A stretch of DNA of 64,000 bases, taken from the NCBI GenBank assembly GCA_035772405.1, contig JAYKKM010000501.1, forward strand, positions 1,485,001 to 1,549,000, given 5' to 3'. Made by a program: the position numbers and the translations under genes. Shown piece by piece: positions 1-64,000 of the stretch; the stretch's first letter is position 1; every line of letters starts with the position of its first letter. This stretch comes from Chrysogorgia sp. JL179-B06 (taxonomy: Eukaryota; Cnidaria; Anthozoa; Scleralcyonacea; Chrysogorgiidae). Under the pieces are notes generated by a model. That model searched no databases. It was given only the letters and a program-made list of their open reading frames with translations, and was not told the DNA's origin.

Positions 1-420
1 CATGGAAAATAGCTCTTTAGCGGTAGATATGATGTTAAAATGCAATGGAATCTCCTAACTAACATTACACAATGTAACTTGCTTCTAAATTATAATACAA
101 GAGGTATAAAACTTAGGATTTCTATTAACCAATCAGTTTCAAGTCCCGACTTAGGAAAGATCAGTTTCCCTGACATGCATAGAGACCTCTGATTATGACC
201 ATCAATATTTAGTAATCCATATTCCTGCCAGCTCCACATCACAGAAGTCCAATGTGGGTGGAATTATCAACTTACTGATATAATCTATCCACACTAACAA
301 TTGGAGTAGAATCCCTAATACGTCTTAGTAAATCTATATGCATCCGTAGACATTTGAATGAATTCGATTTTTTAAAGGACACTCATTGTATGATAGAGAT
401 GCATTTTCTTCCTTCAACAG
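1..420. other. AT-rich stretch, no gene seen
   Basis: No convincing reading frame. The last 20 bases form a pyrimidine-rich tract ending in AACAG, which reads as the 3' end of an intron feeding the exon that follows. Confidence 0.4.
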
Positions 421-829
421 CCTTTGGTGTCTATATACTAAAACATTACTAAGCAACATCTACAGCGAGGACGACGACGTAGATGAGTTTTTTTCAGAAA
501 TGTGTAAAGTGGGTGCAGCGATGTACTCTACTGCCATTCATTATACCATTGTTAAACATTTGTTTCGGAATCCTGAAAAATATGCCGAAATGCTCGTGGG
601 AACAGATGGAGAAGCAGCTGCGTTTAAAGACGAGCCAACAGGCAAAGGCCTGCGCAAATTTTTAAATGCAACCTGCGTTGGCGAGTCGACCACCAATTCC
701 TCGTCCTCATGTACGCCCTCCAAAAGAAAACTGCTGGCAGACAGGCTGTCTTCCGACGACGACGAGGAACAAAGCTTACCAGCACCACCACCAGCCGTAA
801 CCTCCAGAAGTCAAAGAGAAGAAACATAA
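421..829 (+). CDS. probable terminal exon of an unrecognised gene
   Basis: A strong acceptor (TTTTCTTCCTTCAACAG, 404-420) opens a frame of about 136 codons ending in TAA at 827-829. The frame also runs upstream to an ATG at 386, but the acceptor makes an internal exon start more likely. The product has an acidic patch (SEDDDVDEFF), a mixed helical middle, then a low-complexity tail with a Ser run, SSDDDEE and PAPPPA. The acidic and proline-rich tail looks nuclear. I recognise no domain. The upstream exons must lie before base 1. Confidence 0.4.
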
Positions 830-915
830 ATCGTCAAAGAAAAACAAAAAAACTACTAAAAAGTAGATCTTAATAACAGTTAAAAAAATTTAAAAATTAA
901 AAATAACCAAAAATA

Positions 916-2460
916 TTTGTTGTTGTAACAGTAGACATGAATGGCACGATGGTATTATGAAGAATTTGCAAAATTTCCACATGGTCGTTTCAACCATGCG
1001 GCCATTTCAACCATGGTCGTTTCAACCGAAACGTTAAACAAACCGAAGAAGAGACCAATCGTAAAAACTAATTTAGGTATCATTTCGCCTCTGCCTTGCA
1101 TGTCTGCTGTTTTATCTAAAAACGTTAATAAATTAAAAAAATTATTCATCGTGGAGGGAAATAATAGACAGGGCCCAATGCAATTCTGACATTAAGAACG
1201 CATATTTCGCTATAGTAATTAACATGTTTAGCTAGGCTCATCTCTATGTACAGTTATAGTTGCCCTTTACGTCCATTATTTCTTGTCACGTTTGTTCTAT
1301 AGATTAAACACAATGCACGTAGTTGTGTGTAGTCAATTATTATGTTAAATTTGCAGTTGCAAATTCATGTCCGGAAAGTTTGAAAGTTGTCAACCGGCCA
1401 GTAAAATACAGAAACTAACTTTTAGGTTGAGTTACTGCAAAATTCCATATGTTATTTTGAACATATTTTTTGTTGTAACAGACATGAATGGCATGATGGT
1501 ACGAAGAATTTGCGAAATTTCGTACTGGTCGTTTCAACCATGCGCAACTATTGCCAGTTGCGAAACGTTAAACAAACCGAAGAAGATACCAATCGTAAAA
1601 ACTAATTCAGGTATCCTTTCGCCTCTGCCTTGCATGTCTGCTGTTTTATCTAAAAACTTTAATAAATTTAAAGAATTATTCATCGTGGAGGGAAATAATG
1701 TAACTCTGACATTAAGAACGCATATTTCGCTATAGTAATTGGCATGTTTCATTAGGCTCATCTCCAAGTAGTTATAGTTTCCCTTTGCGTCCATTATTTC
1801 TTGCCACGTTTGTTCTATACATTAAACACAATGGACGTAGTTGTGTGTGGTCAATAATTATGTTAAATTTGCAGTTGCAAATTCATGTCCCGAAAGTTTT
1901 AAAGTTGCCAACCGGCCAGTAAAATACAAAAATAAGTTACTGCGAAATTCCATGATATTAAGGAGGATGTTCCTCAAAGTTACATGTTAGTTTTAACATA
2001 TTTTTCACATAAGATTTTAAGTTAATTGATGGAATTGTCAATTAACAAATTTCGGGATACTCGTTTAAACATGCGGTTGTTATTGAAAGTTGCGAGATTC
2101 GAAACAAAGCTAAGTATAGAACGAGAGCAAATAGACAAGTTCGTTTGCCATGTTACAAAAAAGATTGTAAAAACATTAAATAATTCTGACGTTAATTTAT
2201 GCAGGGATAGTCGACAGAAAGGGCACAATACAATTCTGACATAAAGTAGCAGGCATAAACGTGCCTTTATTGGCAGCTTGCCTTTATTGGCAGCTTCCCT
2301 TTATGTCCACTATTTCGTTGTACAAGCGAATATAATAAATTGTGCATGTTGTTGTTGTGTAAAATAATCTGTTAAATTCGTTTTTGAGGCTTGAAAAATG
2401 CAAAATGATTTAAACTTTCCAACACGATTCACTACGAAATTAAACGACATGAAGGAGAAT
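916..2460. repeat. three tandem copies of a ~0.5-kb repeat
   Basis: Copies begin near 916, 1468 and about 2000. Copies 1 and 2 are close: both carry GTAACAG..GACATGAATGGCA, GGTCGTTTCAACCATGCG, a CATCGTGGAGGGAAATAAT block and the closing AACCGGCCAGTAAAATAC. Copy 3 is diverged and aligns mainly through CAATTCTGACAT, CCCTTTATGTCCA and the closing part. Short open frames inside the copies differ between copies and are not supported as coding. Confidence 0.65.
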
Positions 2461-3046
2461 GTTGATTAAAGTATGATGAAATTATCAGAATAAAAACTTA
2501 ATGGCTGAATGGATGACTTAAGGGTTGGGTTTGAAAACTGTGGATTATTAAAGGAGGTTTGGGTTTTCCCAATAAAACTTATATCAAGTTAACTTGTCAA
2601 GGAAACCTTGCCCTTGGAAACAGTCTACATTGGTGTATGCCTAATCCTAACCCTTTTCCCCGGTGTCCCTGCCTAATGTGTTTTTCTATGTGGAAAATCC
2701 ATGTGTATGATACTATATATACTTGTGTGGAGCAGCAGTTGAACATTTTGGTTTGTTTCGTGCCACATTTGAGATGTACAGTATGAGATGTAGCGACCAC
2801 CCCTGACTTAATTAATAAATAACACATTGTTCCTCGTATTTACAGCTGTAAGCAGAATTCAAAGTGAATTTGCCAAACTAAGATCAGCCCACAGCACTTC
2901 TTTGAGTATTTTTAATACTGGGAAAATGTTTTAGCGATCAACAGTAAATAAAATATGTATGCAATAGTATAGCAGACATTAACTGTAATACAGTGTGACA
3001 CTTAAAATATTTATAGTTATTTTGTACTTGTTTTTTTTTTGTTCAG
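2461..3046. other. non-genic stretch, probable intron sequence
   Basis: AT-rich with no supported frame. It ends in a T-run and TTCAG (3036-3046), which serves as the acceptor for the next exon. Confidence 0.35.
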
Positions 3047-3290
3047 GTACAAACAGTTGTCCATGTTGATGATCCTAAAGTCGCAACACCACTCCCATCA
3101 TCACCATTGGCAATGCTATCACCAACATTAGTGGCATCTGCAGTATCACCATTACCAGAAACGACAGAAATACATCATTGTACACTGTCTGATATCCCAC
3201 ACCACCTGAAATCAAAAGCTTCGAGTGCTGTGAATTTTAAAAAGCCTGCACGGGTTCTGGCAGTGGAACTAGAAAAGATATCAAGGAGCG
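3047..3290 (+). CDS. probable internal exon, unrecognised gene
   Basis: Bounded by a T-rich acceptor ending CAG at 3046 and a GTAAAC donor at 3291. It is open over 81 codons plus one base. The product is rich in Pro, Ser, Thr and Val (linker-like) and then has a Lys-containing segment (HHLKSKASSAVNFKKPARV). No family is recognised. Its donor phase does not match the acceptor at 3413, so either another donor is used, an exon is missing, or the gene is damaged. Confidence 0.35.
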
Positions 3291-3413
3291 GTAAACAACA
3301 TTTCCACCTACTGTTTGATACTCTTTCAAATGAAGCAATAAAAAATTTCATGTCATATACACATTATACTTTTACAAACTTTTTGTGCTGGAAATGTTTC
3401 ATTTAATTCCTAG

Positions 3414-3549
3414 GTCTCAGCATTGGCCAGAATGGGACAACCCAATGTTTCTTAATCAAGAGCTAATGGAACAAATTGTTGATGAGACATCACCACAGCC
3501 GTGTATTCTTCATCTAAGAAATGGATTTGCAAAACTTGGAATTTATCAG
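3414..3549 (+). CDS. probable internal exon, unrecognised gene
   Basis: Preceded by TTTAATTCCTAG (acceptor) and followed by CAG|GTAATT (donor). It encodes about 45 residues including HWPEWDNPMFLNQELMEQIV and a CILHLRNGFAKLGIY segment with an amphipathic pattern. It ends in phase 0, matching the phase-0 acceptor proposed at 4111. I do not recognise the family. Confidence 0.4.
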
Positions 3550-3717
3550 GTAATTTTATTTCGTTTTCTACATGTATATCCGGATAGTCATTAAAAACCA
3601 CGTGCATAAATGTGGGGAGTGATCCACCCCCAAGAGAAATGGTCCATTCGGTCTCAAAATTAGGGATATACTTCATGGTAACAATACATATAGTCTCCCA
3701 CCGTATTTTACGGTTAT

Positions 3718-3810
3718 TGTTAGGGTTATGGTTAGGATTAGAGTTACGGTTAGGGTTAGGGGTAGGGTTAGAGTTAGGATTAGGATTTGGGTTACGGTTG
3801 GGGTTAGGGG
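3718..3810 (+). repeat. degenerate TTAGGG telomere-like tract
   Basis: About 90 bases of GTTAGGGTTA-type repeat with many point variants (ttagga, ttacgg, gttggg). It matches the metazoan telomere unit (TTAGGG)n but is degenerate and lies between exons, so it is an interstitial tract, not a chromosome end. Confidence 0.6.
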
Positions 3811-4111
3811 TATAAAAAACAGATGGAAATCCGGTCTAGTGTTACCATGAAGTATATACCCAAAATTATGCATTGTTTAATTACATGCGATGCTAAGCGA
3901 GACCGACTAAATATTGTCAGCGACCGATAGAATCCATCAAGCTTTGGGATTGGGAATGAGGTCGGTTTAGAGTCTGGATTCACGTATCCAAATCGATATA
4001 TACGCCCCTGTTAAAAACAAGTGGTCGATGTGCATTAGGTGTGACGAAAACAGTGGCAAGGTTTTAGAAAATCCATGAAGCAAATGAATATATTGAGTTA
4101 TTTTAACAAAG

Positions 4112-4297
4112 ACTTTACTTTATCTTGTTTGTAAAAATTGTATAGATTGTGAAATGAATGCCTGTGATGAAGTACCTTTTTTACCAAGCGATTTTCAGTT
4201 AGTTAAAAAGTTGGTTAATTGCAACTTTACAATGGAGAAATTCTTGAAATACATCCGAGAAGCCGCAAGCAATAATCTGCTTTATCAAGAATGTTAA
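4112..4297 (+). CDS. probable terminal exon, small Cys-containing C-terminus
   Basis: A frame open from 4097 to a TAA at 4295-4297. A weak acceptor (AACAAAG, 4105-4111) gives phase 0, compatible with the exon ending at 3549. The product has a CxxCxxC start (CKNCIDCEMNAC) and then an acidic/hydrophobic segment ending NNLLYQEC. It could be a small zinc-binding tail; the family is unknown. Confidence 0.35.
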   Translation, partial: TLLYLVCKNCIDCEMNACDEVPFLPSDFQLVKKLVNCNFTMEKFLKYIREAASNNLLYQEC

Positions 4298-4383
4298 TTG
4301 ATTGACAAGACAGCATTGTAATGTTGTATATCACTGCACCAGGTAGCCTGCTCGCAGGCTAGTAATTAACAACCATATTAATT

Positions 4384-5627
4384 AAAGAATAGAATAGAAT
4401 AGAAACTTTTATTAGATACAGTGGTAGGCCGGTTAAGGCCCTAGCTAAAAAGCTAATTCCCATATAAAATTTACAATAATTAAAATATGGAATTGCTAAG
4501 CGATTCTAAAAGAAAAAACATACGACAATAAATACATATATACTATACTATAGTTAATCAGTTAATGGCTAAGATTGTTATAAATATTTAAAAGTTATTG
4601 ATCTCAGTGAAATCAATTTTTCTAATCATGGCTTTGAAAGACTTAAATGTTTCGGTTATTCGTATAGTATCAGATAAAGAATTCCATAGTTTCGTAGTCT
4701 CATATCTAAATGAGTGTAGACCATAAGTTGTCGTGTTTACTTTAGGTATCTCCAATTTGTCCATGCCTCGTAAATTCTTTAAGTTCAGTCTCTTTTTTAC
4801 AAGTTCTCTTATGTATTTTGGAGCCAGGTTGTTGAGAGCTTTATATACAACAATACAAGAGTCTTGATTTCTTCTATTTACCAGGTTGGACATACTTAAT
4901 TTTTGTAGGAGATCTTGATAAGAAGACTTTTTGTCGTTAAAGACAAATCTTAAAGCACGATCGTTCAGTTTTTCGAGTTTATCCATATTTCTCTTCCCAC
5001 AAAATTGCCAAGTTTCAGAGCAATAGATGAAGTGAGGAAATATAAAAGCCCAATATAGGGTTTTCTTAGTGGTAATTGGAAGAATCTTTTTCATTCGACT
5101 CAATACACCAAGTTGTTTACTGATTTTCTTACATATTTTGGTTACGTGTTCGTTAAATTTGAGACCGTCGTCGACCTCAACACCAAGTAATGTCATTGAT
5201 GCAACAATTGGCAAAATTTTGTCTTGAAGTGTTATTTCAAGTTTATTCGCTGCAATATTGTTCATTCTTTTATGGGCTCTTAATAAAGACATACAGTTGC
5301 ACTTGAGCAGATTAAGCAGCAAACCATTATTACTGAACCAGGCGTTTGCTGTGTTAAATTCCAGATTCAGTATTTCATTAACTGATTCCATATCCTTTCC
5401 AGCGTAGAGGAGTTGATTGTCATCAGCAAAGTTTGAGATTTGTGCCACATTAATAGAATAAAATAAATCGTTGATAAAAATATTAAACAGTGATGGCCCG
5501 AGTACCGACCCCTGGGGTACTCCTTTGGTAACACAACGCCATTCCGAAGTGGGCAGAAGAGGTGATTTATCGCTCGGCCACATAATGCAGTTTGGCACAG
5601 GAACTGATCAAGAGCCACTGAGTGCAA
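4384..5627 (-). mobile_element. 5'-truncated CR1/jockey-like LINE, reverse transcriptase part
   Basis: The minus-strand frame (5598-4588, 336 residues) starts inside the reverse transcriptase domain, just before the GVPQGSVLGP motif, and includes the FADD form of the catalytic YxDD box, the thumb and the C-terminal tail. The N-terminal endonuclease and first catalytic motif are missing, so this is a typical dead-on-arrival 5'-truncated copy. Downstream on the same strand, 4402-4384 reads (TATTC)n. That resembles the short ATTCTRTG-type 3' repeats of CR1 elements and marks the 3' end. Confidence 0.85.
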
Positions 5628-7560
5628 TATTAATTTGAAATGTACTTTTATGAGTAAATATATGCAGCTTTGGCGTTTTATGAATATTTATAAATGCAAA
5701 TTATAAGGTTCTAAGGAGATTTGGGATGCTGAAATATTTGAAATGTTGAAATATTAAAATCTACTTGAACATTACCACAGGCAATTATTTGTCAATGTTG
5801 TCCCCGGGGTAGTAATGTGCAGTTTAGTAATTAAAAAAATATGAAAATGGTCCAGCATTCATAAAATTATGTTGTAATTTGTTCTTTTGATGCATTGCCA
5901 AAACATGGAATCTAAACTATTCTTTATTAGATTTTATACTCTGTAATACAATATTTGAATTATTTCATGACAATATTTGAATTATTGCATGTTTAATTTT
6001 ATATTGTTCTAATAAACTATAGTAACAGCTGGGGCTCAGGACATTTTCCCTGAGTATTTACAGCTTCAGCTAGCAAACTAACAACTTTCTAATAACCAAG
6101 CTACAAACTAAAGACTCGACAGTAAAGCTTTGACTTTGTTCAATATTAAAAATTACCTTGTCCTTGTTCCAATAAGAAACTTTCAATTTTATTCCAACCA
6201 TGAGACTTCATATGTTCCTTTATTCCCAACAAGTCTAATCTGCTCTCCATGGGGAAAGAATATCTCTTCTTTGCTCAATGCATAAGCATAGGCGTATGGT
6301 AAAAATTTTGTTGGGGGGGGGGGCTGAGCATAACTTAAATGACGACGTCAATATTACTGAAGAACACGAATTGGCATCGCTTAGCCTAAGGATTATTACA
6401 CATGCACGTTTTTCATTAATATATATGAACATGCATTGGACACATGTACATGAGTCCCAATAATTTTTCGAATTTATGATTCCCTGAAAGTGTATTTCCT
6501 GCAATTTGAGGGCAGTGTGCGGGATTCGATGTATTTAATTACCGTTCAAGTAACACTGATTTTCCAAATTTAGACTGTGCGGATACCCCTCCCGCAACGC
6601 ACATAGGGAATGTATTGCACGACGGCAGAAGAGAAGGAAGGAAAAACAATTAGCCACAAAACCAAATGTATTAGGTATATTCAAGTTGAATATACGATAT
6701 TACGTTTAGACAACGCTCAGACCAAGGCCTGGCCATTTTTAACCATTGCTAAACGATGACCAACAATGGAATACCAGAGTTCCCTCAATGAGAATCCGTT
6801 ATGTCGTCATTAAGTTGCATTCAAATATTAGAATAATTTAATATAGGACCTTTTTGAACGACAACACCATTTTTGTACAAATAGAGCTAATTTTTCGGAC
6901 AGCCCCCCGGCCCTTACGGATGTAAACGAAGACGCCACGAAAATCAAATAACAGAGGGGGCATTGGAAGGGTGTAAATACCGTAATACCATACAAAAATT
7001 CCGCATCACCGCAGGAAACAAAAAATTACTCATTGAGCCTCGTTTTCATTTTGTCGCAAATGCCGCGACCAAGTCATGGTCGCCGATGTGTGAATTCAAA
7101 TGGTTTAAACTTTTACGTGCGAAGGCGACACAGTCGATTACAACTTCGTTGACCTCGTTTTCCTCGTCCATAATTGAGTCATAACTGTATTGCCAAATGC
7201 CAATCGATCCAAGTCTACAATAATGACGATAATACAGCTTGCCAGGGACAAAACATCAAAGGTCGCAAAGGTCAAGTTACATACCAGCAATACGGCTTTT
7301 CATTGCTGTTTAAAGTCTTGAAACAATTGCGTAACAATTAAATTACGTCATTAGAAATAACTGCAAACAAAATATTCCCGCACACCGTAGAACTTGACAA
7401 CACCGTAATACCGCCATTTTAGATATTTTCCCGCAATACCGCAGCCGAAAAAACAAAATCCCGCACAACGCAGGATTTGAGTTCACCGCAACACCACAAA
7501 CTACAAGTTTTTTCACTGCAAATCCCAATGTCCCCCTCTATAACAGAGATAGAGAATACT
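5628..7560. other. long non-genic stretch
   Basis: AT-rich with no supported gene. Points seen: a run of eleven G around 6311-6321; and two clusters with irregular CCGCAATACC/CCGCACAACG-like repeats (about 6975-7020 and 7375-7520) that may be remnants of one diverged repeat family. Confidence 0.4.
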
Positions 7561-7563
7561 CAC

Positions 7564-7739
7564 CACTAAATGTCTGTGTCCTCAATTTTTTGAGGTAAAT
7601 ATCCCAGAATTCAGTGGGCGCTACATTACACACTTTTTCAGGGCTAGTCTTGTCATGTAAAGACACAATCTCAAATGGTAGCTTTCTTCCTCTGTACATT
7701 TGACAGCCAGCTGGTATCAGTCCCACGTGGGTAACCATC
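7564..7739 (-). CDS. probable internal exon, unrecognised gene
   Basis: On the minus strand a pyrimidine-rich acceptor (CCCTATCATTAG) precedes the frame and a near-consensus donor (GTGAGTAT) follows it. The 176-base exon is fully open and encodes about 58 residues including GLIPAGCQMYRGRKLPFEI and APTEFWDIYLKKL. The product looks like folded protein, not low complexity. I do not recognise the family, and partner exons are not identified. Confidence 0.4.
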
Positions 7740-7784
7740 CTAATGATAGGGAAACGTGCTCTCCAGATACACGCCTAAAAATCT

Positions 7785-8140
7785 CACAAGTTGTTACAGC
7801 GTTGTTGCCTGAACAATGCTGTAACAACTTGTTAACATACGTGAACAACATTGTTGAATGAACAACATTGTTCATCATTGTTTCAACATGTTGTTACAGC
7901 TTGTTGAAACAACAATGGTTGTTCACGCATGTTGGAACAAGCGAGAAACGTATTGTTACAACAACCATGTTCACCATTGTTGCAACATGTTGTTCATTGT
8001 TGTTATTTCATCATGCTGTAACATGTTGCATCATGCATGAACAACATTGTCGAATCAACAAGTTGTTTTTCGTTGTTCCAACAGGCGTGAACAAGTTGTT
8101 CGTTCAACAGCTTGTTACAGCATTGTCACTGTTTGTGAAC
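7785..8140. repeat. palindromic CAACAAGTTGTT-type repeat cluster
   Basis: Many overlapping dyads built from GTTGTT and AACAAC (ACAACATTGTTGAATGAACA, CAACATGTTGTTACAG, TGAACAAGTTGTTCG). Related sequence recurs at about 17600-17745 on the other side of the large transposon. Small open frames in it are by-products of the repeat. Confidence 0.6.
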
Positions 8141-9115
8141 AACACGCGAGGACACTATGGACCAATGTCACGTGAAGTTCATGTGTACGGTCACGTGTAC
8201 GGTCACGCGTATCTCGCGTGAGCATACTTCATTTGAACTTTGCTTCCTGAGTCGACCGGCGGAACAAATCGTTGTTCCCACTGGTTTTTTCCTCGTTTGA
8301 TTTTCCCTTTGCTGCATTGCCAATGGTCTGAGGAATAGTCTTCTGTATGAACAAACCCCTCGGTAAAACTTTGTGAAGATTTAGAGTAGACTCCAGCTCA
8401 AAGAGGTAAGAATAATAAATTATTAAATAACTTGATAATGCTTCTTTAATGTTTATATTTCGGCTCATGCTATCATTAATATATGTCCCTCCACTCTCAT
8501 TTTGTTCCCAGCTTAAAACCCACGAAAAAGCAAAAAAATTAGGTAAGTTTACTTTGTTCACACTCGGTCCAATACTGTTAAAACAGTCAATTTTTCATAC
8601 AATATAACTTACAACTGCAAATGAAAACCAAACAAGAAGTTTTTACTTTGGAATAATCTTGCAAAAATAGTTTATCATTCTTTTGTTTTTTTTAGAAAGT
8701 ACATGTGAACTGTAGCAGCTTTCATATTTATTTACAAAAAAGGTGAGACATGTAATAAGCCTTGAAAAATGTTCACTAAAGAGATTCGGTATCGATTTTG
8801 TTGTTATATATTTAAGTCATTTAACTTGCAGGTAGACGTTTGTGTTAAGTGTTTCAAAACTTTGATATATTTTGTTTTGTTTTCTTTCATCGAAATTAGT
8901 CGGAATGCTGATCTCCTGGCTTTTTAGGCAAAAGTGAAATAATTTTTGTTTACAGGACAGTTGGACTACTGTCTTAAAAAGAAAAGCAGAACGTTATTAA
9001 CCTAAATCTTTGTTTTTTTTCTTAAATTATTTTGGTATAGACTGTAGTTGTGGGACTTCAACGATATCAATGAAAATAGAGAATAAAGCGCCGCTAAAGA
9101 ACCGTACTGGCTGTA
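8141..9115. other. flank of large transposon, no firm gene
   Basis: Minus 8400-8229 could be a terminal exon (open, ending in TGA, product containing HKVLPRGLFIQKTIPQTIGN), but its acceptor is weak and I recognise no family. The rest is AT-rich with T-runs. Confidence 0.25.
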
Positions 9116-9121
9116 CGTAGC
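9116..9121. repeat. target-site duplication, left copy (CGTAGC)
   Basis: CGTAGC directly precedes the TATGGAAAG terminus and recurs at 17410-17415 directly after the opposite terminus. Confidence 0.75.
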
Positions 9122-9345
9122 TATGGAAAGCCATAGTGGACAAAAGCGTTCGAGATTTTTCTCGGGCAGTCGAGATTTTTCTCGGGCAGTCGAGATTTTT
9201 CTCGGGCAGTCGAGATTTTTCTCGGGCAGTCGAAATTTTTCTCGGGCAGTCGAGATTTTAATTTTTCTCGGGCAGTCGAATTTTTTAGTCTGCCAGATGG
9301 TCGAAATTTTTTACGGGAGAAAATATATCCCGCCATTATTTACCG
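9122..9345. repeat. left TIR with ~20-bp hairpin subrepeats
   Basis: After the TATGGAAAG end come about seven tandem units of TCGAGATTTTTCTCGGGCAG. Each unit contains CGAGA..TCTCG, a small self-complementary hairpin. The similarity to the right end resumes after the tandem block (ACGGGAGAAAATATATCCCG) and stops a few bases before the ATG at 9352. It probably holds transposase-binding sites and the promoter of the HECT gene. Confidence 0.8.
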
Positions 9346-9351
9346 TTCAAC

Positions 9352-12300
9352 ATGGCGTCCGAACATGGCGGTTCTCCTCGACAAATCTTGACGCAAATTG
9401 CACATCAAATTAACGATTTATCGCAAGCTTTATCAAATGATGGACAAATAGCGACCGTAAATAATACAGCAGGTGGTGCTGTCAATATCAACGAGAATGT
9501 AGAAGAAGAAGTAAGGGCAGTTTTTACAGGACATCGTGTTAGGAATATAAATGTAAACCCAAACGAAGCTCGAAGTCCTCGAACAGCTGTACAGCCTGTA
9601 CTTACAGCCAGTACAGCTAGTGGCCCCACATCTGGTCCCACACCAAGACAGTTGACCGTCTCTTCCCCTGCACTTCCAAGTGGAAATATTTATACTCCTT
9701 TATATAATGCTAGAAGAAACTTTAATAATCAGCGAACTGCCATCGGAAACAGGCGAACTTCACGAAGTCAAAGAGCAACAAAAGCCAGAGGTGCAAATGG
9801 ACCATTTTCACGCGACCTCATTCTTCTGACTGGGCCAGGTGATATGAATGTCCCACGCCAAGGAATTAAGGTTTTCTTGCAAGAACAGGGACATATTATT
9901 AATGCCTTTGAATTTATGAAAGAATGGAGTGACATTGAGATAATACTGCAAATACGCGAAGCTTTTCAAGAAAAAATACCGGATGGTGTTGATTTTGAAA
10001 TTGTGCATTCAGTACATACATCACTCTTGACGCCAACACTGGCAGCTGGTCAATATTTGACTGGGTCAGTTATGAGTCGTGTCTTCAGGGATAACAAACC
10101 TGTGTATGTCAGACCATCAGTGCAAATCGTACGAACACCCCCTGCTAATGTTGAAAAAAAGCAAAAGACTTCTCATGAAAAAGATGTCGAAGATGATTTT
10201 TCAATTTCTACAGATAGCATATCCTTGTCTTCCTCAAGTATATATATATAAACATATTATAAAGCTTCTTGGGTAGGTTTCGCGTAAGCCTGTAGAGAGA
10301 TAAAGAGAAAAAATATTTAACGATCTAGTCGGTTTTCGTTGATGTACCGCGGGATGTATATAACATACAGCACTATGAATACTAATTAGATAAGAAATGA
10401 TGAAAAAAACTAGGAAAATTTTTGTTGAATGAGGAAAAAATAGACAAAACTTTGTTGGAAAACCTCCTCGATCGTTAAATAAGGCAGTTAATGGCCTCGA
10501 ACGTCGGGATGTATGCTATATACAGCCCTCGGACGCAGCATACATCCCTCGTTCTCGGCCATTAACTCTTACATACTGTAGTGCACCTATCAATGTTAGG
10601 GCTTAGGGTCGGGCATCTTTAATATATTACTAATGATGCAACATGGGTTGAGGTTTTGATAGCACTGAAAGACCGTAGGGAAATTTAACGATTAATTCTA
10701 TTAAAGCTGTCATGACGTTTGCCCCAGGAAGGAAATTTTACAATGGTCGGCTACTTGCACCAGAGGGGGAAATAGACCTTACGCATAATGATGTCACACG
10801 CTTATGCATGACTACTCAGACCAGAAGTCCCCGCGAGAATTATTAGAACAAACATTGCACATTTTGCGGGAATTCTGGTCTTAGTAGTCACGCATAAGCT
10901 TGTGACGTCATTATGCTTAAGGTCTATTGACAGAAGACCCCCCTCCGAAAATATCAAATTTGCTAGACTTTCTCTATAAGCAATAGTTAACAAGGGCAAA
11001 GCTCATGTTAACTATTGCTCAAAGACATGCGGAAAGTTGTGTATATATACAATTGCTTTAGGAAACTTACCATTGCAACATGTTTTTTTTTAGCAGCTGT
11101 TTTTACTGTTGGTCTACAGTAGTTGCTCAGTCAATCAGAATGCAGCATTTAAAACAGACCACTAATTAGTTTATAATAATGAGATTATTTTACTCTGTCT
11201 CAATACTAGGACAACTTATTGCATGGTCAAGAGGAGACCTCCTGACAAGTAAAACTAATTATATGAAAGGGTTAAGGATCAATTGAAAACATGTTCTTTA
11301 TTAAATTTGGATTGTACATGTTTTTCACAATTTGCAGGTAACCAAAGTAGAACTGGACAAGTGTCTGGTATTAATCCTTTTGAACCAACCAGCCAATGGC
11401 AGCCTGCAGAACAAGGTAGCCTTTCTCAGCCTTCTACAAGTCAGCAAGAAGCTGTGCAAATCCTTGATGGTAAGGCCAATGTTGTGTTTTCGGTAATAAA
11501 AATCCAGGTTCGTAGGTCGGAAAATAATTTAATTTAATTAGGTAAAAGATGTTTCCTGGATGTCATTGTTTGGTCAGGCAGTCACATGCTTACCGGCATT
11601 GCTAGTTAAGTTGCATATATTATACCTTTCATCAATACCTGTATATGCAAAGTATTTGCTCTTTTTTTAATGATATATTCGTAGGCCATACTTGAGTATA
11701 AAGAGTTGCCAGCCTTAAGGCCCATTTACACGGGCGATTTTTGTGGAGATTTGTTCTGCAATTTAAGCGGCGATTGTCGGTGCGATTTCAAAACGTATGT
11801 GTAAACTATCAGCGATTTTATAGCGATTTGTCGCAGCGTAGTCGCCACCGTTTCGATCCTGCTAGAATTTAGACGCGATTTGATGGCGATGTTTATTTGG
11901 ATATCAACAAAAAGCTGCCGTTGCGTACCCCCAAGGGTGGTTTGTCGTAGAAAATGGCGGATGAAAGTGAAACCAACGAAACAGGCAACCGGCTAGGCGA
12001 AGAAAAACTCCATGCAAAAAGGGCAGTTTTTGGTTGATATCCAAATAGAAATCGCCATCAAATCGCGTCTAAAGTCGAGTAGGATCGAAACCGTGGCGAC
12101 TACGCTGCGACAAATCGCTATCAAATCGCTATAAAACTCGCTGATAGTTTACACGTACGATTTGAAATCGCACCTAAAATCGCCGAACAAATCGCCAAAA
12201 AAATTGCCTGTGTAAACAGGCGTTTATGTATTTATATATTACTATTTCAAAAAAATTGTTCGACGCACGATACACATATCCACCCTTGTGTTATAATTTA

Positions 12301-13562
12301 TAAACTATATAATGTTTGCGTAATTTATGTGTATTACAGTTATACGTGTTTGTAGAATGTAACGAAGTTACTTAACGTTATATTGGAGCACTGCAAATAA
12401 TGCATTTTTTTGCACACAAATAGGTGATGTACAAGAAATACCGGTTATTCAGGAAGTTGTCGATGATGGACAATTCATGTTCAATGCAGATGACGATTTA
12501 CCAGAAGTTTTATTTTTCCCTGAGGTACCGGTTCCTCAATGTACACGGGAACTTGTCATACCGAGAAGCAATATTTTACGAACAATGATCTCGGAATTCA
12601 ACAATCCTAACATCCTCCAGTGCAAACTGACATTTGTGCTTATAGGAGATAACGGTAATCCAGAAAACGGTCGTGGAGCTGGCGTGACACGCGATGTTTT
12701 AAGTCTATTCTGGAAAGAATTTTCAGTTTCGTTGGCAATAGGAGCAGCAGAGAAAGTGCCTTCTATTAGGCATGACTACCAGAAGAGTCAATGGTTAAGC
12801 GTTGCACGAATTATCGTATTTGGGTTTCGCGAAGCAAGGTATTTTCCAATTTTCATGTCTAAAGCTTTCACAGCAAGCTGCCTGTATGGAGATGAAGCCC
12901 TGACCAAAGAATGTCTTCTTGATTCCTTTTACGCTTATGTGTCGAAGGACGAACAGGAGATTACAAAAAAGTGCCTAAAAGGTGAGGTGGATGTTGCCCA
13001 TGAAGATGTCTTGGATATGCTAAGCAGCTATAAATGTTATCGCCTGGCAACACAAGAAAATATTCAAACCATCATTGAGGAGTTAGCGCACCAGGAGCTG
13101 GTTCAGAAACCAAAGTATATCTCCATGGCATGGAGTGTAGAATTGAAAGTATTAAAATGTTTTCCTGAATTTTACGATTTTAACAGCCTGTGCGCTATGT
13201 ATGAAGAAAAAAAGCCAACGTCAAAACGCGTCATAAAGCTCATGCATGCAGAGCCATGCTCTGATGCAGAGCGAACGTGCCTTGACCATCTCAAACGGTA
13301 CGTCAAGTCGTTGGATGACAGCAAACTGGCAGGGTTGTTGCAGTTCGTTACGGGAAGTAATATCATCACGGTGAAGGAAATCGAAGTTGCCTTTACTAAT
13401 TCTATTGGCGCCGCTCGGTGTATTGTTGCCCACACTTGTGGTCCACTTTTAGAATTACCGTCTACATTTCAGACATATAATGAACTGAGGAGTTCAGTAA
13501 AATCTGAGGAGTTCAGTAATACCTTGGCCAACTCATTTGCTTGGTCGTTTGACATTGTATAA
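9352..13562 (+). CDS. three-exon gene, G2E3-like HECT E3 ubiquitin ligase carried by the transposon
   Basis: Exons 9352-10237, 11338-11469 and 12424-13562 join in phase 1 at both junctions (donors GTATAT and GTAAGG; acceptors TTTGCAG and CAAATAG), giving 718 residues. Exon 1 has a disordered Ser/Thr/Pro part, then a folded module (about residues 155-270: LILLTGPGDMNVPRQG.., HSVHTSLLTPTLAAGQ) that I recall before HECT domains in multi-copy fish and coral proteins. Exon 3 carries a shortened HECT domain: N-lobe GRGAGVTRDVLSLFW, C-lobe LLQFVTGS, and a catalytic-type Cys in AHTCGPLLELP. HECT ligases pass ubiquitin from an E2 through this Cys to a substrate. The start follows the left TIR directly. 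No disabling mutation is seen. The substrate is unknown. Confidence 0.75.
10480..10572. repeat. hairpin in intron 1
   Basis: GGGATGTATGCT and AGCATACATCCC, with GTTAATGGCC and GGCCATTAAC outside them, form an imperfect stem-loop of about 90 bases inside the first intron of the HECT gene. Confidence 0.55.
10771..10928. mobile_element. fold-back MITE in intron 1
   Basis: Arms of about 65 bases in inverted orientation: AATAGACCTTACGCATAATG on the left and the complement of CAATAGACCTTAAGCATAATG on the right, continuing through GTCACA..GCTTATGC and GACTACT..GACCAGAA. No coding capacity. It would fold into a near-perfect hairpin. Confidence 0.7.
11716..12226. mobile_element. MITE in intron 2 with long inverted arms
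   Basis: Left end TAAGGCCCATTTACACGGGC, right end the complement of TAAACGCCTGTTTACACAGGC. The arms stay similar for about 200 bases (GCGATTTGTCGCAGCGTAGTCGCCAC on both sides). The loop holds a 27-codon ATG frame (AAAATGGCGGATGAAAGTG, 11953 on) that looks like a captured first exon. The terminus GGCCCATTTACAC is shared with the MITE at 63221. Confidence 0.7.
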
Positions 13563-15575
13563 CAATCATTGTACTGTTTGATGATATATTAACATTAACA
13601 TTGACATTGTTCTTGTTGGTTTTGCCGCCTAAAAGTTTTAGTTTTGTTCACATCATGTGGAAGTCATATTACAGACCATATTGGCTCAAGTTGCCTATTG
13701 TTCTCCTTTTTAAGGTGCCGATATTCTACGGGTTCGTGTGCATGATGCATACATGTGCATGGTACAATTTTGTCATAAGTTCTGAGCGCGAGAAACATTC
13801 CCTTTAACTTGACGCTAATATCTACATCGAACAACTAAAATACTATTCAGAGATAAGCTTTAATTATGATCAACAACTTTTATTTTGACTTTCTTTATCG
13901 ACGCATTAGCTGATGGCGTGATATCTGTTGAAAAAAAAGTAAAAGAAAACACAGTGCCAAAAATCTCACAACTTTGCTAAGCTTTACGAATTTTATCCTG
14001 CGTCACAATCATGTTTAAAAGGTCGGTTGAGTTGGTCATATTTTTGTACATCAGGCCATGCCTGTTTTCACTAATCTGCATGGGTTTGAAGCTTTCATGA
14101 AGCAATACAGTGTATATACAGGCCATTTTTTCGCCATTTTGCATTCTGCATGTTTGAACTTTGTACCATGTTTACTCATACGAACTCCGTTTAATACCGC
14201 CTTTATAAACAGTTTATATATATGCATGTATATAAATGTATTACAGTATGTAATAAAATATACGTTTGCGAGACACGGGTCAGCGGTTTCGTTTGGGCTC
14301 CGGGTTCTTAGATATAAATAATCTGTTGTTTTGTAGGATTCGGCTTATTCATCGTTCAGCTTGCTCCCTTTTCTCCCTCCTGGCTTTTCGTATTCTACCT
14401 CTAGCGCTCTCCGGCCTTTAAGCTCGGGGCGCATCGGTTCTTTCGGCCATGGCTTACGCCCTCTTCAGATGCTAATCGTTGCATTATTGTTCTGGATTGC
14501 TGGCACTCCTCGTGGATGGGTGACTTTACCGACCTAATAATATTTCCCCGTGTTAGACAGGTGACTTTACAGATCTTGGGATGGAGGAGGCTCCGTTGTT
14601 TTGGGGTCTCGTGTGCCGTGCCGGCAGCATTTTGCATCGCGGCTCGTCGTTGTCGGCACGATAGTCAACCTTGTTCCTACCGTGGAGGCACGAGGCCTGA
14701 GAACAAGGTACAGGGACCCATCCCTTCGATGATCGATCTGCAAGACGCCAAACATATAATCACTCCTGGGTACTATGATATCGTAGTTGCTGTAGTATGC
14801 GCTTTCGAACGATGTAACTTTCTAGTCTTGGTGAAACAAAGAAATATTTTAAACCGTTGACTTTAAACGCGAGTGTTTCAACCATGAGCCATGCCGCACG
14901 AAATTTATAATGCTGTTAATACACTATATATACTTCAGTTCAGATCGATTACCTTGAGCAAATATATATATTTAAAATTGTATAGATAAGATGCTTCAAA
15001 CATTTACGAACATTGGATAAATTATAATTTAATGCTCTTTCGAACCGTGTATACGTTTCCAGACCGCTGGGTTAAAACTAGAATCGATTAACTGTAAACA
15101 TTGCGCCTAATGTTGTGCCCTATACAAACGGGCGACAAATTTCATTGTAAGATCGCAGACTAACACGTTTCGAAATCGCTCATTGTCTTTTAAGCCCGTT
15201 TTCCATGCACTTGACCATTTCGCTCCCCGCTTGCAAAATGTATTCTCGTCACTGCAGGGGAACTTAATTGCTTGCTTATAGTGTGAATGTTGAAGAACGT
15301 TTATTACACCCGTGTGGACTCACCAAGATGACAATCGGGTCCGACAAATCGGATCCTGTGAACGGTCCTTAAGAGACAGACGTGCGTGGTGCAAGTCTAG
15401 TAATTATATATAGTGTGCCGTTACTCCATTTTCACGCCAGTGTTGTTTTATAAAAGCTGTTTACTATACATGTATATATATATAACAAAACAAAACAAAG
15501 ACAATCTTATCCAGCTACATAAACTACACTTTCAAGTATTAGTAAGTTTGTTTTTGCGTATTTTCTACTTGAACA
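13563..15575. other. 2-kb intergenic region between the convergent transposon genes
   Basis: No supported gene. A less AT-rich block at about 14340-14860 stands out by composition and has overlapping short frames on both strands, none with a recognisable product. The rest is AT-rich and presumably holds the 3' ends of both transcripts. Confidence 0.4.
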
Positions 15576-17114
15576 TCATTGGTATTGTATTTTTAAATAG
15601 TTTTGAATTCTGCAGTAATGGCTGATCCTATGATTGCCATCATCAGCAAGAGGATTTGGTACGAGACGATTGACGTCATTCGCCTGCATTTCGGTAAGAC
15701 GTATTGTGCTTTCAGGTACAATAATCATGTTACCAGTTTCGATATCGCTTACAGGACCATCAGGGTCCATCCCATATAAAGTAATATCACCAATATCAAC
15801 ATCGTTGATACCTGTTTCAACCTCTGAGTACCAGATGGCAAGTGGTGACATGCTGTGCACAGTGCGTAGACCATGGTGGTTCCATTGACGGACAAATTCA
15901 TTCAAAGATGCTTGAATGGCTGGGAGATAAACGTAATGCAAAGCGTACAAATCTCGTTCGTCGTGACAATCTAGTATGCCATCCTCTTCCATGAAGTTAA
16001 AAAGGTCTTTGTAGTAAGCTGACATCACCCTATTGACCTCTGCCCAAAGCCGTTCTATTCGTTGGTTATGCACACTACGTCCTGAAATGAAGCTCCCTCG
16101 ATTTAGCCCTCTTGTATTAATCACTAGTCTAGCAATATCTACGTTTTCAACTCCTCTGTCACCCCGTACACGTGAAGGGAATGCAAATACCTGAGTACCA
16201 TGCAAAAAACACTGTAAAGCTGTATTTGCGAGATTATTAGTAAAGCATTTCAAGTATATGACTGCTCTACTATATCCATCTATGCAACCATGCAGAATAA
16301 ACCTCCAATTAATTAACTTATGATTGGAGTCTATATGCCAAAGATGATTCGGTTCTCTAACGTTATACAGTCGTCGTTGAATAGCACAACGTCGTCGGAT
16401 GGCACGGTTGATGGGATCAATATTTCGTAGAACGTCTCGAACTCTCCATCTCTGGACATTTATATTCCGGCCACGCAATGCTCCTCGCACATACGACTCC
16501 CCAGAGAACGGTGTCAAACGTAAAATATCTCTTACGTTTGATTCAAGTTCGTCGTCTGTGATTTCAGAATGGGTGTCGGAGATGCCGTATTCTATTCTTC
16601 TTCTTCGGAGAGTTCTAGCACTGATACCCAGGGAATTTGCAATTGCTATCCACGACATGCCAGTGCTGCGAAGTATTTCTATTTGTTCTAACGTGACAAC
16701 ATATCTACGCCTGCCCCCAGTACTTCTCTCTTGTGATGGAACAGGACGCCGCACTGTGACTGACTCGTTGCAGTTGATAATCTGTTCTCCTACATGGCGT
16801 AGCTTATCTCTTAGAGATTGGAGAAGGGCATCGATAAGATTTTGTATCCGCAAGCCGTTGGAAAAACGTCTTAAGACTAACGAGATGGCGATGATAATCT
16901 GAATGTACCCTTCGAGGCGTTCATGCGTGTATTCTAGAAGTCGGACATTTCCAGGTTCTGCTTCATTCTCTTCAATTCGTGTCAAGCATTGGTCTAATGA
17001 TGACAGAAAATTTTCCAAATCTTCGTCGTATGCTTCTGTAAGCATTGTGCAATACAACAGACCAAACAAAACGAACAAATATACATATTTCCAGTAGAAT
17101 AGAACTGCCATCAT
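15576..17114 (-). CDS. IS3EU-like DDE integrase/transposase, 512 residues
   Basis: N-terminal region with a hydrophobic stretch (residues 1-24, so the true start may be the Met at 24) and predicted helices. A helix-turn-helix at about 147-178 (MSWIAIANSLGISARTLRRRR) should bind the ends. The integrase core at about 255-410 has catalytic D262 (HLWHIDSNHKL), D319 (VRGDRGVEN) and E354 (VHNQRIERLW), i.e. D-34-E. The motifs GCIDGYSRAVIYL and SGRSVHNQRIERLW are typical of this eukaryotic family. It cuts and joins the transposon ends. The frame is uninterrupted, and the start codon lies just inside the right TIR. Confidence 0.85.
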   Translation of the reverse strand: MMAVLFYWKYVYLFVLFGLLYCTMLTEAYDEDLENFLSSLDQCLTRIEENEAEPGNVRLLEYTHERLEGYIQIIIAISLVLRRFSNGLRIQNLIDALLQSLRDKLRHVGEQIINCNESVTVRRPVPSQERSTGGRRRYVVTLEQIEILRSTGMSWIAIANSLGISARTLRRRRIEYGISDTHSEITDDELESNVRDILRLTPFSGESYVRGALRGRNINVQRWRVRDVLRNIDPINRAIRRRCAIQRRLYNVREPNHLWHIDSNHKLINWRFILHGCIDGYSRAVIYLKCFTNNLANTALQCFLHGTQVFAFPSRVRGDRGVENVDIARLVINTRGLNRGSFISGRSVHNQRIERLWAEVNRVMSAYYKDLFNFMEEDGILDCHDERDLYALHYVYLPAIQASLNEFVRQWNHHGLRTVHSMSPLAIWYSEVETGINDVDIGDITLYGMDPDGPVSDIETGNMIIVPESTIRLTEMQANDVNRLVPNPLADDGNHRISHYCRIQNYLKIQYQ

Positions 17115-17139
17115 ATAGATCGGAGTGCAGTGTTAAGTC

Positions 17140-17409
17140 AGTCATAAACAGTAAAATGGCAGGATATATTTCCACCCGTGAAACTTTTGGCAGAAAAAAA
17201 ACATAACACTCATTTCGACTACCGAAAAAAAAAAAAAACTCAACTGTCCTAGAAAAATTAAAATCTCAACTGCCCGAGAAAAATCTCGACTGCCGAAGAA
17301 AAATTAAAATCTCGACTGCCCGAGAAAAATTAAAATCTCGACTGCCCGAGAAGAATCTCGACTGCCCGAGAAAAATCTCGAATGCTTTTGTCCACTATGG
17401 CTTTCCATA
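17140..17409. repeat. right TIR with hairpin subrepeats
   Basis: Inverted counterpart of 9122-9345: tandem GACTGCCCGAGAAAAATCTC units, some spaced by ATTAAAA, ending CCACTATGGCTTTCCATA. The unit number and spacing differ from the left end, so the subrepeats have expanded or contracted independently. The inner part runs to about 25 bases before the integrase start. Confidence 0.8.
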
Positions 17410-17415
17410 CGTAGC
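17410..17415. repeat. target-site duplication, right copy (CGTAGC)
   Basis: Matches 9116-9121 exactly and follows the ..CTTTCCATA terminus. Confidence 0.75.
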
Positions 17416-17599
17416 AGTGTAAAGAAGGATACGCGAGACTTTGTATTCAAATTGTCACTTCAATAAACGTTTTTAAACATTCATGGATGTGTTTGTGTGA
17501 TATCTTCGTCTTCAATAATAGCGATATTAATATTTTTGTGATTATAAGCGAGAAAACCGGGGGGGTGCACAAAAAACGAGAATTTATCCGATCGATATC

Positions 17600-17745
17600 A
17601 TCTTGTAACATGTTGTTTCAACAACTTGTTCACAAATGTTAATTTATCATGCTGGAACAATGCTGTTATATCATGCATGTAACATCTTGTTGTAACAACT
17701 TGTTCACGTCTGTTGGTTCATCATGCGTGAACATTATCCGAAACG
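17600..17745. repeat. second CAACAAGTTGTT-type palindromic cluster
   Basis: ACATGTTGTTTCAACAACTTG, CATCTTGTTGTAACAACTTG and AACAATGCTGTTA are the same word set as in 7785-8140. It is either an abundant genome-wide repeat or parts of one older element split by the large transposon. Confidence 0.55.
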
Positions 17746-17999
17746 CTTCGAAGTGTGTTGCAAATGAAATGGGTTGTCCAGTATTCGATTTATTTTTAAA
17801 CAATGTTATCCATGGCTAAAGTGGAATACACCGAGTATCGGGCGCCACTTTTCCCGTAGTAAAGTATAGCAAATGCGACGTTTAACGAGAAATTAATTAA
17901 ACGTGGAGGAAATTAACAGTGTGTGGTGCCAAATTAATTACGAATGAGTCTGCAACTCTAAAATAAGTTTCCGTAGCATGACAAATATCTTATATTTCA

Positions 18000-18466
18000 C
18001 AGCAGCTTTAAACACTCTAAACAAGCAATTTTAAACAGGAAAACATGGAATTTGGTGTAAAGTCTCAAATGTGCCGGATAGTCTCGGTTCAAAACGGATT
18101 GACTGCTAGTATATACCTCTGAATAGCAAAATAAAGCTGGGTATTCAGTACAGATTTCCACCAGGGGTCTTTTGGTAGGAATCATCCTTCTTCTGTCTGG
18201 GTATGTTAGTTCCATTCTCTGCTTTATTCTTTCCATGTCAGGGGATCTTTTCTTCCACACCTCTACGTCACTCTCGCATCTTTGTGTTTCTGCATGCAAT
18301 GCTCATTTTCACCATCTAGGAAAGGATGTTCCCAGTTGATGCCACCTCTTCTCAATGACTTGGTTGCAGTCTTTCCATTATTTTCCTCCGAAACTCCACC
18401 TCTGGGTCAGTTCTATCCCTTCTCTCGTTTATAAATTTCTCACAGAGATAGTGCATAACATGAGTC
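18000..18466 (-). pseudogene. decayed exon, SAMD3-like multi-copy protein (C-terminal part)
   Basis: The minus strand has an acceptor (ATTGTTCAG) before 18466. Three consecutive frames give collinear pieces: LCEKFINERRDRTDPEVEFR, then GGINWEHPFLDGENEHC, then DMERIKQRMELTYPDRRRMI followed by VEICTEYPALFCYSEV. Stops and frame changes separate them. The pattern (DPEVEFRR, INW..P..GE, tyr..RR..I, YPAL) resembles the C-terminal part of SAMD3-like proteins as I remember them. It is probably the continuation of the exon at 22748-23173. Confidence 0.45.
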
Positions 18467-18549
18467 CTGAACAATATGAATATATAATATTAATAATGGA
18501 ACATTTAGTTTACATTGAACAGTATAACATTGACATGGGCATCCAATAG

Positions 18550-20457
18550 ACCATATGCACTGATGTATGGATCTATTAGTGACTATTAACTACCATAATT
18601 CCTTGCAAACTTTCTTTTCTCGTGTCAATGTCAAATGACCTTTAAATACCAATATCACAATACATGGCTCTTACTTTGTGTTCCGGACACAGAATATTAC
18701 ATCATTGAAATATTTAGTTTAAAAGTAGGGTTAGTATTCCTTTATTTCAGGGTTAGGACTAGAGTTTTTATTTGGGTTATGGGTAGGGTTTTTGTTCTTG
18801 TAAAGTTCTGATCTTGAATCTTGAGAAAATAACCTTTGTCTGACGTAGTCTCACGAAGGAGATGCCCAAAAAATGGAATGAAGAGGATTCTGATAGTAGT
18901 CAGTAATGATTCATGGATCATAATGCAAGTTACTTTTGTAAGTTATCATCAACTGCAAATATGCAGCAATCAAAATAAACGGTGTCCAATGCCTGTGGAA
19001 ATTGGGCATGTGCCATGAAGTAGTGAGAAAGTTACCGATTGCCTTGGGCAACCTGAAAATTTTGATGTTCATTTCTGACAAGTAATTTTTTATGCACATA
19101 CGTACATGGAATACTAAAACCTCCGCCAATTCGAAAGAAACTTTTACGGATTCGGTATGGCAGTATAATGCTTACAATATTAAATGCTGCTAGGTAAGCG
19201 ACTTCGTTCATATGTTGGTCAGGCTTGGAGAGATCAGTAAGGTAAAGAGAAGAGAAGTTGTAAACAGAACGATGAGTAACGAGCGCATAGTTTAGACCAG
19301 TTTCTTCTTTGAATCTTTATGTACTGCCTTTAGAGCTCAATCTTACTTTAGCACATTTGAGCAACACTTAATTTGCTTTGAGTAAACTATGCAAATTTCA
19401 ATGATTTTCGGCTGGTTTATTTTTGGCCGATTCGTAGTGTTGTCGCGTTCTTGTTTTCTCGGCTACCACAACGAGTAGCCTTGCCCTTGTCCTCAATGTT
19501 TTCGACTCTTGGTTGATTTGATAGATGCATGGTAATCACAATCCTGTCAAGTGAAATACTTAAATGTGAAAGTAAATAAAGCACAAAGAACTAGTGCTGT
19601 TTATTAAAGAGTCAATGAATTTAATATTTAGAGTGGAAGATTAGAATGTACTGTATATATACCATTTAAATTATGTGTTTTACGATATTGCAGAATAACA
19701 AATGTTAGTACAAACTTTGAATTGTAGAGTTTATAATTGTATTTAAATTATTCATCACCATTGCTTCATTCACAATGGAATAATTGCAAAACTTGATTAT
19801 TAGCCGATATAGAGTACTGGTGTGTGGTAGTAAGGATGTAAAAAAGTACAGACTGTAGCTGTGTTTATACTGCAAGTCTATAGGACCAAAACACCTAAAT
19901 TAATTTAATTACATTTTTGCACTGGAGATAAATGGTATGAACATTTAGCAGATAACAATTATTTTTAGTTAAAATCAGTGTATGAAGTACTGAAACAACT
20001 GATTTTAATGTTACAAGAATTTCAGCCCCATATATTATTCGCTAAATTGCCACAAAAAATAAGCAAACACTATTCTAGTCTGGAAGGTAAATAATAGCAG
20101 TTTTAAGGTGTCTTGATAATGTTTATATCAAACATATTAAATTATCCATATTCAGAGTTTAGGTCAAATGAAAAATTCGATAAGTGCAGACTAAATTGCA
20201 GATGTAGTGTTTTTCAAATGTAAGCACTTATTTTAATGGGAAATTTAACAGAGTTATGGTGCTATGCAAATTATACTTTTGAGAATGTTTGTGGACATCA
20301 ATATTTGAATAATTATTATTCAAAAGCTCCATTCAATTTATTTTCAAACAATATCCTTTAATTTAAAAGCTGAGGTATACAGGTTGTGAGACTAGAGTTC
20401 AGAAACAACACAATCACATCATTTTATAACAAACATGAAAAAGTAAATTTAAATTGT
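18550..20457. other. long AT-rich stretch, no gene seen
   Basis: Contains a short TTAGGG-like patch (18728-18795). The remainder has no supported frame or repeat. It may be intron between the two SAMD3-like exon remnants. Confidence 0.4.
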
Positions 20458-22171
20458 TTAAACAAGTGATGAAAAGTAGTAAAAAAATGATGGAAAGTAG
20501 CCACTATCCAACATATGTTCCTTCAAACTAATGGGTGCCCAAATCATGTCTATACGAGATGAACACTCTCCGGATTGGTGATCCCACGAAAAGGTTCTCT
20601 TATTCGGGTAGTTAGTACGCCACACTGGAAATGTATTAGTTGCAGAGAGCAGAGATTGTGGTGTTGTGATGCTCTCGGCAACAAGATTCGGGGTTTGCCG
20701 CTGATAGGACACGGGATGACGGCGGTCCAAATCAGGGTCGAGCACAGAATTAAAATATCTGCACAGAAATGTGGAAAATCGAGGAAATCTGGCAAGGAGT
20801 TAAGAAACGATTCCTTTCTGGGTTCCTGCTAGGGGCATAGAGAGAGGCAAAACGAACCTTCTCTTCAGCAATGGTAACCTCGGCTTGCACAAAACGACCG
20901 TCGTCTCGCCAAACCTTCTCCAGCTTATGACGTGAGGAAACCAGGATGGCGGTGCCTACTCGTTTAGACGAGATTGAAGGATTAAGCCACTGCCTATCTA
21001 GACTCTGCAAACTAGGACCGCAGGGTAGCATGAGATGGCCGCATGCATTTCCTGCAGGCAGATAATGTCCGCTTTGAGGCATTTGAGCCAATGCACAAAG
21101 TGACAAAGGTAATACATTTTGAACGATCATTTAGACCGTTAATATTTAACGTTATTAAGTTGAACGTGAAAATATATTTGTAGGTATAATTATTAATGAA
21201 AGGACATTAATAAATTAAAATTAACCAAGGTTTTTAATTAGTTAGGTGTGTCACCAGGCTGTGGCTCGGTGACCGTGGAGTGCGAGCCGTATAGCAGTGC
21301 GTCAATCTCCAAACGAGAGACTTCCTCATTATCCGAGGACGTAGACGATCCAAAATCGGATAATTTCTTAAAATGTTCTGCAGAGAGAGGAGTGATGATG
21401 TCAACTGGCAGTGGCAGACCTGGGGCTGCTACATCCATCTTGTGTCCAAAGCTCATGACCTGGAAAGTACTGACATCGTCAGGCGCTGAATGGATGACGG
21501 GATAGTCGCCAAAGTAGCGCTTGAAGGCGTCTCCTGCACCAAAGGCAAGATTGGACCCGTTGGGTGTATAACCTCCAATTCCATGCTGTGCTGTTGCATG
21601 GGAGGAGAGGAAACAACTGGACAGTCAGTTGTAGAAGGGGTTGAGGGTGTAGTTTTACTCAAGTCACAATGAGGCTTTTGAAGCTCCGAACATGGTGTAG
21701 GGGAGAACTCCTCAATAATGGGGAGTACGGTTGGCCAGCATTAGTGGTGGTATCCATAGCGGGCATCAGAGTAGAACTGGCTATCATACCTGATTTCGAT
21801 ACCGCATTCGCTGGAGGCAATGTATGAGGAGAAGAACATATCTCCCGCAGGAGTTTCGGTAAACTCCTTAATGTGAGGCTCGTCTACATTGATGGCAACA
21901 GCCACAGTGGTGTCCGGATGGAACTGATCACAGATTCTGGATCGGATACAGAGCCTGCCTCGGTCTCCATGGTGTTCTTACTAATATATTTCTCTTGAAG
22001 ATGTTGCTTTTTGACGGATTCCTCTGGGTGTGCTAAAGCGTCCGCGATGGACCGCTTTGTCCCTGAGGAGTCTAATCCGCTAACGTCTCTTGAAACAGAT
22101 TGCCAGGCTTCAGGGCCCCAGGGGGACATACCCCTCTCAGAAATGTTACAATGAATTGCAACCAAGATCAA
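20458..22171 (-). mobile_element. decayed LINE fragment: ORF1 end plus AP endonuclease
   Basis: Minus order: 22171-21884 and 21456-21238 give Ser/Glu-rich tails that resemble the end of a LINE ORF1 (GTKRSIADALAHPEESVKK). Then 21130-20750 gives an exonuclease-endonuclease-phosphatase core (KRVGTAILVSSRHKLEKVW, VRFASLYAPSRNPERNRF), and after a frame change 20745-20458 gives its end (TFSWDHQSGECSSRIDMIW, with the S-R-I-D motif). No reverse transcriptase follows, so the copy is truncated at the 3' side as well as frameshifted. L1/Tx1-like by endonuclease type. Confidence 0.65.
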
Positions 22172-22747
22172 ACTGAAGGAAAAAGTACCATCATAGGCTC
22201 ATGGGATTATTCCCGCTTAACTTTCACTCTATGGTAATAATAAACCAGCGAACGATTCCACACTCGCAGGATAAGCCTGCTATACTCACAAACAAACAAA
22301 AGGGTATAAAAAAACCGCCAAAAAGGAATCCCAGCAGGAGGGATTTGTCTCTTAAAGAGTAAACCTGATATTTAATATTTTTTGACAATATTTTGCTTGC
22401 TTGATCAATAATTATCTATTGCATGCACACCATGTACTGTACAGTATATTAACTCTAACCTTAATCACTCTTGCCCAATGAGACAACCTTTCTTTGCCTA
22501 TACCTTATTCTGAGGCCAATAAATAAATAAAGCAAACTATAATTATAATACATACAAAGTTAAGTACCATGTAAATAATCTTATATTAGACATTTTCAAT
22601 CTCTCATCAGATGCAACCTGTAAAGTGCAACCTAATATGTCCCATAGCATTAGTGCATGGGTTGCAACATCAGCGATTAGCAAACAGCTTGGCTATAGAA
22701 TAAATAAATATCACATGATCTGGTACAATAATCAAACAAGTTCTCAC
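22172..22747. other. non-genic stretch between LINE fragment and exon remnant
   Basis: 22200-22370 (including GGTATAAAAAAACC) may be the 5' untranslated part of the LINE fragment. 22380-22747 is AT-rich intron-like sequence that starts (on the minus strand) with a GTGAGAAC donor. Confidence 0.3.
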
Positions 22748-23173
22748 CCAAAAGCTGGAGGCATTGGCACCCTTTAACTCTGGAAATCTTTCGCATGTTT
22801 TCAAGGCCATTCGCTTGTAGTCACCTTGCTTTGGATAACTGGCAAGCCCAAAATAATGTGCCAATGTCGGAAATGAGCTCATTTCTCACCCGAAGGACAT
22901 TGCCTTTTGCTATAGCATCTTCCACGCTGATGGAAAACCTGTCAGGAAATGGTCTGGCAATACTGGATGCGTTTTAGACTGGGATATTCCAATATTGTTA
23001 GCTTCTTGTTCTGGAGAAGGTGGCTCGAATTTAATACTCCTTTTCACTGGTGAACTGCACGACAGAACCAGTGTCTCAGGTTCATGTGGCAGTAATGGCA
23101 GAATACCAATTCCACTTCCAAATGTATTCTGAAGATCAACATAGGAAACCAGATCTCCCATATCATTGTCAAA
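22748..23173 (-). pseudogene. SAMD3-like exon with two compensating frameshifts
   Basis: Bounded by an acceptor (GTTGTTTTGTAG) and a donor (GTGAGAAC) on the minus strand; 426 bases, an exact multiple of three. The reading moves from one frame (FDNDMGDLVSYVDLQ.., VLSCSSPVKRS) to a second (DRFSISVEDAIAKGNVLRVR) and back to the first (YPKQGDYKRMALKTCERFPE). The pattern R..LI.DI..F...YP....Y..MA..... .P.LK is what I associate with SAMD3-like proteins of fish and cnidarians. Function unknown. Confidence 0.45.
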
Positions 23174-23552
23174 CTACAAAACAACCATAATTAATATATA
23201 GAAATAATTCAAATGATAAAATGGACTCCATTAGCCATTTTACTGAGTAAAATACTAAATGCATGCTTGAGCTAAGGCCTATTAGCAAAATATGTATGTT
23301 TTTCATGTCTGCCCAATCCGAATATTTTTTTAATATAATATTAGAAAGTGAAAATATGAAAAAAATGTTTGAAAACGTTCAACTTTCAAAGCATACTGGA
23401 CTAGCATATAGAGCACGATACTGTTAAGGTAGCTCTTGACAGTGACCGTTTTACTGGTGCAGCCAAAGTGTTCACAGCTTTTACTTTTTTCTGAAAGCGA
23501 AATATGCCTCCAACAGAAATAAGATAAAGATAGCCGATATCAGGTTTAAACA
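23174..23552. other. AT-rich stretch, no gene seen
   Basis: Intron-like sequence ahead of the exon remnant; no repeat or frame supported. Confidence 0.3.
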
Positions 23553-24233
23553 TGATGATATAAAACAAGCGTTCACTGATATAACTTTTTATTGGTGCAA
23601 GCTTTCGACTGTCAGACTACAGCCTTCAACGGGTTAAGAAAAATATGGAAATCTACACCTATATATATACAAGCAGAAAAATATTAAAGAGAATGACAGG
23701 ATGTGACATAAAATATAAGGATAATGTGTTATTGTTTCTTTAATAGAATAGGAAGAGGCTTCGAGTTGTTGTCGGCTTCTTTCGTTAAAAAGATTCTGAA
23801 GTCTTACGTCATGTGAGACAGGAAGATGTTTTCGAACTCGAAAGTAGGAGCATATAAGGAATGTAAAATTGGGACAAAAGGGATCAAATATCGCGAACCT
23901 TGCTTGTAATAACGATCATGCCATTGTTTTCGAAAACGGACGGATTATTGATGGAGGCAATTATCGAACACCTAAGACTTTAGAATCTTGGCTCACCGGA
24001 TTAACGAAAGAAGCCGACAACAACTCGAAGCCTCTTCCAGGACAATATGCTGTTCTATTAAAGAAACAATAATACATTATCCATATATTTTATGTCACAT
24101 CCTGTCATTCGCTTTAATATTTTTCTGCTTGTATATATATAGGTGTAGATTTGCATATTTTTCTAAACCCGTTGAAGGATGTAAGCTTGTACCAATAAAA
24201 ACTTATATCAGTGAACGCTTGTTGTATATCATT
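23553..24233 (+). mobile_element. Penelope-like element end with inverted second copy (fold-back)
   Basis: The right part (about 23870-24233) holds the end of a GIY-YIG endonuclease frame and a 3' tail ending in ACCAATAAAAACTTATATCAG. The left part (23553-23830) is the inverted copy of the same 3' end, including the last coding segment (GAAAGAAGCCGACAACAAC in complement). The arms are about 270 bp and roughly 90% alike by eye. Inverted, partly duplicated ends are typical of Penelope insertions. Confidence 0.65.
23869..24072 (+). pseudogene. C-terminal end of Penelope-type GIY-YIG endonuclease
   Basis: A 67-residue frame with SNIANLACNNDHAIVFENGRII, a TLESW motif and ADNNSKPLPGQYAVLL. These match the tail of the GIY-YIG nuclease of Penelope-like elements (S-N-x-A-x-H.., ESW, PLP.QY). 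The reverse transcriptase and the nuclease core are absent. Confidence 0.6.
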
Positions 24234-24332
24234 ATAGAAATAAGATAATTAAAAAATCTGCCCGCCCAGCCCAACGTTTTCCAAAAAGTGATGAAAAATA
24301 GAGATTATTTTAACAGACACAGATTAACGCTA

Positions 24333-24561
24333 CTCTGGCTTAAAAATAATTGAACATAACTTCTAATTCGTGACCCAAAGTTTAGAATATTTCTTCTTTA
24401 ACACTTTTTTGTTGATAGGTGATGTCATCACTCAGTGAGGAGATAAAATGTGAACCTGTATTCTCTTTAGATCACCCCTCATGAACACACTAAATTGAGT
24501 GTCGAAATGTTGGGTCATGAATTGTAACTTTTAGTTATGTTCAATTGTTTTTAAGCCAGAG
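24333..24561. mobile_element. TA-flanked MITE, ~229 bp
   Basis: TIRs of about 45 bases starting CTCTGGCTTAAAAATAATTG (left) and its complement on the right, with a TA on each side. No coding capacity. The TA duplication points to a Tc1/mariner-type transposase supplied in trans. Confidence 0.65.
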
Positions 24562-24845
24562 TATTGGTAAACTTTCATTGTCAGATATTACACCTTCCTG
24601 CATTGTGAACTTGTTCAATTATATTAACAGGCCAAAGGGTTAATGTTTCATTTGAGGAGCAGTACCATAAGATAAATTTTGTTCAAAAATTTATGCAAAA
24701 TAATGTACAGTACAGTGGTAAAATAAATGAGAAAAAACCTTTTCTATTTGTTTATTTACTTGAATTTTAATATAAAACTAATTAAACTAAACTGATTTTG
24801 TTGTTAAATAATTTCTGAAAGAATTACCTTGTTGAAATAAAGATT

Positions 24846-24904
24846 TATGTATGTATGTATCTATGTATGTATCTATGTATGCATGTATGTATGTATGTAT
24901 GTAA
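24846..24904. repeat. (TATG)n microsatellite
   Basis: About 59 bases of TATG units with a few TATC and CATG variants. Confidence 0.85.
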
Positions 24905-25299
24905 TTACAGATGTGATCTACCAGTCTGTTCTGTGGTTGGTCAAGATTACTCACTAGTCAACACCCCAGGCCATATAATATTTCAAACCCCTTCCAAAAT
25001 GTCATATACAATGTGGTGCCAATATTATGTAATTTCGCAGTTTAACTTTTCAATCAATATCAGTTGTTATTGGATGTCAATTCCAAATATCCTGCAAACT
25101 GGTCATTTCACATTGACAATTCAGTCATTATTTCATGCCGTAACACCAATTGACATTACATTTTTAATTATGAATACATCATAATTGATAAACTTAGTTC
25201 ATCAACTTAGTTCAGCTATCTTATATTTGAGATCAGACTACATAATTTTGCAACTGTTCTCAGTTTCCCAATTTTAAAATGTTTAGCTACAGAAAAACA

Positions 25300-26130
25300 C
25301 TAAGCCTAACGAAGATATGTCACTCTTTGTAAATTGTGAAGCATGGCCTTCAATAACTTTTCACTGGTTGTCAGATGATAAACTTTGCCTTTGCTAACTG
25401 ATGTCAACTTTCCAAAACCATTAAGAACAACATGAATGTAGACAATGAATCACTTGTTAGTAACATTGTCCGTTTTAATGTCATTATGCAGATAACCTGC
25501 ATCATTAAGGTGTCCCAGTGCATCACAACTCTCTAACATTAAATTAAACCATGGGAAGGATGCACATTCTTCCTTCCCCAGGGCACGACTTTTCACCAAT
25601 CCCACAAAACCAAGAAACTATGCAGAAAGGCAACTGTTTGGTACAAATGCCAAATAGGTAAGGTAAATTACCAAGGGAAAGCTTGGTAATTTTTGAAGCT
25701 TCGCTAACAACATCCTGTTTTGAAGAATTATGACCACTAAACTCTTTCACATGATACAATATCCATGGAACTGGTGAAGTTCCACACAACCAAATGCCCC
25801 TTTGCCCAGAAACGAATCCTTATTAAATTCTGCAAGTAGCATAGGATCAATTTCTTGTAAGGTCGGATTGAGCATTAACTTTTAACTTTCGCTGTTGGGC
25901 AAAGCATTGCTGGAGTGACTCAAAATGAGCAGATAACGTTTCGGTTTGTTCTACTTTAATTTTTAATTAATTTGCTAGTTTAGCATTCAGGTATTTATCT
26001 CGCTGAAGATTCCTTTTCCTCAACCTATCTCGGCGATTCTTTCTTGTCTTTTTTTATTTCGTATTTCCTCTTGAAATACACTTCCGTCTTGTCGATGGTC
26101 CAGACTATAAAGTTAAACAATTTTTAGAAG
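25300..26130 (-). pseudogene. coiled-coil plus protein kinase pseudogene
   Basis: On the minus strand, 26130-25870 gives a charged coiled-coil (RKRNLQRDKYLNAKLAN, ETLSAHFESLQQCFAQQRK) with stops. 25860-25800 gives the glycine loop (FLGKGAFGCVELHQF). 25760-25600 gives the VAIK-like Lys (YHVKEFSGHNSSK) and LPYLFGICTKQLPF. 25560-25460 gives the catalytic loop (AGYLHNDIKTDNV), and after an in-frame stop comes GFGKLTSVSKGKVYHL, where DFG has become GFG. Several frame changes and stops make it non-functional. The family looks like a multi-copy cnidarian coiled-coil kinase. Confidence 0.6.
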
Positions 26131-26554
26131 AATTGCTAAAGAACTAAAAGAAGCTCATCAACTCAAAAACAAGTGCTATATGGTGTCAACTGCTTCATAA
26201 ATACATGCATATAAAGGCATTAATTTCTGCAAACAACTGCTACCTGTGTCAAATGTGCCATTTGTCCAGGACGGTTAAGAGATGGTCATCTCACCTTAAC
26301 AGTTGATATGCAGAAATATGTTATTCTTTTAAAGGATCCCGCAAAATATTAAATGCATGAATTAATGAACACAATTGCTCTATTTCAATTGAGGAATCGT
26401 GTTCAATGAAGGGCAGCCACTTCAGTCATCATGTATGACCTAAAACTAACCCTAATTAAACCGCTGCATTTACATGAAATATATTATTTGCCTATGTAGA
26501 AAAAGGCAGTGAAGCCAAAAAAGTTAAGCTTGTTTGCTTCTTTATCTCTTGGAG

Positions 26555-26740
26555 ATCTGGCCCAGCTGGCGTCAAAAATATGCTATTGATTCCACACAAA
26601 CGAACGACCAATTAAACGAACCAGGCACAATACTAAATTGCTGCAGCCAGCTGGCGTCAAAAAGATCAAACAAACGAACAATCAAACAAACCAGACACTA
26701 AATTGCAGGATCGAGCTGGGGTAAAAAATGTCTCTTTGAA
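26555..26740. repeat. imperfect short tandem duplication
   Basis: CAGCTGGCGTCAAAAA, followed by AAACGAAC..CAATTAAACGAACCAG and ACTAAATTGC, occurs twice and partly a third time (GAGCTGGGGTAAAAAATG). Confidence 0.45.
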
Positions 26741-26841
26741 AAGGACTATTGACTCTGAACGAACGAACCGCGGTTTCGTGTCGCACGATAAACCGTCTCT
26801 TTTATAAACGCCACTTTCAAACAGCAAGACAAGTAACTTAC

Positions 26842-26910
26842 AATTGCATAATAATACTTGTAATGTGAAACTCAGCATATAGTTTAGGGCGAGTCCATCA
26901 ATACCATTCA
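26842..26910 (-). CDS. probable exon 2 of a SAM-like domain protein
   Basis: Acceptor TTTCGATTCAG before 26910 and strong donor GTAAGTTA after 26842. It joins in phase 1 to the exon at 27001-27088. The joined protein has NGIDGLALNYM, matching the N.IDG.ALL stretch of SAM domains (protein-protein interaction, helical bundle). It may be the 5' end of the kinase pseudogene downstream or of the SAMD3-like remnants further on. Confidence 0.4.
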
Positions 26911-27000
26911 CTGAATCGAAATACAACCAATAATTAGATTACAAAAGTGCACGTGGCGCACACAAATTATTACTTCCAAATATTGGATTTATATCCTTAC

Positions 27001-27088
27001 ATTGTAAAATCTGATAAACGTCTTCAGGAACCTGCTTCGCCTTCAAGAGGTTAATGAGTTCGGATGTGTTGACTTTATTGAAATCCAT
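27001..27088 (-). CDS. probable first coding exon of a SAM-like domain protein
   Basis: ATG at 27088-27086 in a reasonable context, 29 codons plus one base, then donor GTAAGG. The product has SELINLLKAKQVPEDVYQIL, the first helices of a SAM-type fold. Too short to prove alone; support comes from the phase match with 26842-26910. Confidence 0.4.
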
Positions 27089-28138
27089 TTCTCTCAATTT
27101 GAAATTACACTGTAGCTGAAGCTTTCAAACACCTTATCCACAAGAACAGACTCAACGAAAAAGAGGATCAATTTGCAATTTCTGCATGCTGTGTGTTAAT
27201 TCTATAATACACACAGTCACACTTGTTCACACTGCAACATCACCCCCACCTTATTTAATTCCTAAGAATAAATGTGAATTGGCTAATATGCCAGTTCGAC
27301 AAGATTATTATAAATCAATTTTAAAGTCATGCATCCATGCTGGTGGTCTAACAATTGTAACCAACCCCAAAACAAAGGTCCTAATTACCCTTTGGCAAAC
27401 GTTTTCTTGAGAAATGAACCCCCCAAAGCTATAGAATATATCAAAGGAAAGTTAAATGATCTATTCACAACATACGTACAGCTTTATCCCGCTAGCTAAC
27501 GTAGTTCTCTTCAAAAGCGCAGACAATCGAACATGCCCAAAAATATAATTTTCGTAATGCGGATACCATCTTGGAAACAAAAACACGAACTTTCGGCTGT
27601 CTTCGACGAACGTTTTCTTGAGAAATAATCAACTCCCAAAGTTTCAATATATATTAAAACAAAGATAAATTATCTGTTTACAATATGCATACAGCTTATC
27701 CGGCTAGCGAACGTAGTTTTCTTAAAAAGAGCGGATAATCAACATATCGTAACGTCTTAACAATCCCATATCCAGTGGGCTGGTACGAGTGCCTTGTATT
27801 TGCTCGTCGGCCACTTCCTTATATGGAATACGTACTAGAAGTACATCGGAGCCAGAAGAAATAGAAAACATGTTAAAAGCTGGACATTTGCCCCATCAGA
27901 AGAGTTCCCCCAAGATCATCCCATAAGCGGTTTTTCCGTTTTGAAGTATAAGAAAAAAAATGGAGAATACTGTAATCATGAATGTCTTGTTTATAGCCCC
28001 TTCAAAAATCTCTTGTCTACCATGTCGATTATTTTCACCCAGTACCGGTAACGACAGCCAGAATGAATTAATTGGTCTCTGCGCTGACTAAGTTCTTTCT
28101 GCGATCTTAAAAGAACGTAAACTCGTAAAAAAATTTCC
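27089..28138. other. non-genic stretch with a ~210-bp direct duplication
   Basis: 27397-27520 and 27610-27735 share AACGTTTTCTTGAGAAAT, CCCAAAG, ACAGCTT.ATCC.GCTAGC and AACGTAGTT.TCTT in the same order, so they are two diverged direct copies. The region is otherwise empty of genes and could hold the promoter of the SAM-like gene. Confidence 0.45.
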
Positions 28139-28507
28139 GTGATAGTCCATGGTACACCTGATTCATCACACACCAAGCAAACCACTTTCATCCTGCGATA
28201 CCTTTCACGGCAATCAGATGGCGAATATGTAATTCAGGAACGTTTCCTAAAGTTTGTTGACTGCAGTAAGAAGACAGGGGCTGACATTGTCGCATTTATC
28301 TTGGAAACGCTGAAGAACAACAATATACCTTTTGACGACGTCGTGGACAAGGCTACAACAACGCAGCCAACATGTCAGGGAACCTCAAAAAGGAGAATTC
28401 ACTCTCAATCGTTGTGGAGTAGCTATTCAGCAGTGAGTTGCACGAAGGCAATAACCTTTTTTGGGAAAGTTCAAACAGTATACAACTTGTTTGCACCCAG
28501 CTGGCAA

Positions 28508-29200
28508 AAAGACGTCGATTCAACATTGAAACGACGTCGCTCTTCGACGTAGATTTGACATTGAAAAAAGGTTGAAAACGCAAATTGATCGACGTTGTTT
28601 TCACGACGTCGAAACGTCGTTGAACGACGTGAAATCGACGTCGATTCAACGTCAATTTCAGTTATTGGAGTCACAAAGGTTCAAAACCGTCCGTTTTTCG
28701 GAATAAAAATTACCTCCGTTTTTTGGAGTAAAACTAACCCACAAACTACCATCCCTGGGTGTTTAAGAGTGAGATTCCACTTTCGGAAGACCAACCGATG
28801 ACCTGTACGTACCACCCAGGATTGCTTAACTTAACCTAAGGTTCCGCGACTAACCCGCTGTGCTACCCCGCCCCTCTTAAATATATAGTAATATTTATCG
28901 TATATAATGAATTAGCAAAAGCACTTACGAACTGCGATGGCTATTATTTTCGTTTTCAAATTTGTAACCAATTTTTAATCGACGTCGATTCAACGTCGAA
29001 ACAACGTCTGTTTCCGACGTCGAAAAGCAGACGTCTAAACAACGTCGATGTTTCGTCGTGAACCGACGTGAAATTCAACGACTCGATATAATGTCGAATC
29101 CGACGTCGATAACACGTCGACAAAGCGACGTTGTATCGACGTCGATATGTGGTTGATCGCGTCGCGACCGAAAATCGACGTCGAAACAACGTTGTGTCCT
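28508..29200. mobile_element. insertion with GACGTC-rich ends inside the hAT fragment
   Basis: Both ends (28508-28675 and 28975-29200) are dense in CGACGTCG, GACGTCGATTCAACGTC and related palindromes; I count well over a dozen GACGTC or near-matches. The middle differs. It interrupts conserved hAT coding sequence cleanly on both sides. No frame of its own. It is probably a non-autonomous DNA element with subterminal repeats. Confidence 0.5.
28790..28876 (-). repeat. possible tRNA-derived SINE head
   Basis: On the minus strand GGGGCGGGGTAGCACAGCGG followed by GTTAG is a good match to a tRNA 5' end with an A box (TRGCNNAGYNGG). No clear B box (GGTTCGANTCC) at the expected distance, so a tRNA gene is unlikely. 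Confidence 0.3.
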
Positions 29201-29400
29201 CAACGATGGGACATCCTACAACGCTGGTGGACCGATGGAGTGGCAAGTGTCCAACCATTTGCGGCTCATTTACCAGGTATCAAATCAGCATTAGATCTTC
29301 TCAATCTCAACCTGACCCCTAAGACGAGATGCAAAGTTAATGGCGCAATAACATGTGTCCTCTTTTGAATCTAAAACACTTGGCTTCACCTCGTGTTTTA

Positions 29401-29934
29401 GATCTGATAAAACACTGCTGCAAGTGTTTTAAACTATACTTAACATCTGCTAAACGAACCTTCCTCCAAAAAGAACTTCAGGCGGAATTTTTGAACCCTT
29501 CTACTGTAAATAAGAACCATTTTCAAATTCAAATCAATTGTCCATGCTGTAATATTGTATTGTAGCAAATAATCGATCTTTTTTTGACAACCAACACCCA
29601 GATTTTTTATAAGATATCATATAAACTAGAAATACGTATACGCAACAACCCTCGCCCGCTTACTGTTTGAAACTTGTATAGCGTACGTAGTTGCTTACAG
29701 CATTTTAATTCTTACTTTTAGTTGTACTTGAATTAGATAAATCCATCTGTCATTTGCCAAACTGAATATACTCTCAGTGGATAATATCTCTGAGAGCTTT
29801 GCGTTTTCTGAATTTAATTGTTTCATAGGACATCAAAATAAATAACTAAATACATTAATGGTAATAGTGAGTATAAACAGACACTATCAGCTGTTGAAGG
29901 AAGAAAGTGCATCTTTTTCATAGGAGTGCATATA
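29401..29934. other. non-genic stretch
   Basis: AT-rich with no supported gene. May include diverged hAT 3' sequence at the start. Confidence 0.3.
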
Positions 29935-30083
29935 CAGTAGAACCTGAGTTTGATGACCACCCCTAAAATTGCCAAGCAAAAGTGGTCATAAACGACAGGT
30001 GGAATGGCAAACGTACGCAATGCAGACATACTTCAAATTTGATATCGAAAATATTTTATTTGAAGCAATTTGATCTAACTAAC

Positions 30084-30087
30084 AGAC
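30084..30087. repeat. BEL target-site duplication (AGAC), left
   Basis: AGAC precedes the 5' LTR and recurs at 40503-40506 after the 3' LTR. Confidence 0.6.
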
Positions 30088-30375
30088 TGTCGGAAACTGG
30101 TTAATATTTTAGTTATCAAGACATTTTTAGGTTTTGTTTAGCTTGCGAATTCTTTGTGCTAAGCTTGCGTAATTTATCGTATGATGTTTGACAGCCAATC
30201 AGAAAGCGAGAAATAGGTGTGTGAATGTAAACAAAAGAGACAGGAAATAGAATTGAGGGCGAGTCTGTCTGGGAAAAGAGAACGTGAATATCGTGAATAT
30301 CGTGAATAAATTGTTACTATAAACATACAACATTTGTGAACTGTTGCGGGAAACTTAGGGAGGCAATCCCCAACA
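30088..30375 (+). repeat. 5' LTR of BEL element, 288 bp
   Basis: TGTCGGAAACTGG ... CAATCCCCAACA (TG..CA ends). Differs from the 3' LTR at one noticed base (AGGTGTG here, AGGCGTG there). Confidence 0.95.
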
Positions 30376-30379
30376 TAAG

Positions 30380-30398
30380 TGGCACCTCCGACGGGATT
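30380..30398 (+). promoter_or_regulatory. primer-binding site of BEL element
   Basis: TGGCACCTCCGACGGGATT begins four bases after the LTR. Its complement ends in CCA and looks like a tRNA 3' end with a T-arm. The tRNA identity was not determined. Confidence 0.65.
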
Positions 30399-30603
30399 TG
30401 AGCAGTGTTTTGGTTCAATCCAAGCATTTTATATCGACATTTGTCGTCTTTTGTGAGCGATACATCGACGCTGAAATAATAACACATCGAATGTGGGAAT
30501 TGAGCAGTGTTTTGGTTCAATCCAAAGCGATTTATATGGTTATTTGTTGTGATTCGTGATCGTGAAATAATATATCGACAGCGAAATATTAAATACATCG
30601 ACC

Positions 30604-31314
30604 ATGTCAGAGACGGTGGATAAAAAGCTAGGGGAATTAAATGGAAAGTTCAAAGCCTTGAACTTTGCGATGAAGAAGTCTGACGAAGCTATTACGTCTA
30701 GTAAAATCGAGATTTTAACGAGACAAATTAGCTCAATAACCAACCGAATTGAAGCTGTACACGCTTTGAAAGACGAGATCGAAGAGATTAAATTTACAAA
30801 TGACGACTCTGAGGAAAGTATACGAAAGTGGGCTGAGGAAATCGATTCGAAAATCGCCGAAGCAGATGACAAAGTGACTGAAATTCGACAGCGCGTCGAT
30901 GAAATCAAAGAAACCGAGAGAGCTGAAGTCGAAGAAGCCAAACGTCACGGAGAAGAATTGGAAAGGGAAAAACAACTTAAATTCGAGAAACAGAAATTCG
31001 AGTTAGAACAGGAAGCGAAAGACGAGGAACGAAAGCGGGAACTGGTTCATAAATCTCAACTCTTAAATCAACAATTGGAGTTTCAAAAGACAGAAACAGC
31101 GTCGAAAAAACAAGAACAATCGGCGTCTATAAAACTACCGAAATTACCGATAACAAAGTTCAATGGAAATTACGAAAATTGGCTCCCTTTTTGGAATACA
31201 TTCGAGGCAGAAGTCGATAAAGCTGACGTACCCCCAGTGACCAAATTTGCCTTTCTGAAGGAATGGTTACAGCCAAAAGTTCGTGCCGAAGTCGAAGGAT
31301 TACCTTTACTGTAG
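30604..31314 (+). pseudogene. BEL gag, N-terminal part (coiled coil and DUF1759)
   Basis: Starts at ATG 30604. Residues 1-180 are a long charged coiled coil. Then comes KLPITKFNGNYENWLPFWNTF, the DUF1759 signature of BEL/Pao gag. The frame stops at 31314, while the matching continuation is in another frame from about 31300. The cause looks like a single lost T in a short T run. Capsid protein of the intracellular particle. Confidence 0.85.
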
Positions 31315-33104
31315 AAGGGTATCAAAGAGCCAAAAACGTACTTCGTAGTGAATATGGCAAAACAAGCGAGATAATTAACAGTCATGTCCAGAATATTATG
31401 GGATTACCCGTTATCGTTGATTCTAATCCTTCCAAGGTTAATGAATTTTACAAGAGTCTTTTGTACAACACACAAGCGCTCGAAACTCTGGGAAAATTGG
31501 ACAAAGTAAGCGGTATGACGAGAAGTGTATTAGAGAAATTGAAAGGAGTTAAAGCTGACCTGGTACGCGGAAATGACGGCTGGCAAGATTGGGATCTCCC
31601 GCGCCTTATCGCAGAGCTCAAGAAATGGCGAGATATTTATCCGGTCGAAGAGAACACTACTAAGAAACACACACGTAAGTCAGGTTTTTATTACACTAGA
31701 GACGGTGATCGCAGAGACGGTGATCGTAGAGACGGTGATCGTCGTAAACGAGCGTGCGTATATTGCGAAGCTGAAGACCACAACTCTAAGGATTGCTCGG
31801 TTGTAGCTAGCGTCGATCAACGAAAGCGACAACTCGCAGAAAAGAAACTTTGCTTTAACTGCACTGGGCCTAAACATCACGCCGCAGACTGCAAGAGTGT
31901 TCATAAATGTCAGAAGTGCAATTCGAAGCATCACTCATCAATCTGTACGAAGAAAGATCAGCTGTTGACCGCCAGTGTGTCCAGTGACGGCCCATTAGTA
32001 TATCCGGTAGTGGTCGTAAATGTCGAAGGTATCAAGTGCCGAGCGTTTCTAGATACTGGGGCGGGAAATTCGTACGCTTCTGCCGCGTTGTTGGATTTAC
32101 TGCCAAGTCGAAGTCCTAAGAAGGAAGTTCGGCGCGTTGAAATGATGCTTGGATCGGTAACGAGGGAAATGGAAATGTCAACCGTGCGAGTCGAAGCCGT
32201 GGACGGAAAATTTGCGATGGATGTGAGTGTGACGAAAGTCGACAAAGGAGAACTGCTAAACCTGGACAATCCGAACTACGCGAAACTCGTAAGTACCTAT
32301 CAACATCTAGAAGGCGTACAAATGGAAGATAATGATTCGAAAGCGAAGCTACCAGTTCATGTGATACTCGGAGCCGGCGATTATATGCGTATAAAAACTG
32401 CTGAAAAACCTCGTGTCGGTAAGATAGGTGAACCAGTCGCTGAAAGAACCAAATTCGGTTGGATTATCTTAGCTCAGGGCAAGGAACTAGACTATTCCGC
32501 CATGTTTGTTGCTCAGACGAGTAAATGCGATTATGACGAACTGTGCCGATTAGACGTGCTCGGACTGTCTGACAAACCGGAACATCATCAACACGAAGTA
32601 TATGCGGAATTCCGAGAGCAGCTCACACGAAGCGAAGAAGGGTGGTATGAAACCGGTCTTCCCTGGAAGGGGAACCACCCGCCATTGCCAAGTAACTACA
32701 ATGGTAGTCTACGTCGACTAGCCAATCTTCAACGAAAAATTCAGCAGAAAGGATTAACTGAGAGTTATTCTGACATTATCGAAATGCAGAAATCAGAGGG
32801 CATCGTAGAAGTTGCCAGCGAGAAGCCACGGGGTGTAGAGTTCTATATCCCTCACAAACCCGTGACACGAGAAACGGCCGAGACGACGAAGTTGAGGATC
32901 GTCTACGATGCCTCTGCCAAAGCTCATAGTGAGGCACCAAGTCTAAACCAATGCTTGAATCCGGGACCACCACTACAGAACGACCTCTGGAATGTCCTGG
33001 TGAGAATGAGATTCCATCCCATAGCCTTGACTGGTGATCTGAAACAAGCATTCCTGCAAGTTCGGATAAAAGAAACGGATCGAGACGCACTCCGATTTCA
33101 CTAG
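31300..33104 (+). pseudogene. BEL gag end, protease and start of reverse transcriptase
   Basis: The continuation of gag (EGYQRAKNVLRSEYGK) leads to zinc knuckles (CVYCEAEDHNSKDC, CFNCTGPKHHAADC, CQKCNSKHHSSIC) and a short DGDRR repeat. An aspartic protease follows with catalytic FLDTGAGNSYAS (near 32048), then the RT N-terminus (LRIVYDASAK, ALTGDLKQAFLQV). A TAG at 33102-33104 stands where a Trp is conserved in the family, so it is one nonsense change in an otherwise continuous frame. Confidence 0.85.
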
Positions 33105-34966
33105 AGTCCTGATGCAAATCATGAAATTGAGACGCTGAGGTTTACTAGAGCATTGTTCGGCCTGACATCGTCACCATTCCTACTTGGGGGAGTGATCGAA
33201 CACCACCTGACGTCCTGGGAAAGTCGAAAGCCGGAAGTAGTAGCCGAACTGCGAAAGAGCCTGTACGTTGACGACTTGGTGAGCGGAAAGACAACGGTAG
33301 CAGACGCGAGGACGATGAAGAACGACGCGATTGAGATCTTTAACGACGCCACTTTTACCCTCCATAAGTGGCACTCGAACAAACGTGAGCTCGAAGAACC
33401 GACGAACGACAACGAAGAGAAAACTTTCGCGAAGCAACAGCTAGGAACCCCGACCGAAGGAGACTCAAGTCTTCTGGGACTAGCATGGTCAAAAGATCAA
33501 GACAAAATAAAAGTCGTTATTCCATCCAGTAAAGCTACAACAACCAAACGAGGAATTTTGAGCAAACTGGCTCAAATATATGACCCCCTCGGAGTACTAT
33601 CACCACGAACTGTACAAGGGAAGTTCATTTATCGCGAAGTATGTCAGAGTAAGATTGCATGGGACACTCCGTTAGCAGATGAGCACAAGAATCAGTTGTT
33701 TAAATGGGAGAAGCAATTGCCAGATCACGTAGCTGTACCTCGTTCAATACCTACCTTCCAAGAAGATATCGAGTCCATTGCATTACATGCCTTTGGCGAC
33801 GCGAGTGGTAAAGGTGTTGCGGCAGTTGTTTATGCTGTAGTGAAACAACCGTCTGGTACAACACAAGGGCTCGTAGCGGCGAAGGCGAGATTGGCGAAAC
33901 AAGGGTTAACCATCCCACGTTTAGAACTTGTCTCGGCACATATGGCCGCCAACCTTGTTCATAACGTGGAACAAGCTCTAGACGGGTTCCCCGTGCAAGA
34001 AACGTACGGTTGGCTCGACAGTACTGTCGCTCTTCAATGGATCAAGGGAGGCGGAGAGCATAAGCAATTCGTAGCCAACAGAGTCCAGAAGATCCAGTCC
34101 AAATCAAACATCCAGTGGCGTCATGTACCGACACACACCAACCCCGCCGACGTCGGAAGCAGAGGTGGAGAGGTGAAGCAGAACCAGTTGTGGCTGAACG
34201 GACCAGAGTGGCTCAACGACAACCGTGCCTGGCCTCCAGATATCGTCACTCACGCTACTGAAGAAAGTGAAGCCGAAGCTAAGACCATTAGAACCGTGCT
34301 GGGGTTAATCAACGATGAAACGAACTGTTTCGACCGTATCCTAGAGAAATTCTCATTGCAAAAAACGCTGAGAGTGTGCGCATGGATCTCGAGATTCTTT
34401 GCCAATCTGCATCACCCCGACAGTCGAACATTTGGACCACTAACGACTGATGAACTCGAGCGTCATTTCAAAGTCTGGGAGAAGAAGGTACAACGTAGCT
34501 GTGACAACGAAGAGGACAGAGGTCGACTTAACCTACAAGAGAATCCTCAAGGTATACTGGAATGTAGAGGACGCATTCAAGGTCATTATCCAGTTTACCT
34601 TTCTGACAAACACCTCTTCACAACCAAACTGGTTGAAGACGCCCATTTGCGCACTCTTCACGGGGGAGTGGGGATGACCATGGCTCGAGTTCGAGAGCTG
34701 CATTGGGTCCCGCGACTCAGACAGTTGACGCGCAAGGTCATCAAGAAGTGCTATGGGTGTCGTCGATTCCATGCGAAAGCAGTTCCACAACCACCGCCTG
34801 GTTTGCTACCGTCAGACCGAACCAACGAAGGCCGTCCGTTTGAAGTGATCGGGGTGGACTACGCTGGTCCTATCAAGTACAGAAAAGGTACCAAAGAAGA
34901 AAGAAAGTCGTATATCCTGCTGTATGCTTGTAGTCTTACGAGAGCTGTCTACCTGGATTTAATGCC
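33105..34966 (+). pseudogene. BEL reverse transcriptase end, RNase H and integrase start
   Basis: In frame with the previous part. Contains LFGLTSSPFLLGG, the catalytic LYVDDLVSG, the RNase H region (HAFGDASGKGVAAVVYAV, LVSAHMAANL, TYGWLDSTVALQWI), the integrase zinc finger (H..H..CYGCRRFH) and the first catalytic Asp (GVDYAGPI). The domain is cut at 34966 by the TA-flanked inner element and resumes at 39225. Confidence 0.9.
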
Positions 34967-34968
34967 TA
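34967..34968. repeat. TA target duplication, left of inner element
   Basis: TA here and at 39223-39224. Removing one TA with the 4254-bp insert brings the two integrase halves back into one frame, which fixes the exact ends. Confidence 0.85.
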
Positions 34969-35220
34969 CAATCAATTTTAAAAGTCGTTGGGACACCTGA
35001 GATTTTCTAACATATACTTGATATAATCATCTATTTGACAATGGGGCTACTTTCCCTCCCTCCCCCTCCCTTTACAATGTTGTCTAGTGAAACAAGTTAT
35101 CATTTCGACGAAATTCTCTGTAGATATGGCATACAACATTGAACAGGGGCCCGGGGAATCACAAAAGGGGGAAATGAGTCATAAATCTAGCGATTGTCCC
35201 AACACTTTTGAAAATGATTG
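34969..35220. repeat. 252-bp direct repeat, left copy, itself MITE-like
   Basis: Begins CAATCAATTTTAAAAGTCG..TTGGGACA and ends with the inverse (TGTCCCAACACTTTTGAAAA then TGATTG), so the repeat has its own TIRs of about 26 bp. Contains a C/T-rich tract (TCCCTCCCTCCCCCTCCC). Differs from the right copy only at 35117 (T) versus 39119 (G). Confidence 0.9.
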
Positions 35221-35636
35221 TCCGAACATAATCTTGTAATCTGCTAACAGCACACAACTAATTTAACGCGTTTATTATAGAAATGGCTACCAGTGTACTT
35301 CCCTGTTAAATAATACTAACAACAGAAGAATTAAAGCCGCTTTTATGAACTAAACATCCATTTGTCTGCGGAAAAAATGACAAGTAACTAAACATTACCA
35401 AAATTATTAATAAAAATATTCACATATGTTTTACATATTTTTGAATTACGTTTATGTCCTCGCAACATAAGCTTTTGGTGTTTGTGCTTCTTTTTAAAAT
35501 ATTGTCGTAATATAAATATTGCAATGCAGATTAACACATAAAAAGGTTGAAATGCGATATCATAGAAATTCCGTAGAAAATATATTAAAAATACTACAGA
35601 CCTTCCGGATGTCACATGCCTCGTAGCATACGCGTG
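35221..35636. promoter_or_regulatory. upstream region of the rep gene
   Basis: 416 AT-rich bases between the repeat and the likely rep start. An inverted pair CCGC..TTTTATG / TCTGCGG lies at about 35337-35378. No coding frame supported. The rep promoter should lie here. Confidence 0.35.
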
Positions 35637-36110
35637 ATGGCGGAGTCGCGAACACACAGAAGGAACACAGAAACAATAAAGCAACGTTTGATATATTTGA
35701 TTACATACAGTCAGTGCGATGTCACACAACTATCTAGACAACAATTTGCGGAAATAATATGCGACGCATGGAAATCTCAATCTCGGTCAAGAATCACTCA
35801 GTGGGTTGTTAGTTTAGAGGCCCATGCTAATACTGGGACGCATTTTCACATGGCTATCAAGTTGAGCACAAGATCGCGTTGGTTGTCTATACGAGATTTC
35901 GTCGATGAAAAATACGGAATCAAACTTAATTTTTCAGACAACCACGAGAATTATTATAGCGCGTATTCATATGTAGTGAAGGAAGATCCGGACTTCGTGC
36001 TGTCACCTAACCATCCAGACCTGTCCAATGCCAGCCTTCCCAAGACCACCAATGCCACGAGAAAAAGAAAAACGGTTGGAAAACAAACGAAAACGACTGT
36101 CAGCTTTTGA
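35637..36110 (+). CDS. HUH replication initiator domain (CRESS-like Rep N-terminus)
   Basis: The likely start is ATG 35637 (ATGGCGGAGTCGC); an earlier in-frame ATG at 35616 has weaker context. Motif 1-like WVVSLEAH, motif 2 with the metal-binding pair THFHMAIKL, motif 3 AYSYVVKEDPD with single-Tyr YxxK. These are the three Rep motifs of single-tyrosine HUH endonucleases, which nick one strand and stay bound to the 5' end to start rolling-circle replication. The frame ends at 36110 in a Lys/Arg-rich linker. The helicase half continues in the next frame, so the product is either two proteins, a frameshifted fusion, or damaged. Confidence 0.75.
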   Translation: MAESRTHRRNTETIKQRLIYLITYSQCDVTQLSRQQFAEIICDAWKSQSRSRITQWVVSLEAHANTGTHFHMAIKLSTRSRWLSIRDFVDEKYGIKLNFSDNHENYYSAYSYVVKEDPDFVLSPNHPDLSNASLPKTTNATRKRKTVGKQTKTTVSF

Positions 36111-36939
36111 TGTGGTTGGCATCATCCAGACCAAGAAAATCAAGAGCCGTCTACAGCTTATGGCACTGGCAGCTAAATGGCAAGAGGAGGGGAAAACAGA
36201 TTTAGCCGAGTTCGTGGCGAATCGGGGTCCTAAGGTCGTAAACGAGGCTTTAGAAACAGCAAAGGAGTTGAGTGAAGCTCAGGAGCGCATGGAAAGATCG
36301 AAGAAATCTCGAATAGATTTATTGGAGGAACATTTAGACAAGCCATGTGCCGACGGTTGTCAAGGTGCGTGGTTATCTGCAGCCAAAGAAATTTTGCAGT
36401 TGAATGGCATCACTGAAGAGTCGTTTACAACCGCAGTATATGAAACGTTAAAACGAGGCAGAGGAAAATACCGAAACATTTTCATATATGGTCCGGCTAA
36501 TTGTGGCAAAACCTTCCTTCTTTCACCATTAAAAACGATCTTCGATTGTTTTCTTAACCCTGCTTCGGGTACTTTTGCGTGGCTTGGCGTAGAGACGGCA
36601 GAAGTAGTGTTGTTAAATGATTTCCGATGGAAACCGTCACTGATACCGTGGTGTGAGCTCTTACAAGTTCTTGAAGGAGATGTCGTTCATTTTCCTGCTC
36701 CTAAAAATGTAGTGAATAGAGACATTGTTCTGGAGAAAGATACCCCTTTCTTTGCAACAAGTGATGCACCTCTTGTCCTTATAAATGGCGGGTCTATTGA
36801 CAGGGTTAACACGGAAATGATGCAAGTGAGATGGCACGTATTCAAGTTACACCGACAGATACCACAAGACGAACAAAAAGAGTTAAAACCATGTAATTCT
36901 TGTTTTTCAAAGTTTATTTTAACTAACAGTCACCAGTAA
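36028..36939 (+). CDS. superfamily-3 helicase domain of Rep
   Basis: Overlaps the HUH frame by 83 bases in another frame. The N-terminal linker is basic (REKEKRLENKRKRL). Helicase motifs: Walker A FIYGPANCGKT, Walker B AEVVLLNDFRW, motif C FFATSDAPL, and the Arg-containing MMQVRWHVF. It ends with a Cys pair (CNSC). SF3 helicases form hexamers that unwind DNA next to an HUH nick. The motif set resembles Rep/NS1-type helicases of small DNA replicons and Rep-like genes in invertebrate genomes. The helicase domain is complete and without stops. Confidence 0.8.
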   Translation: MPAFPRPPMPREKEKRLENKRKRLSAFDVVGIIQTKKIKSRLQLMALAAKWQEEGKTDLAEFVANRGPKVVNEALETAKELSEAQERMERSKKSRIDLLEEHLDKPCADGCQGAWLSAAKEILQLNGITEESFTTAVYETLKRGRGKYRNIFIYGPANCGKTFLLSPLKTIFDCFLNPASGTFAWLGVETAEVVLLNDFRWKPSLIPWCELLQVLEGDVVHFPAPKNVVNRDIVLEKDTPFFATSDAPLVLINGGSIDRVNTEMMQVRWHVFKLHRQIPQDEQKELKPCNSCFSKFILTNSHQ

Positions 36940-37439
36940 TCAACATTAAAGTGTCTTTTCCGGGTATGACGTAATCGCTCAAGCGTCTCTCGATACTCGC
37001 ACGATACTCACCACGGTACTCACGTCCCAAAATCAAAATATACCACAAGAGAGTTGTTGCTTTCCCGTTTTCTCATCTTTGATAACTCACTTAATACGTT
37101 TGTAAAATGTAACGAATATGATTAAACGACTTATGCGCTGGGAAAATGAGTTTGTCAACGATACTCGCTTTATATTCTAAAGAAACCTGATCTGTTCTTT
37201 TATATTTATAATTTGGGTGAGTACCGTGAGGCAATTATGTGTTGTTTTGGTTCACTTAAAATAAAAATCACGTAAAAAATAGCAAAGTTCCTTCCCCTTA
37301 AAAGAATTAATAAAACTGTTAACTTTCAATGACCAATTTCTTCCTATTATCACTGTAATGTGGACTTATTGCCATAAACGTGCGGGTGAGTATCGTGGTG
37401 AGTATCGTTGTATGAGCGCCCGGAATGTGGTTTGCATTA
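36940..37439. promoter_or_regulatory. iteron-like array between rep and transposase, candidate origin
   Basis: Seven copies of CGATACTCRC: plus orientation at 36991, 37002, 37014 (CGGTACTCAC) and 37159; minus orientation at 37217 (as GTGAGTACCG), 37386 and 37398. Clustered copies are 11-12 bp apart, about one helical turn. The outer clusters are inverted, enclosing about 360 bp. Regular short repeats next to a rep gene are typical Rep-binding sites. The origin role is inferred. Confidence 0.6.
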
Positions 37440-38528
37440 TTAATATTTCGTTCTAAATCCTTTACATTGTATGACAGCGTCAACGCGTTTTGGCATACTT
37501 AATAAGAGATTGTCAATAAAAGTTACTGAGGTTTGCATTACAGTTTTGCGTACTCTTGTCTTGAATTGACACCAAGTTTCGTTTATTATTCCTTGGGCAA
37601 TAACCTGGTTCACAAGTTCTTTCTTAACTATGTGAAACAGGTTTTCGATTGGATTTAGATCTGGAGAACGCGCAGGAATAGTAAATAGTTTAGCTCCTAC
37701 ATCATCAATCGCTCTCATCGCAGCCTTACTTGTTTGCGACGGATCGTTGTCCATGGTAAACAACTTTTCTTTACGTCGATCAGAAAAGAGAATTGGGAAG
37801 TTTCTTTTCACAAAATCACTGAAATATTTCCCATCCATATGCTCATATTCTTCCACCAAGGTAACTCCTTTCCCGAATGCAATAGCAACAAGGAGGTATA
37901 ACCGTTTTCCACCAGGCAATTCTTTTGATCCCTTACTTGTTATCTGGAGCCCTTCACTTCTTTTTCTCCAGATTTTCCCTTTCGGGGCAACAGCGTCCTG
38001 CATCGGCTTGCTCTTGTATACAAATGAAACTCCATCCAAATAGAACGCGATATTTTTATGAAAAAAATTTGGGTTGTTCTTCAATATTTTTCTACATTTA
38101 CGCGCAAATTGTTTTCGCTTAATGCAATCACGGGAGGTTAGTAGCCCCTTTTTTCGCGCTTGCAAAAAATGGAATCCTAGACACTTAATTTCCCTGTAGA
38201 ATGTTCCATAGGACACACCGGTTGACTGAAGTCCACTATAGATTAACAACTCTTTCAATGTAAAATTTGCGTTGCCCTTACGCAGTCGAAGTAGATCGCG
38301 AACCAAATGTCTGCGATCGCGCTCTGACAACTTTTTTGGTCGTCCAATCGTTGCGCATTTTCTTTCTTCCCTTTTCCCCCTGCGATTGGGTTCTTTCAAC
38401 AATCGCGCTACTGTGGACTTTGAAATACTAGTTTTTGACGCAATTTCACGACATGAATATTTATTATCCATACCAAGGAGCATAACTAATGAGCGCGTTG
38501 TGCTCGATATCTTTCCATGGAAAACCAT
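37440..38528 (-). CDS. Tc1-type DD34E transposase, 362 residues
   Basis: First helix-turn-helix at about 20-45 (YSCREIASKTSISKSTVARLL), GRPKKL linker (62-67), second DNA-binding helix region at about 88-115. The DDE core has D165 (FYLDGVSF), D260 (FTMDNDPSQTS) and E295 (SPDLNPIENLF), exactly 34 residues apart between the last two, as in Tc1. Full length and without stops. It should cut at the TIRs and insert at TA, matching the TA duplication of the element. Convergent with rep; its start faces the right direct repeat. Confidence 0.9.
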   Translation of the reverse strand: MVFHGKISSTTRSLVMLLGMDNKYSCREIASKTSISKSTVARLLKEPNRRGKREERKCATIGRPKKLSERDRRHLVRDLLRLRKGNANFTLKELLIYSGLQSTGVSYGTFYREIKCLGFHFLQARKKGLLTSRDCIKRKQFARKCRKILKNNPNFFHKNIAFYLDGVSFVYKSKPMQDAVAPKGKIWRKRSEGLQITSKGSKELPGGKRLYLLVAIAFGKGVTLVEEYEHMDGKYFSDFVKRNFPILFSDRRKEKLFTMDNDPSQTSKAAMRAIDDVGAKLFTIPARSPDLNPIENLFHIVKKELVNQVIAQGIINETWCQFKTRVRKTVMQTSVTFIDNLLLSMPKRVDAVIQCKGFRTKY

Positions 38529-38970
38529 TGTAAGAATTTACAACGGTCTACGTGTGCTGGGGTAACTTTATATTACTTTGTCGTCATATTGAGTTACAAA
38601 TCAGACGCATACGATGTTTACAATTACGTTGCAAAGGCACACCCTTTACGTCATCATGACTCTAACATTTTCGAATGTATCTCTTGATTTATTTAGATAT
38701 TCCTTCAAGATTTTCAATGATATTCCCGATTCGTAAGAATTTTTTAAGACTTGTATGCGTCAGCTTGAAACGGCCATATTCCTCATGAAATTATTCCGTG
38801 ATATTATTACATAACCCCCCTGTTTTAAGTACTATTGAATTTGTGAAATGATAGTTTATTGAAGCTGGTAATTCGTATCCTCTTTAAACGTATTAACTTT
38901 CCACAATTATCGGGAATGCGAAGTCTTATATAATTTTTTTATGTCAGGGACTGGAACTTTCGAATTCGGA
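38529..38970. promoter_or_regulatory. upstream region of the transposase gene
   Basis: AT-rich with no frame. It ends in AATTCGGA at the junction with the right repeat, matching TCCGAA at the left junction in inverted form. Confidence 0.35.
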
Positions 38971-39222
38971 CAATCAATTTTAAAAGTCGTTGGGACACCT
39001 GAGATTTTCTAACATATACTTGATATAATCATCTATTTGACAATGGGGCTACTTTCCCTCCCTCCCCCTCCCTTTACAATGTTGTCTAGTGAAACAAGTT
39101 ATCATTTCGACGAAATTCGCTGTAGATATGGCATACAACATTGAACAGGGGCCCGGGGAATCACAAAAGGGGGAAATGAGTCATAAATCTAGCGATTGTC
39201 CCAACACTTTTGAAAATGATTG
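38971..39222. repeat. 252-bp direct repeat, right copy
   Basis: Same orientation and length as 34969-35220 with one substitution. Followed by TA and the resumed integrase frame. Confidence 0.9.
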
Positions 39223-39224
39223 TA

Positions 39225-40105
39225 GTTTGGACACCCAAAGATTCATCCAAAGCATGAAACAGTTTATTGCAAGACGAGGGAGACCCCGGAAGATCTACTC
39301 CGACAATGCGAAGACGTTCGTGGCAGCAGCAAATTGGTTACGAACAGCACAAAATGACGAGAAGCTAAATGAGTTCCTGAGCAAGAATCAGATAAGATGG
39401 CAGTTCAACCTGAGTCGCGCCCCATGGTGGGGCGGACAATTCGAGCGCCTGATCGGGTTGGTGAAGAGAGCTCTTCATAAAACCATCGGGAAAGGATTGC
39501 TGAGATGGGACGAGCTGAAGGAAGTACTTGTTGACATCGAAGTGGCGTTGAATAGCAGACCTCTTGGCTACATGGAGGATGACGTGCAACTACCAACGTT
39601 AACGCCTAACTCCATGATGTTCGTTGGAATTACGTTCGCGCCAGAGTTAGAAACGCATCATATAGAAGAGAAGGATCTACGAAAGCGTGCAAAGTATGTC
39701 TTGAAATGCAAACAAGCAATGTGGCGTCGATGGACTACGGAGTATCTTCGCGGGTTACGAGAGCGTCACAACCAGAACCACACGGAGACATCATTCACCG
39801 TCAAACCGGGCGACGTTGTCATCATTCGATCAGATGAACGGAGTCGTGGGAAATGGCCCCTCGGAATCGTAGAGGAGTTGTACAAGGGACGCGATGGCGT
39901 GGTTCGGGCAGTGAAACTTCGCGCTGGGAAAAGCTACCTTGAACGGGCTGTGAATCACCTTTACCCACTCGAACTTTCCTGCGATCGTTCGGAAGTCAAG
40001 GAACCAGTCCAATTGGATCCAGGAGCACAGGCGTTCCGACCTAGGCGAGATGCTGCAGTAGCTGCGCAACAACGCATCAATGACGTGGTCGAAATGGAAC
40101 TTTAA
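39225..40105 (+). pseudogene. BEL integrase C-terminal part and DUF5641
   Basis: Resumes the integrase core: IYSDNAKTFVAA (second catalytic Asp) and APWWGGQFERLIGLVK (catalytic Glu), then the C-terminal DUF5641 region (KPGDVVIIRSDERSRGKWPLG). The frame upstream of 39225 runs into the direct repeat and is not original coding sequence. Ends with TAA at 40103-40105. Confidence 0.9.
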
Positions 40106-40203
40106 CGTAAATCGCGAGGCAGATAAACTGCAGAACATTACTTTATTAAACATATATCTTTAGAACAGTAGACACTGAGAGACATATACCAAATTAAGGT
40201 ATA

Positions 40204-40214
40204 TGGGGGGAGAG
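40204..40214 (+). promoter_or_regulatory. polypurine tract of BEL element
   Basis: GGGGGGAGAG directly before the 3' LTR, the expected plus-strand primer. Confidence 0.8.
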
Positions 40215-40502
40215 TGTCGGAAACTGGTTAATATTTTAGTTATCAAGACATTTTTAGGTTTTGTTTAGCTTGCGAATTCTTTGTGCTAAGCTTGCGTAAT
40301 TTATCGTATGATGTTTGACAGCCAATCAGAAAGCGAGAAATAGGCGTGTGAATGTAAACAAAAGAGACAGGAAATAGAATTGAGGGCGAGTCTGTCTGGG
40401 AAAAGAGAACGTGAATATCGTGAATATCGTGAATAAATTGTTACTATAAACATACAACATTTGTGAACTGTTGCGGGAAACTTAGGGAGGCAATCCCCAA
40501 CA
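40215..40502 (+). repeat. 3' LTR of BEL element
   Basis: 288 bp, same ends as the 5' copy, followed by AGAC. Confidence 0.95.
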
Positions 40503-41028
40503 AGACTAAAGAGTAAGGAGCAACGATACATACTGTATATATATTCTAATTTTGTATGCACAGTCAAAGTTATTGGCGATCTTGCATTATAAACAAAGAT
40601 GACGGATAAAAATATATAATTTACGAACCTCACTCGCTAGGTTTTCGAACATTTCCAAGCGTTAGATCGTTTAATGGTGTACAACATATGTAAATTATGT
40701 TAAGCATTATGTTGTATTAGCAAAGTTATTTGGGATCTCACACTACAAAGTTTAACAAAACTATTAAAATGAAGTCACTTATCATGAAAGTAAGCAAAAC
40801 AATACTAAAAAAGCAACAAGTGCCTCTTCTTGTTGCCTGTATTCGCTTTTTTCATGCTTGTAAAAAAAGTCGCTCATGACAGGTTAAATGCTAACAAGTG
40901 GTCGCGTGTGGTAGGTGGTCGCTAATTGCAGGTATATACATTTTAACTGCAAATCGTCCGTGCCAGCAAGTGGTCGTAAACGGCAGGTGGTCGTAAAACA
41001 CAGGGTTATAAAAACTCAGGTTCTACTG

Positions 41029-42045
41029 TATATATAGTGCAACTGTATAGGGTCCGTTCAAATTAAGGCAATGAATAACAGCTAATTTAAATTGGGATAT
41101 AGGTTTCTATAGGCTAATAGGTTTCTCTGTAGGTTGCCTATAGAAAATGTTCCAATTGCCTATAGAAGTCTATAGGTTTCCTTTAGGATCCTATAGGATC
41201 CTATAGGTTGCCTATAGACATGCATATATATATAGGCAGGCCTGTAGACGTTTTTTGTTAGGGTATTGATTTCTCTCAAGAGGACCAGTCTCAATGCAGA
41301 GCAGGGAAACTGATCTTTCCTAACCCAGAACTTGAAACTGATTTGTTAATAGAAACCCTAGGATTGCAGGCATTTTCACATCATATCTAAAGAACTAATG
41401 AATCTATTCATACATACATGTTTTAGCAATTAAGGCAATTGATAATCTGCAGGATATACAACTTTTGAGTTAAAATTAATTCTTGTAACATTGTACTGTA
41501 TCATAATTATATGAATTATGTAAACATATTTGTAATAACTTTAATTTGTTAGGCCATTGATACCAGTGTTAGTATTGAAGGCTTGATTAACAGCCTCTGA
41601 CAATCATACCTACACTAAAATATAATGGGACTGATTGCTATAGAAAAAGCGAAAGCGACCCTCGGATTGGGTTCACAAACTATGATAAATATATTAGATA
41701 TTCCGACGACGATATACTGGCTCTAGCAAATCATGCTATACATCAAATGAAAGCCTGAATAAAACTCGGACATATTTACAAAATTATCTTTGTAACTGAC
41801 TACTAACAGCATCAAGAAAGGGAAAACGGGTTTACCTTTTGTCGCCAATTAAAATTTACGAGCTTGTTATCTTCCGCCAACGGTACTATATCTTTTGAAC
41901 ACTGCATTTTCAATAATGAACTTTTTGAACACAAATCTTCATTCGCCGTATCAATTCCTTTTGTTAACAAGGCAACGGTTGACGGTTGATGCATAACCAA
42001 TTCTGCAGACAGCATCCCTTCAGAAGGGACTAAACGCCGGTCGAT
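41029..42045. other. non-genic stretch with CCTATAGG repeat
   Basis: 41095-41245 is rich in CCTATAGG, GCCTATAG and TCTATAGG words in both orientations (for example GATCCTATAGGATCCTATAGG). Minus 42040-41826 could be an exon (open, donor GTAAACCC; product with TKGIDTANEDLCSKSSLLKM) but is unrecognised. Confidence 0.4.
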
Positions 42046-42113
42046 ATTATCACCCTCGCCCTCAGGCATTCGGCCTTCGGCAGGCGCTTCGCGCCGGGCG
42101 AGGGGATAATGCA
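42046..42113. repeat. GC-rich hairpin
   Basis: ATTATCACCCTCGCCC .. GGGCGAGGGGATAAT forms a 15-16-bp stem with a GC-rich loop containing smaller hairpins (GGCCTTCGGC, GGCGCTTCGCGCC). It is a compositional outlier in AT-rich surroundings. Confidence 0.65.
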
Positions 42114-43253
42114 TTGCAGCCTGTTTTGTAAGTCCTATAATAACAGGTGTTTACTGTATGATTATTGTAATAATTAGTCAGAATCACTGTCTTCATTTTG
42201 TATTCACTCATCATACCATAGTGCAAATCGGTAGTCAATTTATCCCGGGCGTTCTGTGACCCCCTCCAGCGATCCAAGTCATCATGTCAGCGGTATGTTC
42301 CCAAATATTATATAACATCGTTTGAAACCGGGAGTAGAACAAACTAGCGAGCATAAAATCTATAAACCATTGTCATCGGTAAATATGTCATAGAGATCAC
42401 AAATGAACGTCGTTTCAATAGATTTTAACTATGGCTAGAAATAAAATCACTTTCATTTTAGCATTTCAACGAAATTCCACATATTAGAAACAAATTTCTG
42501 TCAGCTCCCTTCAATTTTTCCTTATTTGCTTTGACTGTTGTATATATGTAGACGTTCAACAAAGCAACGAACGCCTAATAAAACTCAGTCTAGTTACACT
42601 TAATGAACGACATGAGTCACTCACTCGTAGTTTTTTTTATTAGATAATTCTAGTCGTATACATGATATTCTACCAACTCGTGTAATAACCACAAGTATCG
42701 CTTAAGACCCTCGGACTTTTCCTCTTGTGAAATGTCGCACTAAACGATTACAAGACAGCTTCCTTCGCTATGCAATTAAGAATTGGGATGCCGTTCCCTA
42801 ATTTTATATACCATATCTCAATAATAATTTACTTCATTTATACATAAACCTTTTTACACTTTTTGGAAGTATGTATTTTATATCTAGATATTTTTTGTAA
42901 ACTTGAGTTTTTCAATTGTTATTGCAATTCAAGTATTTTATTAATTTTATTGATTTTATTTCAAGTAATTCAATACTCGTGTATTACAAATATTTTGAAA
43001 CTACAGAAACATTCTTTGCTGGTGTATTCCTCCCATGGCATGGGCAGGTGAAATTGTCTGGCCGTAACCAGTCAGAGTAAAATACATAAGACTTTAAAAT
43101 CTGAAAGAGTTGTTCAGCTTATTAAGTTAAAGTAATTAATTGTAATAATTAAAGGGGAACTGTACCCAAAAAATAATAAAAACAATAATAATGAAATAAT
43201 ATTGAAATAATAATAAAATAATAATAAAATAATAATTATTATTATAAGTAATA
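42114..43253. other. AT-rich stretch, no gene seen
   Basis: No supported frame. 43180-43245 is an (AATAAT)n-like low-complexity tract. Confidence 0.4.
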
Positions 43254-43405
43254 TCATGGCATTGAGGTTGATTAGTGATTAAATGTACCCGAAAGCCTCG
43301 GGAGGTTTAGTAAAAGTCCCGAGGGCGAAGCCCGATGGACTTTTACTAAACCTCCCGAGGCTTGAGGGACATTTAATCACTAATCAACCGTAATGCCATG
43401 CTATC
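43254..43405. mobile_element. near-perfect hairpin MITE, ~150 bp
   Basis: Arms of about 65-70 bases: ATGGCATTGAGGTTGATTAG pairs with CTAATCAACCGTAATGCCAT, and CCTCGGGAGGTTTAGTAAAAG pairs with CTTTTACTAAACCTCCCGAGG. The loop is about 18 bases (TCCCGAGGGCGAAGCCCGAT). No coding capacity. Confidence 0.7.
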
Positions 43406-43679
43406 ACTTTGTAATATTATGGCTACCGAGACAATAGGAAATAGGAACGCTTTTTGCCGATTCAACAAGTTCAAATGAAATAAAACTTTGAGTTGCTATT
43501 AATGGTTATTGGGAATTCGATAATGGTTCACTTTATGTCTTCGTTAATTATTCTATTGAAATGTTTTAGAGTAGTTTAGCATATACATAAGCTGGACAAG
43601 TAGCGTGCTTGGTACTGGTAGTACCATTTGAGTAAAATAAAACAGGTCTTTTGCATAAACATTAGGAATGATTAGTTAC

Positions 43680-43770
43680 TAATCATATATACCAGTATAT
43701 ATATACAGTATATATATATATTATTATATATATATATATGTATATATATTATACATATATACATGAATGT
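43680..43770. repeat. (TA)n microsatellite
   Basis: TATATA runs with CAG, TTA and CA interruptions. Confidence 0.85.
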
Positions 43771-43794
43771 ATACATATACAGACCGGTTCTTTC

Positions 43795-43934
43795 CCATTC
43801 TTTATTGTTTGAATGATGTTGTTTTCCAACTTGTCTATGGTCGAAGGACCTGTTGCTTGTTCTTTTGATACATCATCACAAAAATAAAGAACAGAGTTTT
43901 TGGAACTCCCATTCTTCCCAGTTGATATCCTCAT
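43795..43934 (-). CDS. possible exon, unrecognised
   Basis: On the minus strand a good acceptor (TTGCATTACAG) precedes an open 140-base segment and a weaker GTCTGT donor follows. The product includes SVLYFCDDVSKEQATGPSTI. No partner exon or family identified. Confidence 0.25.
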
Positions 43935-44048
43935 CTGTAATGCAATAAAAAATGAAACATTTATATTGTTAGTGACTATAGTGGTTGTATGTAAGTGGGG
44001 TTACTGTCTAATTTAGCTCACTTTTCAGTGTGCGGTTCGTTCGCAAGT

Positions 44049-44290
44049 TTCCCATTATGTTTCCAAATGTCAAAGTTTGATTTGAAGTTTGAATGTTCGA
44101 TTTGAAGTTCACCTTATAGAAAACCTCTGATCGACCAGACTTCTTCTTGATTCAATTTCTTTACGGAAATATGTGATTAATCATTCTACAATTCCAAATT
44201 ACCAACTCCATAGTAAAAGAATGTTACAAAGTTGAACTTCAAATCAAACTTGTACATCCGACTTTGGAAACGTAATTGGAAACTTGGCAA
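44049..44290. mobile_element. MITE with ~55-bp inverted arms
   Basis: CGCAAGTTTCCCATTATGT .. TTTGATTTGAAGTT on the left matches the complement of AACTTCAAATCAAA .. ACGTAATTGGAAACTTGG on the right. No frame. Confidence 0.55.
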
Positions 44291-44675
44291 CAGACTTCCA
44301 AACTATGCACTGCACGTACATGTAGCTACTGTATTTACATGTACAGTAGCTACTTATTTAGTTTTTATTTAGTCGATTTTATTAGATATTAATGTAAATA
44401 CAAAAAATACCCAAACGGAAAGAGCGCGAACGGGACTCGAGGACCCATGCGAGGCGCCTTCCCGTTGAAATTAAAAATACATATATAAGTCATAGATCAA
44501 CTGCTTGGAATTCACAATGCACCAACACACACCCGCAGCCCCAACCCCATTCTTCCGAACTCCACTGAAAGAACAAAATGAATAAAACTGAGTGGAATTC
44601 AGAAGAACGAGGTTGAAGCTGCACACATGCAACGATGCTCCGTGGAATCCAAGCAGTTGGTACATTGGAAAACTA

Positions 44676-46540
44676 TCAGTGACAGGAGCAGTTACGGTAT
44701 AATGACCATGTACAAGTCATATCGACGTCAAAAGTAGATGTTAGTAATGATAAATAAGTATTGCGTAAAAATCTTTTGAATATTGCAAGACTGCAGAGAC
44801 TATTGGGTGGTGCTATTTTACAAACAGAATTCCAGAGAGGAACAATTCTATTAAAGTAGGAGGCTTGGAAAGTACTAGTTTTACAGGATGGTGCTTTAAG
44901 CATAAGGGTAGGATTTTTACAGATGCGGGTACGACTATGACTAACAAACGAGACAAAGTTATAAACATTTAGATCAGAGAGTCCATACAAGGCCTTATAA
45001 AAAAAACATAGATCCTTGATTTCTCTGTCGTAAGACAAGGGCAACAGATTTAGAGCCAGAAGGCGCTCCTTGTATGACATTCCCCCAATGTTGGATTTAA
45101 GGATCTATCTTGTTGCACGTCTCTGAACGCGTTCAAGTCTGGACTTGTGGGTACTCAGAGATGGTGACCAGACTTCGGTGGCATAGCATAGCTGTGACTT
45201 TACAAGGGATAGATAAAGTGTTCGTCGAACATTACGGTCGGTAAGCAGTGGACATGTTCTTCTAAGTAACCCCAGCAACTTGTTGGCCTTAGCTCCAACA
45301 CAAGAGATATGGGAGTCCCAGGATAGGTTGCTGGTTACTGTGATACCAAGATCGATTTCTTTTTGGACACGTGACAGTTCAGCAACGCCTAGATGGTAAT
45401 CACACAGGAAAGGCGATTTCCTGCGGGAAACTGTTAGAACCTTACATTTCGACGCATTGAATTTGATGTTTGATTCTTGGCTCCAATATTCGGTCATTGA
45501 CAAAGTTTCCTGCAACTGAACACAGTCATCAATCGATTTGATTCCCCTGTACAGCTTGGCGTCATCAGCATAAAGCGACATTGAAGTGCCGTCACGAACA
45601 ACATCTGGGATGTCGTTGATGAAAAGCAAAAACAGCATTGGACCCAAGATGCTTCCCTGTGGCACACCAGAAGTGACAGGAGACCATTGCGAAGCAGCGC
45701 CTTCCACCACAACTCATTGAGTACGACGAAGTAGATAATCGGTCAACCACTGGTGAAGATTACCAGATATACCGCAACCCTTTAGTTTTTCTAAGAGAAT
45801 ACCATGATCCACCGAGTCGAAAGCTTTAGCGAAATCCAAGAATAGAACGTCAGTCTGAGTATTTTTATCAAGTAATTGTCCAATAGAGTGTAGAGTTGAT
45901 AAAAGCTGCGTGACGCAGGAACGTCCGCTTAGAAAGCCATGCTGTAATTGAGTAATCATGATTCTTACGTGGTTGTAAAGCCTGTTGCAAACACAACGTT
46001 CTAGGACTTTACTAACGACAGGCAACAAAGATATAGGTCTGTAGTTGTTGGCAGGTTCTTTCTGATCTTTTTTGTGTATGGGCGTGACGTCGGCCGATTT
46101 CCATTCAGACGGAACGCGTCCGGAATGTAACGAGTGGTTAAACAGTGCACAAAGGCTTGGTGCCATCTGTGCACTGCATTCCTTAAGGAGGCGACTAGGA
46201 ATTCCGTCAGGACCGGTAACCTTTGTTGGATCTAGGTTTGACAGGCAGTTAGCAACTTCATCCACACTAAGAGATATTTCAGAGATTTGTGTATCAGGCG
46301 TTGGTGAAGATGTAGAGGTTTTAGAGTTAATTATTTGTCTGACAGGTCGGAAAACTGAACAGAAGTAAGAATTGAAAAGTTTTGCTTTCTCAGCCGGAGT
46401 CTTTGCCTTCTGACCATGGTAGGAAATGATAGGATTTAGAGTAGAGCGGTGATGAAGTATTGCTTTGTGATAGCTCCAGAACAACTTAGGGTTGTTTTTG
46501 AACGATGCTTCAACTTTGGCCATCTGTATTTGTAGTAAAA
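44676..46540 (-). mobile_element. jockey/CR1-like LINE, 5'-truncated, two nonsense codons
   Basis: One continuous minus frame interrupted twice. 46540-45717 has KNNPKLFWSYHKA, the RT fingers (GPDGIPSRLLKEC, WKSADVTPIHKK, NYRPISLLPVVSKVLE) and palm motif A (FLDFAKAFDSVDH). A TGA (45716-45714) follows. 45713-45105 has GVPQGSILGPMLF and SLYADDAKLY, then a TAG at 45104-45102 just after VQRRATR. 45101-44676 has ERLLALNLLPLSYDREIKDL. The endonuclease is missing. Both stops fit single changes (CGA to TGA, TGG to TAG). The sequence upstream of about 46540 is flanking. Confidence 0.85.
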
Positions 46541-46645
46541 ATCTTACCAAAGTATTTGCCAACACCACTGTTCCAACACCTTTCAACCATCTTTCTTGCA
46601 TGTTAAATTATTTCAAAACATTCTTAGTAACACCAACTATGGTGT

Positions 46646-46955
46646 TCATCGCTTTGGCAAAAACTATAGTTTTCAACCAAATACTATAGTTTTTGCTCAA
46701 ACTATAGTTCTGGAAATCAAACTATAGTTATAATTAAAATTTACTTGGCCAATGAACTATAGTTTCCCTTCCAGAAATTTTAGTTATTACCTGATTACTA
46801 TAGTTTTATAAAAAACTATAGTTTTTAAGATCAAATTATAGTTACTATGCAATAACTATAGTTGTTTACAGTTGAACTATAGTTTTCGAACTGGGAAATA
46901 TAAAACAAACTATAGTTTGTTTGGACAACTATAGTTTTTAAAGAAACTATAATTT
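46646..46955. repeat. dispersed ACTATAGT palindrome array
   Basis: Eleven exact copies of ACTATAGT, mostly within AACTATAGTT, in about 310 bases, plus near-copies (AATTATAGTT, AACTATAATT). Spacing is irregular (about 15-50 bp). Not a simple tandem repeat. Confidence 0.7.
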
Positions 46956-47484
46956 TAAGAATTAAAATATGTTAATGATATGTTACTGTGATTTACAGTG
47001 AAACTATGAAAAGTATAACAGTAAAATACCAATTACTTGGTATAAACTCATATATCTATTCATTTTATCCCTCCTGGTAACTTGCTGTCCAATTAAAAAT
47101 GGTATGTTTATAGGCAATTTTCAATTGAACTATGTTGCCTTCTATCAACTAAGACAAAAAGTGTAAAACTATTTTTATTACAATTAAATATATATAATTA
47201 CAGTAATTAGAATAACAAACAAACAAATAGTTCCTTTTAATTAATACTATTTAGATATACTATACACTATTTACATATATAATTTTACATATTAAACTCA
47301 TACCTCTCACCAACATAAACGCGTATATCTATGATGTTGAAATCGTTTTGAACTTTTTAAAATATGTTCTGCCTGTATATACTGGTAATATAATGAAAAG
47401 ACATGACATAATTATTTCTGTAAGTGAAGCTTTTGATAGATAGTACATTTAAGTTTATGGGAAATGGTGAAAGGGAACTGAGCT
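46956..47484. other. AT-rich stretch, no gene seen
   Basis: No supported frame or repeat. Confidence 0.4.
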
Positions 47485-47488
47485 TTAA

Positions 47489-49761
47489 CCCTTTAAGCCC
47501 CAAGAGTGCCATATGGCACTCTCTTGTTACTAGCTCGTATTCCCAAGAGTGCCATATGGCACTGTGACGGCCTTGCCTAGTTTAGCCAATACAAATCATT
47601 GTTAGAGTGTTGCTATGACTTCGGTCTAGTTTTAACCAATAGAAGGTTTTCTAATGCTATTGATATGAAATAAGTCATGTGGTCTAGTTTGACAAATTGT
47701 TGAAAATCGCAATAGAAAATAATGGCGTCGTCCATGAGCGCATTCGAAGTTGAAGACGAAGAAATGGAGGAATTCAGTGGTTTCGAAGAAGTAGATATAG
47801 ATGAACCTGAAGCTTTACAAAACGAAGATTCAGAGTCAGATATTTCCGTTTCTTCTGTGGACACTGCAGACCTTTCAGAATTGTCAGTTGAAGAGGACGA
47901 AGAGTGGTGCACGAGAGAAGATCCAGTTCATGTGTTGCCATACACTGCGGTATCTGGTCCTGTTTCTTGCGTTCCTGGTGACAAATCAGCAATAGATTTC
48001 TTCTTTTTAATGTTCCCGGAGAATCTTATTGAAACTATTGTCATTGAAACGAATCGCTATGCAAGGCAATGTACCGCTGTAAAGCCCGATGCAAAATGGT
48101 ACGACACAACGCTTGATGAAATGAAAGCGTATTTTGGGCTTCACTTGATTTTCGGCATAAAGCAATTGCCTGCACAACGCCTATATTGGAGCAAAGATCC
48201 CATACTTGGGGTTCAAGCTGTCCAAAAAGTTATGCCACGAAATCGCTTTGACAAGTTGACGCAGTATTTGCATGTAAACGACAACTCAAATCAAGTACCG
48301 CGAGAAGATCCTGCCTTCGACAAGCTGTTCAAAAGTGCGACCATTACTTGATCGTGTTTTAGAATGTTTTCAACGCGAATATCGTCCAGGGCAGAATATA
48401 AGTGTCGATGAGGCTATGGTGAAATTTAAAGGGAGGCTTGGCATGAAACAATACATGCCACAAAAGCCTATAAAGCGAGGCATAAAGGTATGGGAATGCG
48501 CTGACTCGTCGAATGGTTTTGTGTGTGAATTTCAGGTCTACACCGGAAAACAACAAGATGGCGCTCCCGACTTGACAAGCAACTTTACGGGGAAAAATCA
48601 TCATGTCTTCTTCGACAATTTCTTTTCAAGCGTCAAACTTTCTGAAGATTTGTTGAAAGATGGTATTTACTCGTGTGGAACTGCGCGATCAAACAGACAA
48701 GGTTTCCCCAAAGAATTGGCCAAGAAGGGTGTTGCTGCCAAGCGTTTGAAACAAGGCGAGCATTTATTTCAAAGAAGAAGCAATGTTGTCGCAACCGCAT
48801 GGAAGGACAAGAAAGTTGTAAACTTTCTAAGAACGGAGAGCAACCCAGTGGGCAATGAAACTGTGCCAAGAAAGCAACGCGATGGAACTATTATTCAAGT
48901 ACCAAGCGCACCAGTTGTGAGCAGTTAAACATGGGTAGCGTCGACCTCAGTGATCAGACGCGTTGCTGCTACGCTGTTGGCCATAAATCGAGAAAGTGGT
49001 GGCGTTATCTTTTCTGGTTCTTTGTTGATTTGTCCATTGTGAACGCTCATATTTTGGAAACACTTGCACGAAATCACTCAACTAGAAAGCAACTTGCCTT
49101 TCGTTTGGAACTAGCCAAGAAACTTATTGGGAATTTTCAAAACCGTGGTTTATCTGGAAGCTTGTAAGGTGGTCACTGGCATATTGCCTTTTTGAAAGGG
49201 CGCTGCAAGCGTTGTTTGCGAAACAAGCGAAACACATTTTGCCGAATGGGCTGTGTATCGTGCAACATGCATGCTTCCCAAATCATCAAGGACATCTGTG
49301 ACGATTATGAGAAGACGCGAAAGCGCGAAATTCAAAATTAACATTTTACTTCATTTGTTTTGTAAATATTGTAACTAGACATTGGCGATGGATTAATCTA
49401 CATGATTTATTGTATTGATATTTTGGACTGAATTTCGATTCTGTTGTATACAAGTTCCCAATTTTCACTTTCTTTCTTGGCAAGTATTGTAACAAAGTCA
49501 TGATAGTGCATCTGTATCTGTGTAGTACAACATTAGATTGTATCATTTGTTTTATTCTATGCACCATTACCAGTAATTTTATATGCAATCAAAAGATTGA
49601 TGTTTCCTTTACATTTTTTACGTTGGGTGTTCTGGCTTTTGCTGTATACTTTTTATGATATAAAGAGAAATTATATGCCTGGTGAAAATATGTCATAAAT
49701 GTGTTCATAGTCTTGGGAATAGAGGGTAATGTTACAAGAGATCCCCGTGGGGCTTAAAGGG
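47489..49761 (+). mobile_element. piggyBac element, 2273 bp
   Basis: Flanked by TTAA at 47485-47488 and 49762-49765, with TIR CCCTTTAAGCCCC at both ends, the piggyBac insertion signature. The left subterminal region has two copies of the 16-bp palindrome AGTGCCATATGGCACT (starting near 47505 and 47547). One transposase gene inside, broken. Confidence 0.9.
47722..49341 (+). pseudogene. piggyBac transposase, frameshifted
   Basis: Starts at ATG 47722 with an acidic N-terminus. DDE_Tnp_1_7 region: WYDTTLDEMKAYFGLHLIFGI, first Asp SVDEAMVKFKGR, second HHVFFDNFFSS, third in GSVDLSDQTR. All three catalytic Asp positions are kept. The C-terminal Cys-rich finger (GRCKRCLRNKRNTFCRMGC..CNMH) ends near 49341. 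Breaks: an extra A near 48326-48330, a frame change with TAA at 48926-48928, and a TAA at 49165-49167 before the finger. It would excise and insert at TTAA if intact. Confidence 0.9.
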
Positions 49762-49765
49762 TTAA

Positions 49766-50047
49766 TTGATGTTTAGTAGGTACAATATATGTAGTGCTCA
49801 GAAAAAACCTCACCTTCATGTTTTGATTCATCCAGCTATGGTTAAACTGCCAACACATGCACAGTAAATACTGAAAATATTATACCGGTAATAGAAAATC
49901 CAGTATTAAGTAAGGAATGTCACTATTTAAAAAATTGCTTAACATAACTCCATCTGCAATGTTAAGTCCTTGCTTATTTCTGAGCAGTATAAATACTGTA
50001 TTTATCATTATTTATTATAGTTAATAATACATAAAGTTGCCTTATGC
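49766..50047. other. AT-rich spacer
   Basis: No supported feature. Confidence 0.4.
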
Positions 50048-51470
50048 CTATTGCATAATTGATTCAAGTTCCAACATGTTTGGCATTTCAGCTAAATACA
50101 TTTTATTTCGTCTAATAACTTTTATGCACTTAGTCACAATACAATCTAAGCTCAGACACATTATTGTTGATGTAAGTTCTACCTCACATAAAAAGTCAGA
50201 AAATATCTCAAAATGGGAACACTGAAAAGTTTGGTTTTCAACAACATTAAAAAGCGAACATAACAATAGGTTGTCCTTAGTACATTCACACTGTTCATGA
50301 CTATTTATTTGACATAAACAATTATTCTTTACAGTCACTAAGCCATTTAACTGACAAAAATGAACTTTGCCCTCAATAACTACTTTCACTAAGCTGTTTT
50401 GGCGTTTTGTTGACCGTGTGTAACTGGCTGTATCATATAGCTTATCATTCCACAAGAAACGATTGTACTCATACACCACCCTATTAATAGGACTATTTAA
50501 AATAATTCTTGATGCAACTAGCTCTTCTTCTGAAAGATACTGTACCTCACTTTTGGTTTACTAAGTGCCAGCAAATTATTGGACAATGGGGTAGCCTTTT
50601 TTGTCTTAGTTTTCCCACACCATTTCCTCACAAACTTCTAACACTAATTCATTTCCCCCAGCATGTTGTTTTATTAATAATAATCCTTCCCGATCTGATC
50701 AGCTAAGAACTGGGTACCCTGGATCATTTTTTTAGCACATCGTTATTTCCTTCAAAAACAAGTGTAGAGACTGCCCAAAGGGACCACACATTTTAGTGCT
50801 GGTGGCAAAATGTGAAAGCTGATGGATGTTAAAGGTACAGTTTTCCTCCCCATACAATTCCCCTGTTCTTAAAATAAAATAAGTTAGCACTGCTTCTATT
50901 TTTATAATATCATTAGGTGAAATTCTGGTACCGAGGAGTTTATGTAAACTCCACACGAATAGGAAAAAATGGTTTAAATATACACTAGGAAGTAAGCCAT
51001 CCAAAATTATTAATGAAGTATACAATACAAATGTCTTGAATTCATTTGCTTTCCAATGCTCTTGTGTGTTTATGGAGCGTGGCAGACGTCTCACTTATTT
51101 TGGCACAGTAATGCTTTTCAGAAACATCATATTGAGCCTGCTTTCTTGGTTGGCCAATATACCACTGTTCACAATGGTTCTTGCTGTAAAACCAAAGTGA
51201 TAAAAATTGCCGTGCAACACCAAGCAAGGCGCAATGAAGAAAATCAGGTACAAAGCCATTCACCAAATCAAAATGATTAATACATGAAAGAAGGCTTGGA
51301 CCTTTCACACCTTGCTGGGGACTTTCCTTTTCAATTGCTTTGATGGCTCTCAGTTCCATGGTCTGATGTGTCCTCAATTGTGGACACTCTTCACAGGGAT
51401 ACACTCGGACTGTTCCCCTCCCTCTCTCTATTTCTGTACCTGAAATTCAATATGGAAAAGTTTTTGCAAC
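50048..51470 (-). pseudogene. decayed CACTA/EnSpm-like (Tnp2-type) transposase
   Basis: Minus order: 51404-51110 has PCEECPQLRTHQTME, GVKGPSLLSCINHFDLVNGF and VPDFLHCALLGVARQFLSLWF. After a frame change, 51090-50740 has RLPRSINTQEHWKANEFKTF, LDGLLPSVYLNHFFLFVWSL and ELYGEENCTFNIHQLSHF. After many stops, 50560-50048 has VYEYNRFLWNDKLYDTASYTR and HFCQLNGLVTV. The module order is that of the large Tnp2/DUF4218-type proteins common in invertebrate and fish genomes. The subfamily is uncertain. Clearly non-functional. Confidence 0.55.
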
Positions 51471-52944
51471 GTTTTTACAGCTAACATGATTATAGCTACA
51501 GTACAACACTAGTGTTTTTTCTGAAGGTAAATGGAGAAAAGGGAGTGAACTGCCAAATATGTTTAGTTTATTATACCCTCACATATAATCCACCAATCAC
51601 CTGTCTCTATTAGCATCACGTGGCAGCCCAGCTACATATTGGGCAGTTACCTTTGGATTATTTACACAGGCTGTTCATGTACAAACCAACGTCACTCGCG
51701 TGCCTTTTATCTAAATCGAAATTTCATTGGTTGAAGTACTTTCTCGCGGAACGTGATGTGTTTTTTTATTATTCTTTTTGATGACCAGTGACCTTTTGAC
51801 TGTTTACGTGCGAAAAACATGTTTATGTTAATAGACCAGGAGCTGATATCCGGTATCTGATGAGTCGTAGCACCCCCACTACAGAAAAACTGTGGTTTCA
51901 TTTCTAGCTATGATGTACTAATGAAATGTGGGGTCTAGACAGAGTAATAGGCCACCAAACAGAACACTTAACGAACCACTGAACGTGAAGGAAGCAAACT
52001 ATATTTCAGTGATATTGTGCCAAATTAGCCACAACATTCGATTTACGACAAATACTTTCATAAAACTTGGGCAAGATACTTGGATAATTCTTGCCATGTT
52101 ACAAAACGTATAAAATTAATAAAATTTCATCACCATAGTAACCGTTGCTATGGGCATAATTAGAATTACTCAATATAACAAAAACTTATCTAATAGGCTG
52201 AAAAAGAATTAATATTCTAATTTAACAAACTATTATTTTACAGCTTTGTAGACATTTAAAAAGAATGAAGGTAATTATTTGTTTTCTTCACATATTGAAA
52301 CCAAATAAAAGAATTATTTCAGAATTGCTGAAATTTGTAGCCTTAGCAACCACAACAGAAAAGCAATGAACATGACGTAATGTTTTCTTTCTTTTTTCTA
52401 CAATTAATACTTAGTTAATTTCACAAACAGTAGCTTTAAAATAACTATCATTTTTCAATAACTGTCGTTTATACATTTATTTACGTGTTGGATGTATCCC
52501 ATAATTATATTCGACTAAATTCACTTCCAGCTGTCGAATGATAGGGAATATGGCCGTCAGCTAATTTGTCTTGCAATGATGCAGAAACTAGTTGTTCAGG
52601 GAAATATTTGTTGCTGAGGAGTAAAACAGATATATACAGGTAATTTCTTAACACAGGTAAGTACAGAAAAGTTTTAAAAAGTTATATAAATGTCATAAAT
52701 AGTAAAATTCATTGTTTATATAGTTCGTGAACTTTTGGCGGGAAAATTGTTTTATTCAAAATATCAATATCAAAGCGAGATTTCAGGATTGCCAGCTTTT
52801 AAAATACCTCTCTTACCAGTTTATTAACTTCACTTAAAAAAGTATAAGTCGTATTAGCTCTTCGAAACGTATAAGATTATTGAGCACAATATTCATGGCA
52901 TGTTAAAACATATCTGAATTTAACATATTTTTGTATGATATAGC
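51471..52944. other. long AT-rich stretch, no gene seen
   Basis: No supported frame or repeat. Confidence 0.35.
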
Positions 52945-54790
52945 CATGAGCAGCGAAGACAACAATGAAGACGAATGCATCAAATTATTACCGAAAAAGC
53001 GTTTGAAGTCGAGAGATTGGTCGAAATGTTTAATTTTTCAAGTGGATACACGAAAGTTTAAGGAAAGCAACTGAACCGGGAATAAATTCATTTAAGTCTT
53101 CTTGCAAGCAGCGTCAGGATGCACTCTTCAAGGAAATATCCCAAGATTTTGGTAAATTGTCAGGCATGCAGGGGGCATTTGGCACGGCAAATGCCATCAA
53201 AGTTACACCAGCCAGCGGAATTTAGTCCGCTTCAGCGACAAAGCTAGACCTGATAGTCCCTCCGCTGATTATTACACCGATATAGAACACGACGAAAGTG
53301 AATCAGGTGTTAGTTCAAGATCATCACTACGATCACAGACTGCTGGAAAGGCCTATGACATGCAAATTTTATTGAAGAAATATCAGCATGCCTTAGAATC
53401 TGCAGGAAGCTATCGAAGCTTAAAATTGAAGAAAAGATTAAAACAATTTTTCGGCAACAGCATTGTGTTTCAAAAACAACATAATCCTTCAAAACCTGAG
53501 ATCATATACTCGAGTAGTATATCCCTGCAATAATGGGATATAAATGATGTAATAAATGCTGCTAGCAAAGAATCAAATGCAGGATGCTCATCTCTCACCA
53601 ATGCCTCTGACAACGCCAACAAGGATAATACATTGTACCATGCAGCACAGATACTCAAAACTGATTTGCAGATGTGTGAAAGTATAGATATACAGCCCCT
53701 GGATTCAGAAGATCTAACATTGGCTAAAGAAATGCTTCCCACAAGCTTGATGAAATTACTTTCATGGGTTATATCGACGCCATCAAATGAAATAGAACAG
53801 TTTATTGAGCAACCGAAACAGTTGAACGATGTTGATGAAAGGCACGTAATATCAATAGGACAAGATATTATTCACGCAGCAAGCCATGGAAGAATCAAAA
53901 CTCCGAAACACATTCGTTCAGCTATTTCAATTTGCCACCTAACTGCATGGGGCACTGTTCATCCTGCGATGATGTACAAGTTGCCGATACCAGCATTGCA
54001 AAGGAAATCTTAGCGAAGTCTGAAAGTTTTGGCGTGGTGATACCATGGAATATTTCCTCCGGTGTGTTTGTGCAATTAGCAGCTGCTGACAACAACGATT
54101 TGAATGAAGAGACGCTTGATGGAAAGCAGACTACTCATGCAACCACAATGGCTTTATACCAGAGAAAGCAGTTTGGCCCGAAACCAACACAAAAGAAACA
54201 TGCAGACCACACCCTCAAGCAAAAAGCACTTGTTTTCCCCACTTCGCTGAAAGCAATTCGTGAGTGCAGCATATTTGGTAAAAGACCAATCGTTACAAGT
54301 TTCATTGGTAAGGTGAACTGTTCGTGGTATCGAGGCTCTAAAGAGACAGATTCCGATACATGTAAATGAGATTTAGCCTGGTCGTTAGTTCGTCTACCCC
54401 ATAAACAAATATTTGAAGTTGACGCTGCCAAAGTCCAGAACCATCCCTCTATACCAGGGTGGACCGCATTCAATGCTAAAGCCTCCAAAGACAACCATTG
54501 GATATTGCCCGATGATTCCAGCTTCCTCCAGTGAGTACAGTACCATCTACACCGTGATGAAGAATCTACAAGCCATGATGACAGCTCTAACTCAATCCCA
54601 CAGCGTTATCACCTTCGATTTAGCAATCCACATGAAGGCAAAATAAATCCAGTACAAATTTCAAGAAGAATTTAACGATGTGGTGATACGACTGGGAGGA
54701 TTCCATATTGCCGTGAACTTCCTGTCTGTCATTGGAAAGTTGTTCAAAGGAAGTGGTCTGGAGGATCTACTAATAGAGCAGAGGGTGTGT
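52945..54790 (+). pseudogene. decayed copy of a multi-copy protein family of unknown function
   Basis: Collinear pieces in changing frames: an N-terminal start (MSSEDNNEDECIKLLPKK, 52945) with LRKATEPGINSFKSSCKQRQ; then SSRSSLRSQTAGKAYDMQIL; an acidic middle; 53633-54010 (AKEMLPTSLMKLLSWVIS, RHVISIGQDIIHAASHGRI); 54010-54369 (SFGVVIPWNISSGVFVQLAA, ADHTLKQKALVFPTSLKAI); and 54500-54785 (IGYCPMIPASSSEYSTIYTV, VIRLGGFHIAVNFLSVIG, GSGLEDLLIE). At least six stops or frame changes. I recall such proteins as abundant in coral genomes but cannot name a domain. A mobile-element origin is possible. Confidence 0.5.
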
Positions 54791-54842
54791 ACGGTAGGGT
54801 GCATCATATGCCCTGACTTTTTATTAGTACCCTTACCTTTTT

Positions 54843-54872
54843 GTATCTACCGCGCATGCGCGCAGTAGATAC
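54843..54872. repeat. 30-bp near-perfect palindrome
   Basis: GTATCTAC..CGCGCATGCGCG..GTAGATAC, a GC-rich core in AT-rich sequence; a cruciform or an element end. Confidence 0.55.
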
Positions 54873-55229
54873 ATTGCTATCACGCTGTTAGATTAGGTTT
54901 GTTTGTTTGTTAGCTAAATAGCTAACAATGAAATGCCTTCTGAGCCAATCAAAACACAGAAGAATGAAACGACAACTAACGACTGTCACCGACAGAAGCC
55001 GATTGCGTTTTCGAAACGACGACATCTTGTTTCATTATTCAAGGGCGATATATGGGAATTCAACGGATAATTTATAAATTTGGTAAGTATTTTGAACATG
55101 AACTTCACTCAATTTGCAAGTGTGATGTGCCACAGTTTTCGTGAGTTGTACCAAATCGTTGGAATGATGACAAAAGGTTTTTAAAGCCTCTTTAAAGTCG
55201 TTCGTCGATTTACGCAGTCGAGCCAAGAC
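54873..55229. other. upstream flank of the Helentron coding region
   Basis: No supported frame. It may hold the 5' end and promoter of the element; the exact terminus was not found. Confidence 0.3.
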
Positions 55230-56558
55230 GTGTTTGAGCAGATTGAACTTTCTGAAACGGACAGCGAACCTGGACGTTTACGAGCAGAAAATGATGACCC
55301 TCTTCGGAGGACAAACAATCCTCTTCGGAGGAATCAAAATCAGCCTCTTCGGAGGACACAAAATGAGCCTCTTCGGAGGAAAAATGAGCCTCTTTGGAGG
55401 AAAAATGAGCCTCTTTGGAGGAAACCTAATCTGCCTCTTCGGAGGAAACCAAATCTGCCTCTTCGGAGGAAACCAAATCTGCCTCTTCGGAGGAAAAATC
55501 ATCCTATTCGGAGCGAACTAAATGATAAAAGTAAACGTTTGGTCAAGCAACAATGTGTGAAAGCTGTGGTAGTTCACGAGCAAAATAATGCTAGCATTGT
55601 TAATGTTAATGTAAATGATATTTGCAATATGTATGATTTAGATCTTTGTTTAAATGGCTATAGATTTTCTGTACGAAAATCATTTAGACGGTCAAATCTC
55701 AGACGATGTAGAGACCGTGAACCGTCAAGAATACCTCTCAAAAAAATTATGTCTGCCATGAGAAAAAATAGAAAAACAATTAAGCATTTTCTGAGAAGTT
55801 CCACTCCTAAATCATCGATTTTGAACAAGTTAGCTACCAACTACAAAGAATATTATTTAAAATATATACACAGGAATATATATAATTTTTTCACACATTC
55901 TGTTAAATTTAAGAACAGTATTCACACAGCAGTGAATTCCTTGTCCTATGCTGTAAACAGACATTCTATGACTGCCAACTGTAATTTTGGCAATGAGCAA
56001 TATTGTGTCTCTGAAAGAAAGCTCTTAATATCTGGTGATATTGAATTAAATCCAGGTCCTATGCAAAATAAAAACAACAAAGTTAGAAAAACAATACCAT
56101 CGCATTTACTGTTAGAACAAAGATTAGGACAATTTCATTTGAGGCCATTTGATGTTGGTGGTGCAGGTGATTGTTTTTTTAGAGCTATTTCACATCAGCT
56201 ATATGGTGATCCAAGTCATCACTTAGATATCAGGGTTGCCGGTATTACATATATGAGAGAGAATCCTGAGAGATTTATTGAAAGCAATACAGAGTATTCC
56301 TGGGGACAATATCTTAACAGTATGTCTATGCAAGGGACATGGTGTGATGGTCTCATTATACAAGCTGTTGCAGACCAACTTAATTTAAGAATTGTTATTG
56401 CTGAGTCAAATGAACATTTTGCCGAGTACAATATGATACGAGCTATAACTTCACTACAACGACCAACCGATATTTATTTGGGTCATATGGATGAATACCA
56501 TTATGTATCAACATTGCCATGTACAATTTCAAATTTACCTGATAAATCAGCACACTGA
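55230..56558 (+). CDS. OTU-protease protein with PLRR repeats and 2A-like motif, 442 residues
   Basis: Residues about 25-95 are a repeat of PLRRKN-type units. Residues 100-260 are basic and mostly disordered (KRLVKQQCVKAVV, RRSNLRRCRDREPSR). A 2A-like motif GDIELNPGP at 269-277 would make the ribosome skip before the last Pro. After it comes an OTU cysteine protease (about 290-435): FDVGGAGDCFFRAISHQLYG carries the Asp and catalytic Cys, and DEYHYVS the His. OTU enzymes remove ubiquitin. The frame is intact up to TGA 56556-56558, after which the same frame continues into Rep. So the intended product may be one polyprotein cut by 2A, or this stop may be genuine. Confidence 0.8.
   Translation: MFEQIELSETDSEPGRLRAENDDPLRRTNNPLRRNQNQPLRRTQNEPLRRKNEPLWRKNEPLWRKPNLPLRRKPNLPLRRKPNLPLRRKNHPIRSELNDKSKRLVKQQCVKAVVVHEQNNASIVNVNVNDICNMYDLDLCLNGYRFSVRKSFRRSNLRRCRDREPSRIPLKKIMSAMRKNRKTIKHFLRSSTPKSSILNKLATNYKEYYLKYIHRNIYNFFTHSVKFKNSIHTAVNSLSYAVNRHSMTANCNFGNEQYCVSERKLLISGDIELNPGPMQNKNNKVRKTIPSHLLLEQRLGQFHLRPFDVGGAGDCFFRAISHQLYGDPSHHLDIRVAGITYMRENPERFIESNTEYSWGQYLNSMSMQGTWCDGLIIQAVADQLNLRIVIAESNEHFAEYNMIRAITSLQRPTDIYLGHMDEYHYVSTLPCTISNLPDKSAH
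55308..55505 (+). repeat. coding tandem repeat of CCTCTTCGGAGG hairpins
   Basis: Ten units of 18-27 bases. Nine contain CCTCTTCGGAGG or CCTCTTTGGAGG and one is degenerate (CCTATTCGGAGC). In RNA, CCUC-UUCG-GAGG is a stem closed by the very stable cUUCGg tetraloop. The same units encode the PLRR repeat. Confidence 0.85.
56034..56060 (+). promoter_or_regulatory. 2A-like ribosome-skipping motif
   Basis: Encodes GDIELNPGP, matching the consensus DxExNPGP. It would release the repeat-rich N-terminal part from the OTU part during translation. Confidence 0.8.
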
Positions 56559-58343
56559 TTTGGAAAAATTACAGGGAAACGGTCAACTGAGGACCCTCAA
56601 TGTAAGCAGAAGAAAAATAAGTATATGAAAGAATATATGAAAACAAAACGTTCAACTGAGGACCCTCAATGTAAACAGAAAAAAAATGAGTATATGAAGG
56701 AATATATGAAAAGAAAAAAGTGTGAACCTCAATCTTTACAGAGTTTAATATTAAAGTTTCATAATATTGTCTCCCAAGGACACTTTACATATGCAGTTGT
56801 TGTGACCAATTGTGGTATAAGCATAGTGTCACCCACTACAACACTATTGAAAACAAATCCTAGTATCCAAAAAAATCTTCTTCATAAAACAAGTGCTGAT
56901 AATGTTGAATGTTTGTGTAGATCATGTCATGGTTACTTAGTGAAGAATAAAGTTCCACCTTGTGCTGCAATAAATGGGATGCAATTCCCAGCAAAACCAA
57001 TATTTTTTGACCTGAATGAATTAGAGTGTAGATTACTTGCTCCTAGATTAGCATTTCAAAAACTCATGCAAGCTCCTAGGGGGAAACAATTCAAAATCAA
57101 TGGCAATATTGTTGATGTACCAGCAGATATTAGTAATACTGTTAGCATGTTACCAAGGTTAGCAGATCAAACTGGAACAATTAAAGTTAACTTAAAGAGA
57201 AAACTACAGCTTTATCTAGATGAAGTAGAAATACCTGCTGGAATCACAGATACCATGTTAACATCCACTGATTTCATAACAGACAACGAACGACAACAAA
57301 TTCTGAATGTTGCACCAGGTGAAGGCAGTAGACCTCTAAGTGTATTCAGAGATAAATATTCTGAAGAATTGGCATATCCAGGTATTTTCCTTGGCCAAAA
57401 ACGACCTGACAATACTAGTAGACTTACAGATGTTCATTATAGTGAAATTTGTAAATCTGAGTTAAGGCGGTCAGACAGAAGGGCTGCTATGTGTGTAGAG
57501 AATATCTTTTTTAAAACAAAGAAACTACAAATGAAGCTGTTACTAGGGCAATCTCAAGTTGCCTTGAGGAAACGCAAAGGAAACAATAGATCGATTAAAG
57601 CAGGCCAGCTCAAACAAAAAGGGGCATTAGAGAAACTAATTAATTATGATGAAGGGTTTAAATTTCTGAGAGCATTAAGAGGCTCGCCTCCATATTTTCA
57701 AAAGGCTAAAAAAGATATATTTGCAATGATAAGACAGTTAGGCCCAGCTTCATTATTTTGCAGTTTCTCTTCTGCAGAAACACAGTGGACTCATCTTCTC
57801 AGAATACTTAGTAAACTTGTCACTAACAGAGAATACACTGACACTGACACTGAGCTAGAAAATCTTAACTGGGAGGAAAAATGCAAATTGATTCAAAGTG
57901 ATCCTGTCACTTGTGCAAGGCATTTTGACTATCAAATAAATCAGTTTTTACGAAAATTTCTGAGTAGTCTTGCACCTCTGGGGAAAATTGCAGACTGGTT
58001 TTACAGAGTTGAGTATCAAGAAAGAGGCTCACCTCATATTCATATGTTAATATGGCTAGAAGATGCTCCACTATTTGGTGTTGACAATGATAACAAAGTC
58101 ATAGAATTTATTGATAAAATAATTAGTTGTAAGAGGCCAACTGATAATCCTGAGTTACTTAAACTTGTGAACAGACAAGTGCATCGACATTCTCATACTT
58201 GCCGGAAAAAATCCAAGACACAGTGTCGTTTTAATTACCCACAACCACCTATGAGGTCAACCAAAATTATTTATCCCTTAGATATTGATATTGAAGATAG
58301 TGAGCTTACACAGCATAAAATCAATACAGAAACATTTGAATGA
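56559..58343 (+). pseudogene. Helentron Rep: DUF6570 and HUH nuclease
   Basis: N-terminal KNKYMKEYMKTKRSTEDPQ repeats, then DUF6570 (CLCRSCHGYLVKNKVPPCAA, KPIFFDLNELECRLLAPRLA), a linker, and the Helitron-type HUH nuclease with GSPHIHMLIWLEDAP (His-x-His) near residues 475-490 of the 56625 frame. It ends with a Cys/His group (HRHSHTCRKKSKTQCRFNYP). The frame runs out at 58343; the collinear continuation with the catalytic Tyr pair is in the next frame. Confidence 0.85.
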
Positions 58344-59029
58344 TTCAAAAGAGGGTGAAAATATCACATTTGACCAGCTGCTAATAAATTTGAAAACTGA
58401 ACAAAATTATTTCCTTGCTATACGTTCAGAACTTAATGCACCAACCATATTTTTAAAGCGGCAGCCAAATGAATTGAGGATTAACAATTATAATCCTGCT
58501 TGCCTTAGTGCATGGCAAGCTAACATGGATATTCAATTTGTCCTTGATGTCTATGCAAGTGCAATGTACATTGTATCATACATTTCTAAAGCACAAAAAG
58601 GAATGAGTGAACTATTGAGAACTGCCTGTGATGAACCTAGACAAGGAAACTCTACCATCAAACAACAAGTAAGAGATATTGGTAATAAATTTTTGAATAA
58701 TGTTGAAATTAGTGCACAAGAAGCAGTTTATATTGTGCTACAACTTGCAATGAGAAAATCATCTCGTTAAGTAGTATTCATAAATACATCACCCCCTGAA
58801 GATAGGGTTCGCCTATTAAAACCAATAAAAGACATCATTGATATGGACGATGAGTCAGAGGAAATTTATGCAACAGGTCTCTTAAAGCGATATACCAAAC
58901 GACCTGTTAGTGTTGAGCATGTATCTCTTGCTGACTGGGCTGCATGGTATGACTCATGTGGTAAACCATATATCAAAATATCTCATGAACTTGACATTGA
59001 TAACCTTCCATTTGAGACAAACATTAACA

Positions 59030-59061
<32 letters not shown>

Positions 59062-59560
59062 GAAAAGGAGGAACAAAAAGAGCCTTGTGATAAATAAAAG
59101 CATAAGAAAAGATTAAAAGCTAGAATTATACGAAGTGTTTGCTACAATAAAGAAGTAGATTCTGAGAAACATTACCGTGAATTGATCATGTTGTTTACTA
59201 CATGGAGAAATGAAGAAACTGACTTGATTGGTAATTGTTCTTCATCTTCAAGTAAAAGATGTAATAGATGACCAAATGAAACAATATGCTATATGCACTG
59301 ATGACTTAAATGAAATTCAAGATCAATTAAACAATGATGATAATTATGACTTGGTTGCCCCAACAACACAAAACATTGAACGACAAGATGCATCTGAAGG
59401 TACACAAGAGCTGCATCCTGATTTTAATGACAATTATGATCTTTCCAGTGATATTGGAATCCCTTCTACTGCTTCAAATAGTGAACTGATATTGAATGAA
59501 TTACAGGACCATGATTACAGAAACATGACACAGATGTTGAACAAAGAGCAAAAATAATTT
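58330..59560 (+). pseudogene. Helentron Rep tyrosine region and linker, three frames
   Basis: 58330-58770 has [20 protein letters not shown], the two-Tyr YxxxY..K motif that nicks DNA in Helitrons. A TAA at 58768-58770 stands where Gln fits the family. 58771-59097 continues in frame (VRLLKPIKDIIDMDDESEEI, SLADWAAWYDS) to an Asp-rich run coded by GATGAT repeats, then TAA at 59095. The remaining linker is in a third frame from about 59235. Confidence 0.75.
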
Positions 59561-61619
59561 TTCTTATCATATTTTACATCTCATTAAAACAACTGATAAG
59601 CCATTCCACTGTTTTCTCAGTGGAGGAGCTGGTGTTGGAAAGTCACATTTGACTAAAGCACTTTATCAAGCAGCACTAAAATATTACAATACGAGAGCTG
59701 GTGATGACTTTCACCAAGTAAAGGTATTATTGCTTGCCCCAAAAGATAAAGCTGCTTTTAATATTAAAGGCAATACAATACACAGTGCCCTTGCAATACC
59801 AGCATGCCAATCTTTAAAAAATTACAAACGTCTTGACTCAAGCAGACTAAATACTTTACATAGTCAACTTGGTGGTGTAAAACTAATATTTCTTGATGAG
59901 ATATCAATGGTAGAGAGTACAATGTTTAATGTTCAGATTAACAACAGACTCAAAGATATTAAAGGAAGCAAAGAAAACTTTGGAGGTGTAAGCATAATTG
60001 CAATTGGAGATTTATTTCAGCTAGAACCTGTGATGGATAGATACATATTTAAAGATCTTGACAATTCAGAATATGCTATTCTTGCTCCTGATCTATGGCA
60101 AGACTACTTTAGAATGTTTGAGCTTAAAGAAATGAGACAGAGGGAAAGTAAAGTGTTTGCTGAAATTTTAAATAGACTAAGAGAAGGCAACCACACTGCA
60201 GATGACATTTTAAAAATTAAGGAAAGAATGATTCAAGAAAATGGCATACATGATCCAGTGCATATACCACATTTGTTTATTCAAAATGTTAAAGTAAATG
60301 AGTTTAATCAGAGAGTCCATGATGCAGCAACTGGTGAGAAGTATTGTATTAAAGCAGTTGATAGTGTTATAGGAGCTAACTCTGAACTAAGAGATAAAAT
60401 TATGCACCAAATACCAGATGATCCAAGAAAAACTAAACAAATAATTTCAAACCTTCAATTAGCATTGGGTGAAAGGACAGAAATAGCAGTAAATATACGA
60501 ACTGATGATGGCATGACAAATGGTGCTGGTAATGTCATTAAAAAAATACATTTAAACCAAAGAGACAAACCATCAGGGATAGTATGGGTACAGTTTGACC
60601 ATGCTGATGTTGGTGAACGTACATGGACTCCAATAAAACCAATTACTACTCAGTTTGCTGTTGGTAGAAATAGAACAGCTCAAGTTGTAAGAAAACAGTT
60701 TCCATTACGGCCAGCTGCTGCTAAAACAATCCATCGATCACAAGGTGACACTGAACAAAAAATAGTTGTTAATTTTAATACTAGAAGAGCAATACCTCAC
60801 ATTCATTATGTTGGTCTTAGCAGAGTAACAACTATAGAGGGGTTGTATATCACCGACTTGTGTGAACAAAAAATAGCTGTCAATCCTCACGTGAAGACTG
60901 AAATGCAAAGTCTAAGAACAGAACGCTATCTTAAACTTAGTGTGTCTCCTGTTTATAATGTTGATCAGGTTTTATTTAAACTTTGCTTCCTTAATGCAAG
61001 GTCTTTGCACAGGCATATTGATGATGTTCGACATGATTTAAATTATACAAGTACTGATATCAATATTTTTTCAGAAACAAGGTTTATTAGTTCAGATAAT
61101 GATAATATGTATGCAATTGATGGGTATACCTTGTTTAGGAATGATGGTCAACCTTCTACAACTTCAAGACCTTATGGAGGTACAGCAGTTTTCAGTAGGG
61201 TTGAATTTATGCCTGGATATCCATGTGTTCATAATACTAACGGTATTGAGATAACTATTATGAAAGTAATGGTTCTTCCTCATGTAACCATAATAGGTGT
61301 ATATCGCTCACCTAAAATCCCAGTACAGCAATTGTGCCATGCTTTAAATGAGGTACTGGCCTTTTCGTCTTCTCAGTTCAATATTGTGATTGGTGATTTT
61401 AATACCAACTGGTTGGATGAAAATGATAGGAGGCCTTTATATAATCTATTTGTTAATGAAAATCATTACAGACAATTGATAACCAGTTATACTACTAACA
61501 ACCGAACCACTATAGATCATATTTATACAAATTTACCAGAATCACAAACTAATGCTCACATATTAGAAACCTATTTCTCTGATCACAAGTCAATATGTGC
61601 ATTAATTAATTGTTTTTAG
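59561..61619 (+). CDS. PIF1-type helicase fused to EEP endonuclease
   Basis: The frame opens before the first ATG (59649), so the helicase begins upstream: Walker A GGAGVGKSH lies at about 59625-59651. Walker B KLIFLDEISMVES, motif III SIIAIGDLFQLEPV, motif IV LKEMRQRESKVFAEIL, motif VI HRSQGDT and YVGLSRVTTIEGLYI. The endonuclease follows (about residues 445-656 of the 59649 frame): FLNARSLHRHIDDV, IFSETRFIS, IGVYRSP, IVIGDFNTNW, TIDHIYTNL, FSDHKSICAL, with all key motifs. In an intact element it would be the C-terminal part of a Rep-helicase-nuclease. This segment has no stops. Confidence 0.85.
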
Positions 61620-62159
61620 TGATTAACTTTTACTACTGTATGATCAATGGTAGCTCATTTATGCATATACTGTATAGTAATCTTCAGTACATAAACACAC
61701 CTGACATTTGGCTCCAAATGGATGGAGATATTTTTGCTCCGAATATGGAGGAGACAACATTTTTACAAATAATTTTTCTCTTATATTTCAGTTTCCAAAG
61801 TTACAACAAAATCAGGTAAGCATTTATTTTTTTAATTTCCGACATCACTTCCCCAGCTCTATTTTTATTTACTTTGACTTTACATCATTTTGTCTTATTT
61901 TATTTTTAATTCTGATCTCTCTAATTTTACTGTAATTTTAAGTACCTTATTATTAGGCATTTACACTGTATCACCACATTATCATGTCAATGTCTGCATG
62001 AAGATACATTTTACAATATTTGTGCACTATTATGTTTTGTAGATCTCAACACGGCAATATCAAATCATTAGCAGTTGGATATTGATAACATATACATTCT
62101 GCAGAAAATAGAAACATGTCAGAACATCACACACTTGGGCATAAAAATTTAAGCTGTAT
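61620..62159. other. Helentron 3' flank, no gene
   Basis: AT-rich. A short frame (61708-61935) is Phe/Leu-rich and unsupported. Confidence 0.35.
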
Positions 62160-62960
62160 CACATTCTACGATGACTGTGGAGAAAAGCACTATGCTCATA
62201 TTAAACTTACTTTTGGGGGAGAAGACTTGTCTATTGTTTGAGTTCACAAAATAGTGAGTTCAGGATGATGCTCAGAATACTGTGTATATGTCTATCAAGT
62301 GCAACCTCCCTTTATCACCTGCTGAATGTATGGAATAATGAATGCGAGTTCTACTACTGTGACAACTCATACAGTATACTGCTGCAACAGGTCCTATACT
62401 ATTACAACTGATGAGGAGATTTGCTCAAGCAAACCGACTACAATGCTGCAACAAGTCCTATATACTGTAATATACTAATACTGCTACTACACGTCCTATA
62501 CTGCCACAAGTCCTATACCGCTGCGACAACTCCTATACTATAGTATACTGCTGCACTGCTGCCACAAGTCATATATTGCCACATTATATTATGATGCTAT
62601 GGAGAAAAGCACTATGCTCATATTAAACTTACTTTGGGGGGAGAAGACTTATCTATTGTTTGAATTCACAAAATAGTGAGTTCAGGATGATGCTCAGAAT
62701 ACTGTATCTATGTCTATCAAGCACAACCTCCCTTCATCACCTGCTGAATGTATGGAATGAATGTGAGTTCTACTACTGTGACAACTCCTATACTGCTGCA
62801 ACAGGTCCTACAGTATACAGTGTACTCATGAAACAAGTCATACAGTATACTGCTGCAACAAGTCCTACAGTACATGGTACATGTACAGTATACTGCTGCA
62901 ACAAACCCCATGACAAGTCCTATACTGCTGCAAAAAGTCTTCATATCAAAGGAGTAAAAT
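62160..62960. repeat. ~230-bp direct duplication plus CTGCTGCAACAAGTCCTA minisatellite
   Basis: 62163-62400 and 62580-62805 match closely (GGAGAAAAGCACTATGCTC, AGTTCAGGATGATGCTCAG, CACCTGCTGAATGTATGG). Each is followed by variable units of TATACTGCTGCAACAAGTCC. Coding potential inside is a by-product. It may be the 3' subterminal repeat region of the Helentron. Confidence 0.65.
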
Positions 62961-63220
62961 GTATGCTGCCTGTTTGTCAACGTCATGCAAACTTTGTCAA
63001 AGGAAACCCACATTGCGAAATCTACAAACATTTATTTTAATTAAAGACTATATTCTACTGCATGCGTGTTGAAGAACAACCAATGTATGGTTACTCTCAT
63101 TATCTTGATGACATTACTGGACATCATGTTCTTCAAGATAGTTGTTATCTCAATCCATTTATTTTACCTGCTGGATAACTAATAAATTAATGATGAAATC
63201 TTGCATTATGTGTCACACTT
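62961..63220. other. AT-rich spacer
   Basis: No supported feature. Confidence 0.35.
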
Positions 63221-63511
63221 AAGGCCCATTTACACTGGCAAGTTTTGGTACGATTTTTCTCATCTTAGGGCATGCAATTGAGTGGATGCATCATGAAAGT
63301 ATAATTTCATATTGTTGGAGGAACTTCAACCAAATAGTTCATTTACTTCTTTTGTTTGTGGTATCAACATGTCCGTCAAACAAACCTTTGTGTTCTGCGT
63401 CTCAAGGGATCGCCAATAGTTTTGTAAGTCATGAATCCACTCGATCGTATGCACCAGGAGTCCAGGAGGAGAAAATTCGTACCAAAACTCGCTAGTGTAA
63501 ATGGGCTTTCA
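63221..63511. mobile_element. MITE with GGCCCATTTACAC terminus
   Basis: Left AAGGCCCATTTACACTGGC then AAGTTTTGGTACGA; right, in complement, GAAAGCCCATTTACACTAGC then GAGTTTTGGTACGA. TIRs of about 34 bases, 291 bp in total, no gene. Shares the terminus with the MITE at 11716-12226. Confidence 0.7.
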
Positions 63512-64000
63512 TTGTCTTTCTACATCATTACATCAATTAATAATATTTAGTTTGAAATCAGAAAAAAACCAACAACAATGAACATCGTACAATTCACCAA
63601 ATGTAATGATATATTTTCCCAAAAACATTGTAATGGGCATTTAAGGCATTAAACAATAACATCTATTGCATATGTCAAACTAAAAACTGCAAGTCCTGAG
63701 ATAACTCTAGACGTGGTATATTCAACAAATTAAGAAATTGACCACACCACTAACAGAACAAAACAAAACATCAAAGAACAATTATCAAAAAGTTATTAAT
63801 GTTTTCAATGAGCACTAAATACAGCACTTTAGTTGTATAGTTCTAAATGACAACATTTGTTCATTGCTGTATTCACTGGTTATAACATTTTCATCGATGA
63901 AATTATCTTGCTTGCATTGTTATATGTGATTTCAATGCTTGACTTTTCGAGCAGTGTATCAGTTATACATTCTTGGTTGAATGGGCTGTCATTGGCTAAT
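63512..64000. other. AT-rich stretch, no gene seen
   Basis: No supported frame or repeat. Confidence 0.4.

Follow-up and report, generated by a model that had tools for sequence, protein, structure and literature searches.

Introduction

The pairing of a viral-type replication protein (Rep) with a transposase was described by Liu et al. (2011) in the geminivirus-like transposon of the fungus Tuber melanosporum, in which an interrupted Rep, two broken transposase frames and a reconstructed copy were reported, together with 37-bp terminal inverted repeats (TIRs), no obvious target duplication and many near-identical copies (PMC3198968). Repeated NS1-like genes were also described in a cnidarian and a flatworm, i.e., DENSOV_HM of Hydra and PIVE of planarians (both Repbase names), with no transposase mentioned in that description, unlike in the element reported here (PMC3198968). 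In a sea anemone, the RepE1 cressvirus Cress4479 combines an E1-like Rep with high-copy integration and a capsid-like protein (PMC11071296). The Rep of the CRESS-DNA viruses has an HUH nuclease with a single-tyrosine YxxK motif and an SF3 helicase (PMC6668415).

In this study, which was based on a 64,000-nucleotide stretch of DNA (the window), we analysed an element of 4,254 bp (34969-39222) that has a TA on both sides and the genes for a Rep and a DD34E transposase inside. It resembles the Tuber element in having an ssDNA-virus-type Rep and transposase frames, terminal inverted repeats and many copies, whereas, judged by the published description, it is set apart by a DD34E transposase with a TA target, open frames and 252-bp direct repeats (L) with solos, as well as by tandem arrays, excision-like joints, a parvovirus/papillomavirus-type helicase and correlated protein distances (PMC3198968). 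The Tuber element is a precedent for the pairing of Rep and transposase, not for the present architecture; the original prediction, in which no named family with this design was recognised, therefore has to be narrowed to the architecture, since the pairing was published in 2011 (PMC3198968). DENSOV_HM could be a relative of the present element. Cress4479 is likewise cnidarian, integrated in high copy and equipped with an E1-like Rep, but it has a capsid-like protein and, in its description, no transposase (PMC11071296), while the present element encodes a transposase and yielded no capsid match.

Among the broader groups, the Tc1/mariner elements (IS630-Tc1-mariner) share the DD34E triad, the TA target and the terminal inverted repeats with the present element, which differs from them in its Rep gene and LTR-like L repeats. 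To our knowledge, the transposase is the sole gene of classic Tc1/mariner elements, which have no long terminal direct repeats. The CRESS-DNA viruses, whose origins carry iterons, are alike in their HUH and SF3 Rep, and a repeat cluster in the element resembles iterons; the element differs in that it yielded no capsid match, is integrated with a target duplication and encodes a DDE transposase. The parvoviruses are similar in their NS1-type helicase, but no capsid gene match was found in the present element. Helitrons are rolling-circle elements in which an HUH nuclease is part of a RepHel protein with a Pif1-type helicase, and they insert without a target duplication; the HUH nuclease and the rolling-circle logic are shared, whereas the present element has an SF3 helicase and a duplicated TA. 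Teratorn resembles the present element in that a transposon and a mobile element of a different type, in its case a herpesvirus, are joined in one unit. Its transposon is piggyBac-like and its length is 180 kb (PMC10175614).

Results

The element interrupts a BEL/Pao pol on the forward strand (33105-40105; Peptidase_A17, Integrase_H2C2, rve and DUF5641). When the element was removed and one TA was kept, the BEL integrase was open through the joint (frame 2), which identifies the TA at 34967-34968 and the TA at 39223-39224 as the target-site duplication and confirms to the base that this is a TA-inserted element with its ends fixed by the interrupted integrase, as had been predicted. Among the loci compared, there was no second BEL copy. 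The outer terminal inverted repeats (34966-34985 and 39206-39225) are 90% complementary. Many relatives were found in the same genome; the outer left ends of the other copies and solos shown had a TA in 12/12 cases (lines L002 and L003 not counted), and at the outer right ends of other copies a TA followed L. A search of Rfam gave no match within the element, and no capsid was found among the six non-Rep, non-transposase frames of at least 80 codons that lie wholly inside it, the best match of which was DUF6962 (E 0.028, below its cut-off).

The transposase gene lies on the reverse strand (37440-38528) in an intact frame of 365 codons from stop to stop, encoding a Tc1/mariner-type protein of 362 aa from its ATG, and was thus full-length as expected. 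It matched the Pfam family DDE_3 with 54.6 bits, and weak matches were obtained in PHROGs. In the alignment A3, which consists of the window transposase and 39 of the 120 listed homologues, D165, D260 and E295 were invariant in 40/40 sequences, with 34 residues between D260 and E295.

The Rep is encoded on the forward strand in two pieces, i.e., an N-terminal HUH nuclease piece with the motifs HFH and YVVK (35616-36110) and a C-terminal SF3 helicase piece with the motif GPANCGKT (36028-36939). All of the motifs that had been read from the sequence were recovered, and the helicase piece matched Parvo_NS1 in Pfam (24.5 bits; cut-off 20), while no Pfam family was found for the nuclease piece by itself. 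HxH, YxxK and Walker motifs are present in the Rep family. A structure model of one family member resembled the CRESS nucleases and the helicases of AAV and papillomaviruses; the description of the Rep as CRESS-like holds for its nuclease but not for its helicase, which is nearer to that of the parvoviruses and papillomaviruses in the modelled fold of this homologue. Because its Rep is split over two frames and its Rep stretch falls 14 nt short of that in the copies C472 and C282, where the frame is open and encodes 445 aa, the window copy is not intact. Open Rep frames were also found in diverged subfamilies. Of the 120 homologues listed, 75 were 430-470 aa long, and 68 of these made up the alignment A2. 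When single Rep pieces or a profile were searched against the sequences of solved structures, only weak matches were obtained, and PHROGs gave nothing better than E 0.16 for the Rep pieces. The 2.9 million contigs of IMG/VR were scanned twice by pattern, once with a single Rep and once with the alignment A1, and no relative was confirmed.

Between the two genes there is an iteron-like cluster of seven GTGAGTAYCG repeats with at most one mismatch (36991-37407), which is a candidate Rep origin. The repeats lie at 36991, 37002, 37014 and 37159 on the reverse strand and at 37217, 37386 and 37398 on the forward strand. There are 13 matches in the window compared with 3.3 expected, seven of which lie in the cluster; the 8-base core of the repeat occurs five to eight times in 9/9 copies, which are close relatives of one another, and the cluster region folds better than 100/100 shuffles. 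Because of this excess, its recurrence in the copies and the folding, the cluster is a better origin candidate than L.

The ends of the element are formed by two 252-bp direct repeats on the forward strand, L5 (34969-35220; CAATCAATTTTAAAAGTC...GAAAATGATTG) and L3 (38971-39222), both of which have inverted repeats of their own at their bounds. The two differ at one position, a variant that is present in L5 and absent from L3. They enclose a core of 3,750 bp (I; 35221-38970, forward strand) that holds both genes and has the inner ends TCCGAAC...TTCGGA. L folds well, with a z of -3.05, and contains conserved blocks. It was also found alone, as TA-flanked solos, and 3/25 solo lengths (220, 317 and 510) fell outside the range of 250-261; 25/56 exact L left ends lacked an exact right end among the matches listed. 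Units occur in tandem arrays of the L-I and I-I types, including L-I-I-I-I-L, and the array subfamilies are C43, C97, C156 and C428. The core-core joints read GGA-C[A/T]G-TCC and look as if L had been excised in the manner of Tc1. As the L ends start with CAA, the C[A/T]G footprint would need one base trimmed per side. The three CTG joints all lie within one array and may represent a single event. Among the four insertions with private L variants, these variants were common to both Ls in three; in the C310 insertion no private variant was in common and the Ls differed at 19 columns. The direct repeats with their solos, the tandem arrays, the core-core joints and the iteron-like cluster were all missing from the original prediction.

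Both genes were found between the same L borders in C472, C282, C292 and other copies of the same genome, two of which had both frames open. The Rep rows, which include diverged subfamilies, were counted as 95 of 119 (24 shorter second pieces were left out), and the transposase rows as 112 of 113. Among the matches listed, 44/95 Rep rows (28/48 contigs) had a transposase row in convergent orientation at most 2.5 kb away; adding C345, C224, C57 and C474, which were read by eye, brings this to 48/95 rows and 32/48 contigs. Conversely, no transposase row was found near the Rep groups C43, C156, C276, C374, C11, C450 and others among the matches listed for the two queries, and for 68/112 transposase rows the matches listed included no Rep row at a distance of up to 2.5 kb, a count that includes C93 and C445, in which a Rep was close by on inspection.

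Outside this genome, at least 10 contigs of equal size, taken as the same contig, were common to the Rep and transposase homologues. Six of these came from comparing 120 Rep rows with 117 of 120 transposase rows, and four were added by eye (396782, 3522, 3714 and 3937). In a jitter control on the first six, at least six matches were obtained in 33/5,000 runs with a mean of 1.7, so that chance could account for one or two of the matches between short contigs; for contigs longer than 5 kb, three matches were observed against a mean of 0.009. The Rep and transposase distance matrices correlated over 11 pairs (Mantel r 0.80; 0/100,000 permutations), 10 of which were paired only through equal contig size and some of which involved partial proteins. 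For seven pairs, r was 0.91 (1/5,040 orders, the observed order), and it was 0.77 (11/20,000) when the window family and the two pairs nearest to it were left out. The two proteins appear to travel together in this respect, as the original prediction had proposed to examine.

Discussion

The reading that we favour is that the element spreads by copying and pasting, in which the Rep would replicate it as a circle and one or more units would be inserted by the transposase at the repeat ends; judged from the sequences, this is somewhat probable. Rolling-circle copying combined with pasting is what we infer because the arrays, the shared L variants, the excision-like joints and the iteron-like repeats fit it. 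A circle that contains a single L or no L would arise through L-L recombination or excision, and the Rep would nick its origin at the iteron-like cluster and thereby produce head-to-tail concatemers. From these the transposase would take one L left end and one L right end, which would place a solo L, an L-I-L unit or a longer array at a TA. If it took L alone, the core would close with the C[A/T]G footprint and stay replicable, and the proposed ability of such closed cores to replicate would explain L-I-I-I-I-L. Whether the element stands for a distinct class of eukaryotic transposons, with rolling-circle copy-out by the Rep and Tc1-type paste-in of concatemer units at TA, is in our view an evenly balanced question. 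The same balance applies to the idea that in such a class the LTR-like repeats would hold the transposase ends and a single machinery would give rise to solos, single units and long arrays. Unequal crossing-over can also grow arrays, however, and gene conversion can also keep L pairs alike. The unlike Ls of C310, the variant found only in L5 of the window, the broken window Rep and the Rep groups without a transposase row likewise speak against copy-out, as do the base trimming that the C[A/T]G footprint would need, the possible origin of the CTG joints in a single event and the transposase rows without a Rep row.

A rather unlikely reading is that the element is a standard Tc1-type transposon that moves by cut-and-paste, with the Rep as a passenger; L-I-L would then move as a block, gene conversion would keep the Ls alike and L-L recombination would generate arrays and solos. 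The TA duplication, the DD34E triad and the inverted-repeat ends are enough for cut-and-paste, and LTR-like recombination yields solos without transposition, but the core-core joints without L require cutting at L ends that are not flanked by TA. Similarly, the dissimilar Ls of C310 agree with a passenger Rep, whereas the same private variants on both Ls in the other three insertions argue against it. Moreover, the Rep is probably under selection, because its frames are open in diverged subfamilies and its distances track those of the transposase.

The viral type of the Rep and the iteron-like cluster would also suit an endogenous, capsid-less relative of the circular ssDNA viruses. Such a Rep plasmid would use a captured Tc1 transposase for integration and would still exist in part outside the chromosome. 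Contigs of unit size (3.5-4.5 kb) hold 24/120 of the Rep and 20/117 of the transposase homologue rows listed, but assemblers also make short contigs from repeats and unit size is no proof of circles. Considering as well that no capsid match was found among the element frames of at least 80 codons and that neither IMG/VR scan confirmed a relative, we find this reading improbable. It is highly improbable that an unrelated Tc1 element lies by chance within a Rep-bearing sequence or surrounds it. Some rows with one gene do have no partner nearby, as such a chance nest would predict. Nevertheless, the other copies are not confined to one gene or the other, as two-gene copies recur, and we rejected the nest because of the recurring convergent pairs (48/95 Rep rows among the matches listed), the ten outside contig sizes in common and the correlated distances, and because none of the inverted pairs listed with at least 90% brackets the transposase alone.

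The cut-and-paste reaction itself adds no transposon copies, and rolling-circle replicons are usually without an integrase. If this family stably couples the two, it would represent, in animals, a DNA transposon of the copy-out/paste-in type. It would then stand between ssDNA replicons and transposons as a living intermediate, and it would offer a plausible origin of long tandem, satellite-like arrays.

Results

The element occupies 34969-39222 of the window (4,254 bp) with TA at both sides, the same borders as in the original prediction, and it sits in a BEL/Pao element, within the integrase region. The predicted interruption was confirmed by a reading-frame check, in which the integrase frame was open across the joint once one TA was retained. 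Direct repeats of 292 nt that are 99% identical (30084-30375 and 40211-40502) are likely the LTRs of this BEL/Pao element, and because of that identity the host retrotransposon itself appears to be young. The inserted element comprises a 252-bp repeat (L5), a 3,750-bp core (I) with the Rep gene and the convergent DD34E transposase gene, and a second, direct repeat (L3) that differs from L5 at one position; inverted repeats (CAATC...GATTG) bound every L separately. Elsewhere in the window, a Helentron-like rolling-circle transposon (55230-61619) has, in a row, frames for an OTU protease, Helitron_like_N, a PIF1 helicase and an endonuclease domain, and a 512-aa minus-strand frame (15576-17114) carries an rva_4 integrase core (253.9 bits).

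The surveyed genome comprises 781 Mb in 522 contigs, with the window at G000:C501:1485001-1549000. Mapping of L and I on 20 stretches revealed further copies with the same borders: L-I-L was found at two places of contig C472, one without most of the transposase, and at C282, and in damaged form at C363 and C310. In the same stretches, C292 holds L-I-I-I-I-L, C93 holds L-L doublets besides (L-I)n arrays, and L stands alone at four places (C5, C272, C148 and C475). Left outer ends read TA-CAATC in 12/12 cases and right outer ends closed with G-TA in 12/13, that of C282 being without the final G, while the inner joints GATTG-TCCGAA (8/8) and TTCGGA-CAATC (9/9) were without TA. Genome-wide, the left end of L had 154 matches at up to two mismatches (control, 0). 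Among 56 exact TA-flanked left ends, 25 lay a solo-size distance from an exact right end (250-261 bp in 22 cases), six had an exact partner 3.4-15.5 kb away and 25 had none. In stretch L054 of C93, two Ls lie head to tail, short of end bases where they join, and this occurs twice in one array (joints 4448 and 8628).

Units of the element are also arranged head to tail. Those of C292 are 4-14 sites apart among themselves and at least 17 from nine cores elsewhere. In relatives, arrays are marked by even Rep spacing among the genome matches listed: about 3.92 kb in C97, 4.08 kb in C428 and 3.94 kb in G000:C43:1130769-1212448, where some 80 kb hold at least 16 head-to-tail Rep matches, all without a stop and eleven equal in score, with about 20 kb mid-array free of listed matches. 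A longer subfamily with an open Rep frame of about 502 aa has spacings of about 5.1-5.4 kb (C156:1014061-1074133 and C276:265256-282166). At C439:11112860-11132885, tandem transposase matches are about 3.1-3.2 kb apart with no Rep among the matches listed; this is possibly a Rep-less array of the family.

Among the matches listed in this genome, a convergent transposase lies within 2.5 kb of 44/95 Rep matches (28/48 contigs), and four more Rep matches (C345, C224, C57 and C474) have one nearby. On the other hand, no listed transposase was near the Rep matches of C43, C156, C276, C374, C11, C236, C450 and others, and 68/112 transposase matches had no listed Rep within 2.5 kb, although these include C93 and C445, where Rep is present (missed or displaced). 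Because matches of either gene are without a listed partner, members with one gene only or with more diverged partners may exist. Outside the genome, ten contigs, paired by identical size only, were common to both sets of homologues (six from the first listings, four from a later transposase listing); of the matches on short contigs, one or two may be coincidental. Over 11 pairs, ten of them matched in this way, Rep and transposase distances were correlated (r 0.80; 0/100,000 permutations). The few named organisms among the matches listed were the cnidarians Actinostola, Oculina and Porites for Rep and Dendronephthya, Paramuricea and Exaiptasia for the transposase, which points to a probably cnidarian host.

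Between the genes, GTGAGTAYCG (up to one mismatch) occurs seven times within 417 bp on both strands. Across the window there are 13 copies against 3.3 expected, and four of the six outside the cluster sit in the BEL LTRs. The motif's 8-base core recurs 5 to 8 times per copy in 9/9 element copies, which are close relatives, and folding of the region beats 100/100 shuffles. The cluster looks like a set of candidate Rep-binding iterons at a putative origin.

Discussion

We favour copy-out by Rep followed by paste-in by the transposase as the explanation of the element. Rep would copy a putative circular form into a concatemer, from which the transposase would take any left and any right end of L and insert them, so that one scheme would yield solo Ls, L-I-L and longer arrays. 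Both Ls of an insertion would be identical at birth. They seem to stem from one template, as LTRs do, since a private variant was present in both Ls in 3/4 insertions with such variants; the exception is C310, whose Ls have none in common and disagree at 19 columns. Cores would close with C[A/T]G after an L had left alone. Excision of the Tc1/Sleeping Beauty type leaves such a triplet, its middle base undecided, and an exact-pattern search found four core-core joints, GGA-CTG-TCC three times (all in the C292 array) and GGA-CAG-TCC once (C445), which would be footprints of an excised L. The main rival is plain cut-and-paste in which Rep is carried as a passenger and the Ls recombine with each other. 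The Rep frames that stay open in diverged subfamilies and the correlated Rep and transposase distances both argue against a useless Rep.

The claim that no named family has this design holds in part. Among the open-access papers listed, we recognised none that reports a Rep gene in a Tc1-type element. Liu et al. (2011; PMC3198968) described the nearest precedent, a truffle element that also pairs a Rep, there geminivirus-like, with transposase frames, there two and broken. The same paper names DENSOV_HM of Hydra, and PMC11071296 describes integrated viruses of sea anemones with an E1-like Rep and a capsid-like gene. There is a fair chance that the Rep and transposase element merits a class of its own.
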